NCBI GenBank assembly: GCA_021201815.1
Contig: JAJQEC010000023.1
Coordinates: 1-38,441, forward strand
Source of the DNA: Candidatus Azobacteroides sp.
GTDB taxonomy: Bacteria > Bacteroidota > Bacteroidia > Bacteroidales > WRGA01
Length of the DNA: 38,441 bases
Reading direction: 5' to 3'
Shown piece by piece: positions 1-38,441 of this stretch. The notes beneath the pieces were generated by a model that did not search any database, was not told the origin of the DNA, and saw only the letters and a list, made by a program, of their open reading frames with translations. A program made the position numbers and the translations under genes. The first letter of the stretch is position 1. Each line of letters begins with the position of its first letter.

Positions 1-145
1 AAACGGGAAACTAAGATAAATATTTTTTAATGTCTATTTGATAATAGATAATAAAACTATTTTTTTGAATTAAACAATTTCTATTAGTAAAGGTCTTAAT
101 ATTAAATCAACCATAAGAAGAATAGTCAATTTAAATTAAAAAGCT

Positions 146-1072
146 ATGAGAACTTCTGTTATTTATATATTTTCTATTTTGTTTTTATTTAATCTGTCTA
201 TTTTAGATGGATTTTCACAGGGAAGAACCGAAAGAAGCAGTAGTACAACTCGTACAAGTAACTCATCTGCCAGTAGCAGAAGTTCTTCCAGTGCAGCAAC
301 AAAAAATCAGGGTGTAAGTAATACACGTAATTCATCTTCGACCCGTAGTTCCGGGAGCTCCTCGTCTTCGCTAAATACTACCCGGTCGTCTAATACTGGT
401 ACCCGTTCAGCTATAACTAACACAAATTCCGGAAATAATACCCGGAAAGTTTCCGATAATAATAAAGAAGGAGTTCGTAGTAGCTCTTCTTCCTCTGCCA
501 CAAGAAACAATTCCGGGTCAGGTCAAAATACACGAACAACTAATAATAATACCAGAGCAACCAATAACTCAGGTACAAATAGAGTAAGTGCTCAGAAAAA
601 TGCCGGCAATACAACCAGACGGGTAAATCCTAACTCTCCCAGACCATCTGCAACCAAATATTATCATCAACCGCATGATTATCGTTATAATAACCGTTCT
701 TACAAAGTTTATAATTGCAATCATGTGAATTATTATTATAACGGAGGATACTATTATCGTTATACCAATGGAATCGGTTTGACTCTTTCTATTGCTCCTT
801 TTGGGATCAGAGTTTCTACATTGCCTGCCGGTTACTGGATGGTAAGGTATAATAATTACCCTTACTATTATTACGGAGGAACTTATTATAGATATATAGA
901 TAACTATTATGAAGTTTATTATCCACCCATCGGTGCAGTTGTGGACTATCTGGAACCAGGATTTGAAATAATGTACATGGATGGACAAACATTTTATATC
1001 AGCTATGGAATTCAGTACAGACCGGTAAGGATAAATGGTCAGATCGGTTATCAGATAGTACAAATGATATGA
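146..1072 (+). CDS. Secreted low-complexity protein with Tyr-rich C-terminus (DUF6515-like)
   Basis: The 308-residue product starts with a signal peptide (residues 1-25, hydrophobic core IYIFSILFLFNLSIL). Residues 26 to about 165 are almost only Ser, Thr, Asn and Arg, with the tripeptides NTR and TRS recurring many times. Residues 170-308 are rich in Tyr and Gly (for example YYYNGGYYYRY, then GGTYYRYIDNYYEVYYPP), the pattern I associate with DUF6515 proteins of Bacteroidota. The mature protein is probably exported to the periplasm or outer surface. The N-terminal part looks disordered and could be an O-glycosylation-rich linker; this is inference. No catalytic motif is visible. It is transcribed toward murA and a shared terminator separates the two. 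Function is unknown. Confidence 0.8.
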   Translation: MRTSVIYIFSILFLFNLSILDGFSQGRTERSSSTTRTSNSSASSRSSSSAATKNQGVSNTRNSSSTRSSGSSSSSLNTTRSSNTGTRSAITNTNSGNNTRKVSDNNKEGVRSSSSSSATRNNSGSGQNTRTTNNNTRATNNSGTNRVSAQKNAGNTTRRVNPNSPRPSATKYYHQPHDYRYNNRSYKVYNCNHVNYYYNGGYYYRYTNGIGLTLSIAPFGIRVSTLPAGYWMVRYNNYPYYYYGGTYYRYIDNYYEVYYPPIGAVVDYLEPGFEIMYMDGQTFYISYGIQYRPVRINGQIGYQIVQMI

Positions 1073-1079
1073 AAGAAGG

Positions 1080-1139
1080 AAAAAGTAAAAGATAAAAAGT
1101 AAAATCAGAGCTAAATTTACCTTTTATCTTTTACTTTTT
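1080..1139. terminator. Bidirectional terminator between convergent genes
   Basis: A 24-base arm at 1080-1103 (AAAAAGTAAAAGATAAAAAG...) pairs with 1116-1139, with one mismatch and a 12-base loop. The arms are nearly pure A and T, so U tracts follow the stem on both strands. It sits between the stops of the secreted protein (plus) and murA (minus), which suits a shared terminator. Confidence 0.75.
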
Positions 1140-1140
1140 A

Positions 1141-2445
1141 TTATAATCTTACTATTCTTGCTCCCAGCTCATTTAGACGCTTATCTATATTTTCATAACC
1201 TCTGTCTATTTCCCGAATATTGTGGATTGTGCTGGTACCTTCGGCAGACATCGCTGCAATTAATAGGGCAATCCCTGCCCGTATATCCGGAGAAGTTAAA
1301 TTTGCTGCTCTTAATTTGTATTCTTTTGCATTTCCTATAACAGTTGCCCGGTGTGGATCGCAAAGTATAATCCGGGCTCCCATATCTATCAGCTTATCTA
1401 CAAAAAATAATCGGCTTTCAAACATTTTCTGATGAATCAATATACTGCCACACGCTTGAGTTGCCACCACCAGTAATACACTTAGTAAATCCGGAGTAAG
1501 TCCTGGCCATGGTGCATCAGAAATAGTTAACGTAGATCCGTCAATAAAACTTTCAATGGCATAACAGTCCTGAGCGGGAATAAAAATATTATCATCTTTT
1601 ATTTCCAGTTTGATTCCCAGTCGACGGAAACTGTCAGGAATAACACCCAGATTCTTATAAGAAACATTTTTAATGGTTATTTCCGATGCAGTCATAGCAG
1701 CCATACCTATAAAACTACCTATTTCTATCATATCAGGCAAAAGGGTATGGTCACATCCGACCAATTTTTCTACTCCGACAATTGTCAAAAGATTGGAACC
1801 TATTCCACCGATCGCAGCACCCATTCGGTTCAGCATATGGCAAAGTTGCTGAATGTATGGCTCACAAGCTGCATTATATATTGTTGTGTGACCTTCAGAC
1901 AGAACAGCAGTCATTATAAGATTTGCAGTTCCTGTAATTGAAGCCTCATCCAAAAGAATATAATTTCCTTTTAAGGCATCCGCTTCTATATGGAAGCATT
2001 GGTATTTTTCATCATAACGAAAGGATGCTCCCAGTTTTTGCAGACCTAGAAAATGTGTATCCAGTCGCCGCCGACCGATTTTATCTCCACCGGGTTTAGG
2101 AAGAACTGCTTTTTTAAAACGAGCCAGAGTAGGGCCTATCAGCATAACTGAACCTCGGAGAGCAGAACTTTTTTTATAAAAATCATCGGAAAGAAAATAT
2201 TCCGTATTAACTTCAGTAGCCTGAAAAGTATAAGAATGGTCGGCAATCTGTTTTATTTTTACACCGAGATCCCGGAGCATCTGTATCAGATTGTTTACAT
2301 CTAAAATATTAGGGATATTGTGAATGGTGATTTCTTCCGCAGTAAGTAAGGTAGCACAAATAACCTGTAATGCTTCGTTTTTAGCACCCTGAGGGATTAT
2401 TTCTCCCTTCAGGCTACAGCCTCCTTCTATTACAAATGCCCCCAT
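1141..2445 (-). CDS. murA: UDP-N-acetylglucosamine 1-carboxyvinyltransferase (MurA)
   Basis: MurA transfers enolpyruvate from PEP to UDP-GlcNAc, the first committed cytoplasmic step of peptidoglycan synthesis. The 434-residue product has the family's full length and double inside-out barrel pattern. The substrate-binding Lys-Asn pair is at 22-23 (GAKNEAL). In the active-site loop (PKPGGDKIGRRRLDTH) residue 121 is Asp where E. coli MurA has the fosfomycin-reactive Cys115. The Asp form is catalytically competent in other bacteria and is linked to intrinsic fosfomycin resistance. The gene lies 24 bases after the upstream DUF4290 gene, with tsaB before that, so all three are probably cotranscribed. 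Confidence 0.95.
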   Translation of the reverse strand: MGAFVIEGGCSLKGEIIPQGAKNEALQVICATLLTAEEITIHNIPNILDVNNLIQMLRDLGVKIKQIADHSYTFQATEVNTEYFLSDDFYKKSSALRGSVMLIGPTLARFKKAVLPKPGGDKIGRRRLDTHFLGLQKLGASFRYDEKYQCFHIEADALKGNYILLDEASITGTANLIMTAVLSEGHTTIYNAACEPYIQQLCHMLNRMGAAIGGIGSNLLTIVGVEKLVGCDHTLLPDMIEIGSFIGMAAMTASEITIKNVSYKNLGVIPDSFRRLGIKLEIKDDNIFIPAQDCYAIESFIDGSTLTISDAPWPGLTPDLLSVLLVVATQACGSILIHQKMFESRLFFVDKLIDMGARIILCDPHRATVIGNAKEYKLRAANLTSPDIRAGIALLIAAMSAEGTSTIHNIREIDRGYENIDKRLNELGARIVRL

Positions 2446-2469
2446 ACAGATTTTTTTAAGAATCGAAGA

Positions 2470-3084
2470 TTAACGATTTGTTCTTCTTTTATCGTTATTA
2501 TTGTTGTTGTTATTTTTATTTCTTCTTTGAAGAATGTCTTTGGATTCTCTTAATTTCAGAAAATCCTGATCAATTTTTATTTTTCCCTGAGAAAGTTCAT
2601 CCATATCTTTAAAAATCTTTTCATCATTCACCATCTCTTTATTCCAGGTAAGGAAAGATTTTTTCATATGGTTTGCCAGCAGAGAAGTCAGCACTTCTTT
2701 TCCCTGTTCTTCTTCACTGAATTCGCCTAGTTTTTGGATCATTTTCTCTAGTGTACGTCCATAATAACGATATTTTATATATCCGATTTTGTATGGGATT
2801 TTATCAGGACGGGTATGAAGATTTTCTTTTTTCATTATTTCACAGGGATAATCAATATCCAACTTGAAGTCGGACATAATGGCCAGATGATCCCATAATT
2901 TATGCCTGAAATCATTTACATCACGTAAATACGGAAACAAGTTACCCATAATATTAATAATAGATTCTGCACATCTCTGCCGTTCTTTTCTATCTTTAAT
3001 ATTTACGGCGTAATCTACCATATTCTGAATATTACGTCCATATTCAGGTAACACCAAAGTTTGTTGTTGTGTGTTATAGTTCAT
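2470..3084 (-). CDS. DUF4290 family protein
   Basis: The 204-residue product matches the pattern of DUF4290, a family found in Bacteroidota and often next to murA; its function is not established. The conserved-looking core includes LPEYGRNIQNMVDYA near the N-terminus and RDVNDFRHKLWDHLA around residue 80. The C-terminus ends in an Asn run followed by basic residues, probably disordered. I place the start at the ATG at 3084; an in-frame TTG two codons upstream (3090) would add only two residues. There is no signal peptide, so it is likely cytoplasmic. It lies between tsaB (31-base gap) and murA (24-base gap), suggesting one operon, but a role in cell-wall synthesis is only guilt by association. 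Confidence 0.85.
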   Translation of the reverse strand: MNYNTQQQTLVLPEYGRNIQNMVDYAVNIKDRKERQRCAESIINIMGNLFPYLRDVNDFRHKLWDHLAIMSDFKLDIDYPCEIMKKENLHTRPDKIPYKIGYIKYRYYGRTLEKMIQKLGEFSEEEQGKEVLTSLLANHMKKSFLTWNKEMVNDEKIFKDMDELSQGKIKIDQDFLKLRESKDILQRRNKNNNNNNNDKRRTNR

Positions 3085-3115
3085 TATCAAAAATATATTT
3101 TATACGGAAAATTCC

Positions 3116-3805
3116 TTAAAAGATCTTATTTTTAGGAGTAGTAGCAATAAAATCCTTTAAATAATACGGCTCAAAGTAAGCCACATCCATAAATTCTTTC
3201 TGAATAAATTTTTCTTTGGACAAAGATAACATATTTTTAGCCAATGGATAAATATTCTCTATAAAAAAAGCATTCGGATGATTGATTATAGCTTTGCATT
3301 TTTCCGCTCCGTTTCCAAAAAAAACAACCTTGTTAGTAGAAAGTTTATTTCTGAAAGAGTTTTCATCGATAATTTTTGCTGTTGTATCTTCAATAACAGA
3401 TAGATTTTTGTCATACAATGCAGTATATACTTCCATACGTCTGGCATCTATCATAGGACAAAATAAAAAAGATGAATATTTTCCTTCCTTTATTACCGGA
3501 TAAGTCATTACTTGCAATGTCGGAATTGCTATTAACGGAATATTTAATCCGTAGCATAGTCCTTTTGCCATAGACGTTCCTATTCTTAAACCTGTATAAG
3601 AGCCAGGACCACAACTAATTGCTATGGCGTCTGGCCTTTTATTGTGTGTGAAACCCGTTTCCATAGCTTCTTTCACGTAGGTTCCTAGTAATGAGGAATG
3701 AGACATTTCCCGGTCACTTTCTTTATAAAAAAGTAACTGATTATTTTCAGACAAAGCTACACTACAAACTTCTGTGGAAGTTTCTATATGAAGAATACAA
3801 GGCAT
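3116..3805 (-). CDS. tsaB: tRNA threonylcarbamoyladenosine biosynthesis protein TsaB
   Basis: TsaB is a scaffold subunit that works with TsaD and TsaE to transfer the threonylcarbamoyl group onto A37 of tRNAs reading ANN codons. The 229-residue product starts MPCILHIETSTEVCSVAL, the usual ASKHA-fold first strand. The diagnostic GPGSYTGLRIGTSMAKGL lies at residues 66-83. Length fits the family. It is the first gene of an apparent minus-strand run with DUF4290 and murA. There is no clear sigma consensus in the 117 bases upstream. Confidence 0.93.
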   Translation of the reverse strand: MPCILHIETSTEVCSVALSENNQLLFYKESDREMSHSSLLGTYVKEAMETGFTHNKRPDAIAISCGPGSYTGLRIGTSMAKGLCYGLNIPLIAIPTLQVMTYPVIKEGKYSSFLFCPMIDARRMEVYTALYDKNLSVIEDTTAKIIDENSFRNKLSTNKVVFFGNGAEKCKAIINHPNAFFIENIYPLAKNMLSLSKEKFIQKEFMDVAYFEPYYLKDFIATTPKNKIF

Positions 3806-3922
3806 TTTAAATTGTTATTAATACAAGAAAAGATGATTTTATTTTAAGAAATGGAATAATTTATTTCACGAAGATAATAATTCCGATGAAAATATAAATT
3901 CTTTTTCCGGTAAATATGAAAA

Positions 3923-4933
3923 TCACGTTATTTTTTTTATTACTTTTTTGTTTGAAACCGGCAAGGCTATCAGGCCAAAAATTCCCAATAATATGGTCAT
4001 CAGCATTTGTATTCCATGAACAACAAGAGCAAATGCTGCAGCTTCCGTTTGATTAACACCGAACAAAATCAGGCATTGTATTACCATAAAGTGCCAGGGT
4101 CCTATTCCTCCCTGTACAGGTACAATAATAGCAATATTTGCCATAATAAAAATAAAAAGAGCCTGTAGAGCAGAGAGATTGCTGGTAAATGGAAAAGCAA
4201 AGAAGCAAACATAGAATTCCAGAAAATAAACCAGCCACATAAGGAACGTATGGGAAGTAAATGCTGTTCTATTTTTTAAATGCATGATTGTTCTGATTCC
4301 ATCCCATAAATTATGTAATATTCCATTTATTTTTTGCATCAAAGGCTTTTCCTTAAAAAATATATAGAAAATCAGGATTACTATTAAAGTAATTATTATT
4401 CCAACATATAACCAGAGCGAAGAGAAAATATCTATTAAGGTAGTAACCAGGCTGGTTTCATACTTAATAAAGGAATTTAACGTGGAAAGATTTATAAAAA
4501 ATGTGAATACAATAAGGAATCCTAATGTAAGGATATCGATCATTCTTTCAGAAATTAATGTGCCGAGAATCTTAGTAAATGAAATGGATTCATATTTTGA
4601 TATAATTGCACAACGGGATATTTCTCCCATACGGGGCAGGATAAGATTTATTAGATAGGTTGCAAAAACAGAATAAATCAGATTATTGTTTCGTGGAGAA
4701 ATTCCTAATGGTGTGATAAGGTATTTCCAGCGGATTCCACGGATAATATGTCCCAAAGCCACAAATAAAAGGGACAGGAACAACCAGAAAAAGGAAACTT
4801 CCTGGGTCAGTACAAGCCAAATACCCTCAAAGTCCATTTCCCTGTATACCCATAAAAAGATCAGGATTCCTATTGTAAGGGGAATGGCAGCCTTCAATGC
4901 ATTTTTTAAAAAAACGGATAGTTTCTGAGGCAT
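3923..4933 (-). CDS. Flippase-like / lysylphosphatidylglycerol synthase TM-region family membrane protein
   Basis: The 336-residue product is an integral membrane protein with about eight hydrophobic segments, starting with IPLTIGILIFLWVYREMDF. Motifs expected of the UPF0104/YbhN (LPG synthase TM region) family are visible: GHIIRGIRWKYLI after the second helix, a PRMGEISRC loop near residue 100, and VPVQGGIGPWHFM in the C-terminal half. The cytoplasmic catalytic domain of MprF is absent, so lysyl-lipid synthesis is not implied. Members are usually annotated as putative lipid flippases, but the substrate is unknown. It is transcribed divergently from rsmA, and their candidate promoter elements interleave. 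Confidence 0.85.
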   Translation of the reverse strand: MPQKLSVFLKNALKAAIPLTIGILIFLWVYREMDFEGIWLVLTQEVSFFWLFLSLLFVALGHIIRGIRWKYLITPLGISPRNNNLIYSVFATYLINLILPRMGEISRCAIISKYESISFTKILGTLISERMIDILTLGFLIVFTFFINLSTLNSFIKYETSLVTTLIDIFSSLWLYVGIIITLIVILIFYIFFKEKPLMQKINGILHNLWDGIRTIMHLKNRTAFTSHTFLMWLVYFLEFYVCFFAFPFTSNLSALQALFIFIMANIAIIVPVQGGIGPWHFMVIQCLILFGVNQTEAAAFALVVHGIQMLMTILLGIFGLIALPVSNKKVIKKIT

Positions 4934-4950
4934 GAACCGGTAAATTGTAG

Positions 4951-4958
4951 TAATTTTG
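4951..4958 (+). promoter_or_regulatory. Candidate -7 element for rsmA
   Basis: TAATTTTG fits the Bacteroidota consensus TAnnTTTG. Transcription would begin near 4965, leaving a leader of roughly 66 bases before the rsmA ATG. No good -33 TTTG is seen at the expected distance. Confidence 0.4.
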
Positions 4959-4962
4959 CCTG

Positions 4963-4970
4963 CAAAGATA
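4963..4970 (-). promoter_or_regulatory. Candidate -7 element for the flippase-like gene
   Basis: CAAAGATA on the plus strand reads TATCTTTG on the minus strand, a full match to TAnnTTTG. Transcription would start near 4956, about 23 bases before the ATG at 4933. That start point falls inside the plus-strand element for rsmA. No -33 element is evident. Confidence 0.45.
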
Positions 4971-5030
4971 TTAATTTTTCAATATAAATTTCGCCTTCAG
5001 TAAGAGGGATAAGAAATACATTTGACAATT

Positions 5031-5804
5031 ATGGCTGGTGTCAGACCTAAAAAACATTTGGGACAACATTTCCTGAAAGACCTGAATATTGCTTCCCGCA
5101 TCGCAGATACACTGGATATATTTCCGGATTTACCTGTGCTGGAAGTAGGTCCGGGAATGGGAGTGCTTACCCGCTTTTTACTGGAGAAGAGAAGAGACTT
5201 AACAGTTGTGGAACTGGACCAGGAATCGGTTTCTTACCTGAATATTCATTACCCTCAGTTAGCAGGTAAAACTATTGCCGGAGATTTTTTAAAATTGGAT
5301 CTTGGACAGATTATTCAATCTCCTTTTTGCCTGACGGGGAATTATCCTTACAATATTTCCAGTCAGATATTTTTTAAATTGTTGGATTATAAAAATTCTA
5401 TTCCCTGTTGTACGGGGATGGTACAGAAAGAAGTTGCGAAGAGGATTGCGGCTCCTCCAGGTAGCAAAACATATGGGATAACCAGTGTATTATTACAGGC
5501 ATGGTATGATATTGAATATTTGTTTACTGTGCAGGAGGATGTTTTTGATCCACCCCCAAAGGTAAAGTCTGCAGTTATACGTTTAATAAGAAATAATGTA
5601 AAAGATCTGGGATGTGATGAAAAAGAATTTAAAAAAATAGTAAAGGTCGCATTTAATCAACGTCGTAAGACCTTACGTAATTCACTTAAGAGTTTGCTCA
5701 GACCAGGTATTTCAACAGATCTTCCTATATTTTCTCTTCGTCCTGAACGTTTGTCCGTTGAGGATTTTATTTTATTAACTAATTATCTGAATAAAAATAT
5801 ATGA
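5031..5804 (+). CDS. rsmA: 16S rRNA (adenine1518-N6/adenine1519-N6)-dimethyltransferase RsmA (KsgA)
   Basis: RsmA dimethylates two adjacent adenines in the terminal helix of 16S rRNA during 30S assembly, using S-adenosylmethionine. With the ATG at 5031 the product is 257 residues and begins MAGVRPKKHLGQHFLKD, the canonical family start. An in-frame TTG at 5022 would add three residues and is less likely. The SAM-binding motif VLEVGPGMG is at 36-44 and the catalytic NYPY (NLPY in E. coli) at 104-107. The C-terminal FNQRRKTLRNSLK segment is also typical. Its stop overlaps the start of the next gene (ATGA), so the genes are translationally coupled with a YcxB-like protein and then mgtE. Confidence 0.95.
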   Translation: MAGVRPKKHLGQHFLKDLNIASRIADTLDIFPDLPVLEVGPGMGVLTRFLLEKRRDLTVVELDQESVSYLNIHYPQLAGKTIAGDFLKLDLGQIIQSPFCLTGNYPYNISSQIFFKLLDYKNSIPCCTGMVQKEVAKRIAAPPGSKTYGITSVLLQAWYDIEYLFTVQEDVFDPPPKVKSAVIRLIRNNVKDLGCDEKEFKKIVKVAFNQRRKTLRNSLKSLLRPGISTDLPIFSLRPERLSVEDFILLTNYLNKNI

Positions 5805-6394
5805 TAATAAAGACTACAGAAATAACGCAAAATGATATTTTCAGACTGCGGATAATATATTTCCGCGTATATAAACTTAAGTATTTGTTTGGAGCTGCTA
5901 TATTATTTGTCCTCTTTAATCTGGTAGCTTTTGCTTTAAAAGGTGAAGATTTATTGGGAAAAGAGTTTTTTATTTTTACTCTTTTATCCTTTGCTCTTAT
6001 TCTTTGTTTGCCATTATTAATAGGATTATATTATTATGTGGCAGGTAGAGTAAAAAAAGAAACGGTTGTATTTCAGCACCCTCTTACCTATATATTTACA
6101 GAAACTGATCTTCAGATTTCAGGTTATAAAACGAATACAACCTCAGATTGGAGTGATTTTTATAATTACATGGAAGATAAAAATGCTTTTTATTTGTTTA
6201 TTTCTTCTGTACAAGCATATATAATTCCTAAAAGATATTTTTCTAATGAAGAAATAAAGAATGTAAGGAATTTATTAGAGAAAAATGTAATAAAAAGGTC
6301 TGTAAAAGGGATACGAATAGTTACTTATATTTTCTCTGGTATCTTTTTCTTAGGATTTATAGCTACATTGATTTCCATTTTTCAGAATAATTAA
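5801..6394 (+). CDS. YcxB-like membrane protein
   Basis: The 197-residue product has two close hydrophobic segments near residues 28-47 and 56-78 and a third at the C-terminus (IVTYIFSGIFFLGFIATLISIF). Between them lies a soluble stretch with the features of the YcxB-like domain: a Trp in TSDWSDFYNYME, a beta-rich run, and IPKRYFSNEEIKNVRNLL near residue 145. Such proteins are poorly characterised. The start codon overlaps the rsmA stop and the stop is two bases from mgtE, so it is the middle gene of a tight operon. Family assignment is moderately sure; function is unknown. Confidence 0.75.
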   Translation: MIIKTTEITQNDIFRLRIIYFRVYKLKYLFGAAILFVLFNLVAFALKGEDLLGKEFFIFTLLSFALILCLPLLIGLYYYVAGRVKKETVVFQHPLTYIFTETDLQISGYKTNTTSDWSDFYNYMEDKNAFYLFISSVQAYIIPKRYFSNEEIKNVRNLLEKNVIKRSVKGIRIVTYIFSGIFFLGFIATLISIFQNN

Positions 6395-6396
6395 AT

Positions 6397-7743
6397 ATGG
6401 TTAATTTTAGTAAGGAATACATAGACCGTTTCAGTGAAGTAATTCTGCAGAAAGATGTGGAAGAAGCAAAAACGATGATTGCTGATTTGCATCCTGCGGA
6501 TATTGCAGAGCTTTACGGCCGATTAAATATTGACGAACGGAAGTTTATATATCTTCTTCTTGACGATGAAAAGGCAGCAGATGTTTTTTCGGAACTTGAT
6601 GAGGATTTTCAGAAAGAACTGGTAGAGGTGCTGCCGGTAGATGTGGTTGCCAAACGCTTCTTCGACAACATGGATACCGATGATGCGGTAGATTTGATCC
6701 GGGAACTGGACGAAAAAACGCAGGAGGAAATTTTGTCTTATATTGATGATGTAGAGCAGGCCGGGGATATCGTAGATTTGTTGAAATATGATGAAGATAC
6801 CGCCGGTGGAATCATGGGTACGGAGATGGTTATCGTAAATGAGGAATGGAGCATGCCTAAATGTTTGGAGGAGATGCGCAATCAGGCAGAAGAAATGGAT
6901 GAGATTTATTATGTCTACGTAGTAGATAGTGAAGAGCGTCTGAAAGGAGTGTTTCCTCTAAAAAAGATGATTACAAGCCCTTCGATTTCCAAAGTAAAAC
7001 ATGTAATGACAAAAGAGCCCATTTCGGTAAAAGTAGATACACCTGTGGATGATGTAATTAAAATAATTGAGAAATATGACCTTGTCGCATTACCTGTAGT
7101 TGATAGTATCGGAAGGTTAGAAGGGCGCATCACTATTGATGATGTCATGGATCGTGTAAGGGAACAGGCAGAAAGGGATTATCAATTGGCTTCCGGTATT
7201 TCACAGGATGTAGAATCAAAAGATAATGTCTGGATGCAGACATCCGCACGGTTGCCGTGGTTGGTGATTGGTATGATAGGAGGAATTACCAATTCTGCTA
7301 TTCTGGGGAAATTTGATAATAATTTTATTTTATATCCGGAAATGGCTTTTTTTATTCCTCTTATCGGTGGTACCGGAGGAAATGTCGGAATTCAGTCTTC
7401 TGCTATTGTAGTACAAGGACTGGCTAATAAATCCCTGAATATAAAAAATGTCTGGGGACAGGTATTTAAAGAATCTGCTGTTTCATTGATTAATGCCAGT
7501 ATTATCTCTCTGATCGTTTTTATATATAATTATTTCCGGATGGGACCGAGTGTCGTAACGACTTCTGTTTCCCTTTCCCTGTTTGCAGTTGTGATGTTTG
7601 CATCTATCTTTGGAACACTGGTGCCTCTAACACTGGAAAAATTAAAAGTGGATCCGGCTATTGCAACAGGCCCTTTTATTACAATATCAAATGATATTAT
7701 AGGAATGCTTATTTATATGGGAATTACACTAGCTTTATCATAA
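6397..7743 (+). CDS. mgtE: Magnesium transporter MgtE
   Basis: MgtE is a homodimeric Mg2+ channel in the inner membrane, gated by its cytoplasmic domains. The 448-residue product has the expected order: a helical MgtE_N domain (about 15-125, containing ADLHPADIAELYGRL), two CBS domains (about 135-255, with DDVMDRVREQAERD closing the pair), then five membrane helices from about 280 to the end. The pore-type sequence FFIPLIGGTGGNVGIQSSAI is present near residue 325, and acidic residues that sense Mg2+ are abundant in the N-terminal domain. It follows the YcxB-like gene after two bases, so it depends on the rsmA promoter or on one inside the upstream genes. Confidence 0.95.
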   Translation: MVNFSKEYIDRFSEVILQKDVEEAKTMIADLHPADIAELYGRLNIDERKFIYLLLDDEKAADVFSELDEDFQKELVEVLPVDVVAKRFFDNMDTDDAVDLIRELDEKTQEEILSYIDDVEQAGDIVDLLKYDEDTAGGIMGTEMVIVNEEWSMPKCLEEMRNQAEEMDEIYYVYVVDSEERLKGVFPLKKMITSPSISKVKHVMTKEPISVKVDTPVDDVIKIIEKYDLVALPVVDSIGRLEGRITIDDVMDRVREQAERDYQLASGISQDVESKDNVWMQTSARLPWLVIGMIGGITNSAILGKFDNNFILYPEMAFFIPLIGGTGGNVGIQSSAIVVQGLANKSLNIKNVWGQVFKESAVSLINASIISLIVFIYNYFRMGPSVVTTSVSLSLFAVVMFASIFGTLVPLTLEKLKVDPAIATGPFITISNDIIGMLIYMGITLALS

Positions 7744-7775
7744 AATACAAAAGTTCCTTCTTTTTTATGAATATT

Positions 7776-8807
7776 TTATTGATTTGAAATAAGGTTTCGG
7801 GCTTCTTCAATGATAGTATCCATTCCCTTTTTCATATCTTCTTCTTCCATATTTACATATATATCGGGTTCTATTCCGAACTCGATGTCATTCATTTCCG
7901 GATCATAATTCGGACATGCAGAAAATCTTACACCCCAGCCATTAGGGATTTCAGAAGAAAACGGCAAGCCTCCACCTCCTCCTGTCATATCTCCCATAAT
8001 AGTAACATTGGGAAATTGCTTCATGGCATTGACAAATTCGTTAGTTGCACTATAGCACTGCCTGTTAGTTAATACTACCACTGGTTTTTGAAAACGAATT
8101 CTATCAGCAGGTTCAATATATTTTTCTTTAGGGTTAGAGAAATCGTTATGACCTTTCCCTGTCTTGTAGCGGGAATATCCAACCAGCGTCTTTTCATTAA
8201 GAAAACGGGAAGCTAAAATCTCCACATTCGTAAGCTGTCCTCCGGAATTATTCCTCACATCTATAATTATACCCCGACATACAGAAAATTTTGTAATAAT
8301 CCTGTCCAGATTTCCGGTACCTATGGTATTGGAAAAACTGCCATAGTACATATATCCTATATTGTCATCTAACACTTTGTATTTTATACTGCTAGCCAGT
8401 AAATAATCATCCTCCAGATAATTTCGTTGTATTTTTTCATCAAAATTATCCGGATAATCTTCATACCATTTCCAATAACGGGCTAAATTAAAAGGAGAAA
8501 TCAGATTTACATGGCCATCTTTTAATTCTGCAAGCATTTTTCCTAATACATCAAACAATGCTTCTTCTGACATTCCGGCACTAATACGGGGAGAATATTG
8601 TTGATAAATGTTGTCCCAATCAATATTTTTGTAACCAAAATAACAGTAATGTTCATCTAGTATTTGCCATAATACGTCAAAATTTACCTGTGGTGTCGTA
8701 TCAAAATCATCACTTGGCAGACATGAAAAAAGATTAATAACAGAAAATGAAAGTATTAATTTTGTAAAATATTTAGTTCCTTTTTCTTTACATTTTTTTA
8801 ATTTCAT
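7776..8807 (-). CDS. S41 family peptidase, lipoprotein
   Basis: The 343-residue product has a basic N-terminus, a hydrophobic stretch and a lipobox ending at Cys29 (INLFSC), so it is probably a lipid-anchored periplasmic or surface protein. The S41 catalytic region is clear: VRNNSGGQ near 184-191 and NRQCYSATNEF with the presumed nucleophile Ser253. The KDGHV motif (His99) resembles the tricorn-like S41B branch. The Lys of CtpA-type enzymes is not found in its usual place: the segment there reads GDMTGGGGGLPFSSE, without Lys. The enzyme therefore probably uses Ser-His chemistry. No PDZ domain is obvious. It converges with mgtE. Confidence 0.85.
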   Translation of the reverse strand: MKLKKCKEKGTKYFTKLILSFSVINLFSCLPSDDFDTTPQVNFDVLWQILDEHYCYFGYKNIDWDNIYQQYSPRISAGMSEEALFDVLGKMLAELKDGHVNLISPFNLARYWKWYEDYPDNFDEKIQRNYLEDDYLLASSIKYKVLDDNIGYMYYGSFSNTIGTGNLDRIITKFSVCRGIIIDVRNNSGGQLTNVEILASRFLNEKTLVGYSRYKTGKGHNDFSNPKEKYIEPADRIRFQKPVVVLTNRQCYSATNEFVNAMKQFPNVTIMGDMTGGGGGLPFSSEIPNGWGVRFSACPNYDPEMNDIEFGIEPDIYVNMEEEDMKKGMDTIIEEARNLISNQ

Positions 8808-8859
8808 AATTCCGGTTCATTATTTTGCCCTTATAAAGAGGAAAATCTAAAATTTTTGA

Positions 8860-8867
8860 CAAATATA
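8860..8867 (-). promoter_or_regulatory. Candidate -7 element for the S41 peptidase gene
   Basis: CAAATATA on the plus strand reads TATATTTG on the minus strand, matching TAnnTTTG. The predicted start near 8853 gives a leader of about 46 bases. No -33 partner is seen. Confidence 0.35.
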
Positions 8868-9068
8868 ATATTATTTTTTTCATTTATTTCTATTGATAAT
8901 AAGTATTAAAAAACAGAGATATATGGGGAGCTTCCTAAATTTACCTTACCTTATTAAAAGTAAATAACAGGGTAGAAAAAGAAGATTTCTATGATATATT
9001 AATATTGGTTTTTATTTTTTGTTAAAATAAAAAATAACTTAACTATTTTTAGGGTAAAAAAGGATTAA

Positions 9069-9103
9069 TTGAATCAATGATTACTTTAAATACTATATCT
9101 TTA
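9069..9103 (+). promoter_or_regulatory. Candidate promoter of the DUF4251 lipoprotein gene
   Basis: TTG at 9069-9071 and TATCTTTA at 9096-9103 resemble the -33 and -7 elements, with a slightly long 24-base spacer and A in place of the final G. Transcription would start near 9110, about 18 bases before the preferred ATG at 9128. The rest of the 8808-9127 intergenic region is AT-rich and holds no other recognisable gene. Confidence 0.3.
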
Positions 9104-9127
9104 CACTTTGTTTTTATACAAAATATT

Positions 9128-9598
9128 ATGAAGCAATTGTTTTTAATTAGTTTATTAGGTTTATTTGTTTCCTGTACTTCTTCTCAGGATACGGCAAAAA
9201 CGCAGGCGGTGGCTCAAATGGTAGATGCACAGGAATATATATTTATTGCAGAAACAGCATTGCCTTTAGGAGGAAAGAGTATTTATCTGACTTCTACTTA
9301 TTCACTACAGGTGAAAAATGATTCACTCCAGGCTTATCTTCCTTATTTCGGAAGAGCCTATGTTGCACCTATTAATCCGGCACAAGGAGGAATACAATTC
9401 GATAGTGAAAATTTTACATATAATTCTAAGAAGAAAAAAGACGGATGGCTTATCGAGCTGGAAACAAAGGACCAACAGCGGAATTATAAAATGCTTTTGG
9501 ATATTAGTAGTAGCGGATATGCTCATTTAAGTGTAAATAGCTATGACAGGCAAACCATTTCTTTTAATAGTTACATTGAAAGCATCGGTAAAAAATAA
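9128..9598 (+). CDS. DUF4251 domain lipoprotein
   Basis: The preferred start is the ATG at 9128, because it puts a lipoprotein signal peptide at the very N-terminus (MKQLFLISLLGLFVSC, lipid-attachment Cys16). The longer reading from 9077 would add 17 residues ahead of it and would overlap the likely promoter. The mature protein of about 140 residues matches the Bacteroidota family DUF4251: YLTSTYSLQVKNDSLQAYLP, then YFGRAY, then a beta-rich second half with GWLIELETKDQQRNYKM. Members are small periplasmic beta proteins of unknown function. The gene stands alone, convergent with the ABC permease. Confidence 0.8.
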   Translation: MKQLFLISLLGLFVSCTSSQDTAKTQAVAQMVDAQEYIFIAETALPLGGKSIYLTSTYSLQVKNDSLQAYLPYFGRAYVAPINPAQGGIQFDSENFTYNSKKKKDGWLIELETKDQQRNYKMLLDISSSGYAHLSVNSYDRQTISFNSYIESIGKK

Positions 9599-9623
9599 GT
9601 TTTTTATTTTATCGGATTTTTCT

Positions 9624-10349
9624 TTATACTTTGTTCCATCTGCAGAGTAGATGATCTGCTAAGTCAATTAGGAAAAAAAGAATAAATCCTAAAATACTTA
9701 ATAATGCGATTCCGGCGTACATATCTTTATAATCAATCCGCATCCATGCATCTACTATAAAGTATCCCATTCCTTTCTCTGTTCCATAGGTTTCTGTAAA
9801 GAAAAGTACGGATATTGCTGTCCCAAGAGCTATCCTTAAGGTGGTAAGAAGTTCGGGAAGAATAGCCGGCAGGGTTATTTCTTTTAGCTGTTGATATTGT
9901 TTTCCTCCAAGTGAAGTGATAATATTATAATTTTCTTTAGGAATATTGTATACCGCATCTCTTACAGATACTATTATTTGAAAAACCAGTATGAGAACAA
10001 TCATAATTATTTTAGCGGATTCTCCTATGCCGGAAAGCAACATGACAATTGGTAAAAGAGCAAGTTTAGGGATAGGATAACTAAAATAAACCAATGGATT
10101 TAATACATCATTTAATTTTTGAGAGTATGCCATGGCAATTCCAATAGAAACTCCAATCATGGAAGAAATAAACAGTCCCAGCAAAATCCTTTGCAAACTG
10201 GCCAATAGATGTATCCACATTGCTGGTATTATCTTTATCATATTTATATAAGTAGTAACCGGGTCTATAAGTACGGGTTTGTTTACTAAATAGGATATAA
10301 TAAGCCACAATAGATTAAATAATATCAGACCATAAACTTTATTTTTCAT
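9624..10349 (-). CDS. ABC transporter permease (SsuC/TauC-type)
   Basis: This 241-residue inner-membrane subunit has about six hydrophobic segments and the permease EAA-type loop (SLGGKQYQQLKEITLPAILPELL), which contacts the ATPase. The pattern ISYPIPKLALLPIVMLLSGIGESAKI is typical of the nitrate/sulfonate/taurine branch. It is the last gene of a binding protein - ATPase - permease run, 18 bases after the ATPase gene. The transported substrate cannot be read from the sequence. No terminator is evident in the 25 bases before the convergent DUF4251 gene. Confidence 0.88.
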   Translation of the reverse strand: MKNKVYGLILFNLLWLIISYLVNKPVLIDPVTTYINMIKIIPAMWIHLLASLQRILLGLFISSMIGVSIGIAMAYSQKLNDVLNPLVYFSYPIPKLALLPIVMLLSGIGESAKIIMIVLILVFQIIVSVRDAVYNIPKENYNIITSLGGKQYQQLKEITLPAILPELLTTLRIALGTAISVLFFTETYGTEKGMGYFIVDAWMRIDYKDMYAGIALLSILGFILFFLIDLADHLLCRWNKV

Positions 10350-10367
10350 AGGAATACTTTTTCTGTT

Positions 10368-11117
10368 TCAAGAAATCCATTCTTTTTTTATAAGTTCTTT
10401 AATTTCTTTTGCGAAAAGAAAATAATCTGTATCCGGAATTTCCTGTGGAGAATTATATAATGGGTTTTCCAATAGGGTGAGAATTCTGCCGGGAGAAGGA
10501 GTAAACAGAATGATATATTTTGCCATTTTAACTGCTTCCTCTACATTATGAGTGGTAAATAGAGTGGTTACCTGATGCTTCCTCCAAACAGAAAGAAAGA
10601 GTTCCTGGGATTTTTCTGCAGTAAGAGGATCTAATGCAGAAAAAGGTTCATCCATAAGGAGTAAATCCGGCTTCTGAATAAATGCTCTGGCCAGTGCTAC
10701 CCGTTGTTTCTGTCCACCACTTAATTCTCCCGGATACCTGTCTGTTAACTCATTTAATTCCAAACCGGATAATATCTCTTTGTAATAAGTATTAAATTCT
10801 TTTGTGTGTTTTTCTTTTCTGATTTTTTTCGGAAGGAGAATGTTTTTACCGACTTTTTCCCACTTTAATAATCCGTAACTCTGAGGAACATAACTAATGA
10901 TGTGTTTTTTAGGGGATAAGCATTCGGAATTAATAAGTACTTCTCCGGAATTTTTCTTTGTGATTCCACATAGGATATTCAGCAAGGTTGATTTTCCACT
11001 TCCGGAAGGGCCAATAATGGAATAAATTTCTCCTTGGTTCAAATCAAGATTAATATTTTTTATAGCTTTAACAGAACCATAAGATGCAGAAATGTTTTTT
11101 AGCTGAATATAAGTCAT
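10368..11117 (-). CDS. ABC transporter ATP-binding protein (SsuB/TauB-type)
   Basis: This 249-residue ATPase powers the importer encoded around it. The Walker A motif GPSGSGKST is near residues 37-45, the Q-loop is in YVPQSYGL, the signature LSGGQKQR lies near 132-139, Walker B is LLLMDEPFSALD, and the switch His is in TTHNVEEAVKMA. Length and motifs fit the nitrate/sulfonate/taurine subfamily. It sits 12 bases after the binding-protein gene and 18 bases before the permease gene. Confidence 0.92.
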   Translation of the reverse strand: MTYIQLKNISASYGSVKAIKNINLDLNQGEIYSIIGPSGSGKSTLLNILCGITKKNSGEVLINSECLSPKKHIISYVPQSYGLLKWEKVGKNILLPKKIRKEKHTKEFNTYYKEILSGLELNELTDRYPGELSGGQKQRVALARAFIQKPDLLLMDEPFSALDPLTAEKSQELFLSVWRKHQVTTLFTTHNVEEAVKMAKYIILFTPSPGRILTLLENPLYNSPQEIPDTDYFLFAKEIKELIKKEWIS

Positions 11118-11129
11118 ATCTTTAAAAGA

Positions 11130-12062
11130 TTATGGTTCTATAAATTGATTATTTACTAATACATCCGATTCAAAATTTTCCGGAATTAAATTTTTTTCCT
11201 TTAGCCATTTTGTTGTAATATTTATATCCTTTCCGGTAGGAAGAGAAGCAAACTCATAATCCGGCAAAAAAATCCTTTCTGTAAGGTTTTCAGGAACGCT
11301 CAGGTCTTTCGTCAGAATATTTTTATATTCGGCACGCGTGGAAGAATGAATAAATTCCACTGCTTCATTATATGCTTTATACATTGCCTGAATTTGCTGT
11401 TGCTTTTCAGATATGATAGATGTCCGGAAAACCATACAGGTCGCATTATAACCTAAATCTTGTATATTTGCTAAAGAAGTTGCTCCATTTTGTAAAGCTA
11501 TAGAGATAAACGGTTCGGGAAGGCCGGTAGCATCTGTTTGGCCATTTTGAAGCATTTCCAGACGTATCGGAATTTTATTTATTTCCTGTCGGTGTATTTC
11601 ACTTGGGTTTATTCCTACTGATTCCAACGCCAGATCGGTAATAAAATCAATAACTGTATTTTTTGAAGAAGCAATTTTCCTGTTTTTAAGTTCCTGTAAT
11701 GTCTGAATTCCTGAATTCTTTCCTGCCAGAATATGAAAAACTCCGTATTCTTTAGAAGTAATTTGTAAATCAATACCATTTGCTTTTTGAAGGATTGTAC
11801 CTGTCAAATCAATAATTGATCCATCTATGTTACCGGTTTGTAATGCAGCATCCCTGTCATTAGCAGAATAAAATTTTTGTATTTTTACTTTTATTCCATT
11901 CTTCTCAAACAATCCATTTTGTTGGGCAATTGAATAAGGCAGGAGATCTGCAGAAGACATAACTCCAATAATAAGGGTATCATCCTTTTTATTTTTACTC
12001 ATACATCCATTTAAAGTAAGGGAAAGTGATAAAAAAAGTATTCCTGCCAGATATTTTTTCAT
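11130..12062 (-). CDS. ABC transporter substrate-binding lipoprotein (NMT1/SsuA-like)
   Basis: The 310-residue product has a lipoprotein signal ending at Cys20 (SLTLNGC), so it is anchored in the periplasm. The mature part has the two-lobe binding-protein pattern of the NMT1/THI5-like and SsuA families: LIIGVMSSADLLPYSIAQQN, then GLFEKNGIKVKIQKF, then LQTGNIDGSIIDL and a C-terminal lobe with GQTDATGLPEPFISIAL. This superfamily binds sulfonates, nitrate, thiamin precursors and other small ligands. I see no residue set that decides among them and no TPP-riboswitch-like leader, so substrate is left open. It is the first gene of the importer operon; a terminator in the 107-base gap separates it from pgk. 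Confidence 0.85.
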   Translation of the reverse strand: MKKYLAGILFLSLSLTLNGCMSKNKKDDTLIIGVMSSADLLPYSIAQQNGLFEKNGIKVKIQKFYSANDRDAALQTGNIDGSIIDLTGTILQKANGIDLQITSKEYGVFHILAGKNSGIQTLQELKNRKIASSKNTVIDFITDLALESVGINPSEIHRQEINKIPIRLEMLQNGQTDATGLPEPFISIALQNGATSLANIQDLGYNATCMVFRTSIISEKQQQIQAMYKAYNEAVEFIHSSTRAEYKNILTKDLSVPENLTERIFLPDYEFASLPTGKDINITTKWLKEKNLIPENFESDVLVNNQFIEP

Positions 12063-12095
12063 AATGCAAATTGTTATTTTCTGATTTTAAAAGGA

Positions 12096-12127
12096 AAGAC
12101 ACGCTGAAAAGATATTCAACGTGTCTT
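12096..12127 (-). terminator. Terminator of pgk
   Basis: Arms 12096-12108 and 12115-12127 (AAGACACGCTGAA against TTCAACGTGTCTT) pair over 13 bases with one mismatch and a six-base loop. On the minus strand the stem is followed by TCCTTTT. It lies 43 bases after the pgk stop. Confidence 0.7.
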
Positions 12128-12169
12128 ATTCTTCCCGGAAATAAGTAAAATATTTTCCAGTATATGTTA

Positions 12170-13435
12170 TTAATATCCTCTGATTGCTTTGATACCAGGA
12201 AGTTCTTTTCCTTCAATAAATTCCAGTAGAGCTCCACCTCCGGTAGATACGTAACTTACTTTATCTGCCAGATTGAATTTATTGATAGCTGCAACAGAAT
12301 CCCCTCCACCGATCAGAGAGAATGCTCCGTTTGCTGTAGCAGCTGCAATTGCTTCAGCCAAAGCTTTAGAGCCAGCAGCAAATTTGTCAAATTCAAAAAC
12401 TCCGGCTGGTCCGTTCCAAAGAATAGTCTTTGAATTTTTAATTACTTCACTCATCGTTTTTATAGATTCAGGACCTAAATCCAATCCCATCCAACCGTCA
12501 GGAATTTCTTTATCAGAACATATCTGAGTATTAGCATCTGCGGCAAATTTATCGGCAGCTACACAGTCAGTCGGAAGAATAATATTTACCCCTGATTTTT
12601 TACCCTCAGCTAAAATTTCATTTGCCAGATCTAACATATCGTCTTCACAAAGAGAGTTTCCGATTTTACCTCCCTGGGCTTTAGAAAATGTAAAGGCCAT
12701 ACCGCCTACGATCAACAGGTTATCCACTTTGGTCATTAAGTTTTTAATGATAGTGATTTTTGTAGATACTTTTGAACCTCCGATAATCGCAGTGACCGGT
12801 TTTTTAGCTGTTTTTAATACTTTTTCCACAGCATCTACCTCATTTTGCATTAATTTGCCGAACATTTTATGATCAGCATCAAAATATTCCGCAATTAATG
12901 CTGTCGAAGCATGTGCTCTGTGGGCTGTACCAAAAGCGTCATTTACATATACATCCGCATAAGAAGCCAGACGCTTTGTAAATTCTTTTTGCTTTTCTTT
13001 AATTTCTTTTTTTGCTGCCGCTTTTTCTTCTTCTGTGGCATCTGCTGATAATCCGCGGGGTTTCCCTTCTTCTTCAGCATAGAAACGAAGATTTTCCAGC
13101 ATGAGAACTTCGCCTGGTTTTAGTGCTGCTGCTTTTTTAGCCGCATCTTCTCCCATGCAATCATCTGCAAATTGAACAGGTACTCCAAGTAATTCGGAAA
13201 CAGTAGGAAGGATATGTTTTAAGGAGAACTTATCTTCCGGTCCGTTTTTAGGGCGTCCTAGATGTGAACCAATAATTATACTCCCTCCATCAGATAATAT
13301 TTTTTTTAATGTAGGTAAAGCAGCACGTATACGTGTCGGATCTGTAACCTGTAATTGATCATTCAACGGAACATTGAAATCCACACGCACAAAAGCCTTT
13401 TTTCCGGCAAAATTGAAATTGTCAATAGTTTGCAT
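12170..13435 (-). CDS. pgk: Phosphoglycerate kinase
   Basis: Pgk converts 1,3-bisphosphoglycerate and ADP to 3-phosphoglycerate and ATP in cytoplasmic glycolysis, and runs in reverse in gluconeogenesis. The 421-residue product starts [23 protein letters not shown], the family signature. The substrate-binding [10 protein letters not shown] is near residue 57, and the nucleotide-binding glycine-rich motif [13 protein letters not shown] lies near residue 378. A charged insert (about residues 122-150, with [27 protein letters not shown] spread over it) is slightly longer than in E. coli. A good promoter precedes it and a terminator follows, so it is probably a monocistronic unit. Confidence 0.96.
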
Positions 13436-13484
13436 AATGATTTATTATTTTATAAGTAAGAATTAGTTCTGGTTTTTCGGCAGC

Positions 13485-13518
13485 CAAAATTACAAAATAT
13501 CTCAAGAATAAAAGCAAA
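13485..13518 (-). promoter_or_regulatory. Promoter of pgk
   Basis: On the minus strand TTTG (plus 13515-13518) and TAATTTTG (plus 13485-13492) are separated by 22 bases, a full match to the Bacteroidota sigma consensus. The start would be near 13478, giving a leader of about 43 bases. The rest of the 391-base gap to the divergent radical SAM gene holds that gene's promoter and otherwise only AT-rich sequence. Confidence 0.6.
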
Positions 13519-13792
13519 ATATAAGAATAAAGTATTGGCTGTGCAGTAAATGAAATTTGATGTAAGTATTTTATTCGGAAAACAGCGAGATATTTCTTAT
13601 TTGTTTCCATAATGTAATTCTTTACAAAGAGAAGCTTTCTATTTAAAGATAAAAAATAATGATTATCCGATATTAAGATATTTATTTGTTAAATAAGATT
13701 TTGTCTATAAATAAGTAGTGTAATATATCTTTTTAATTTGTATGATACAAAAATCTTTTCTCTAGAATAAAGGTTTATCCTGATAATTTATA

Positions 13793-13800
13793 TACCTTTG
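13793..13800 (+). promoter_or_regulatory. Candidate -7 element for the radical SAM gene
   Basis: TACCTTTG matches TAnnTTTG exactly. The start would fall near 13807, about 20 bases before the ATG at 13827. No convincing -33 TTTG is seen at the usual spacing. Confidence 0.45.
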
Positions 13801-13826
13801 CCTTTGGAAAAAAGAATGCTCAAAAT

Positions 13827-14864
13827 ATGAATGTTTTACTGCCAAGTGATATGTGTATTATCACTACATACCGTTGTTCTATGCAATGTAAAATGTGTGA
13901 TATATGGCATAATCCGACTGATGAAAAACTAGAGATAACACCCAAAGAACTAGAAGTATTACCTAATGTAAAATTTGTAAACCTGACAGGAGGAGAACCA
14001 TTTGTCAGGAAGGATTTGGAAGACATTGTAGAAGTAATGTTCCGAAAATCCCCCAGGGTGGTTATTTCTACTTCCGGATGGTTTGATGACCGGGTTTTAA
14101 AATTAGCAGAAAAATTTCCAACTATTGGAATCAGAATCAGTATAGAAGGACTTTCTCAGAAAAACGATGAATTAAGAGGTAAAAATGGAGGGTTTGATAA
14201 AGGTTTACGTACTTTACTTACTCTTAAAGAAATGGGTATAAAAGATATCGGATTCGGAATTACTGTCTCTAATAATAATTCGGAGGATATGTTGTCTTTG
14301 TATAAATTGGCAAAATCTTTAAATATGGAATTTGCGACAGCTGCTTTTCATAATTCATACTATTTTCATAAATTTGATAACCAGATAACAAATAAAGCTG
14401 TTGTTACCTCAAATTTTGAACGTCTAATAGAAATGCAGTTAAGAGAAAGAAGTCCGAAATCCTGGTTCCGTGCTTTTTTCAATATGGGACTGATTAATTA
14501 TATAGAAGGAAACAGACGCTTATTACCCTGTGAAGCCGGAAATGTAAATTTCTTTGTAGATCCATATGGGGAAGTATATCCTTGTAATGGGATGGAAGAT
14601 AAATTCTGGATGGAAAGCATGGGAAATATAAGAAAAAGTTCCTCTTTTCATGCAATATGGGAAAGTGAACAAGCTCAAAAGGTGAGAGAAAAAGTACGTA
14701 AGTGTCCGAAAAATTGTTGGATGGTTGGTACTGTAGCTCCTATTATGAAAAAATATCCTAAGCATCCTATTAAATGGGTCGTTAAAAATAAATGGAATGT
14801 CATGAGAGGAAAACCTGTCTCATTGGTTAAAAAATGGTATGATGTAGGACAGGATCCGAAATAA
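13827..14864 (+). CDS. Radical SAM protein with SPASM-like C-terminal domain
   Basis: The 345-residue product carries the radical SAM cluster motif CSMQCKMC (Cys17, Cys21, Cys24), which binds the [4Fe-4S] cluster that cleaves S-adenosylmethionine. NLTGGEPFVRKDLEDI follows near residue 52, the usual SAM-binding GGEP. The C-terminal third has a SPASM-like arrangement: LLPCEAGN, VDPYGEVYPCNG, MGNI, IW, then CPKNCW, which would hold one or two further clusters. It resembles the MoaA/NifB/PqqE/SkfB group, but no precursor peptide or partner enzyme is adjacent, so the substrate is unknown. It has its own candidate promoter. An eight-base inverted repeat follows the stop. Confidence 0.85.
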   Translation: MNVLLPSDMCIITTYRCSMQCKMCDIWHNPTDEKLEITPKELEVLPNVKFVNLTGGEPFVRKDLEDIVEVMFRKSPRVVISTSGWFDDRVLKLAEKFPTIGIRISIEGLSQKNDELRGKNGGFDKGLRTLLTLKEMGIKDIGFGITVSNNNSEDMLSLYKLAKSLNMEFATAAFHNSYYFHKFDNQITNKAVVTSNFERLIEMQLRERSPKSWFRAFFNMGLINYIEGNRRLLPCEAGNVNFFVDPYGEVYPCNGMEDKFWMESMGNIRKSSSFHAIWESEQAQKVREKVRKCPKNCWMVGTVAPIMKKYPKHPIKWVVKNKWNVMRGKPVSLVKKWYDVGQDPK

Positions 14865-14871
14865 GGAGTGG

Positions 14872-14898
14872 GAATTACAAGAGAATAATATGTAATTC
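14872..14898. repeat. Inverted repeat after the radical SAM gene
   Basis: GAATTACA at 14872-14879 is perfectly complementary to TGTAATTC at 14891-14898, with an 11-base loop. No T run follows on the plus strand, so it is at best a weak or factor-dependent 3' end. Apart from this and the promoter at its right end, the 305-base gap up to 15169 contains nothing I recognise. Confidence 0.4.
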
Positions 14899-15098
14899 AT
14901 CTGTGTTTCCGGCTTTGTATTTTTCTGATTTTACTTCCCTGAAGAATAAATCCCTTTTTTGTTTTTAATATCTATTTTCTTTCCATGTACCAATCGTAGA
15001 AAAGATGATTTTCAGAAAATTTTTACCGGATTAAGATTAGAATTTTCCACATTTTCTCTTTAATCTTGATTTTGTAGCATTATATATTAGATTTGCCA

Positions 15099-15129
15099 TT
15101 GCCAAGAAGATTATTTTAATGTAAATTTG
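15099..15129 (+). promoter_or_regulatory. Promoter of the NAD(P)HX repair gene
   Basis: TTG at 15099-15101 and TAAATTTG at 15122-15129 are 20 bases apart, fitting the Bacteroidota consensus. The start would be near 15136, about 34 bases before the ATG. A second match, TAGATTTG at 15088-15095 with TTG at 15066-15068, lies just upstream and could be a tandem promoter. Confidence 0.5.
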
Positions 15130-15169
15130 TCCATTAAAATAATTAATAGTTTATTATATACCCCTCAAT

Positions 15170-16687
15170 ATGAAATTTTTTAAAACAGCAAATATAAAAC
15201 AGCTGGACCGTTATACAATAGAAAATGAACCTATCTCTTCTATTGACCTGATGGAACGTGCAGCAATGAAGTTAAGAGAAACCATTGTGTCTCTTTTCCC
15301 GGAAAAGAAGAGTATTTATATATTTGCCGGTCAGGGAAATAACGGAGGAGATGCTCTTGCACTAGCCCGCTTGTTAATAGAGGAGGGATATGAGGTATAC
15401 ACTTATTTATGTAATCCAACAAAGAAACTTTCACTGGACTGTAAAAAAAATAAAGAACGTTTATTAGAAATTGCCGATATTCATTTCACGGAAATTGTAA
15501 ATGAATTTATTCCCCCTGTTCTTAAAGAGGAAGATGTCGTTATTGACGGACTTTTCGGCTCCGGTTTGAATAAGGCTCTTGAAGGAGGTTTTGCAGCTCT
15601 TGTACGTTATATTAACAGTTCTCCGGCACAGGTTATTTCCATTGATATCCCTTCCGGTCTTTTCGGAGAAAAAAATATAACCTCTAATATAGAACAGATT
15701 ATTATTAAAGCAGATATTACTCTTACCTTTCAGTTCCCAAAGCTTGCTTTTCTTTTTTCTGAGAATGAAAAATATACAGGGGATGTGAAAGTATTAGATA
15801 TTGGTATACATCCGGAAGCCATAAAAAAAACTCCTACGGATTTATTTCTTTTACAAAAAAATGAAGTAAAAGGAATTATAAAAAAGAGGGAAAAGTTTTC
15901 CCATAAAGGAAACTATGGGCATGGCCTTTTATTTTCAGGAAGTTTTGGAAAAATGGGTGCTGCTGTTTTATCAGCTACAGCAGCAATGAGAAGTGGAATC
16001 GGTTTGTTAACCGCCCATGTCCCGGAGTGTGGAAAAACTATTTTGCAGACAGCAATCCCGGAAGCTATGTTAAATGTTGACTCTTTTTATGAAAATATTG
16101 CCACTCTTCCGGATCTTACACATTACTCGGCTTTTGGGGTAGGTCCAGGGATAGGAACATCTGCACACACTTCTACTTTTTTGGAAAGTTTATTATCTTC
16201 TGTGAAAAATAAACCTGTCATATTGGATGCAGATGCATTGAATATAATCTCTACCTGGCCAATTATAGGAAATGCTTTTCCTAAAAATTGTATAATAACT
16301 CCTCATCCTAAGGAATTTGACCGATTGGCAGGCAATTCTGAGAATTCCTATCAGCGGTTTATAAAAGCACAGTCTTTTGCTAAGAAATATCAGATTTATG
16401 TTGTTCTTAAAGGAGCCTATACTGCTATTTTGTGTCCTACCGGAGAAGCTTATTTTAATACTACCGGTAATCCGGGCATGGCAACGGCGGGAAGTGGAGA
16501 TGTATTAACAGGCATTTTACTATCTTTGGTTTGTCAGGGATATACATTAAAAGAAGCTGCCATACTAGGAGTATATTTGCATGGTTTAGCCGGGGACATT
16601 GCTGCAGCAGAAATTTCTCAGGAAAGTATGATTGCAAGGGATATTATAGGACACTTAGGAAAGGCTTTTTGTGAGTTAAAGAAATGA
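15170..16687 (+). CDS. nnr: Bifunctional NAD(P)H-hydrate epimerase / ADP-dependent NAD(P)H-hydrate dehydratase
   Basis: This fused 505-residue enzyme repairs hydrated NADH and NADPH (NAD(P)HX). The N-terminal YjeF_N domain (about 1-215) interconverts the R and S epimers and shows GQGNNGGDALALA at 54-66. The C-terminal ribokinase-like domain (about 225-505) dehydrates S-NAD(P)HX with ADP or ATP and shows HKGNYGHGL near 245, a PHPKEFDRL segment, and the catalytic NPGMATAGSGDVLTG ending near 448. This is the usual bacterial fusion and length. It has its own candidate promoter and is followed by a structured AT-rich intergenic stretch before recQ. Confidence 0.94.
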   Translation: MKFFKTANIKQLDRYTIENEPISSIDLMERAAMKLRETIVSLFPEKKSIYIFAGQGNNGGDALALARLLIEEGYEVYTYLCNPTKKLSLDCKKNKERLLEIADIHFTEIVNEFIPPVLKEEDVVIDGLFGSGLNKALEGGFAALVRYINSSPAQVISIDIPSGLFGEKNITSNIEQIIIKADITLTFQFPKLAFLFSENEKYTGDVKVLDIGIHPEAIKKTPTDLFLLQKNEVKGIIKKREKFSHKGNYGHGLLFSGSFGKMGAAVLSATAAMRSGIGLLTAHVPECGKTILQTAIPEAMLNVDSFYENIATLPDLTHYSAFGVGPGIGTSAHTSTFLESLLSSVKNKPVILDADALNIISTWPIIGNAFPKNCIITPHPKEFDRLAGNSENSYQRFIKAQSFAKKYQIYVVLKGAYTAILCPTGEAYFNTTGNPGMATAGSGDVLTGILLSLVCQGYTLKEAAILGVYLHGLAGDIAAAEISQESMIARDIIGHLGKAFCELKK

Positions 16688-16741
16688 AATTTTATCGGAA
16701 AGTAGTGGAAGAAGTAATTTTTTCCGGAAAACTATAAAATT
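16688..16741 (+). terminator. Possible terminator after the NAD(P)HX repair gene
   Basis: AATTTTAT at 16688-16695 pairs with ATAAAATT at 16734-16741. Nested inside are a GGAAGAA/TTTTTCC stem and the perfect palindrome TTTTCCGGAAAA at 16720-16731. The structure starts at the stop codon but lacks a clean T run, so the call is weak. Confidence 0.3.
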
Positions 16742-16852
16742 ATTATCATAGTCTAAGATAATTTAATAAAGAAAAAAGTATATTTATACCGATTTTAATG
16801 TATCCATAAAAAACAGAATTTTGAATTAAAAATAGATTTTTTTACTCATCTA

Positions 16853-16884
16853 TTGGTTTATTCAAATTCTTGTATATAAATTTG
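16853..16884 (+). promoter_or_regulatory. Promoter of recQ
   Basis: TTG at 16853-16855 and TAAATTTG at 16877-16884 are separated by 21 bases, a good Bacteroidota promoter. The start would be near 16891, leaving a 32-base leader before the recQ ATG. Confidence 0.55.
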
Positions 16885-16922
16885 CTTATTAAGAGCAAAC
16901 CTAATCCTAAGTTAACTTTTGT

Positions 16923-19109
16923 ATGGTTAAAAAACGTGAACTAACAGAAAAATTAAAAGAACATTTTGGATTTGATAAATTTAAAGGAAACCAGGAGGCT
17001 ATTATTGAGAGTGTTCTTCAAGGAAAAGATATTTTTGTATTAATGCCTACAGGAGGGGGCAAATCATTATGTTATCAACTTCCTTCTATTTTAATGTCCG
17101 GTACTGCTATTGTGATTTCACCTTTGATTGCATTAATGAAAAATCAGGTAGATGCAATGCGGAATTTCAGTACGGATGACGGAGTGGCTCATTTTTTGAA
17201 TTCGTCTCTTAATCGGGCTGCTATTGATCAGGTAAAAGCGGATATTTTATCCGGAAAAACAAAGCTATTATATGTTGCACCGGAATCTTTGACCAAAGAG
17301 GAAAATGTCGACTTTCTTAAGCAGATCCCTATTTCTTTTTATGCAGTTGATGAAGCTCACTGTATTTCGGAATGGGGACATGATTTCCGTCCTGAATACC
17401 GACGTATTCGTCCGATTATTAATGAAATAGGGAAAAGACCTTTGATTGCTCTTACGGCTACTGCTACCCCAAAGGTACAACATGATATTCAGAAAAATTT
17501 GGGAATGTCTGATGCGGAAGTATTTAAGTCTTCTTTTAATAGGCCTAATCTTTATTATGAAGTACGTTCTAAAACAAATAATGTTGAGAAGGAAATAATT
17601 AAATATATAAAAACCAGAAATGAAAAATCAGGAATTATATATTGTCTGAGCCGGAAAAAAGTAGAGGAACTAGCAGAAGTATTACAAGCAAATGGAATAA
17701 ATGCTCTACCTTATCATGCAGGTATGGATTCTGCTACACGTTCAGGAAATCAGGATGCTTTCCTGATGGAAAAGGTAGAAGTAATAGTGGCTACCATTGC
17801 TTTTGGAATGGGAATTGATAAACCGAATGTCCGGTATGTAATTCATTATGACATTCCCAAGAGTTTAGAAGGTTATTATCAGGAAACCGGTCGTGCAGGA
17901 AGAGATGGGGGAGAAGGTCAGTGCATTGCCTTTTATACTTATAAAGACCTGCAGAAATTAGAAAAATTCATGCAAGGTAAACCTATTGCTGAGCAGGAAA
18001 TCGGGAAACAGCTTTTATTAGAGACTGCAGCATATGCGGAATCTTCTGTTTGCCGGAGAAAATCTTTACTTCATTATTTTGGAGAAGAGTTTAGTAAAGA
18101 AAATTGTGATAATTGTGATAATTGTTTACATCCTAAAAAACAAGTGGAAGCCAAAGAATTATTGACCACCGTAATGGAAACGGTACTTGCTCTGAAAGAG
18201 AAATTTAAAGCGGATTATATTGTAAATGTATTGCTTGGAAAAGAATTATCTGAAATTCAATCTTACAAACATGACGAGTTAGAACTTTTCGGAAGTGGAC
18301 AGGATATAAATGAAAAAACCTGGCATGCTGTGATTCGTCAAGCATTAATTGCCGGTTATCTGGACAAAGATATTGAGAATTATGGATTGCTGAAAATAAC
18401 TCCCGAAGGGAGAAAATTTATAGCAAAACCTGTTTCTTTCAAGATTACAGAAGATAACGAATTTGAACAGGATGAAGACGATTCTCAAATGAGGGGTGGA
18501 GGAGGAGCCTCCGGAGCCGGTGATCCTGTTTTGTTTTCTATGTTAAAAGATTTAAGAAAAAAAATATCAAAGAAACTGGAACTTCCTCCTTTTGTTATTT
18601 TTCAGGATCCGTCTTTGGAAGCAATGTCTACTACTTATCCTATCACATTGGAGGAATTACAAAATATTCCCGGGGTAGGTGCAGGAAAAGCAAAAAGATA
18701 TGGAAAAGAATTTATTGAATTAATAAAAAGACATTGTGAAGAAAATGAAATAGAGCGCCCGGAAGATTTGAGAGTCCGTACTGTAGCCAATAAATCCAAG
18801 CTCAAAGTTTCTATCATTCAGAATATTGACAGGAAAATTGCATTAGATGATATTGCAGATACAAAAGGTCTTGAATTTTCAGAGTTGCTGGATGAAATCG
18901 AAGCAATAGTCTACTCCGGAACAAAAATTAATATTGATTATTTTTTGTATGAAATAATGGACGAAGACAAGATTGAAGATATTTTTGAATACTTCAAAGA
19001 ATCACAAACTGATGAAATAAATGCAGCTTTAGAAGAATTGGGGGCCGATTATAACGAAGAAGAAATTCGTTTAATACGTATTAAGTTTATTTCGGAGATG
19101 GGAAATTAA
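16923..19109 (+). CDS. recQ: ATP-dependent DNA helicase RecQ
   Basis: RecQ is a 3'-5' superfamily 2 helicase acting in recombination and fork repair. Walker A is at 44-48 (GGGKS), the DEAH box at 143-146, and motif VI GRAGRDG at 323-329. The zinc-binding cysteines of the RQC region are Cys377, Cys395, Cys398 and Cys401. A winged-helix domain follows (about 410-505). A short acidic and Gly-rich linker near 515-533 precedes an HRDC domain (about 534-608). At 728 residues it is longer than E. coli RecQ (about 610), the excess being a C-terminal region of about 120 residues after HRDC, acidic and helical. The gene has its own promoter and a downstream terminator. Confidence 0.95.
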   Translation: MVKKRELTEKLKEHFGFDKFKGNQEAIIESVLQGKDIFVLMPTGGGKSLCYQLPSILMSGTAIVISPLIALMKNQVDAMRNFSTDDGVAHFLNSSLNRAAIDQVKADILSGKTKLLYVAPESLTKEENVDFLKQIPISFYAVDEAHCISEWGHDFRPEYRRIRPIINEIGKRPLIALTATATPKVQHDIQKNLGMSDAEVFKSSFNRPNLYYEVRSKTNNVEKEIIKYIKTRNEKSGIIYCLSRKKVEELAEVLQANGINALPYHAGMDSATRSGNQDAFLMEKVEVIVATIAFGMGIDKPNVRYVIHYDIPKSLEGYYQETGRAGRDGGEGQCIAFYTYKDLQKLEKFMQGKPIAEQEIGKQLLLETAAYAESSVCRRKSLLHYFGEEFSKENCDNCDNCLHPKKQVEAKELLTTVMETVLALKEKFKADYIVNVLLGKELSEIQSYKHDELELFGSGQDINEKTWHAVIRQALIAGYLDKDIENYGLLKITPEGRKFIAKPVSFKITEDNEFEQDEDDSQMRGGGGASGAGDPVLFSMLKDLRKKISKKLELPPFVIFQDPSLEAMSTTYPITLEELQNIPGVGAGKAKRYGKEFIELIKRHCEENEIERPEDLRVRTVANKSKLKVSIIQNIDRKIALDDIADTKGLEFSELLDEIEAIVYSGTKINIDYFLYEIMDEDKIEDIFEYFKESQTDEINAALEELGADYNEEEIRLIRIKFISEMGN

Positions 19110-19189
19110 AAACTTATATAAGGATATAAAAATAAAAAAATAGGATACCATACTGTTTTTTTGACACTGTCCATGAGATTGTGTAAATG

Positions 19190-19221
19190 AAAACTACAGA
19201 GTTTTGCTCTTGTAGTTTTTT
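19190..19221 (+). terminator. Terminator downstream of recQ
   Basis: AAAACTACA at 19190-19198 pairs with TGTAGTTTT at 19211-19219, and a GAG/CTC extension closes a small loop. A T run continues to 19221. It lies 80 bases past the recQ stop and just before the transposase relic, so it may have arrived with the insertion element. Confidence 0.65.
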
Positions 19222-19230
19222 ATTTATTAA

Positions 19231-19452
19231 TTGAAAAAAGGACTAAATTACGCACCTTCTAAAAGAATTACTTAGCAAAGAGTTTTTAAGTCATTTTAAA
19301 ACAGCCGACGATATAGATTCCTTCCTAAAAAATTTCATGCTAAGGTTTATGAAGAGCTACTGGAAGGAGAAATGGAAAAGAATTGGTATCAACCAATACA
19401 TAACCGGGGAATGATTTTTAATCAATTTATCACTATATTGAAAAGAAGCTAA
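19231..19452 (+). pseudogene. Remnant of an IS256-family transposase (N-terminal fragment)
   Basis: Three reading frames together give a recognisable IS256-type N-terminus. Frame one (from a TTG where an ATG is expected) reads KKGLNYAPSKRIT and hits a stop at 19273. The next frame (from 19268) reads LLSKEFLSHFKTADDIDSF. The third (from 19336) reads HAKVYEELLEGEM and ends at 19452. At least two frameshifts and a lost start codon make it non-functional. The DDE catalytic core is absent. The sequence TTGACACTGTCCATGAG just upstream (19161-19177) may be part of the element's end, but no matching right end is seen. The 19453-19768 stretch has small hairpins (CCGGAA/TTCCGG near 19596-19619; CCTGTGAACAGG near 19638) but no gene. 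Confidence 0.7.
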
Positions 19453-19768
19453 CTAAAAAGTCTCTTATTCGTCTTTGAGAATCGGATATTTCAAAACAAT
19501 TTAAGGAGATACCCGAATAAATCAGGGTTAAAATTACTTTTTGGTCAGCCTCAGTGGCGTTGAGAAAAAGTAGCAGGATCCCTTAAAAAACACCGGAAAA
19601 ACTTGACTTCCGGGTAAAAAAGCAGTATCTTTATATCCTGTGAACAGGCTAAAAATACATACATTTCCGTATGATAAAAAAGTTCCGGAGGCTTTTATCA
19701 CAGCCTTTTCACGATATGCGTTTTCTACTTCTGCAAAGAAACCTTTCAACCTCCATTCGGGATTTCAT

Positions 19769-19932
19769 CGTCCCACCTAGGTCAGGCGAACGTTCCACCA
19801 AGGTGAGGCGATCGTTGCACCAAGGTCAAACGATCGTCCCACATATGTGGGACGATAACATTACGCTTTCATTTGTACGACATTGGCCTTTCATTTGTAT
19901 GACCTTACGCTTTTATTTATATAACTTTGAAC
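19769..19932. repeat. Array of 22-base tandem repeats, two unit types in one phase
   Basis: Four type-A units start at 19769, 19791, 19813 and 19835. They open CGTYCCACC or a close variant and end CGAT or CGAA; neighbours share 14-18 of 22 positions. The fourth is a perfect palindrome (with two flanking bases, 19833-19856). Type B follows with no gap in the period: units at 19857, 19879 and 19901, with the shared core CTTTCATTTGTA and 16-17 of 22 positions in common, and a partial unit from 19923. The 22-base step is kept through the change of type. The array lies between the transposase relic and the 3' end of fabG. There are no spacers, so it is not a CRISPR. Confidence 0.85.
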
Positions 19933-19952
19933 TTCCTGTTTTCTGTTTTGAA

Positions 19953-20699
19953 TCAGGTATTCATTCCTCCGCATACATTAATGACCTGCCCGGATACATA
20001 GGAAGACATATCAGAGGCCAGATAAACAGCAGCATTTGCAACATCTTCCGGAGTTCCTCCTCTTTTTAATGGTATTTGCTGTGCCCATTGTTTTCGTACT
20101 TCTTCTGATAATTGGCCTGTCATTTCTGTAATAATGAATCCGGGAGCAATGGCATTGGCCCTGATACCTCTTGAACCTAGTTCTTTTGCAATAGATTTAG
20201 CTAATCCGATTATACCTGCTTTGGAGGCCGAATAGTTTGTTTGGCCGGCATTTCCCGATACTCCTACTACAGAACTCATATTGATAATACTTCCGGATTT
20301 CTGACGGATCATAATAGGCGTCACAGAATGGATAAAATTAAATGCAGATTTCAGATTTACATTTATTACCATATCCCATTGCTCTTCAGTCATTCTCATC
20401 ATTAATCCATCACGGGTAATACCTGCATTATTTACCAGGATATCTATTTTCCCGAAATCTTTATGAATTTCTTCTACTACTTTATGAGTATCCTCAAAAC
20501 TTGCTGCATTGGAAGCATAGCCTTTAACTTTAACACCAAAAGCTGAGATTTCAGCTTCTGTATTTTTTGCATTTTCATCAATTACCAGATCGGTAAAAGC
20601 AATGTTCGCTCCTTCCTGAGCAAATTTAATGGCAATTGCTTTTCCAATCCCTCTGGTTGCACCAGTAACAATGGCGACTTTTCCTTCAAGTAATTTCAT
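19953..20699 (-). CDS. fabG: 3-oxoacyl-[acyl-carrier-protein] reductase FabG
   Basis: FabG reduces 3-oxoacyl-ACP with NADPH in the fatty-acid elongation cycle. The 248-residue product is a classical short-chain dehydrogenase: cofactor motif TGATRGIG at 12-19, NNAG at 90-93, and the catalytic residues Asn115, Ser143, Tyr156 and Lys160 (YSASK). The C-terminal segment VYLASDMSSYVSGQVINVCGG is characteristic of FabG. It lies 98 bases downstream of a KAS III-like gene on the same strand, with a TetR gene upstream of both. Its 3' end is followed within 20 bases by the 22-base repeat array. Confidence 0.93.
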   Translation of the reverse strand: MKLLEGKVAIVTGATRGIGKAIAIKFAQEGANIAFTDLVIDENAKNTEAEISAFGVKVKGYASNAASFEDTHKVVEEIHKDFGKIDILVNNAGITRDGLMMRMTEEQWDMVINVNLKSAFNFIHSVTPIMIRQKSGSIINMSSVVGVSGNAGQTNYSASKAGIIGLAKSIAKELGSRGIRANAIAPGFIITEMTGQLSEEVRKQWAQQIPLKRGGTPEDVANAAVYLASDMSSYVSGQVINVCGGMNT

Positions 20700-20797
20700 G
20701 AATAATTTATTTTTTAAATGATTGATAACAAGATTTTCCTTGGTGACAAAGAATTTAATAATTATGGGCTTCGTGAATTATTTCAGCAATAAAATTT

Positions 20798-21742
20798 CTA
20801 ACATTGAATGAAGCATCCGCCACTTGAATATCCTCCTCCGAATACAGTTAAGATAACAATATCTTTAGGGTTGAATAAATCCCGATTCTGGGCGAAAACC
20901 AGAGGAGAGCTTGGTGAACCGGTATTTCCTAGTTCTTTAATATTACTTAAGATTTTTTCATCCCCCATATTCAATTGTTTTGCTACATTTGAAATAATTC
21001 TCATATTGGCTTGATGAGTAATGAGATAAGAAATATTTTCCAAAGGACAATGTTGCTTTTGAGTAACATAATGGATTGCATCACACATGTACTTACAGGC
21101 ATGCATAAACACATCTCTGCCATCCGGCATTTGTATTCCTTCTGTTTTTGGACGCAAGTAAACACCTCCGGGACCTTTTCCAATATTTCCTAAGGCCTGG
21201 GTATATATTTCTTTGATTTCAGCTTCTTTGTCGTTTTGCCTTTCCTTAGAAAGAAAAAAAGCAACGGCTGCATCTCCCCAGAGATGTCCGGCTTTTGGGT
21301 CTGTTTCATTACTATATGCTGTATTGTGTTCAGAACACACGATCAAGGCTTTTGAGGCTTTTTGTAATGCAAAATATCCCTCTGCAATTTCCAACGCATT
21401 TAAAAAAGAGGAACAGGCGGAAGAAACATAAATAGCTTTTGCATTGTTTATATTAAAATTTCTTTGGATGACATGTGCTAAAGTGGCAACAGTATCTACA
21501 GGGGAGTAAGAAGCTCCGATAATGAGATCTACATCTTCTATAGAATAAGGAAGGTTGGGTAGTGCATTTTTTACAGCATCAATTCCCATTGTTTCTGTAT
21601 TTTCCTCCTCTGACGCTTTTGATCTTGTAACGATTCCGGTCCGTTGTTGAATCCATTCGGAAGTCAGTCCGTTAAGATCTAAAAAATAATCATTGTGTAC
21701 TCTCATTGAAGGGATATAATACCCCGTAGCGTTTATGAACAT
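20798..21742 (-). CDS. 3-oxoacyl-ACP synthase III (FabH-like) family protein
   Basis: The 314-residue product has the KAS III thiolase fold and an intact Cys-His-Asn triad: Cys110 in VSSACSSFLNALE, His243 in ITHQANMRI, and Asn273 in LGNTGSPSSP. The last motif differs from the GNTSAAS of housekeeping FabH and resembles KAS III-like enzymes that condense unusual acyl groups. It could start fatty-acid chains or make a specialised acyl product; no acyl carrier protein or other biosynthetic gene is adjacent. It lies between a TetR regulator (56 bases upstream) and fabG (98 bases downstream), suggesting a small acyl-metabolism unit under TetR control. Confidence 0.85.
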   Translation of the reverse strand: MFINATGYYIPSMRVHNDYFLDLNGLTSEWIQQRTGIVTRSKASEEENTETMGIDAVKNALPNLPYSIEDVDLIIGASYSPVDTVATLAHVIQRNFNINNAKAIYVSSACSSFLNALEIAEGYFALQKASKALIVCSEHNTAYSNETDPKAGHLWGDAAVAFFLSKERQNDKEAEIKEIYTQALGNIGKGPGGVYLRPKTEGIQMPDGRDVFMHACKYMCDAIHYVTQKQHCPLENISYLITHQANMRIISNVAKQLNMGDEKILSNIKELGNTGSPSSPLVFAQNRDLFNPKDIVILTVFGGGYSSGGCFIQC

Positions 21743-21798
21743 ACAATTAATTTTACTTTATTGGGCTGCTTAGCCCGTATGTTTATCTTTTATTCCTC

Positions 21799-22398
21799 TC
21801 AATCTTTATTAGCTGCATTTATTCCATGGAGTAGGATGCTTACGATTTCGTTTCTTTGTTTTACACGGTCAATTGCTTCTTTCCCATCAAAGATACCCTT
21901 TATGTAAGGAACTTCAATCCCTTTCAGGGCAAAATGAAGTACAGTGGCACTCATATCTACATCAAACAAATGAAATACTTTTTTTTCAACCCCTTCATTT
22001 AAAATTTTCTTTATTATTTGTATTTCCTGAAGGTCAAATTTTTTTCTTACTTTTTCTACTCTTGTAATATCCCGGAAGAAATCTGCATGTAAGTTTCCAT
22101 TTCGGAGAACTACTTCTTTTACGGCTTCTAGTCTGGTAAATATAAATACTTTCAGCTTTTCTTCGGGTTCCAGATTCTTTTCTCCTACTTTATTGAGTAT
22201 TTCCTGAAGTTGGTTAAGTTCTGATTCTACTACTGCCAGATAAATGTCATTTTTACTCTTAAAATAAGTGTAAAGAGTTCTCCTGCCTTTTTTAGATGCC
22301 TGTGCAATATCATTCATGGTGGTGTTACCAACGCCCATCTTTGCAAAAAACTGCCTGGCTACCTCCACAAGTACATCCCGTGTTTTTAGTACTGCCAT
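21799..22398 (-). CDS. TetR/AcrR family transcriptional regulator
   Basis: The 199-residue product has an N-terminal TetR helix-turn-helix (about 8-55; NTTMNDIAQASKKGRRTLYTYFKSKNDIY spread across it) and an all-helical ligand domain. The helix-turn-helix region matches the conserved TetR pattern T.NDIA..A....TLY.YF.SK. It is the first gene of a minus-strand run with the KAS III-like gene and fabG, so it probably senses an acyl ligand and controls them; that is inference. A candidate operator with arms TTGCACA and TGCGCAA overlaps its own predicted promoter, suggesting autoregulation. Confidence 0.9.
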   Translation of the reverse strand: MAVLKTRDVLVEVARQFFAKMGVGNTTMNDIAQASKKGRRTLYTYFKSKNDIYLAVVESELNQLQEILNKVGEKNLEPEEKLKVFIFTRLEAVKEVVLRNGNLHADFFRDITRVEKVRKKFDLQEIQIIKKILNEGVEKKVFHLFDVDMSATVLHFALKGIEVPYIKGIFDGKEAIDRVKQRNEIVSILLHGINAANKD

Positions 22399-22411
22399 GA
22401 ATAATTATATG

Positions 22412-22443
22412 TTGCACATTTGTTAAAAAACTGCGCAAAAATA
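22412..22443 (-). promoter_or_regulatory. Candidate promoter and operator of the tetR gene
   Basis: CAAAAATA at 22436-22443 reads TATTTTTG on the minus strand, matching TAnnTTTG, with a start near 22429 and a leader of about 31 bases. An imperfect inverted repeat (TTGCACA at 22412-22418, TGCGCAA at 22432-22438, one mismatch) covers the start site and would suit a TetR dimer. No -33 element is clear. Confidence 0.3.
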
Positions 22444-22625
22444 ATAAAATAAATTTTCTCTATAGGACATTTTGTTTCTTTTTTCTGAAAAAATGTCCGG
22501 GTGTTGTAAAAAAGGAAAAGCTCTTTTAATGACATCCACAAGGAGTGGAACAAGCCAGAAAGAAAAGAAAGGATAAAAGAGAAAATATGAAAATATAAAA
22601 TTTCATTTCAAATATAAAATTTTAG

Positions 22626-22697
22626 TAGCTCCGCCGGGAATCGAACCCGAATCTAAAGTTTAGGAAACTTCCATTCTATCCATTGAACTACAGAGCC
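22626..22697 (-). tRNA. tRNA-Arg (anticodon CCU)
   Basis: The minus strand folds into a full cloverleaf of 72 bases. The acceptor stem is GGCTCTG with CGGAGCT. The D stem is GTTC/GAAT and the anticodon stem GAAGT/ACTTT. The loop is TTCCTAA, giving anticodon CCT (reads AGG). The T loop is TTCGATT on a TCGGG/CCCGG stem. The discriminator is A and CCA is not encoded. Its promoter lies just upstream. It stands alone between tetR and recO. Confidence 0.95.
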
Positions 22698-22711
22698 AGT
22701 TTTAATGGGCA

Positions 22712-22742
22712 CAAAAATAATAATTTTTTGTTATGCTACAAA
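22712..22742 (-). promoter_or_regulatory. Promoter of tRNA-Arg
   Basis: On the minus strand TTTG (plus 22739-22742) and TATTTTTG (plus 22712-22719) are separated by 19 bases, matching the Bacteroidota consensus. The -7 element ends 15 bases before the mature tRNA 5' end, so only a few leader bases would be trimmed by RNase P. Confidence 0.6.
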
Positions 22743-22815
22743 TGTATTCCTTTGCATAATTAAAAAGGAATAAATCCTTCAATAAGTTCTATTTTTTCTT
22801 ATTTATAAAATCTGC

Positions 22816-23541
22816 TTAATCAAATAAGGTTTGGAGAATATCCAGGGATTTGGGCCTGGAAAATTCTGTTAAATGTAACCGGTAATATTCCAGTATTTTA
22901 AGTATTATACTCATCCTTTCTTTTCTTGAAAAAGAAAAAATGTGCATATTTTCATATGTCATACGCATTAGTACACGGAATATCTGTGCGTCTTTGTGCT
23001 GCAAATAATGCTTATGAGGTGGGAGAGTATTGACAAAAATACCGTTTAATAAATCAAAATATTCATTTGAACTTCCTTCTTCCGTATTCGGATAAAAACC
23101 AAGAAATCTTGTTAATTTAAATAAAAACACAAGATGAAAATTTGCAATTCCCTTTTCTGATAATTCCAATACTTCTATAGATTGCACAATAAAATTATAT
23201 AAAGGCTTATTCGGTTCAGTTTCTTTTACCGACCGATAGATAAACTCTGCAAGAAATAAAGAGATCGGAATTTTTAAAGGATCAAGTTTTATATTGGTAA
23301 GAGGAATTTGTATTTTGCTATCCTTTATCCGGTGAATTTCTCTTTTGTTACTGTGTTCTACATCCAATTCCAATATGGTAAAAGGTTGAAAAAACGCTGT
23401 TTTTCTTCCGCTTTTTTTACTTGATCCGGGTGCTACTCCATAAGTAACCATTCCAAATTCTTCTGTATATATGTGAATCAATAAAATCTTGTCACTGAAT
23501 TTTGTTGAATGAAGTACTACTCCCGCTGTTTTATGTAACAT
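22816..23541 (-). CDS. recO: DNA repair protein RecO
   Basis: RecO works with RecR to load RecA onto SSB-coated single-stranded DNA in gap repair. The 241-residue product begins MLHKTAGVVLHSTKFSDKIL, the RecO OB-fold start, with YTEEFGMVTYGVAPGSSKK near residue 26. The following helical part (LAEFIYRSVKETEPN) also fits. The four-cysteine zinc site of some RecO proteins is not present, which I believe is common in this phylum. The gene is flanked by the tRNA and the ompA-like gene and seems to be transcribed alone. Confidence 0.9.
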   Translation of the reverse strand: MLHKTAGVVLHSTKFSDKILLIHIYTEEFGMVTYGVAPGSSKKSGRKTAFFQPFTILELDVEHSNKREIHRIKDSKIQIPLTNIKLDPLKIPISLFLAEFIYRSVKETEPNKPLYNFIVQSIEVLELSEKGIANFHLVFLFKLTRFLGFYPNTEEGSSNEYFDLLNGIFVNTLPPHKHYLQHKDAQIFRVLMRMTYENMHIFSFSRKERMSIILKILEYYRLHLTEFSRPKSLDILQTLFD

Positions 23542-23654
23542 ATAATTAAATTAAATAATAAAAATACAAAAAGTATGGGTTGAATTTTCTTTCAGGAAGT
23601 TGTTATTTGTTACTTATAGTTAAAGAGAAACAACGAAAACGGATGAAAAATAGC

Positions 23655-23691
23655 AAAGCCAATCAACCTTCTTAATTAGCTGATTGGCTTT
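23655..23691 (-). terminator. Terminator of the OmpA-family gene
   Basis: AAAGCCAATCA at 23655-23665 is perfectly complementary to TGATTGGCTTT at 23681-23691 (11 base pairs, 15-base loop). It lies 25 bases after the OmpA-family stop on the minus strand; a short T-rich stretch (GCTATTTTTC) follows the stem. Confidence 0.7.
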
Positions 23692-23715
23692 AATAAATTT
23701 TGATAATTACCGGAT

Positions 23716-25005
23716 TTATTCTTTTACAAAAACAACTACTCTGTTCCAGTCATTTTCTGAAAATGGTTGCACATCATCACCTAAGAAAGATGTTTCAATC
23801 CGCTCAGGGGCAATGTGGTATTTCTTCACCATTGCATCATATACAGCCTGTGCACGTTTTTCAGATAATTTTTTATTACCAGCAGGTGTACCGGTAGCTT
23901 TATCTGCATAGCCGGTAACTTTCAATCTGGCCTCAGGATTTTCTTTTAAATATTTAACGGCATCTTCAATACTTCTCCATTGTGCATCATCAATAACGGA
24001 ACTATTAATACGAAAGAAAACCGGAGTTGGCAGATAATCGAATTTTTTCTTTTCAGGAACAATAACTTGCGGACATTCCGGGCAAGAAGGACATTCCGGA
24101 CAATATTCAGGACGTTTCTTCAACTCTTTATTTTCTTCATATAACGCATTTATTTTATTATTTAAACTGTTTACTTCGTTTGCGTCATATAACTTTGCCT
24201 TTTCAAACCCCCGGGGGTTAAATTTATAAGTAAGACCCAATAAAGCATTCGTTACAATATCGTGCGTATTAGCTCCGCCAATTTGTCTGTCAAAAACCTC
24301 CGGCAAAATTAAAGCCTGTGCTTCAAAATTAATACTTAAATCAGCTGTTAAGCGAAAATCTGCAATGAAACCTCCTTTAACAAACATACTATTTACAGCA
24401 GTCCGGTCTTTATCTCCATTTCTGAATGTATGAGCATACCCAAGACCTCCAAAAAGAAGAAAATTAAAAACTCTATCTTCTTTATAGGTACAAAAAAGAT
24501 TATTTACATTTAATAATAAATCTAAGCTACCTGCACCGTAAGGAACTTCATATTCATAACCGATTTCGTCATTTTTACTGTTTTTTTGTGCTCCCAGAAA
24601 AGTAGACTTAATATGGTCTTTTGTAACAGCAGAAGAAGTAACATAAGAAGGTTGGCCATAATTAGCTCCATAATACCAGATACCTGTTCCGTTTTGTTCA
24701 TTCCAGGTGGTATACCCTTTTAGTTTGGCTCCTGTTATGTTCATTCTTATTCCCCACACCGGAGACATCCATTTCCCTACTGAAAGACCTACGGTAGGCT
24801 GTACGTTATCGAAAAAATTTAATTGATCACTACCTTCGGAAAAAAGATGTCCGATACCTCCTGAAATTCCGAGAAACCAATTTCCATTATTATTAATAAA
24901 AGTGGTTTGGGAGGCTGCTTTTTCTGCTTCCATTTGCTGAGCAGTAATAAAGAAAGGAAGGAATAAAGGGAATACAAAGAGTAAAAACTTTTTCATACTT
25001 CTCAT
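23716..25005 (-). CDS. OmpA family outer-membrane protein with coiled coil and Cys-Pro linker
   Basis: The product (429 residues from the ATG at 25005; the ATG at 24996 is an equal or better start) has a signal peptide ending in ITAQQ. Residues about 45-265 look like an outer-membrane beta barrel with alternating hydrophobic strands. A short coiled coil follows (277-297, NEVNSLNNKINALYEENKEL). Then comes a linker with four cysteines in CxxCxxCxxC spacing (302, 305, 308, 311; CPECPSCPECP). The C-terminal OmpA domain (about 322-429) keeps the peptidoglycan-binding Asp and Arg (Asp368 in TGYAD, Arg384 in LSEKRA) and NRVVVFV. It would tie the outer membrane to the cell wall. It has its own terminator. 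Confidence 0.9.
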   Translation of the reverse strand: MRSMKKFLLFVFPLFLPFFITAQQMEAEKAASQTTFINNNGNWFLGISGGIGHLFSEGSDQLNFFDNVQPTVGLSVGKWMSPVWGIRMNITGAKLKGYTTWNEQNGTGIWYYGANYGQPSYVTSSAVTKDHIKSTFLGAQKNSKNDEIGYEYEVPYGAGSLDLLLNVNNLFCTYKEDRVFNFLLFGGLGYAHTFRNGDKDRTAVNSMFVKGGFIADFRLTADLSINFEAQALILPEVFDRQIGGANTHDIVTNALLGLTYKFNPRGFEKAKLYDANEVNSLNNKINALYEENKELKKRPEYCPECPSCPECPQVIVPEKKKFDYLPTPVFFRINSSVIDDAQWRSIEDAVKYLKENPEARLKVTGYADKATGTPAGNKKLSEKRAQAVYDAMVKKYHIAPERIETSFLGDDVQPFSENDWNRVVVFVKE

Positions 25006-25329
25006 TTTTTAGTTTAACAAGTAAATAATACTAATATTCAAATCAAATTTTATGAATTTACATTTAGCTTAAAACGACCAAGAATCATATTTGTTTCAAA
25101 AATGAGCAAGAATAATTTTATCAAAAATAACTTTATCTTTAAGGGTCAGATAGTTAAGTGTTTATTACAAAAACGAGAAAAGGGGGAATTCAATAAAAAA
25201 ATATGTTTGATTCTTAAAAGAGTAGATTAAACTGAAACCTTAAATTTTTGACATAGCAAGGTTCTTCCGGATAATATAAAAAAGGCACTAAATTCTTATA
25301 TTTTAGTAGAAAAAGAGAAGAATTTCTTT

Positions 25330-25357
25330 TTTGATTAAAAAGAAAGTTTTACCTTTG
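25330..25357 (+). promoter_or_regulatory. Candidate promoter of the rplM operon
   Basis: TTTG at 25330-25333 and TACCTTTG at 25350-25357 form a Bacteroidota-type promoter with a short 16-base spacer. The start near 25364 would give a leader of about 120 bases before rplM. Upstream, the 25006-25320 stretch is AT-rich, presumably including the ompA-like promoter (TATTTTTG on the minus strand at 25122-25129 is one distant candidate), and holds no gene. Confidence 0.5.
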
Positions 25358-25402
25358 CAGCCCCGATTATTATCATTTAAGTGTAAATGTTTAATTCATA
25401 GT

Positions 25403-25444
25403 AGTTTATTAACTTATCAAATTAGCCAGACTAGTTGGTAAACT
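25403..25444 (+). ncRNA. Leader hairpin upstream of rplM (possible L13 autoregulatory element)
   Basis: AGTTTATTAAC at 25403-25413 pairs with GTTGGTAAACT at 25434-25444: 11 pairs including two adjacent G-U pairs, with a 20-base loop containing a TAG/CTA inner pairing. It sits in the 5' leader, 42 bases before the GTG start of rplM. Structured leaders that bind a ribosomal protein are common before such operons, and one has been proposed for rplM in Bacteroidia. I cannot match this one to that model from memory. Confidence 0.4.
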
Positions 25445-25486
25445 TCTTGAAATGAACGTATTATTTAACATTAAAAAAATTAAGCA

Positions 25487-25963
25487 GTGGATACTTTAAG
25501 TTATAAGACCATTTCTGCAAACAAAGCAACCGCACAAAAAGAATGGGTTGTTATTGATGCTACTGATCAGATTTTGGGACGTTTAGCCTCAAAAGTTGCG
25601 AAATTATTGAGAGGTAAATATAAACCAAGTTTTACTCCGCATGTAGATTGTGGTGATAATGTCATTATCATTAATGCGGATAAAGTGAAAATGACCGGTA
25701 ATAAATGGACAGACCGTATTTATTACTCTTATACTGGTTATCCGGGTGGACAAAAAGAAAATACGCCATTGGCTTTATTAAAAAAGAACCAGAAAATGGC
25801 TCCTAACGGAAAACATAAATTATACATTAAAGTGGTGAAAGGGATGTTACCTAAAAATAAATTAGGACGTCAGTTATTGAATAACTTATATGTATATTCC
25901 GGATCCGAGCATCCTCATCAAGCTCAACAACCAAAAGAAATCGATTTAAACAATCTTAAATAA
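25487..25963 (+). CDS. rplM: 50S ribosomal protein L13
   Basis: L13 binds 23S rRNA early in 50S assembly. The 158-residue product starts at a GTG codon and reads MDTLSYKTISANKATAQKEW, which matches the usual Bacteroidota N-terminus, so the GTG is well supported. The family core WVVIDATDQILGRLASKVAKLLRGK and VKGMLPKNKLGRQLLNNLYVY are both present. A C-terminal extension (HPHQAQQPKEIDLNNLK) is typical of the phylum. It is followed after five bases by rpsI, the near-universal pair. Confidence 0.97.
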   Translation: MDTLSYKTISANKATAQKEWVVIDATDQILGRLASKVAKLLRGKYKPSFTPHVDCGDNVIIINADKVKMTGNKWTDRIYYSYTGYPGGQKENTPLALLKKNQKMAPNGKHKLYIKVVKGMLPKNKLGRQLLNNLYVYSGSEHPHQAQQPKEIDLNNLK

Positions 25964-25968
25964 GAAAC

Positions 25969-26355
25969 ATGGAAGTAGTAAATGCAATAGGAAGACGTAA
26001 AGCAGCAATTGCTCGTGTGTTTGTTAGCGAAGGGACAGGAAAAATAACCATTAACAAACGCGAATTAACTCAATATTTTCCTTCCGGAATTCTTCAATAT
26101 GTAGTATTACAGCCGCTGAATACATTAGGCGTTGTTGAAAAATATGATATTAATGTAAATTTATGTGGTGGTGGTTATAAAGGACAAGCAGAAGCTTTAC
26201 GCCTAGCTATCGCCCGTGCATTGGTGAAAATTAATGCAGAAGATAAACCTGCTCTTAAAGCAGAAGGATTTATGACTCGTGATTCCCGTGTAGTAGAAAG
26301 AAAGAAGCCGGGACGTCCGAAAGCTCGTAAGAGATTCCAGTTCAGTAAACGTTAA
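25969..26355 (+). CDS. rpsI: 30S ribosomal protein S9
   Basis: S9 is a 30S head protein whose basic C-terminal tail reaches the P-site tRNA. The 128-residue product begins MEVVNAIGRRKAAIARVFV and ends GRPKARKRFQFSKR, the canonical tail with a terminal Arg. The glycine-rich NLCGGGYKGQAEALRLAIARAL is intact. Five bases separate it from rplM. The 124 bases before rpsB contain small palindromes (GGATATCC at 26388-26395 and TTTAG/CTAAA nearby) but no clear promoter or terminator, so all four genes may share one transcript. Confidence 0.97.
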   Translation: MEVVNAIGRRKAAIARVFVSEGTGKITINKRELTQYFPSGILQYVVLQPLNTLGVVEKYDINVNLCGGGYKGQAEALRLAIARALVKINAEDKPALKAEGFMTRDSRVVERKKPGRPKARKRFQFSKR

Positions 26356-26479
26356 TACTTTATGGTGGATATCCTGCGTTCATGGTTTAGTATCTAAATT
26401 ATTAAGATCTTTCCCTTTAAAGAAAGCTACTTGATAATTCAGTTAGAAAAAGAATGTAAACAAATAAAAAATAAAACGT

Positions 26480-27334
26480 ATGTCAAGAACAAATTTTGAC
26501 CAATTATTGGAAGCCGGTGTACATTTCGGCCACTTAAAAAGAAAATGGAATCCGGCTATGGCTCCTTATATTTTTATGGAGCGTAATGGAATTCATATTA
26601 TTGATTTGCACAAAACAGTTGCTAAGGTAGATGAAGCTGCTGCTGCACTTAAACAAATTGCGAAATCGGGAAGAAAAATCCTTTTTGTTGCAACTAAAAA
26701 ACAGGCAAAACAAATTGTGGCTGATAAAGCTTCTAATGTAAATATGCCATATGTAATCGAACGTTGGCCAGGTGGAATGCTTACCAATTTCCCTACTATC
26801 CGTAAAGCGATCAAAAAGATGTCTTCTATTGATAAAATGGCAAAAGACGGAACTTTTGATAATCTTTCAAAAAGGGAAAAACTTCAGGTGACACGTCAAC
26901 GGGCAAAATTGGAAAAAACGTTAGGTAGTATTGCGGATCTGACACGTTTGCCTTCGGCTCTTTTTATAGTAGATGTAATGAAGGAGCATATTGCAGTTCG
27001 TGAAGCTAATCGTTTAGGTATTCCTGTCTTTGCAATGGTAGATACAAATTCCAATCCGACAGATATCGATTTTGTTATTCCTGCCAATGATGATGCCACA
27101 AAATCTATCGAAGTAATTCTTGAGGCTGTTTGCAATGCTATTGCAGAAGGCCTGGAAGAACGTAAAATCGAAAAGATTGATAGTGCGGCTGCTGCTGAAA
27201 ATGACGATGAGGAAGCGCCGAGAAAAGAAAGAAAAGCAAGACCTGCTAAGAAAGAAAGAACTAAAAAAGAAGAGGAAACTTCAAATGTTGAAGTTGCGGA
27301 AAAACTTGAAGCAGAAACCGGAGACGAAGAATAA
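26480..27334 (+). CDS. rpsB: 30S ribosomal protein S2
   Basis: S2 joins the 30S subunit late, at the head-body junction near S1. The 284-residue product begins with LLEAGVHFGHLKRKWNPAM and contains WPGGMLTNFPTIRKAIKKM and the conserved PSALFIVDV and GIPVFAMVDTNSNP segments. After the globular part (to about residue 230) it has a long charged tail of alternating Glu and Lys, which is usual in Bacteroidota S2 but longer than in E. coli (241 residues). The gene precedes tsf, with a terminator-like stem between them. Confidence 0.97.
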   Translation: MSRTNFDQLLEAGVHFGHLKRKWNPAMAPYIFMERNGIHIIDLHKTVAKVDEAAAALKQIAKSGRKILFVATKKQAKQIVADKASNVNMPYVIERWPGGMLTNFPTIRKAIKKMSSIDKMAKDGTFDNLSKREKLQVTRQRAKLEKTLGSIADLTRLPSALFIVDVMKEHIAVREANRLGIPVFAMVDTNSNPTDIDFVIPANDDATKSIEVILEAVCNAIAEGLEERKIEKIDSAAAAENDDEEAPRKERKARPAKKERTKKEEETSNVEVAEKLEAETGDEE

Positions 27335-27343
27335 ATAAAATAT

Positions 27344-27403
27344 AAACTATCAGATGTATGGAATTCTTCGTTTGTGAGGATGCTTTACATTTGGTAGTTT
27401 TTT
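27344..27403 (+). terminator. Terminator-like attenuator between rpsB and tsf
   Basis: AAACTATCAGATGTA at 27344-27358 pairs with TACATTTGGTAGTTT at 27386-27400 over 15 positions, two of them G-U, with a 27-base loop. A run of six T (27398-27403) follows, as in an intrinsic terminator. It begins ten bases after the rpsB stop and ends about 33 bases before tsf. Because tsf has no visible promoter of its own, partial termination that lowers tsf expression relative to rpsB is a reasonable reading. Confidence 0.6.
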
Positions 27404-27436
27404 AATTTAAATACACTTTAAAAAAGAAAATATATT

Positions 27437-28258
27437 ATGGCTGTAACAATGGCTGATATTACGCATCTGCGTAAAATGACAGGTGCAGGGATGATGGATT
27501 GTAAGAATGCCCTCACTGAAGCAAATGGTGATTTCGACAAAGCAATGGAAATTATCCGTAAAAAAGGACAGGCTGTGGCTGCAAAACGTGAAGATAGAGA
27601 AGCTTCGGAAGGTTGTGTATTAGCAGCTACAACGGATGGCTTTGCTGCAATTGTTGCTTTGAAATGTGAAACTGATTTTGTCGCTAAAAATGCAGATTTT
27701 GTCGTATTGACTCAACAAATTTTAGATGTTGCCTTGGCACAACAACCTGCAACAAAAGAAGAACTTCTTGCTGCTTCTATTGATGGACGCTCAATTACCG
27801 ATTTAATTACCGACAGAAGTGGTATAACCGGTGAAAAAATGGAGTTAGGTTTTTATGAATATGTAAAAGCACCTGCTACTGTTTTCTATATTCACCCGGG
27901 AAATAAGTTAGCTACTATCGTCGGATTTAATCAGGCTATAGACGGGCAGGTTGCAAGAGATGTGGCTATGCAGGTAGCAGCTATGAATCCGGTTGCAGTA
28001 ACTAAAGATGCTGTTCCTGCGAATGTCGTAGAAAAAGAGTTGACCATTGCTAAAGAAAAGGCACGCGAAGAAGGTAAACCTGAAAACATGATCGATAAAA
28101 TTGCGGAAGGTAGACTTAACAAATTCTATAAAGAAGTTACTTTATTGCAACAGGAGTTTGTAAAAGATCCTAAAATAACCATTGAACAGTATCTGAAAAA
28201 TCAGGATAGTGCTCTTACCGTGGTTGATTTTAAACGTGTAACACTGAATGTAGATTAA
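27437..28258 (+). CDS. tsf: Elongation factor Ts
   Basis: EF-Ts is the guanine-nucleotide exchange factor for EF-Tu. The 273-residue product begins MAVTMADITHLRKMTGAGMMDCKNAL, with the N-terminal UBA-like domain (to about residue 50). The essential TDFV (CETDFVAKNADF) lies near residues 77-80. A core domain and the C-terminal helical segment AEGRLNKFYKEVTLLQQEFVKD complete the usual bacterial layout. It follows rpsB after 102 bases and is closed by a strong terminator. Confidence 0.97.
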   Translation: MAVTMADITHLRKMTGAGMMDCKNALTEANGDFDKAMEIIRKKGQAVAAKREDREASEGCVLAATTDGFAAIVALKCETDFVAKNADFVVLTQQILDVALAQQPATKEELLAASIDGRSITDLITDRSGITGEKMELGFYEYVKAPATVFYIHPGNKLATIVGFNQAIDGQVARDVAMQVAAMNPVAVTKDAVPANVVEKELTIAKEKAREEGKPENMIDKIAEGRLNKFYKEVTLLQQEFVKDPKITIEQYLKNQDSALTVVDFKRVTLNVD

Positions 28259-28281
28259 TTAAATATTTCCTGAATATAGTC

Positions 28282-28309
28282 AAAGCCATCTGATAAAGAT
28301 GGCTTTTTT
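28282..28309 (+). terminator. Terminator of the ribosomal/tsf operon
   Basis: AAAGCCATCT at 28282-28291 pairs perfectly with AGATGGCTTT at 28297-28306 around a five-base loop, followed by T to 28309. It ends the rplM-rpsI-rpsB-tsf run 23 bases after the tsf stop. It may also serve the convergent gene that ends at 28326. Confidence 0.9.
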
Positions 28310-28325
28310 ATTGTTGCGAATATTT

Positions 28326-28793
28326 TCAGAACTTCTTTTTACTTCGTATGTAACAAGAAATATTATTATCTAAACAAGAAGAAAAAATTTTGTATTTGAT
28401 TTCTTTCAGATCATCATAAGGAAGGTTGGATAATTTAAAACTGGTTATTCTGCCGGAACTTTGCTCTATTTTGACTTCCGTTAATTCCAGTGTAATTTTC
28501 TTCATTTGATTCCATGTTCTTCTTTGTGCCTTGCTCCAAAAGGATAATTTTTCTTCGATACCATTTGTATCTAATCGAATGTATTTTTTGTATTTATTTA
28601 ATACTAATCCGATTAAAAAGATAAAAGAAAAAAGAAGATAGATCAATACTAAAAATATAATAATAGAGTGTGCTTTTTCTTTAAATGAAAAATAAGTCGC
28701 TATTATTCCTACTAGTAAAAACAGCACAGCTAAAATTGTTTGTTGTGTTTTCTGTTTTTTATTAAGTGAATAATCAATATATACGGGTCCCAT
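28326..28793 (-). CDS. Small membrane protein with PH-like cytoplasmic domain, function unknown
   Basis: The 155-residue product has two hydrophobic helices (about 19-37 and 43-64, TILAVLFLLVGIIATYFSF and IIIFLVLIYLLFSFIFLIGLVL) joined by a short turn. A soluble C-terminal domain follows, with strands KYIRLDTNGIEEKL and WNQMKKITLELTEVKI. That arrangement resembles small bacterial PH-like or YcxB-like proteins, but I do not recognise a named family. It ends with a basic SKKKF. It converges with tsf and lacks obvious partners. The start at 28793 (ATGGGACCC) is the only reasonable one. Confidence 0.7.
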   Translation of the reverse strand: MGPVYIDYSLNKKQKTQQTILAVLFLLVGIIATYFSFKEKAHSIIIFLVLIYLLFSFIFLIGLVLNKYKKYIRLDTNGIEEKLSFWSKAQRRTWNQMKKITLELTEVKIEQSSGRITSFKLSNLPYDDLKEIKYKIFSSCLDNNISCYIRSKKKF

Positions 28794-28920
28794 TTTTTAT
28801 TATTTTACATTTATGGATAAACATTCCGGATAGAAAAAAGTTTAACCGATAGAAGTTCCTTCTATTTTCCATTAGAGTTGTAAAAATTAAAGCCAATGTC
28901 TATTATGCTTTACAAAAATA

Positions 28921-28953
28921 AAAAAACTGCAGCTTACTAAAAACTGCAGTTTT
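28921..28953 (-). terminator. Terminator of the first paired lipoprotein gene
   Basis: AAAACTGCAG at 28923-28932 pairs perfectly with CTGCAGTTTT at 28944-28953 with an 11-base loop. On the minus strand the stem runs into a T tract. It lies about 30 bases after the lipoprotein stop. Confidence 0.75.
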
Positions 28954-28982
28954 CTTTATTTTTATAGAACTTAATTTTATCA

Positions 28983-29810
28983 TTAATGTCTTTCATTAAA
29001 ATAAGCCTTGTTATTTCCCGGACTGAATTCTAATTTTATAAAACGAACTAAACGGAGTGTTGAATAATCATTTACAATCATATACATTTCTGAGAATTTG
29101 CTATCCGATTGTGCCGAGAAAGAAGTTACTTTTTTCCCGGCATTGTAAGCATCTTTTAATTCATTCTGGGTGGTAATATTATCGTACTCATATTTGGTTA
29201 ATATAACTCCATCCGTTGAGAAATTTGCAGTGACAGCATCTTCTGCATTCCTTGTCCATGTGATTTCCATCGCGGTCCTGTCCGCAACAGCCTGGGAAGA
29301 GTTTTTATAAGTTATCGTGAAAGCTTGTGGTGAAGATAAAGGAGTATCTGTTGTTGCTGGTGGTGTAACGGAAGAGTGCTTTATTAGTAAGGTTTTTGTT
29401 GTGGTATCTCCGTTCTTAATACTTGCCACTACAACAATTCCAATTATATTATCCAAATATCTACTGACGACCGTATTAGTCTCCGTAAAGCGAAAGGTAT
29501 ATTCATTTTGGTTTGAATTCTTTACCTCGGTAAGGTCTTTTTTTTCTGCTAATAGCGCGCTGGTTTCTTGTCCATTATAGTTATAAACCACATACATTTC
29601 TATGGCATCTATTTTTTCTCCGTAAGGAGCTTTAATAGAGCCGGTAATTGCTTTTGATAATATTCCATTCGAAACAGTAATATCATTGTTATCAAAAGTG
29701 ATAATGGCTGCTCCCGCATTATTATCATTTTCATCACAACTTACAAAAAGGGGAATAGCCATAAGCATGGCAACTAGAAGTCTTCCAAATCTGGTTCTCA
29801 TAATCCTCAT
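28983..29810 (-). CDS. Lipoprotein of a two-member family (A)
   Basis: The 275-residue product has a lipoprotein signal with lipid-attachment Cys25 (IPLFVSC) followed by an acidic DENDNN stretch. Residues about 35-140 look like a beta-sandwich. The last 115 residues align with those of the lipoprotein encoded at 30538-31227: W-R-N pairs in ITWTRN, then FSTDGVILTKYEY, TSFSAQSDSKFSEMYMIVND and the closing KAYFNERH. No known enzymatic motif is visible and I do not recognise the domain. The protein probably sits in the periplasm or on the surface. A start at the internal ATG (Met4) is possible. It has its own promoter and terminator. Confidence 0.8.
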   Translation of the reverse strand: MRIMRTRFGRLLVAMLMAIPLFVSCDENDNNAGAAIITFDNNDITVSNGILSKAITGSIKAPYGEKIDAIEMYVVYNYNGQETSALLAEKKDLTEVKNSNQNEYTFRFTETNTVVSRYLDNIIGIVVVASIKNGDTTTKTLLIKHSSVTPPATTDTPLSSPQAFTITYKNSSQAVADRTAMEITWTRNAEDAVTANFSTDGVILTKYEYDNITTQNELKDAYNAGKKVTSFSAQSDSKFSEMYMIVNDYSTLRLVRFIKLEFSPGNNKAYFNERH

Positions 29811-29846
29811 TTAAAAAATTAATAAAATTTTGCTTTTTTTGAGGTG

Positions 29847-29854
29847 CAAAGATA
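29847..29854 (-). promoter_or_regulatory. Candidate -7 element for lipoprotein A
   Basis: CAAAGATA on the plus strand reads TATCTTTG on the minus strand, an exact TAnnTTTG match. The start near 29840 gives a 30-base leader. The same octamer precedes the related lipoprotein gene at about the same distance. Confidence 0.5.
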
Positions 29855-29908
29855 GACTATTTAACTTTTCTATTTCTATTTTTATAAATAAAAATATTAA
29901 CTTATCTA

Positions 29909-29934
29909 TTAATTGTTTAATAAATAACAATTAA
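29909..29934. repeat. Nine-base perfect inverted repeat upstream of lipoprotein A
   Basis: TTAATTGTT at 29909-29917 is complementary to AACAATTAA at 29926-29934, with an eight-base loop. It lies about 55 bases upstream of the candidate -7 element, where an operator or activator site could sit. The remaining 29935-30480 stretch is AT-rich, with a TATCCGGATA palindrome at 30017-30026 and no gene I can support apart from a doubtful short frame. Confidence 0.35.
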
Positions 29935-30288
29935 CGAACGATTTTTAATGCAACGTTCTGGTTATGCTGTCCGGTATGTCAGCTGATTATAGGGGTTTGT
30001 AAAAATGATTTTATATTATCCGGATAGGTAGTTATGTATATATTAATAGACAAAATTTTTTCTCTTATAAAGCAAAAACCATCTATTTGCCAATCAAAAA
30101 TGTATATTTATATTTTCTGCTGACAAGTTTTTGAGAACTTTTCTTTAGGATTCTATTTCTTTTGTCAAAGCAATAGAATGAGTTAGACTATACTGGTTCT
30201 TATCTTATGAGGGTGAGATAAATAGCACATGAAATTATATAAGTTAATAAGGAAGAAGATATCATTTTGTTTTATAAAAATAATAAGT

Positions 30289-30313
30289 GCTAAAAAATGA
30301 ATAGTTTTTTAGC
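30289..30313. repeat. Perfect inverted repeat overlapping a possible micro-ORF start
   Basis: GCTAAAAAA at 30289-30297 pairs exactly with TTTTTTAGC at 30305-30313 around TGAATAG. It could be an intrinsic-terminator-like stem or an RNA hairpin. An ATG at 30297-30299 inside it opens a 36-codon frame ending at 30407 whose product would have one hydrophobic segment (about residues 4-26) and a basic tail (KQRKWKSFR). Nothing else supports that frame as a gene. Confidence 0.4.
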
Positions 30314-30488
30314 GGCATATTTAATAATTACTTCTTCTCTGTTTCAATTCATTTTCTATTTCCATATTTATTTTAATAAACAAAGGAAATGGAAAAGCTT
30401 TCGTTAATGAGAAACAACATCGGTAGTTTTTATTTTAGTATTTTATAATTTAATATTGGAGGTAGTTTTCTAAATATATAAAATAAAA

Positions 30489-30522
30489 AGAGAGAGCTAT
30501 TTATAGTTATATAGCTCTCTCT
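30489..30522 (-). terminator. Terminator of the second paired lipoprotein gene
   Basis: AGAGAGAGCTAT at 30489-30500 is perfectly complementary to ATAGCTCTCTCT at 30511-30522 with a ten-base loop. On the minus strand TTTTTATTT follows. It lies 15 bases after the lipoprotein stop. Confidence 0.85.
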
Positions 30523-30537
30523 TGCAAATTTATTTGA

Positions 30538-31227
30538 TTAGTGGCGTTCCACAAAATATGCTTTATTAGCTCCGGCGTCAAAAGTTAAATCTACCATTTT
30601 TACAAGACGGTAGGTACCGGCATCATTTACAATAAAGTATTTTTCTGAAAAATTCGCATCTGATTTGGCAGTGAAAGATGCAATTTTGTTCGATGTACTG
30701 TCATATAATTCCTTTACTGCTTCTTTAGTCTGAAGCTGATTATATTGTACCTGAGTAATCTCTATGGCTACTGTTGAAAATTCTGCTGTGTTGGAATCGG
30801 TATTTCTACTCCATGTAATCCCCATTGCAGATGAGGGAAAGCCATCTTGTTCAGGACGTCCCAAATGGAATGCTTCTGCAGAAGTTAAAGCAGTTGTGGA
30901 TGCTTTTACCATTACCTGGATTACCTGAAATTTATTTTCCGCATCAGAAACGGTAAGAGAAGCTGTTCCTTCACCTATGGCGCTTATTACCACATTATTG
31001 CCACTGATACGAGCTGTTGCTACATCGTCATTATTTGTTACTACCTGATAATTACCATTACCTGACAGAATGGATATAGAAGCCGTTTCTCCCGGTTCAA
31101 GATCTGCCGAATAAGTTTCAAGGGTGAGATTGTATACATTATCATCATCATCATCACTGCTACAACTTGTAAATAACGATACAAAAAGAAATGAAAATAA
31201 AACAGAATTTACTAAATAATTCTTCAT
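30538..31227 (-). CDS. Lipoprotein of a two-member family (B) with Ig-like (BIG2-like) domain
   Basis: The 229-residue product has a lipoprotein signal with Cys22 (SLFTSC) and a run of Asp after it, often seen in Bacteroidota surface or periplasmic lipoproteins. Residues about 34-110 look like a bacterial Ig-like fold of the BIG2 type: LEPGETASISILSGNGNYQV, then ISGNNVVISAIGEGTASLTV. The last 115 residues match the C-terminus of lipoprotein A (ITWSRN, FTAKSDANFSEKYFIVND, closing KAYFVERH). The two genes share the C-terminal domain but have different N-terminal modules. The function of the shared domain is unknown to me. Confidence 0.8.
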   Translation of the reverse strand: MKNYLVNSVLFSFLFVSLFTSCSSDDDDDNVYNLTLETYSADLEPGETASISILSGNGNYQVVTNNDDVATARISGNNVVISAIGEGTASLTVSDAENKFQVIQVMVKASTTALTSAEAFHLGRPEQDGFPSSAMGITWSRNTDSNTAEFSTVAIEITQVQYNQLQTKEAVKELYDSTSNKIASFTAKSDANFSEKYFIVNDAGTYRLVKMVDLTFDAGANKAYFVERH

Positions 31228-31272
31228 AATTTTAATTTAATTAATGAATAAAATTTTTTGGTTTTCGCTTTG

Positions 31273-31280
31273 CAAAGATA
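31273..31280 (-). promoter_or_regulatory. Candidate -7 element for lipoprotein B
   Basis: CAAAGATA on the plus strand reads TATCTTTG on the minus strand. A start near 31266 gives a leader of about 39 bases. It is identical to the element before lipoprotein A. No clear -33 TTTG is seen. Confidence 0.5.
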
Positions 31281-31374
31281 TATTATTAAATTAAAATTTA
31301 TTATCTTTTATTAAACAAAATATTGATTTTAGTTTTAAATAATTAATAAACAAATAATTGATATGCTAAATTTA

Positions 31375-31392
31375 TATTTTTATATAAAAATA
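31375..31392 (-). terminator. Weak terminator-like palindrome after the porin gene
   Basis: TATTTTTAT at 31375-31383 and ATAAAAATA at 31384-31392 form a perfect 18-base palindrome six bases after the porin stop on the minus strand. It is all A and T and has no loop, so its strength as a terminator is doubtful. Confidence 0.3.
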
Positions 31393-31398
31393 AGTTCA

Positions 31399-32490
31399 TT
31401 ATTTTGCTTTAAATAACCATCGCGTTCCTACAAGTATTGTATGTGTATCGCTATTGTCTAATTGGCTGAATGAACCTTTAAAATCTGTATTAGAATACAT
31501 ATAAGCTGCATGAAAACGTAAATCTTTTGTATATTTATTTGTAAAAGGATAAAATTCTGCTACGGCTTGTATTCCCCAGCTTTCATAAGCAGTCATATCA
31601 AAACGCTTATCATGCCTTTTGTTCCAGGTCCCTTTGACAAAAGGCCTCCATTTTCCGAAGTTATATTTCAGATTGAGAGAAACAGATTGGTCTTCCACAT
31701 ATCTATATCCTAAGTCCGTATTATATACGATAGCACCGTAGTCTATATTCCGGTTTCCCAGATAATAATCTATTTCTGTAGTAAATTTCTCAATATTTAA
31801 TTGAGTTCCTAACGTTAGCCAGTTGTAGAATCTTTTGTTGCTATGTTGAAATATACCATATCCCCAACGGGTTCTTATTAATTCATTAAATAAATCTCCC
31901 TGCCACATGGCATTAAAAGCTAATGCTTTGTTTTTATATTCTTCACTGGCAAATTGGGGGGTATCAGAATTTACTACCTGTAAATTTATTATTTGTTTAT
32001 TGAATTTGTATGCCGCATTCACTCCGGTTTTATATCCGTCAAAATCCATATATACCATGGACGCCAGATAAACATCAGCCGGATTATAATCATTTTCGAA
32101 TGTGCCTATTTGTACCGATTGTTTTCCTACGGTGAATGTCCAATGCGTTCCGGCATCAAACTGAAGCCACGCATGGTCAATAGCGCCGGAATAACCTTCC
32201 CGGGGAAAAGCAGCCTGGCTTTTATTCAGGTTATGCCTTATCCGGTAGCGAATTCCCGGAACAACTTCACCGGTAAATAATAGTTTGATAGTTTTTCCGT
32301 CAAAGCCCAGTTCATCGTATTTGCCATCCATAAAACCGGCTTGCAGATCGATGCGGGTGTCAATAAATATATTTAACATAGTATCATCCCAGATCAGCCT
32401 TTGAAGTATATTTTCACTGTCTCTGAACTGGGCCTGGAGCTGGAAAGAAAAAAGTCCGGAGAGGACAAATAAAAAACAGATTTTTTTCAT
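31399..32490 (-). CDS. Outer-membrane porin (phosphate-selective porin O/P-like)
   Basis: The 363-residue product has a signal peptide (MKKICFLFVLSGLFSFQLQA) and then alternating beta strands typical of a 16-strand porin. Matches to the porin O/P pattern include FIDTRIDLQAGF, IRYRIRHNLNK, AWLQFDAGTHWTFTVGKQSVQIG and a terminal strand HTILVGTRWLFKAK. It would form a diffusion channel in the outer membrane. It lies 68 bases downstream of the asparaginase gene on the same strand, the last gene of the aspT-asdA-ansB run. A role in admitting asparagine or aspartate is inferred from context only. Confidence 0.82.
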   Translation of the reverse strand: MKKICFLFVLSGLFSFQLQAQFRDSENILQRLIWDDTMLNIFIDTRIDLQAGFMDGKYDELGFDGKTIKLLFTGEVVPGIRYRIRHNLNKSQAAFPREGYSGAIDHAWLQFDAGTHWTFTVGKQSVQIGTFENDYNPADVYLASMVYMDFDGYKTGVNAAYKFNKQIINLQVVNSDTPQFASEEYKNKALAFNAMWQGDLFNELIRTRWGYGIFQHSNKRFYNWLTLGTQLNIEKFTTEIDYYLGNRNIDYGAIVYNTDLGYRYVEDQSVSLNLKYNFGKWRPFVKGTWNKRHDKRFDMTAYESWGIQAVAEFYPFTNKYTKDLRFHAAYMYSNTDFKGSFSQLDNSDTHTILVGTRWLFKAK

Positions 32491-32558
32491 TTGTTTGTGT
32501 TTTTATAAGTAACAAGCAGTACCAGGAATTGTAATAAACTCCTGATACTGCGGAAAGA

Positions 32559-33629
32559 TTAGTATTCAGTGAACATCCGTTGTATTTCCTTATAATCTTT
32601 TGTTTTTGTAAGTGCAAGCATAAGTAATACCCGGGATCTGTATGGATTATTAAACCAGGAAGCAGAAAAACCTTGTTTATCATCATCTATTTCGTCCCAT
32701 TGAGTTGTAGGACCAGTCATGATACGTGAAGACCTTATAACTGCTATGCCCTTTTGTACCGCATTGTTTAATGCGTTTTCCAAGGCTGTTGTCAGGTTGC
32801 CGTTATCAACACCGGCAGATATGATTCCTTGTGCACCTGCCTCCACAGCAGCATCCACAAATAATGACGTGGCATTTGAATAACTTAAGACTATTTCTAC
32901 CCGTGGTAAAGAAGAAAGATTATGTATGTCAAATTCCGAATTTATTGTATGGCGTTTCAGGCTGGTACGTGTAAATATTGGCTTTCCATTGTACATATAT
33001 CCTAATGGCCCGTAATTCGGATTCTGAAAAGTACTGACACTTATCGTATTTGTTTTTGTCAGATCATCAGCTCCAAGAATACGGTCATCCATTACTACCA
33101 TTACTCCTTTACCTGCTGCAGCCGGGTCTGCTGCACAAGCTACAGCATTGTAAATATTTCTGGGACCATCTGCTCCGATTGCAGTAGAAGGACGCATTGA
33201 CCCTACCAGAATAACCGGTTTGTTGCTTTTTACGGTCAGGTTAAGGAAATACGCTGTTTCTTCCTGCGTATCCGTTCCGTGCGTTATTACTATGGCATTG
33301 ACATCATTTTGGTTTAACAATTCATTTACTCTTTTGGAAAGCTTCAGCCATACCTGGTCATTCATATCCTGGCTTCCTATATTTGTTACCTGTTCAGCCT
33401 TTATATTGGCAATATCACTAAGAGAGGGAACGGCACTTATTAAATCATCAACCGTAACTTCTCCGGAATGATAACTGGATCCTGTTGCAGAAGCTCCTTT
33501 TCCGGCAATGGTTCCTCCTGTTGCCAGTACATATACAGTGGGTTTCGTTTGTGCATGTAAGGAGCAAACGGAGATCACAAAAGTAATCAGAGCCAGAAAA
33601 AAGCTCCTTTTGTTTTTGAATGTATTCAT
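32559..33629 (-). CDS. ansB: Periplasmic type II L-asparaginase
   Basis: The enzyme hydrolyses L-asparagine to L-aspartate and ammonia. The 356-residue product has a signal peptide cleaved near residue 26 (ISVCSLHAQ), so it acts in the periplasm. All catalytic residues of E. coli AnsB are recognisable: Thr40 in ATGGTIAG, Tyr53, Ser86 in NIGSQDMND, Thr119-Asp120 in THGTDTQEET, and Lys192 in DLTKTNT. The final segment ALTKTKDYKEIQRMF also follows E. coli AnsB. It lies 19 bases after the aspartate decarboxylase gene and before a porin gene, so its product aspartate would feed the exchanger encoded at the head of the run. Confidence 0.96.
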   Translation of the reverse strand: MNTFKNKRSFFLALITFVISVCSLHAQTKPTVYVLATGGTIAGKGASATGSSYHSGEVTVDDLISAVPSLSDIANIKAEQVTNIGSQDMNDQVWLKLSKRVNELLNQNDVNAIVITHGTDTQEETAYFLNLTVKSNKPVILVGSMRPSTAIGADGPRNIYNAVACAADPAAAGKGVMVVMDDRILGADDLTKTNTISVSTFQNPNYGPLGYMYNGKPIFTRTSLKRHTINSEFDIHNLSSLPRVEIVLSYSNATSLFVDAAVEAGAQGIISAGVDNGNLTTALENALNNAVQKGIAVIRSSRIMTGPTTQWDEIDDDKQGFSASWFNNPYRSRVLLMLALTKTKDYKEIQRMFTEY

Positions 33630-33648
33630 TTTTTGAATAATTAGAATA

Positions 33649-35295
33649 TTATGATTTCTTTAGCGTACTTTTCCATGCTTCCACATATTCCATCATGGTA
33701 TGAGAGAGTTCACTACCAATAATCTGATAAGCATTGTCATCAAGGTTTGCGAGAGAAACACGTACTGACCATTCCGGGCCGGCAAATCCTCCTCCGTTTA
33801 ATAATACAACCGATGATTTTTCCGCAAGACGGAATACGATATCAACCGGTTCAAAGTTCTTTTCCAGGAATTTTATAAACTCTTTTCCATAATTTTTCAG
33901 TGCCCATTCATGTATATCAATGGTACAATAGTAGGCTGCTCTTTCCGGGTCAGGATAAATAGGAAACTCCATTCCATCCCAAAGCAATTTATACCGGTGG
34001 TGTAATAAATCGATATTATTTTGTTTGTAAATATTTCCGGTATCCAATAACGCAAAACCTGCAAATAGTAACATTTGAATTTGTTGAGGTGTAGATAATC
34101 CGGCAGTATGATTCAGTGCGACCTGACGACTGTCTGCTACAAGGCGGTCGATAAATTTGAGTTTTTTCGGATGTATCGTCAGACTTTCATATAAAGTAGC
34201 CATTTTTCCTTTTTCTTTTTCTGGTAATGCTGACAACATATCATCATAAATATTGTCTTCGTAAAGCGCAATTACACCGAGTCTCCATCCGGTTGCTCCG
34301 AAATATTTTGAAAAAGAGTAAACACAAAAGATATTTCTTGGTAAGTCATTCATCAATGAAGTAAATCCGGGAACAAAAGTTCCATATACATCGTCCGTGA
34401 GAATCATTAAATTCGGATTCAGGTTTTTTACTACCTTTATAAGGTATTTTTTACTGTCTTCCGACATTTCCACAGAAGTCGGATTACTGGGGTTTACAAT
34501 AAAAAATGCCTTGATAGATTTGTCCCCTAATTTATCCAGTTCCTCATCCGGATACTGAAAGTTTGAATTTCCGTTTTTGTCTTTTTCTGTTCCGTAAACA
34601 TAGGTTACTTTAAACTGATAACGTTCCAATTCCGGTATTTCCAGGTAAGGAGTAAAAACAGGTACTCCCAGTGCAATCCGGTCTCCTTTTTTCAATAACC
34701 GGTTTTTCATTAATGAGTCGAATATATAACACATAGCAGCAGTACCTCCTTCTGTGGCAAAGAGGTCATATTTTCCGGTTTTCTTCGGATTATTGCCACA
34801 CATTTCCTGAATAAGGTAATCATGGACAATTTTTTCTGTATGAGTAAGCATCCTTACGGGATCCGGATATTGATCTCCCACAATTCCTTCTGCCAGTTCG
34901 TGTACCCATTCATCAGCATTAAATCCATGTTTTTCTATTCCATAATTATATAACTTCTTGAGGAGGTCGATACCCGGTAAGTTTTTATTGTTTTTCAGGA
35001 AGTCCCGGAAACGCCTGGCAATGTCTTTTTTCTGGGGGATTCCTGCAATACCAGACGGGTTATTCATTACTCTTTTACATTCTTCTACTCCGAATTGTCC
35101 CAGCGTAAAGAAGGCTTCTCTGGGTACAGTCGCAGTCCAGTTCGGATTACCACGGCCGGCATTTAACATCGTTCTGACAGGTTTTTGCTGTTGTTCCGAA
35201 GCTAGGCTAATGAGATTGTCTTTTAATTCAAAAGGACTTAAGTGTTCTAACTCCTGTTCTCTTTTTCTTGTGGTTTTCAATTTTTCGATATCCAT
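33649..35295 (-). CDS. asdA: Aspartate 4-decarboxylase (bifunctional aspartate aminotransferase)
   Basis: AsdA is a PLP enzyme that beta-decarboxylates L-aspartate to L-alanine and CO2, consuming a cytoplasmic proton. The 548-residue product has the fold-type I aminotransferase layout and the family's unusually large size. The PLP lysine is Lys330 in YSFSKYFGATGWRLG. NPSNP at 268-272 and the Asp of LTDDVYG (301-302) contact the cofactor, and ATEGGTAAM (180-188) binds its phosphate. The N-terminal NAGRGNPNW (45-53) is characteristic of AsdA rather than ordinary transaminases. It lies 90 bases after aspT and 19 before ansB, in the same orientation. Confidence 0.95.
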   Translation of the reverse strand: MDIEKLKTTRKREQELEHLSPFELKDNLISLASEQQQKPVRTMLNAGRGNPNWTATVPREAFFTLGQFGVEECKRVMNNPSGIAGIPQKKDIARRFRDFLKNNKNLPGIDLLKKLYNYGIEKHGFNADEWVHELAEGIVGDQYPDPVRMLTHTEKIVHDYLIQEMCGNNPKKTGKYDLFATEGGTAAMCYIFDSLMKNRLLKKGDRIALGVPVFTPYLEIPELERYQFKVTYVYGTEKDKNGNSNFQYPDEELDKLGDKSIKAFFIVNPSNPTSVEMSEDSKKYLIKVVKNLNPNLMILTDDVYGTFVPGFTSLMNDLPRNIFCVYSFSKYFGATGWRLGVIALYEDNIYDDMLSALPEKEKGKMATLYESLTIHPKKLKFIDRLVADSRQVALNHTAGLSTPQQIQMLLFAGFALLDTGNIYKQNNIDLLHHRYKLLWDGMEFPIYPDPERAAYYCTIDIHEWALKNYGKEFIKFLEKNFEPVDIVFRLAEKSSVVLLNGGGFAGPEWSVRVSLANLDDNAYQIIGSELSHTMMEYVEAWKSTLKKS

Positions 35296-35385
35296 ATGTA
35301 TAGGTTTTTTATGTACTTATTTGACAACTAGAATATTAATATGTGTAAAAAGTAAAATTTGTCCGGACTTTTTCTTTTCCCCGGT

Positions 35386-37086
35386 TCAGCTCATTAATAA
35401 TACAATTACAACTCCCCATATGATCAGCAACGTATTACCGATTGCATATGTCGTCGTATAGGACAGGGAAGGAACTTTGCTGTGAATATTGTCTTGTATG
35501 GCACCTAAAGCGGCTGTTGTTGTTCGTGAGCCGGCACAGGCTCCTAATGTAATAGCCGGATTGAATTTAAATACAAACCGTCCTAGCATGAGTCCTACAA
35601 ACATGGGAACAATGCTGACAAAGACCCCTGCAATAAATAAACTTACTCCGGAAGCTTTTAGTCCTTCTATAAAAGCAGGTCCGGCAGTTATACCAACCAC
35701 AGCAATAAAAATATTTAATCCAAGATTATTCATTAACCAGATGGATGATTCCGGCACAGCACCGAAAGTAGGGTGTAGGGAGCGTAACCAACCAAATAGA
35801 ATACCCATAATCAATACACCTCCACTTGCGCTTAAGCTTAGAGGAATATTACCGGTTCTGAGAGTAAGACTGCCTAAAAGACCACCTAAGAAAATGCCTA
35901 AGCCTACATATAGAAGGTCGGTCACCTGAGTTGGTCGTTCTGCATATCCGATGTAGGAGGCAAAGCGGTCTACATCTACTTTCCTTCCTTCCAGTTCCAG
36001 GATGTCTCCTCTTTCTATTTTTACATTTCCCAATAAAGGTAGAGTGGTATTACCGCGGTGGATTTTACGAATTATAACTCCGTGACGTTGTTTAAGGGTT
36101 TTCAGGGAACGGAGCGTTCGGCCACTCATTTCCTTATTTGAAACAATTACCCGAAGAGATTCTGCTTTAAAATCTAATAATTCTATGTCTGCAACTTCTT
36201 CCCCGATCTGCTTTTCATCGCTTAATAAGGTATCTACCGGCCCATTAAAGACCACAATATCCCCCTTATTTATTTTAATATTCGGGGTTGGGTCCTGAAT
36301 AATTTCACCTTTCTTATTTCTTATTCTTTCAATATATACTGGCCAGCCATCTTTCAGAAGTGCTTTTTCAACTTCATCTACGCTTTTTTCCTGATTGAAA
36401 AAATCACTTGTGATTTTGAAAGCACGGAAAGTTGTTCCATCATATGCTTCTTCCAGGCTTGGGTCATCATCCCCAACAGCACCGCCTAAATTTTTTTCAT
36501 ATTCACTGATTTTCTGATCCACATCTTTTCCTAGTAATTTCGGGCCAATGGAAGATAAAAACCAGGCAGTCCCAGCTGTTCCGAAAATATAGGTTACCGC
36601 ATATGCGACGGGTATCTGGTTAATATATTCCTGTTTCTGGTCACTGCTGATAGAGAGTTGATTTATTGTATCAGTTGCTACTCCAATTACTGCAGAAATC
36701 GTGTTGGCTCCGGCTAATACTCCGGCTGCTTCACCAATTGAAAAGCCTGCAATCAATGCTGCTACCCAGGCCATAAGTAAACAACATGCACATACTATAA
36801 CTGCAAAAATAATCTGGGGAATACCTTCTTTTTTTAGACTGTGAATAAACTGAGGACCGACACTATATCCGACGGCAAATAAAAAGAGAAGAAAAAATGT
36901 TGATTTTACAGTAGGAGAGATATCAAAGTTTAACTGTCCGATTAATACTCCCATTAATAATACTCCGGTTACATTTCCCAACGAAAAACTTTTTATTTTG
37001 ATTCGCCCTACGGCAAATCCTAATGCAAGTGTTAGAAAAATGGCAAGTTCAGGAGCACTTTTCAGCGTTTTTATTATCCATTCCAT
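35386..37086 (-). CDS. aspT: Aspartate:alanine antiporter AspT
   Basis: AspT exchanges external aspartate for internal alanine across the inner membrane. Exchange is electrogenic, so together with AsdA it generates a proton-motive force. The 566-residue product has two blocks of membrane helices (about 10-185 and 385-566) around two TrkA_C/RCK_C domains (about 210-375), the hallmark of the aspartate-alanine exchanger family. Repeated GxxxG-type motifs (GVLAGANTISAVIGVATD near 131-148; LGACAGSRTTTAALGAIQD near 518-536) occupy the two halves, as expected of an internal duplication. It heads the minus-strand run with asdA, ansB and a porin. No clean sigma consensus is visible in the 298 bases upstream. 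Confidence 0.95.
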   Translation of the reverse strand: MEWIIKTLKSAPELAIFLTLALGFAVGRIKIKSFSLGNVTGVLLMGVLIGQLNFDISPTVKSTFFLLFLFAVGYSVGPQFIHSLKKEGIPQIIFAVIVCACCLLMAWVAALIAGFSIGEAAGVLAGANTISAVIGVATDTINQLSISSDQKQEYINQIPVAYAVTYIFGTAGTAWFLSSIGPKLLGKDVDQKISEYEKNLGGAVGDDDPSLEEAYDGTTFRAFKITSDFFNQEKSVDEVEKALLKDGWPVYIERIRNKKGEIIQDPTPNIKINKGDIVVFNGPVDTLLSDEKQIGEEVADIELLDFKAESLRVIVSNKEMSGRTLRSLKTLKQRHGVIIRKIHRGNTTLPLLGNVKIERGDILELEGRKVDVDRFASYIGYAERPTQVTDLLYVGLGIFLGGLLGSLTLRTGNIPLSLSASGGVLIMGILFGWLRSLHPTFGAVPESSIWLMNNLGLNIFIAVVGITAGPAFIEGLKASGVSLFIAGVFVSIVPMFVGLMLGRFVFKFNPAITLGACAGSRTTTAALGAIQDNIHSKVPSLSYTTTYAIGNTLLIIWGVVIVLLMS

Positions 37087-37300
37087 AAATTTCAGATTTG
37101 TTTATTTTTGTCAACATAATACAAATACAACAAAATATTTAATAGAATGTTCTGGGAAAATTTTTACAGGAATCAGAAAGGGATAGATAAACAGATAACA
37201 ATCAAAATATTGAAAAAAAGAGGGGGTTATGAAGAAAACCTAAGTCTTTGTGAGTCGAATATTTGAATATAGTTTTAGATACCCAATTACGAAAAAAACA

Positions 37301-37338
37301 TAAAAATGGAGTTGGTCCGACTTTAGGATCAACTCCAT
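37301..37338 (-). terminator. Terminator of the 37385-38038 lipoprotein gene
   Basis: ATGGAGTTGGTCC at 37306-37318 pairs with GGATCAACTCCAT at 37326-37338 (13 positions, one G-U or mismatch) with a seven-base loop. On the minus strand TTTTTATG and a longer T tract follow. It lies 46 bases after the stop. The rest of the 37087-37384 gap is AT-rich and presumably holds the aspT promoter. Confidence 0.8.
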
Positions 37339-37384
37339 AACTTTCTGGAATGTAGTTTTAAAAGGATTTATTTAAACAAGCATT

Positions 37385-38038
37385 TTAATAATTATAATTT
37401 CTTATAATTCCTTTCTCCTTTAGTTCTGTTACAATAGATTTTGAAAAACTTTCAGCCATGGATTTTGTTGAATTGGGATCATAACTTCTTGTTTGTGCCG
37501 AATATACTAATTCATCCCCGTCATTAATCGTATATATTTCAGCTTCCATAATATAATTTGTATTAGTTGTAAAATATCCGGGAGTATACATAGAATCATA
37601 TACTACAAGATACCGGCGGTAATATCGGTTATATCCTACGATTCGTGGGGTTGTATAACGGGTTCCCGGTGTATAATTCTGTTCTTGTTCTTTATCTATA
37701 AGAGAGATTATCATAACAGATGTATAAGAAGAGCCTTTTAATCTGTTTGTAACTTCTTCTTCTGTCAAGTCCTGAAACCCTTTAGGACCAAAAACACTGG
37801 TGGCAGACGTTGCGTTAACTCCAGCTTTTGTTAATTCCTGCACCATATTTTGCTCTACGGCATCCCTGTATTCTCTGTTTGCCATGACTCCTAATACCAA
37901 TACTTTATCCATAATATTGGCAGGTGGAGATGGTAAGCTCCAGGAAGAAATTACTTTTGTTGATTGACATGAAGTTATTAATAATATACCTGTTATAAAA
38001 ACCAGGCTTTTACTTATGATTGAATTTTTCTTTTTCAT
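37385..38038 (-). CDS. Lipoprotein, DUF4136-like
   Basis: The 217-residue product has a lipoprotein signal with Cys24 (ILLITSC) and a short QSTKVISSW segment of the type found in DUF4136-like proteins. The mature part has VLVLGVMANREYRDAVEQNMVQELTKAG (residues about 46-73), then a Tyr-rich middle (RIVGYNRYYRRYLVVYDSMY) and a beta-rich tail with AESFSKSIVTELKEKG. It may adopt an alpha/beta fold like other small periplasmic lipoproteins; no active site is evident. The upstream CDGSH gene is 15 bases away on the same strand, so the two are likely cotranscribed. Confidence 0.7.
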   Translation of the reverse strand: MKKKNSIISKSLVFITGILLITSCQSTKVISSWSLPSPPANIMDKVLVLGVMANREYRDAVEQNMVQELTKAGVNATSATSVFGPKGFQDLTEEEVTNRLKGSSYTSVMIISLIDKEQEQNYTPGTRYTTPRIVGYNRYYRRYLVVYDSMYTPGYFTTNTNYIMEAEIYTINDGDELVYSAQTRSYDPNSTKSMAESFSKSIVTELKEKGIIRNYNY

Positions 38039-38053
38039 TTTTATTACTTTATA

Positions 38054-38284
38054 TTAGTTATTGAGATTCTTTAAATGTGTGCCGTCACAAAATGGCTTAT
38101 TTTCTGAATTTCCACAACGACACAAATGATAACTTTCCTGTTGGAATATTTTTTTTGATTTTGTACAGGGTATATTATCTTGTATCCTACTGGATATTTT
38201 TATTGTAGACCCGGAGGAATAAAGGTTTAATACTGCTGCATTGTATTGAAAAACTTTTTCTTTATAGGAATATTTTGAGCTCAT
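38054..38284 (-). CDS. CDGSH iron-sulfur domain protein
   Basis: The 76-residue product ends in a complete CDGSH [2Fe-2S] site: Cys55, Cys57, Cys66 and His70 in CRCGNSENKPFCDGTH, the 3Cys-1His pattern of mitoNEET-type proteins. There is no signal or membrane segment, so it is probably a soluble cytoplasmic cluster carrier or redox protein. The N-terminal 45 residues carry a basic strand and one extra Cys (Cys40). It is the upstream gene of a pair with a lipoprotein 15 bases downstream. The 157 bases beyond its start contain an AT-rich hairpin near the window end (CTTAATATCGTT with AACGATTAAG, 38405-38430) and nothing else I recognise. Confidence 0.9.
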   Translation of the reverse strand: MSSKYSYKEKVFQYNAAVLNLYSSGSTIKISSRIQDNIPCTKSKKIFQQESYHLCRCGNSENKPFCDGTHLKNLNN

Positions 38285-38441
38285 AATGCAAATTATACTT
38301 TTATAAAAAAGTAAACAAATAATTTCTTTATAAGTTTGTAAAGAAAATTATAATCTTTCTATATATTTATTTTGCAGTGTTAAGGAAAGAGTGAAGTTTA
38401 TTTTCTTAATATCGTTTTTTAACGATTAAGGTATATAACTG

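Follow-up and report, generated by a model that had tools for sequence, protein, structure and literature searches.

The window, by which we mean the whole analysed stretch of 38,441 nucleotides from a gut-type Bacteroidales genome, carries on its minus strand four genes that, according to the ORF calls, follow one another in transcription order as aspT, asdA, ansB and a Porin_O_P gene. The intergenic gaps in this order are 90, 19 and 68 bases (aspT/asdA, asdA/ansB and ansB/porin, respectively). The first-pass annotation had named the same four same-strand genes, and this was confirmed by the ORFs together with family scores above curated cut-offs. The features are listed here with localisations predicted from the protein families, from signal peptides recognised by eye and from a modelled barrel:

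35386..37086, minus strand: aspT, aspartate:alanine antiporter, 566 aa, predicted inner membrane (TIGR03802, PF06826, AspT structures)
33649..35295, minus strand: asdA, L-aspartate 4-decarboxylase, 548 aa, PLP enzyme, predicted cytoplasmic (TIGR03801, 3fdd alignment)
32559..33629, minus strand: ansB, type II L-asparaginase, 356 aa, predicted soluble periplasmic (TIGR00520, catalytic residues, N-terminus)
32516..32551, minus strand: hairpin in the ansB-porin gap (folding energy versus shuffles, terminator scan)
31399..32490, minus strand: predicted outer-membrane porin, Porin_O_P family, 363 aa, signal peptide (PF07396, AlphaFold, Foldseek)
37087..37384, minus strand: non-coding region upstream of aspT, presumed cluster promoter (no ORF in between)

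The assembly that contains the window is 4.22 Mb in size and 100% complete. In it, AspT, AsdA and AnsB are the sole proteins above their respective cut-offs, and besides the cluster porin there is one further, marginal match to PF07396 genome-wide.

AspT scored above the TIGR03802 equivalog cut-off (650.8 versus 546.95 bits), contains two PF06826 domains and a TrkA_C domain, and matched the solved AspT chains of Tetragenococcus halophilus with a best E value of 1.2e-64. AsdA scored above the TIGR03801 equivalog cut-off (798 versus 435.1 bits). In its alignment with the structure of an L-aspartate beta-decarboxylase (3fdd), K17, R37, K315 and R497, which we take to be the PLP lysine and active-site residues, were all kept, and no signal peptide was seen at its N-terminus. 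At E≤0.001, the order-wide TIGR03801 search matched 291 of 295 genomes, for the most part through ordinary aminotransferases, and only the 16 above the cut-off were used.

AnsB exceeded the cut-off for type II asparaginases (TIGR00520; 448.7 versus 314.3 bits), and its best matches among solved structures were L-asparaginase 2. Residues T40, Y53, S86, Q87, T119, D120, K192 and E313 align with the catalytic residues of the E. coli enzyme and are invariant in 14 homologues. The score fell below the cut-off for the E. coli AnsB equivalog (PRK11096, NF008304; 476.8 versus 506 bits). Judged by these scores, the protein is a type II asparaginase, yet it is not filed as the PRK11096 equivalog. Its N-terminus shows a hydrophobic Sec-type signal ending in ...SLHAQ, with like ends in the relatives, as judged by eye. 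A lipoprotein was ruled out, as the N-termini compared have no conserved lipobox Cys. The porin scored above the Pfam PF07396 gathering score (51.7 versus 20.9 bits). Because its sequence had no meaningful relatives among solved structures, a fold model was used: AlphaFold gave a beta-barrel (pLDDT 78.8), and the top Foldseek matches of this model were outer-membrane porins, including OprP, OprO and Omp32.

The gap between ansB and the porin gene contains a 15-bp hairpin with a dG of −22.9 kcal/mol and a z of −6.5, and none of 200 shuffles was equally stable. The terminator scan listed this hairpin, and the T-run behind it is weak. Strong folding was found at the same place in every one tested of the relatives with a gap of 50–200 bases before the porin. 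The hairpin is possibly a processing or stability element, or a partial terminator, and it could uncouple the porin from the upstream genes; a single transcript of all four genes is putative. No ORF lies between aspT and the lipoprotein-like ORF at 37385-38038, and a promoter would be expected in this interval. Compared with shuffles, neither sigma-70-type promoter matches nor the Bacteroidetes TTTG/TAnnTTTG pattern were significantly enriched, and the Bacteroidetes pattern had zero matches upstream of aspT.

Loss of synteny in relatives had been named at the outset as one of the observations that would refute a functional set. The comparison of gene order showed that synteny is kept: among 22 named relatives, 15 carry aspT-asdA-ansB-porin and 7 carry aspT-asdA-porin, and only 6 of the 231 locus pairs have a flanking gene in common. 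An order kept amid unrelated surroundings rules out chance adjacency of the four genes. All 25 porin-bearing clusters form one clade in the AspT+AsdA tree (support 100); its three earliest branches are without ansB, which arises once inside it. The gene is present in 16 of the 25 clusters and absent from 9, and the 16 cluster AnsBs form one clade (support 99). These trees suggest a stepwise assembly in which aspT-asdA came first, followed by the porin and then, once, by ansB, which was lost again in a sub-clade.

A strong type II AnsB was found in the 22 relatives only within the cluster (15 of 15), with one exception, a separate AnsB (54%) in an ansB-less Tannerellaceae genome. Six ansB-less genomes contain no type II asparaginase anywhere. 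Because of these genomes and of the 9 clusters without ansB, the core appears to be porin, AspT and AsdA acting on aspartate, and AnsB would widen the range to asparagine; for the same reasons, the partner of the porin seems to be aspartate/alanine exchange and not asparagine as such. The proposal of an asparagine-driven module thus holds insofar as a conserved unit with AnsB exists, but its asparagine step is an add-on. In addition, the AsdA of an Apibacter MAG shares 70-81% identity with the Bacteroidales copies, against 70-73% for RpoB, and an AU test on AspT+AsdA rejected a position of Apibacter outside the Bacteroidales cluster clade (p 1.6e-5). As the AspT+AsdA trees show, the cluster has passed laterally between species, into the Apibacter MAG among others.

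Similar sets occur elsewhere. The order aspT-asdA-ansB-porin is found in two Flavobacteria-like genomes (G439/G728), whose porin is 24% identical to that of the window and belongs to a different porin branch; independence of their AspT/AsdA had an AU p of 0.255 and so is not proven. An Acetobacter plasmid carries aspT-asdA-AnsB and an outer-membrane barrel unrelated to the window's porin, and a Kozakia plasmid carries asdA-AnsB-barrel. The gene phylogenies and neighbourhoods indicate that aspT-asdA acquired an exported asparaginase in two lineages at least, and probably in three. The further proposal that the set is encoded as a unit is therefore borne out by its conservation, its lateral transfer and this repeated joining. 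In other Bacteroidales, AnsB and the porin adjoin DcuB or AspA instead of AspT and AsdA; examples of dcuB-ansB-porin loci are L149, L150, L151, L153 and L155. DcuB exchanges C4-dicarboxylates, aspartate among them. Because AnsB joined aspT-asdA elsewhere and ansB-porin adjoins DcuB or AspA in other Bacteroidales, the front end of AnsB and channel appears to be interchangeable between antiporters and lineages. A broader reading holds that an asparaginase and a channel were recruited repeatedly and independently to an aspartate:alanine proton-motive cycle, giving a four-compartment, amide-fed module passed laterally among gut Bacteroidota, with the porin as a dedicated aspartate/asparagine channel and a swappable antiporter (AspT or DcuB); on this reading our judgement is evenly balanced.

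The interpretation that we consider likely is a decarboxylative aspartate:alanine cycle of AspT and AsdA, extended by the porin and later by an exported asparaginase. This cycle would provide proton-motive force and relieve acid stress to some extent. Under the presumed localisation, direction of flux and coexpression, asparagine and aspartate would enter via the porin, and periplasmic AnsB would split asparagine into aspartate and ammonium. AspT would then take in aspartate(1-) in exchange for alanine(0), and in the cytoplasm AsdA would convert the imported aspartate to alanine by decarboxylation, at the cost of one proton. The expected energy yield per turn, one negative charge moved inward and one internal proton used, would equal one exported proton. 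AnsB would offer a larger substrate pool and leave its ammonium outside. Because ammonia set free in the periplasm is unable to take up a proton from the cytoplasm, any benefit for acid tolerance must come from the decarboxylation step. The electrogenic exchange with its alanine export, and its role in proton-motive force and acid tolerance, are proposed by analogy with characterised AspT/AspD, which in T. halophilus generates proton-motive force and can drive ATP synthesis (PMC9508256). A point against this interpretation is that the characterised AsdA of Lacticaseibacillus casei had only weak activity on aspartate (PMC6960285). Bacteria that carry the gene set probably use it to convert extracellular asparagine via aspartate to alanine, with a gain in energy and consumption of acid.

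It is unlikely, though worth weighing, that the same proteins act chiefly in carbon and nitrogen scavenging, with asparagine giving ammonium, aspartate converted to alanine for overflow or biosynthesis, and effects on proton-motive force or acid as by-products. Ammonium from AnsB is assimilable, AnsB and the porin adjoin DcuB, AspA or GltS in other genomes, where these proteins serve fumarate respiration or uptake and not a decarboxylative cycle, and in L. casei asdA beside a glycosyl-asparaginase gene serves the use of glycan-asparagine (PMC6960285). However, a dedicated 1:1 aspartate:alanine antiporter throws carbon out as alanine, which is wasteful for assimilation, and aspT-asdA is also widespread as a pair that has no ansB.

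The exchanger family of AspT also holds succinate and glutamate exporters (PMC9527358), so that the family name does not prove the substrate. AspT might thus swap another substrate such as succinate or glutamate, with AsdA working chiefly in transamination or supplying alanine for the cell's own use; among the families that AsdA matches is one described as a bifunctional aspartate transaminase/4-decarboxylase. The TM3 residue R76, which is reported to take part in transport by T. halophilus AspT, is replaced by Ser in the window's AspT and in nearly all relatives read. This site is S, K, G, E or Q in other AspTs annotated beside aspartate decarboxylases, and as it varies in this way it does not define the family; we therefore do not take the missing R76 as evidence that the protein is no AspT. 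Since both proteins also exceed equivalog cut-offs and aspT and asdA are neighbours in almost every relative and also in distant phyla, we regard a different substrate as improbable. Finally, the idea that aspT-asdA is the sole functional unit beside chance neighbours ansB and porin, for which speak the hairpin and the absence of either gene behind asdA in all 15 other AsdA-bearing genomes of the first Bacteroidales sample, is barely credible and already contradicted by the single clade of porin-bearing clusters in unrelated surroundings, by the Flavobacteria-like and Acetobacteraceae assemblies, and by the 17 Bacteroidales genomes, out of 20 assessable ones, in which a porin follows AnsB.

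Decarboxylation:antiport energy cycles have so far been known as two-part inner-membrane systems. The locus and its relatives point to a Gram-negative route by which such a cycle may be extended outside the cell, the channel first and the amide-splitting enzyme later, with the same front end plugged into different antiporters lineage by lineage. If confirmed, this would give a direct energy use to asparagine, whose depletion by gut bacteria is of medical interest, and would make the cargo of individual Bacteroidota porins, a long-open question, testable via gene context.

We found no description of the four-gene set in the open-access literature searched. The closest energy cycle, AspT-AspD of T. 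halophilus (plasmid asp operon), has the antiporter and decarboxylase families in common with the cluster; unlike the cluster, it is a two-gene set of a Gram-positive organism, linked to no outer membrane, porin or asparaginase. The L. casei alf-2 cluster encodes asdA with a glycosyl-asparaginase, asnA2, that frees aspartate from an asparagine conjugate, and mutants showed that both are needed (PMC6960285), but its substrate is fucosyl-GlcNAc-asparagine taken up via an MFS permease, and it has neither AspT nor an exported type II asparaginase. The Bacteroides GAD system (gadB-glsA-gadC, K+ channel) and the glutamine-dependent acid resistance of E. coli likewise co-encode an amidase, a decarboxylase and an antiporter with an amide as precursor (PMC8082179, PMC6250119). 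Those systems, however, work on glutamine, glutamate and GABA instead of asparagine, aspartate and alanine, include no porin, and use an intracellular glutaminase whose ammonia scavenges an internal proton. Because AnsB carries a signal peptide and so would not be a cytoplasmic amidase, the cluster appears to resemble the GAD/glsA type in part only, and we did not file it as one. In Campylobacter jejuni, secreted AnsB makes periplasmic aspartate for uptake by an antiporter, as proposed here (PMC4178425), but AnsB, DcuA/DcuB and AspA are not described as one cluster, aspartate goes to fumarate and not to alanine, and there is no dedicated porin. In the dcuB-ansB-porin loci of Bacteroidales, an exported AnsB of the same family and a porin of PF07396, mostly of a different branch, are encoded beside an inner-membrane antiporter, with DcuB, sometimes together with AspA, replacing AspT and AsdA.

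We confirmed both the presence and the names of the four genes that the first-pass annotation had read as a porin, AnsB, AspT and AsdA. AspT (aspartate:alanine antiporter), AsdA (L-aspartate 4-decarboxylase) and AnsB (type II L-asparaginase) each scored above the curated cut-off of their own NCBI family, and the porin passed Pfam PF07396. In transcription order, the genes are:

37086-35386, reverse strand, aspT, first of the four
35295-33649, reverse strand, asdA, after a gap of 90 bases
33629-32559, reverse strand, ansB, after a gap of 19 bases
32490-31399, reverse strand, porin gene, after a gap of 68 bases

AsdA retains four residues of the solved enzyme (K17, R37, K315 and R497). The N-terminus of AnsB is of the Sec type and lacks a conserved lipobox cysteine; the sites that align with E. 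coli catalytic residues are retained in AnsB and invariant across 14 homologues. The porin model is a beta-barrel (pLDDT 78.8), and the solved structures closest to it are outer-membrane porins, including OprP and OprO. The window's AspT has Ser at the position of R76, a residue with a reported role in transport by T. halophilus AspT; other asp operons vary at this site too. The window's genome contains no second protein above the cut-off for AsdA, AspT or AnsB, one marginal family companion of the porin, and no Dcu protein. Two neighboring lipoprotein-like genes (28983-29810 and 30538-31227, both reverse strand) are 37% identical over 182 amino acids and share a C-terminal domain ending in KAYF-ERH; one has a weak PF13629 match.

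The gap between ansB and the porin gene holds a 15-bp hairpin (dG -22.9, z -6.5). Strong folding recurs there in all tested relatives whose gap before the porin measures 50-200 bases; the porin may therefore have an expression level of its own or be made from a processed transcript. Strong, mostly dissimilar hairpins occupy this site in the window and at loci L062, L063, L064, L069, L078, L079 and L081 of other genomes. At L078 (5259-6959), from a MAG, aspT is broken into two ORFs by a frameshift or a sequencing error.

AsdA exceeded the cut-off in 16 of 295 sampled Bacteroidales genomes, among which ansB and the porin follow asdA only in the window's genome. Searching named genomes for proteins closely related to AsdA gave 22 loci. 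The order aspT-asdA-ansB-porin lies on a single contig in 14 of them and is broken across two contigs in a fifteenth (L082 and L157); the remaining seven carry aspT-asdA-porin without ansB. The surroundings are unrelated, with a flanking gene in common in only 6 of 231 locus pairs. This recurrence supports the proposal that the four genes are encoded as a unit, and a conserved core with changing flanks looks like a selected or transferred unit. Several of the organisms are, we presume, termite or cockroach gut bacteria.

The AspT+AsdA tree unites all 25 porin-bearing clusters in a single clade (support 100), separate from plain aspT-asdA pairs. The first three branches to diverge within this clade carry the porin and no adjoining ansB; AnsB arises once, in the clade that follows (22 rows, 99), and a group of six clusters close to the window lacks it again (98). 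The 16 cluster AnsBs are likewise a single clade (99); within the tree set, AnsBs of family f93 come closest to it, and two of these adjoin a DcuB gene. Among the 22 relatives, all 15 with a cluster ansB have their strong type II AnsB in the cluster. Six of the seven ansB-less relatives have no type II AnsB anywhere in their genomes, and the seventh has a separate AnsB (54%) beside another porin. Because the ansB-less clusters keep the porin, and six of these seven genomes lack a type II AnsB, the porin is part of the aspartate cycle proper and AnsB extends that cycle to asparagine. Thus, of the asparagine-driven module first proposed, the exported asparaginase beside the cycle genes stands, but asparagine is not core to it. 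The window's AspT and AsdA branch with clusters lacking ansB, and its porin has a different placement, possibly a sign of recombination.

The cluster has also moved between lineages. In an Apibacter MAG (order Flavobacteriales, not Bacteroidales), AsdA is 70-81% identical to Bacteroidales copies and RpoB just 70-73%, although RpoB is the more conserved within the compared set (mean 84 vs 80%). AU tests rejected two constraints: exclusion of the Apibacter AspT+AsdA from the Bacteroidales copies (p 1.6e-5) and a single clade of Dysgonomonas copies (p 0.0095). A binning error is possible, but the contig spans 155 kb and cluster and flanks are alike in low G+C (33.6% and 32.0%). Base composition of the cluster tracks each host genome; therefore, the transfers are not very recent. 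In this MAG (L076, 2221-4982), aspT-asdA-ansB-porin is immediately preceded by dcuB and aspA, which places both aspartate routes next to each other.

The order aspT-asdA-ansB-porin also occurs in two Flavobacteria-like genomes, G439 and G728 (same class, another family). Their AspT+AsdA are compatible with a shared origin (AU test, p 0.255), and their AnsB is 47% identical. Their porin, 24% identical to that of the window, branches with porins of aspA/dcuB-type loci (100) and was recruited separately. An Acetobacter plasmid (L205) carries aspT-asdA, a type II AnsB with a signal peptide, and an outer-membrane barrel-like protein of the unrelated family PF13557; a Kozakia plasmid (L207) carries the asdA-AnsB-barrel part (annotated from asdA onward). 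These plasmid clusters are possibly acid-related. Our literature search found no paper on this arrangement in acetic acid bacterium plasmids, and none of 12 other plasmid asp loci inspected (Bacteroidota, Pseudomonadota, Bacillota) had an annotated asparaginase alongside.

A strong type II AnsB was present in 21 of 393 sampled Bacteroidales genomes, and the next gene was a PF07396 porin in 17 of the 20 that could be judged. This front end is interchangeable between partner systems: it adjoins AspT-AsdA (2 genomes), DcuB (8), an antiporter for C4-dicarboxylates including aspartate, and AspA (aspartate ammonia-lyase) or GltS. The pathway's strongest support is the recurrence of an aspartate-handling system beside AnsB and porin. 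In Campylobacter, DcuA and DcuB import aspartate and are fed by secreted AnsB (PMC4178425). The commonest arrangement in the sample is dcuB-ansB-porin, in some cases with aspA (L149, L150, L151, L153, L155, L184, L185, L186); L216 has dcuB-ansB, and gltS replaces dcuB at L154 and L187. Several aspartate ammonia-lyases carry what appears to be a signal peptide:

L185, 3262-4719, apparent Sec signal peptide
L186, 3291-4751, apparent Sec signal peptide
L188, 3619-5094, apparent Sec signal peptide
L189, 6322-7794, apparent Sec signal peptide
L190, 1845-3341, apparent Sec signal peptide
L187, 6093-7742, probable signal peptide

The signal-bearing enzymes keep the GSSIMPGKVN signature and adjoin ansB, and mostly also a porin. 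An exported aspartase is unusual, and these loci might convert asparagine to aspartate and then fumarate entirely in the periplasm.

Overall, the cluster is a real, conserved, laterally moving module, a decarboxylation:antiport energy cycle with an asparagine front end as accessory. In the most likely mechanism, asparagine and aspartate would pass the porin, periplasmic AnsB would release aspartate and ammonium, AspT would swap aspartate(1-) for alanine(0), and AsdA would decarboxylate aspartate to alanine, releasing CO2 and consuming one internal proton. Our analysis establishes the genes, their families, the conservation of their order, the transfers and the recruitment on more than one occasion; we infer the localization of the products, the direction of the route, its energy gain and the coexpression of the genes. 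The AspT/AspD pair of T. halophilus generates a proton-motive force sufficient for ATP synthesis (PMC9508256), and the characterized L. casei AsdA has weak activity on aspartate (PMC6960285). The Bacteroides GAD system uses an intracellular glutaminase (PMC8082179), whereas the AnsB cluster would make its ammonia outside; because AnsB would act there, this ammonia would leave the cytoplasm un-neutralized.
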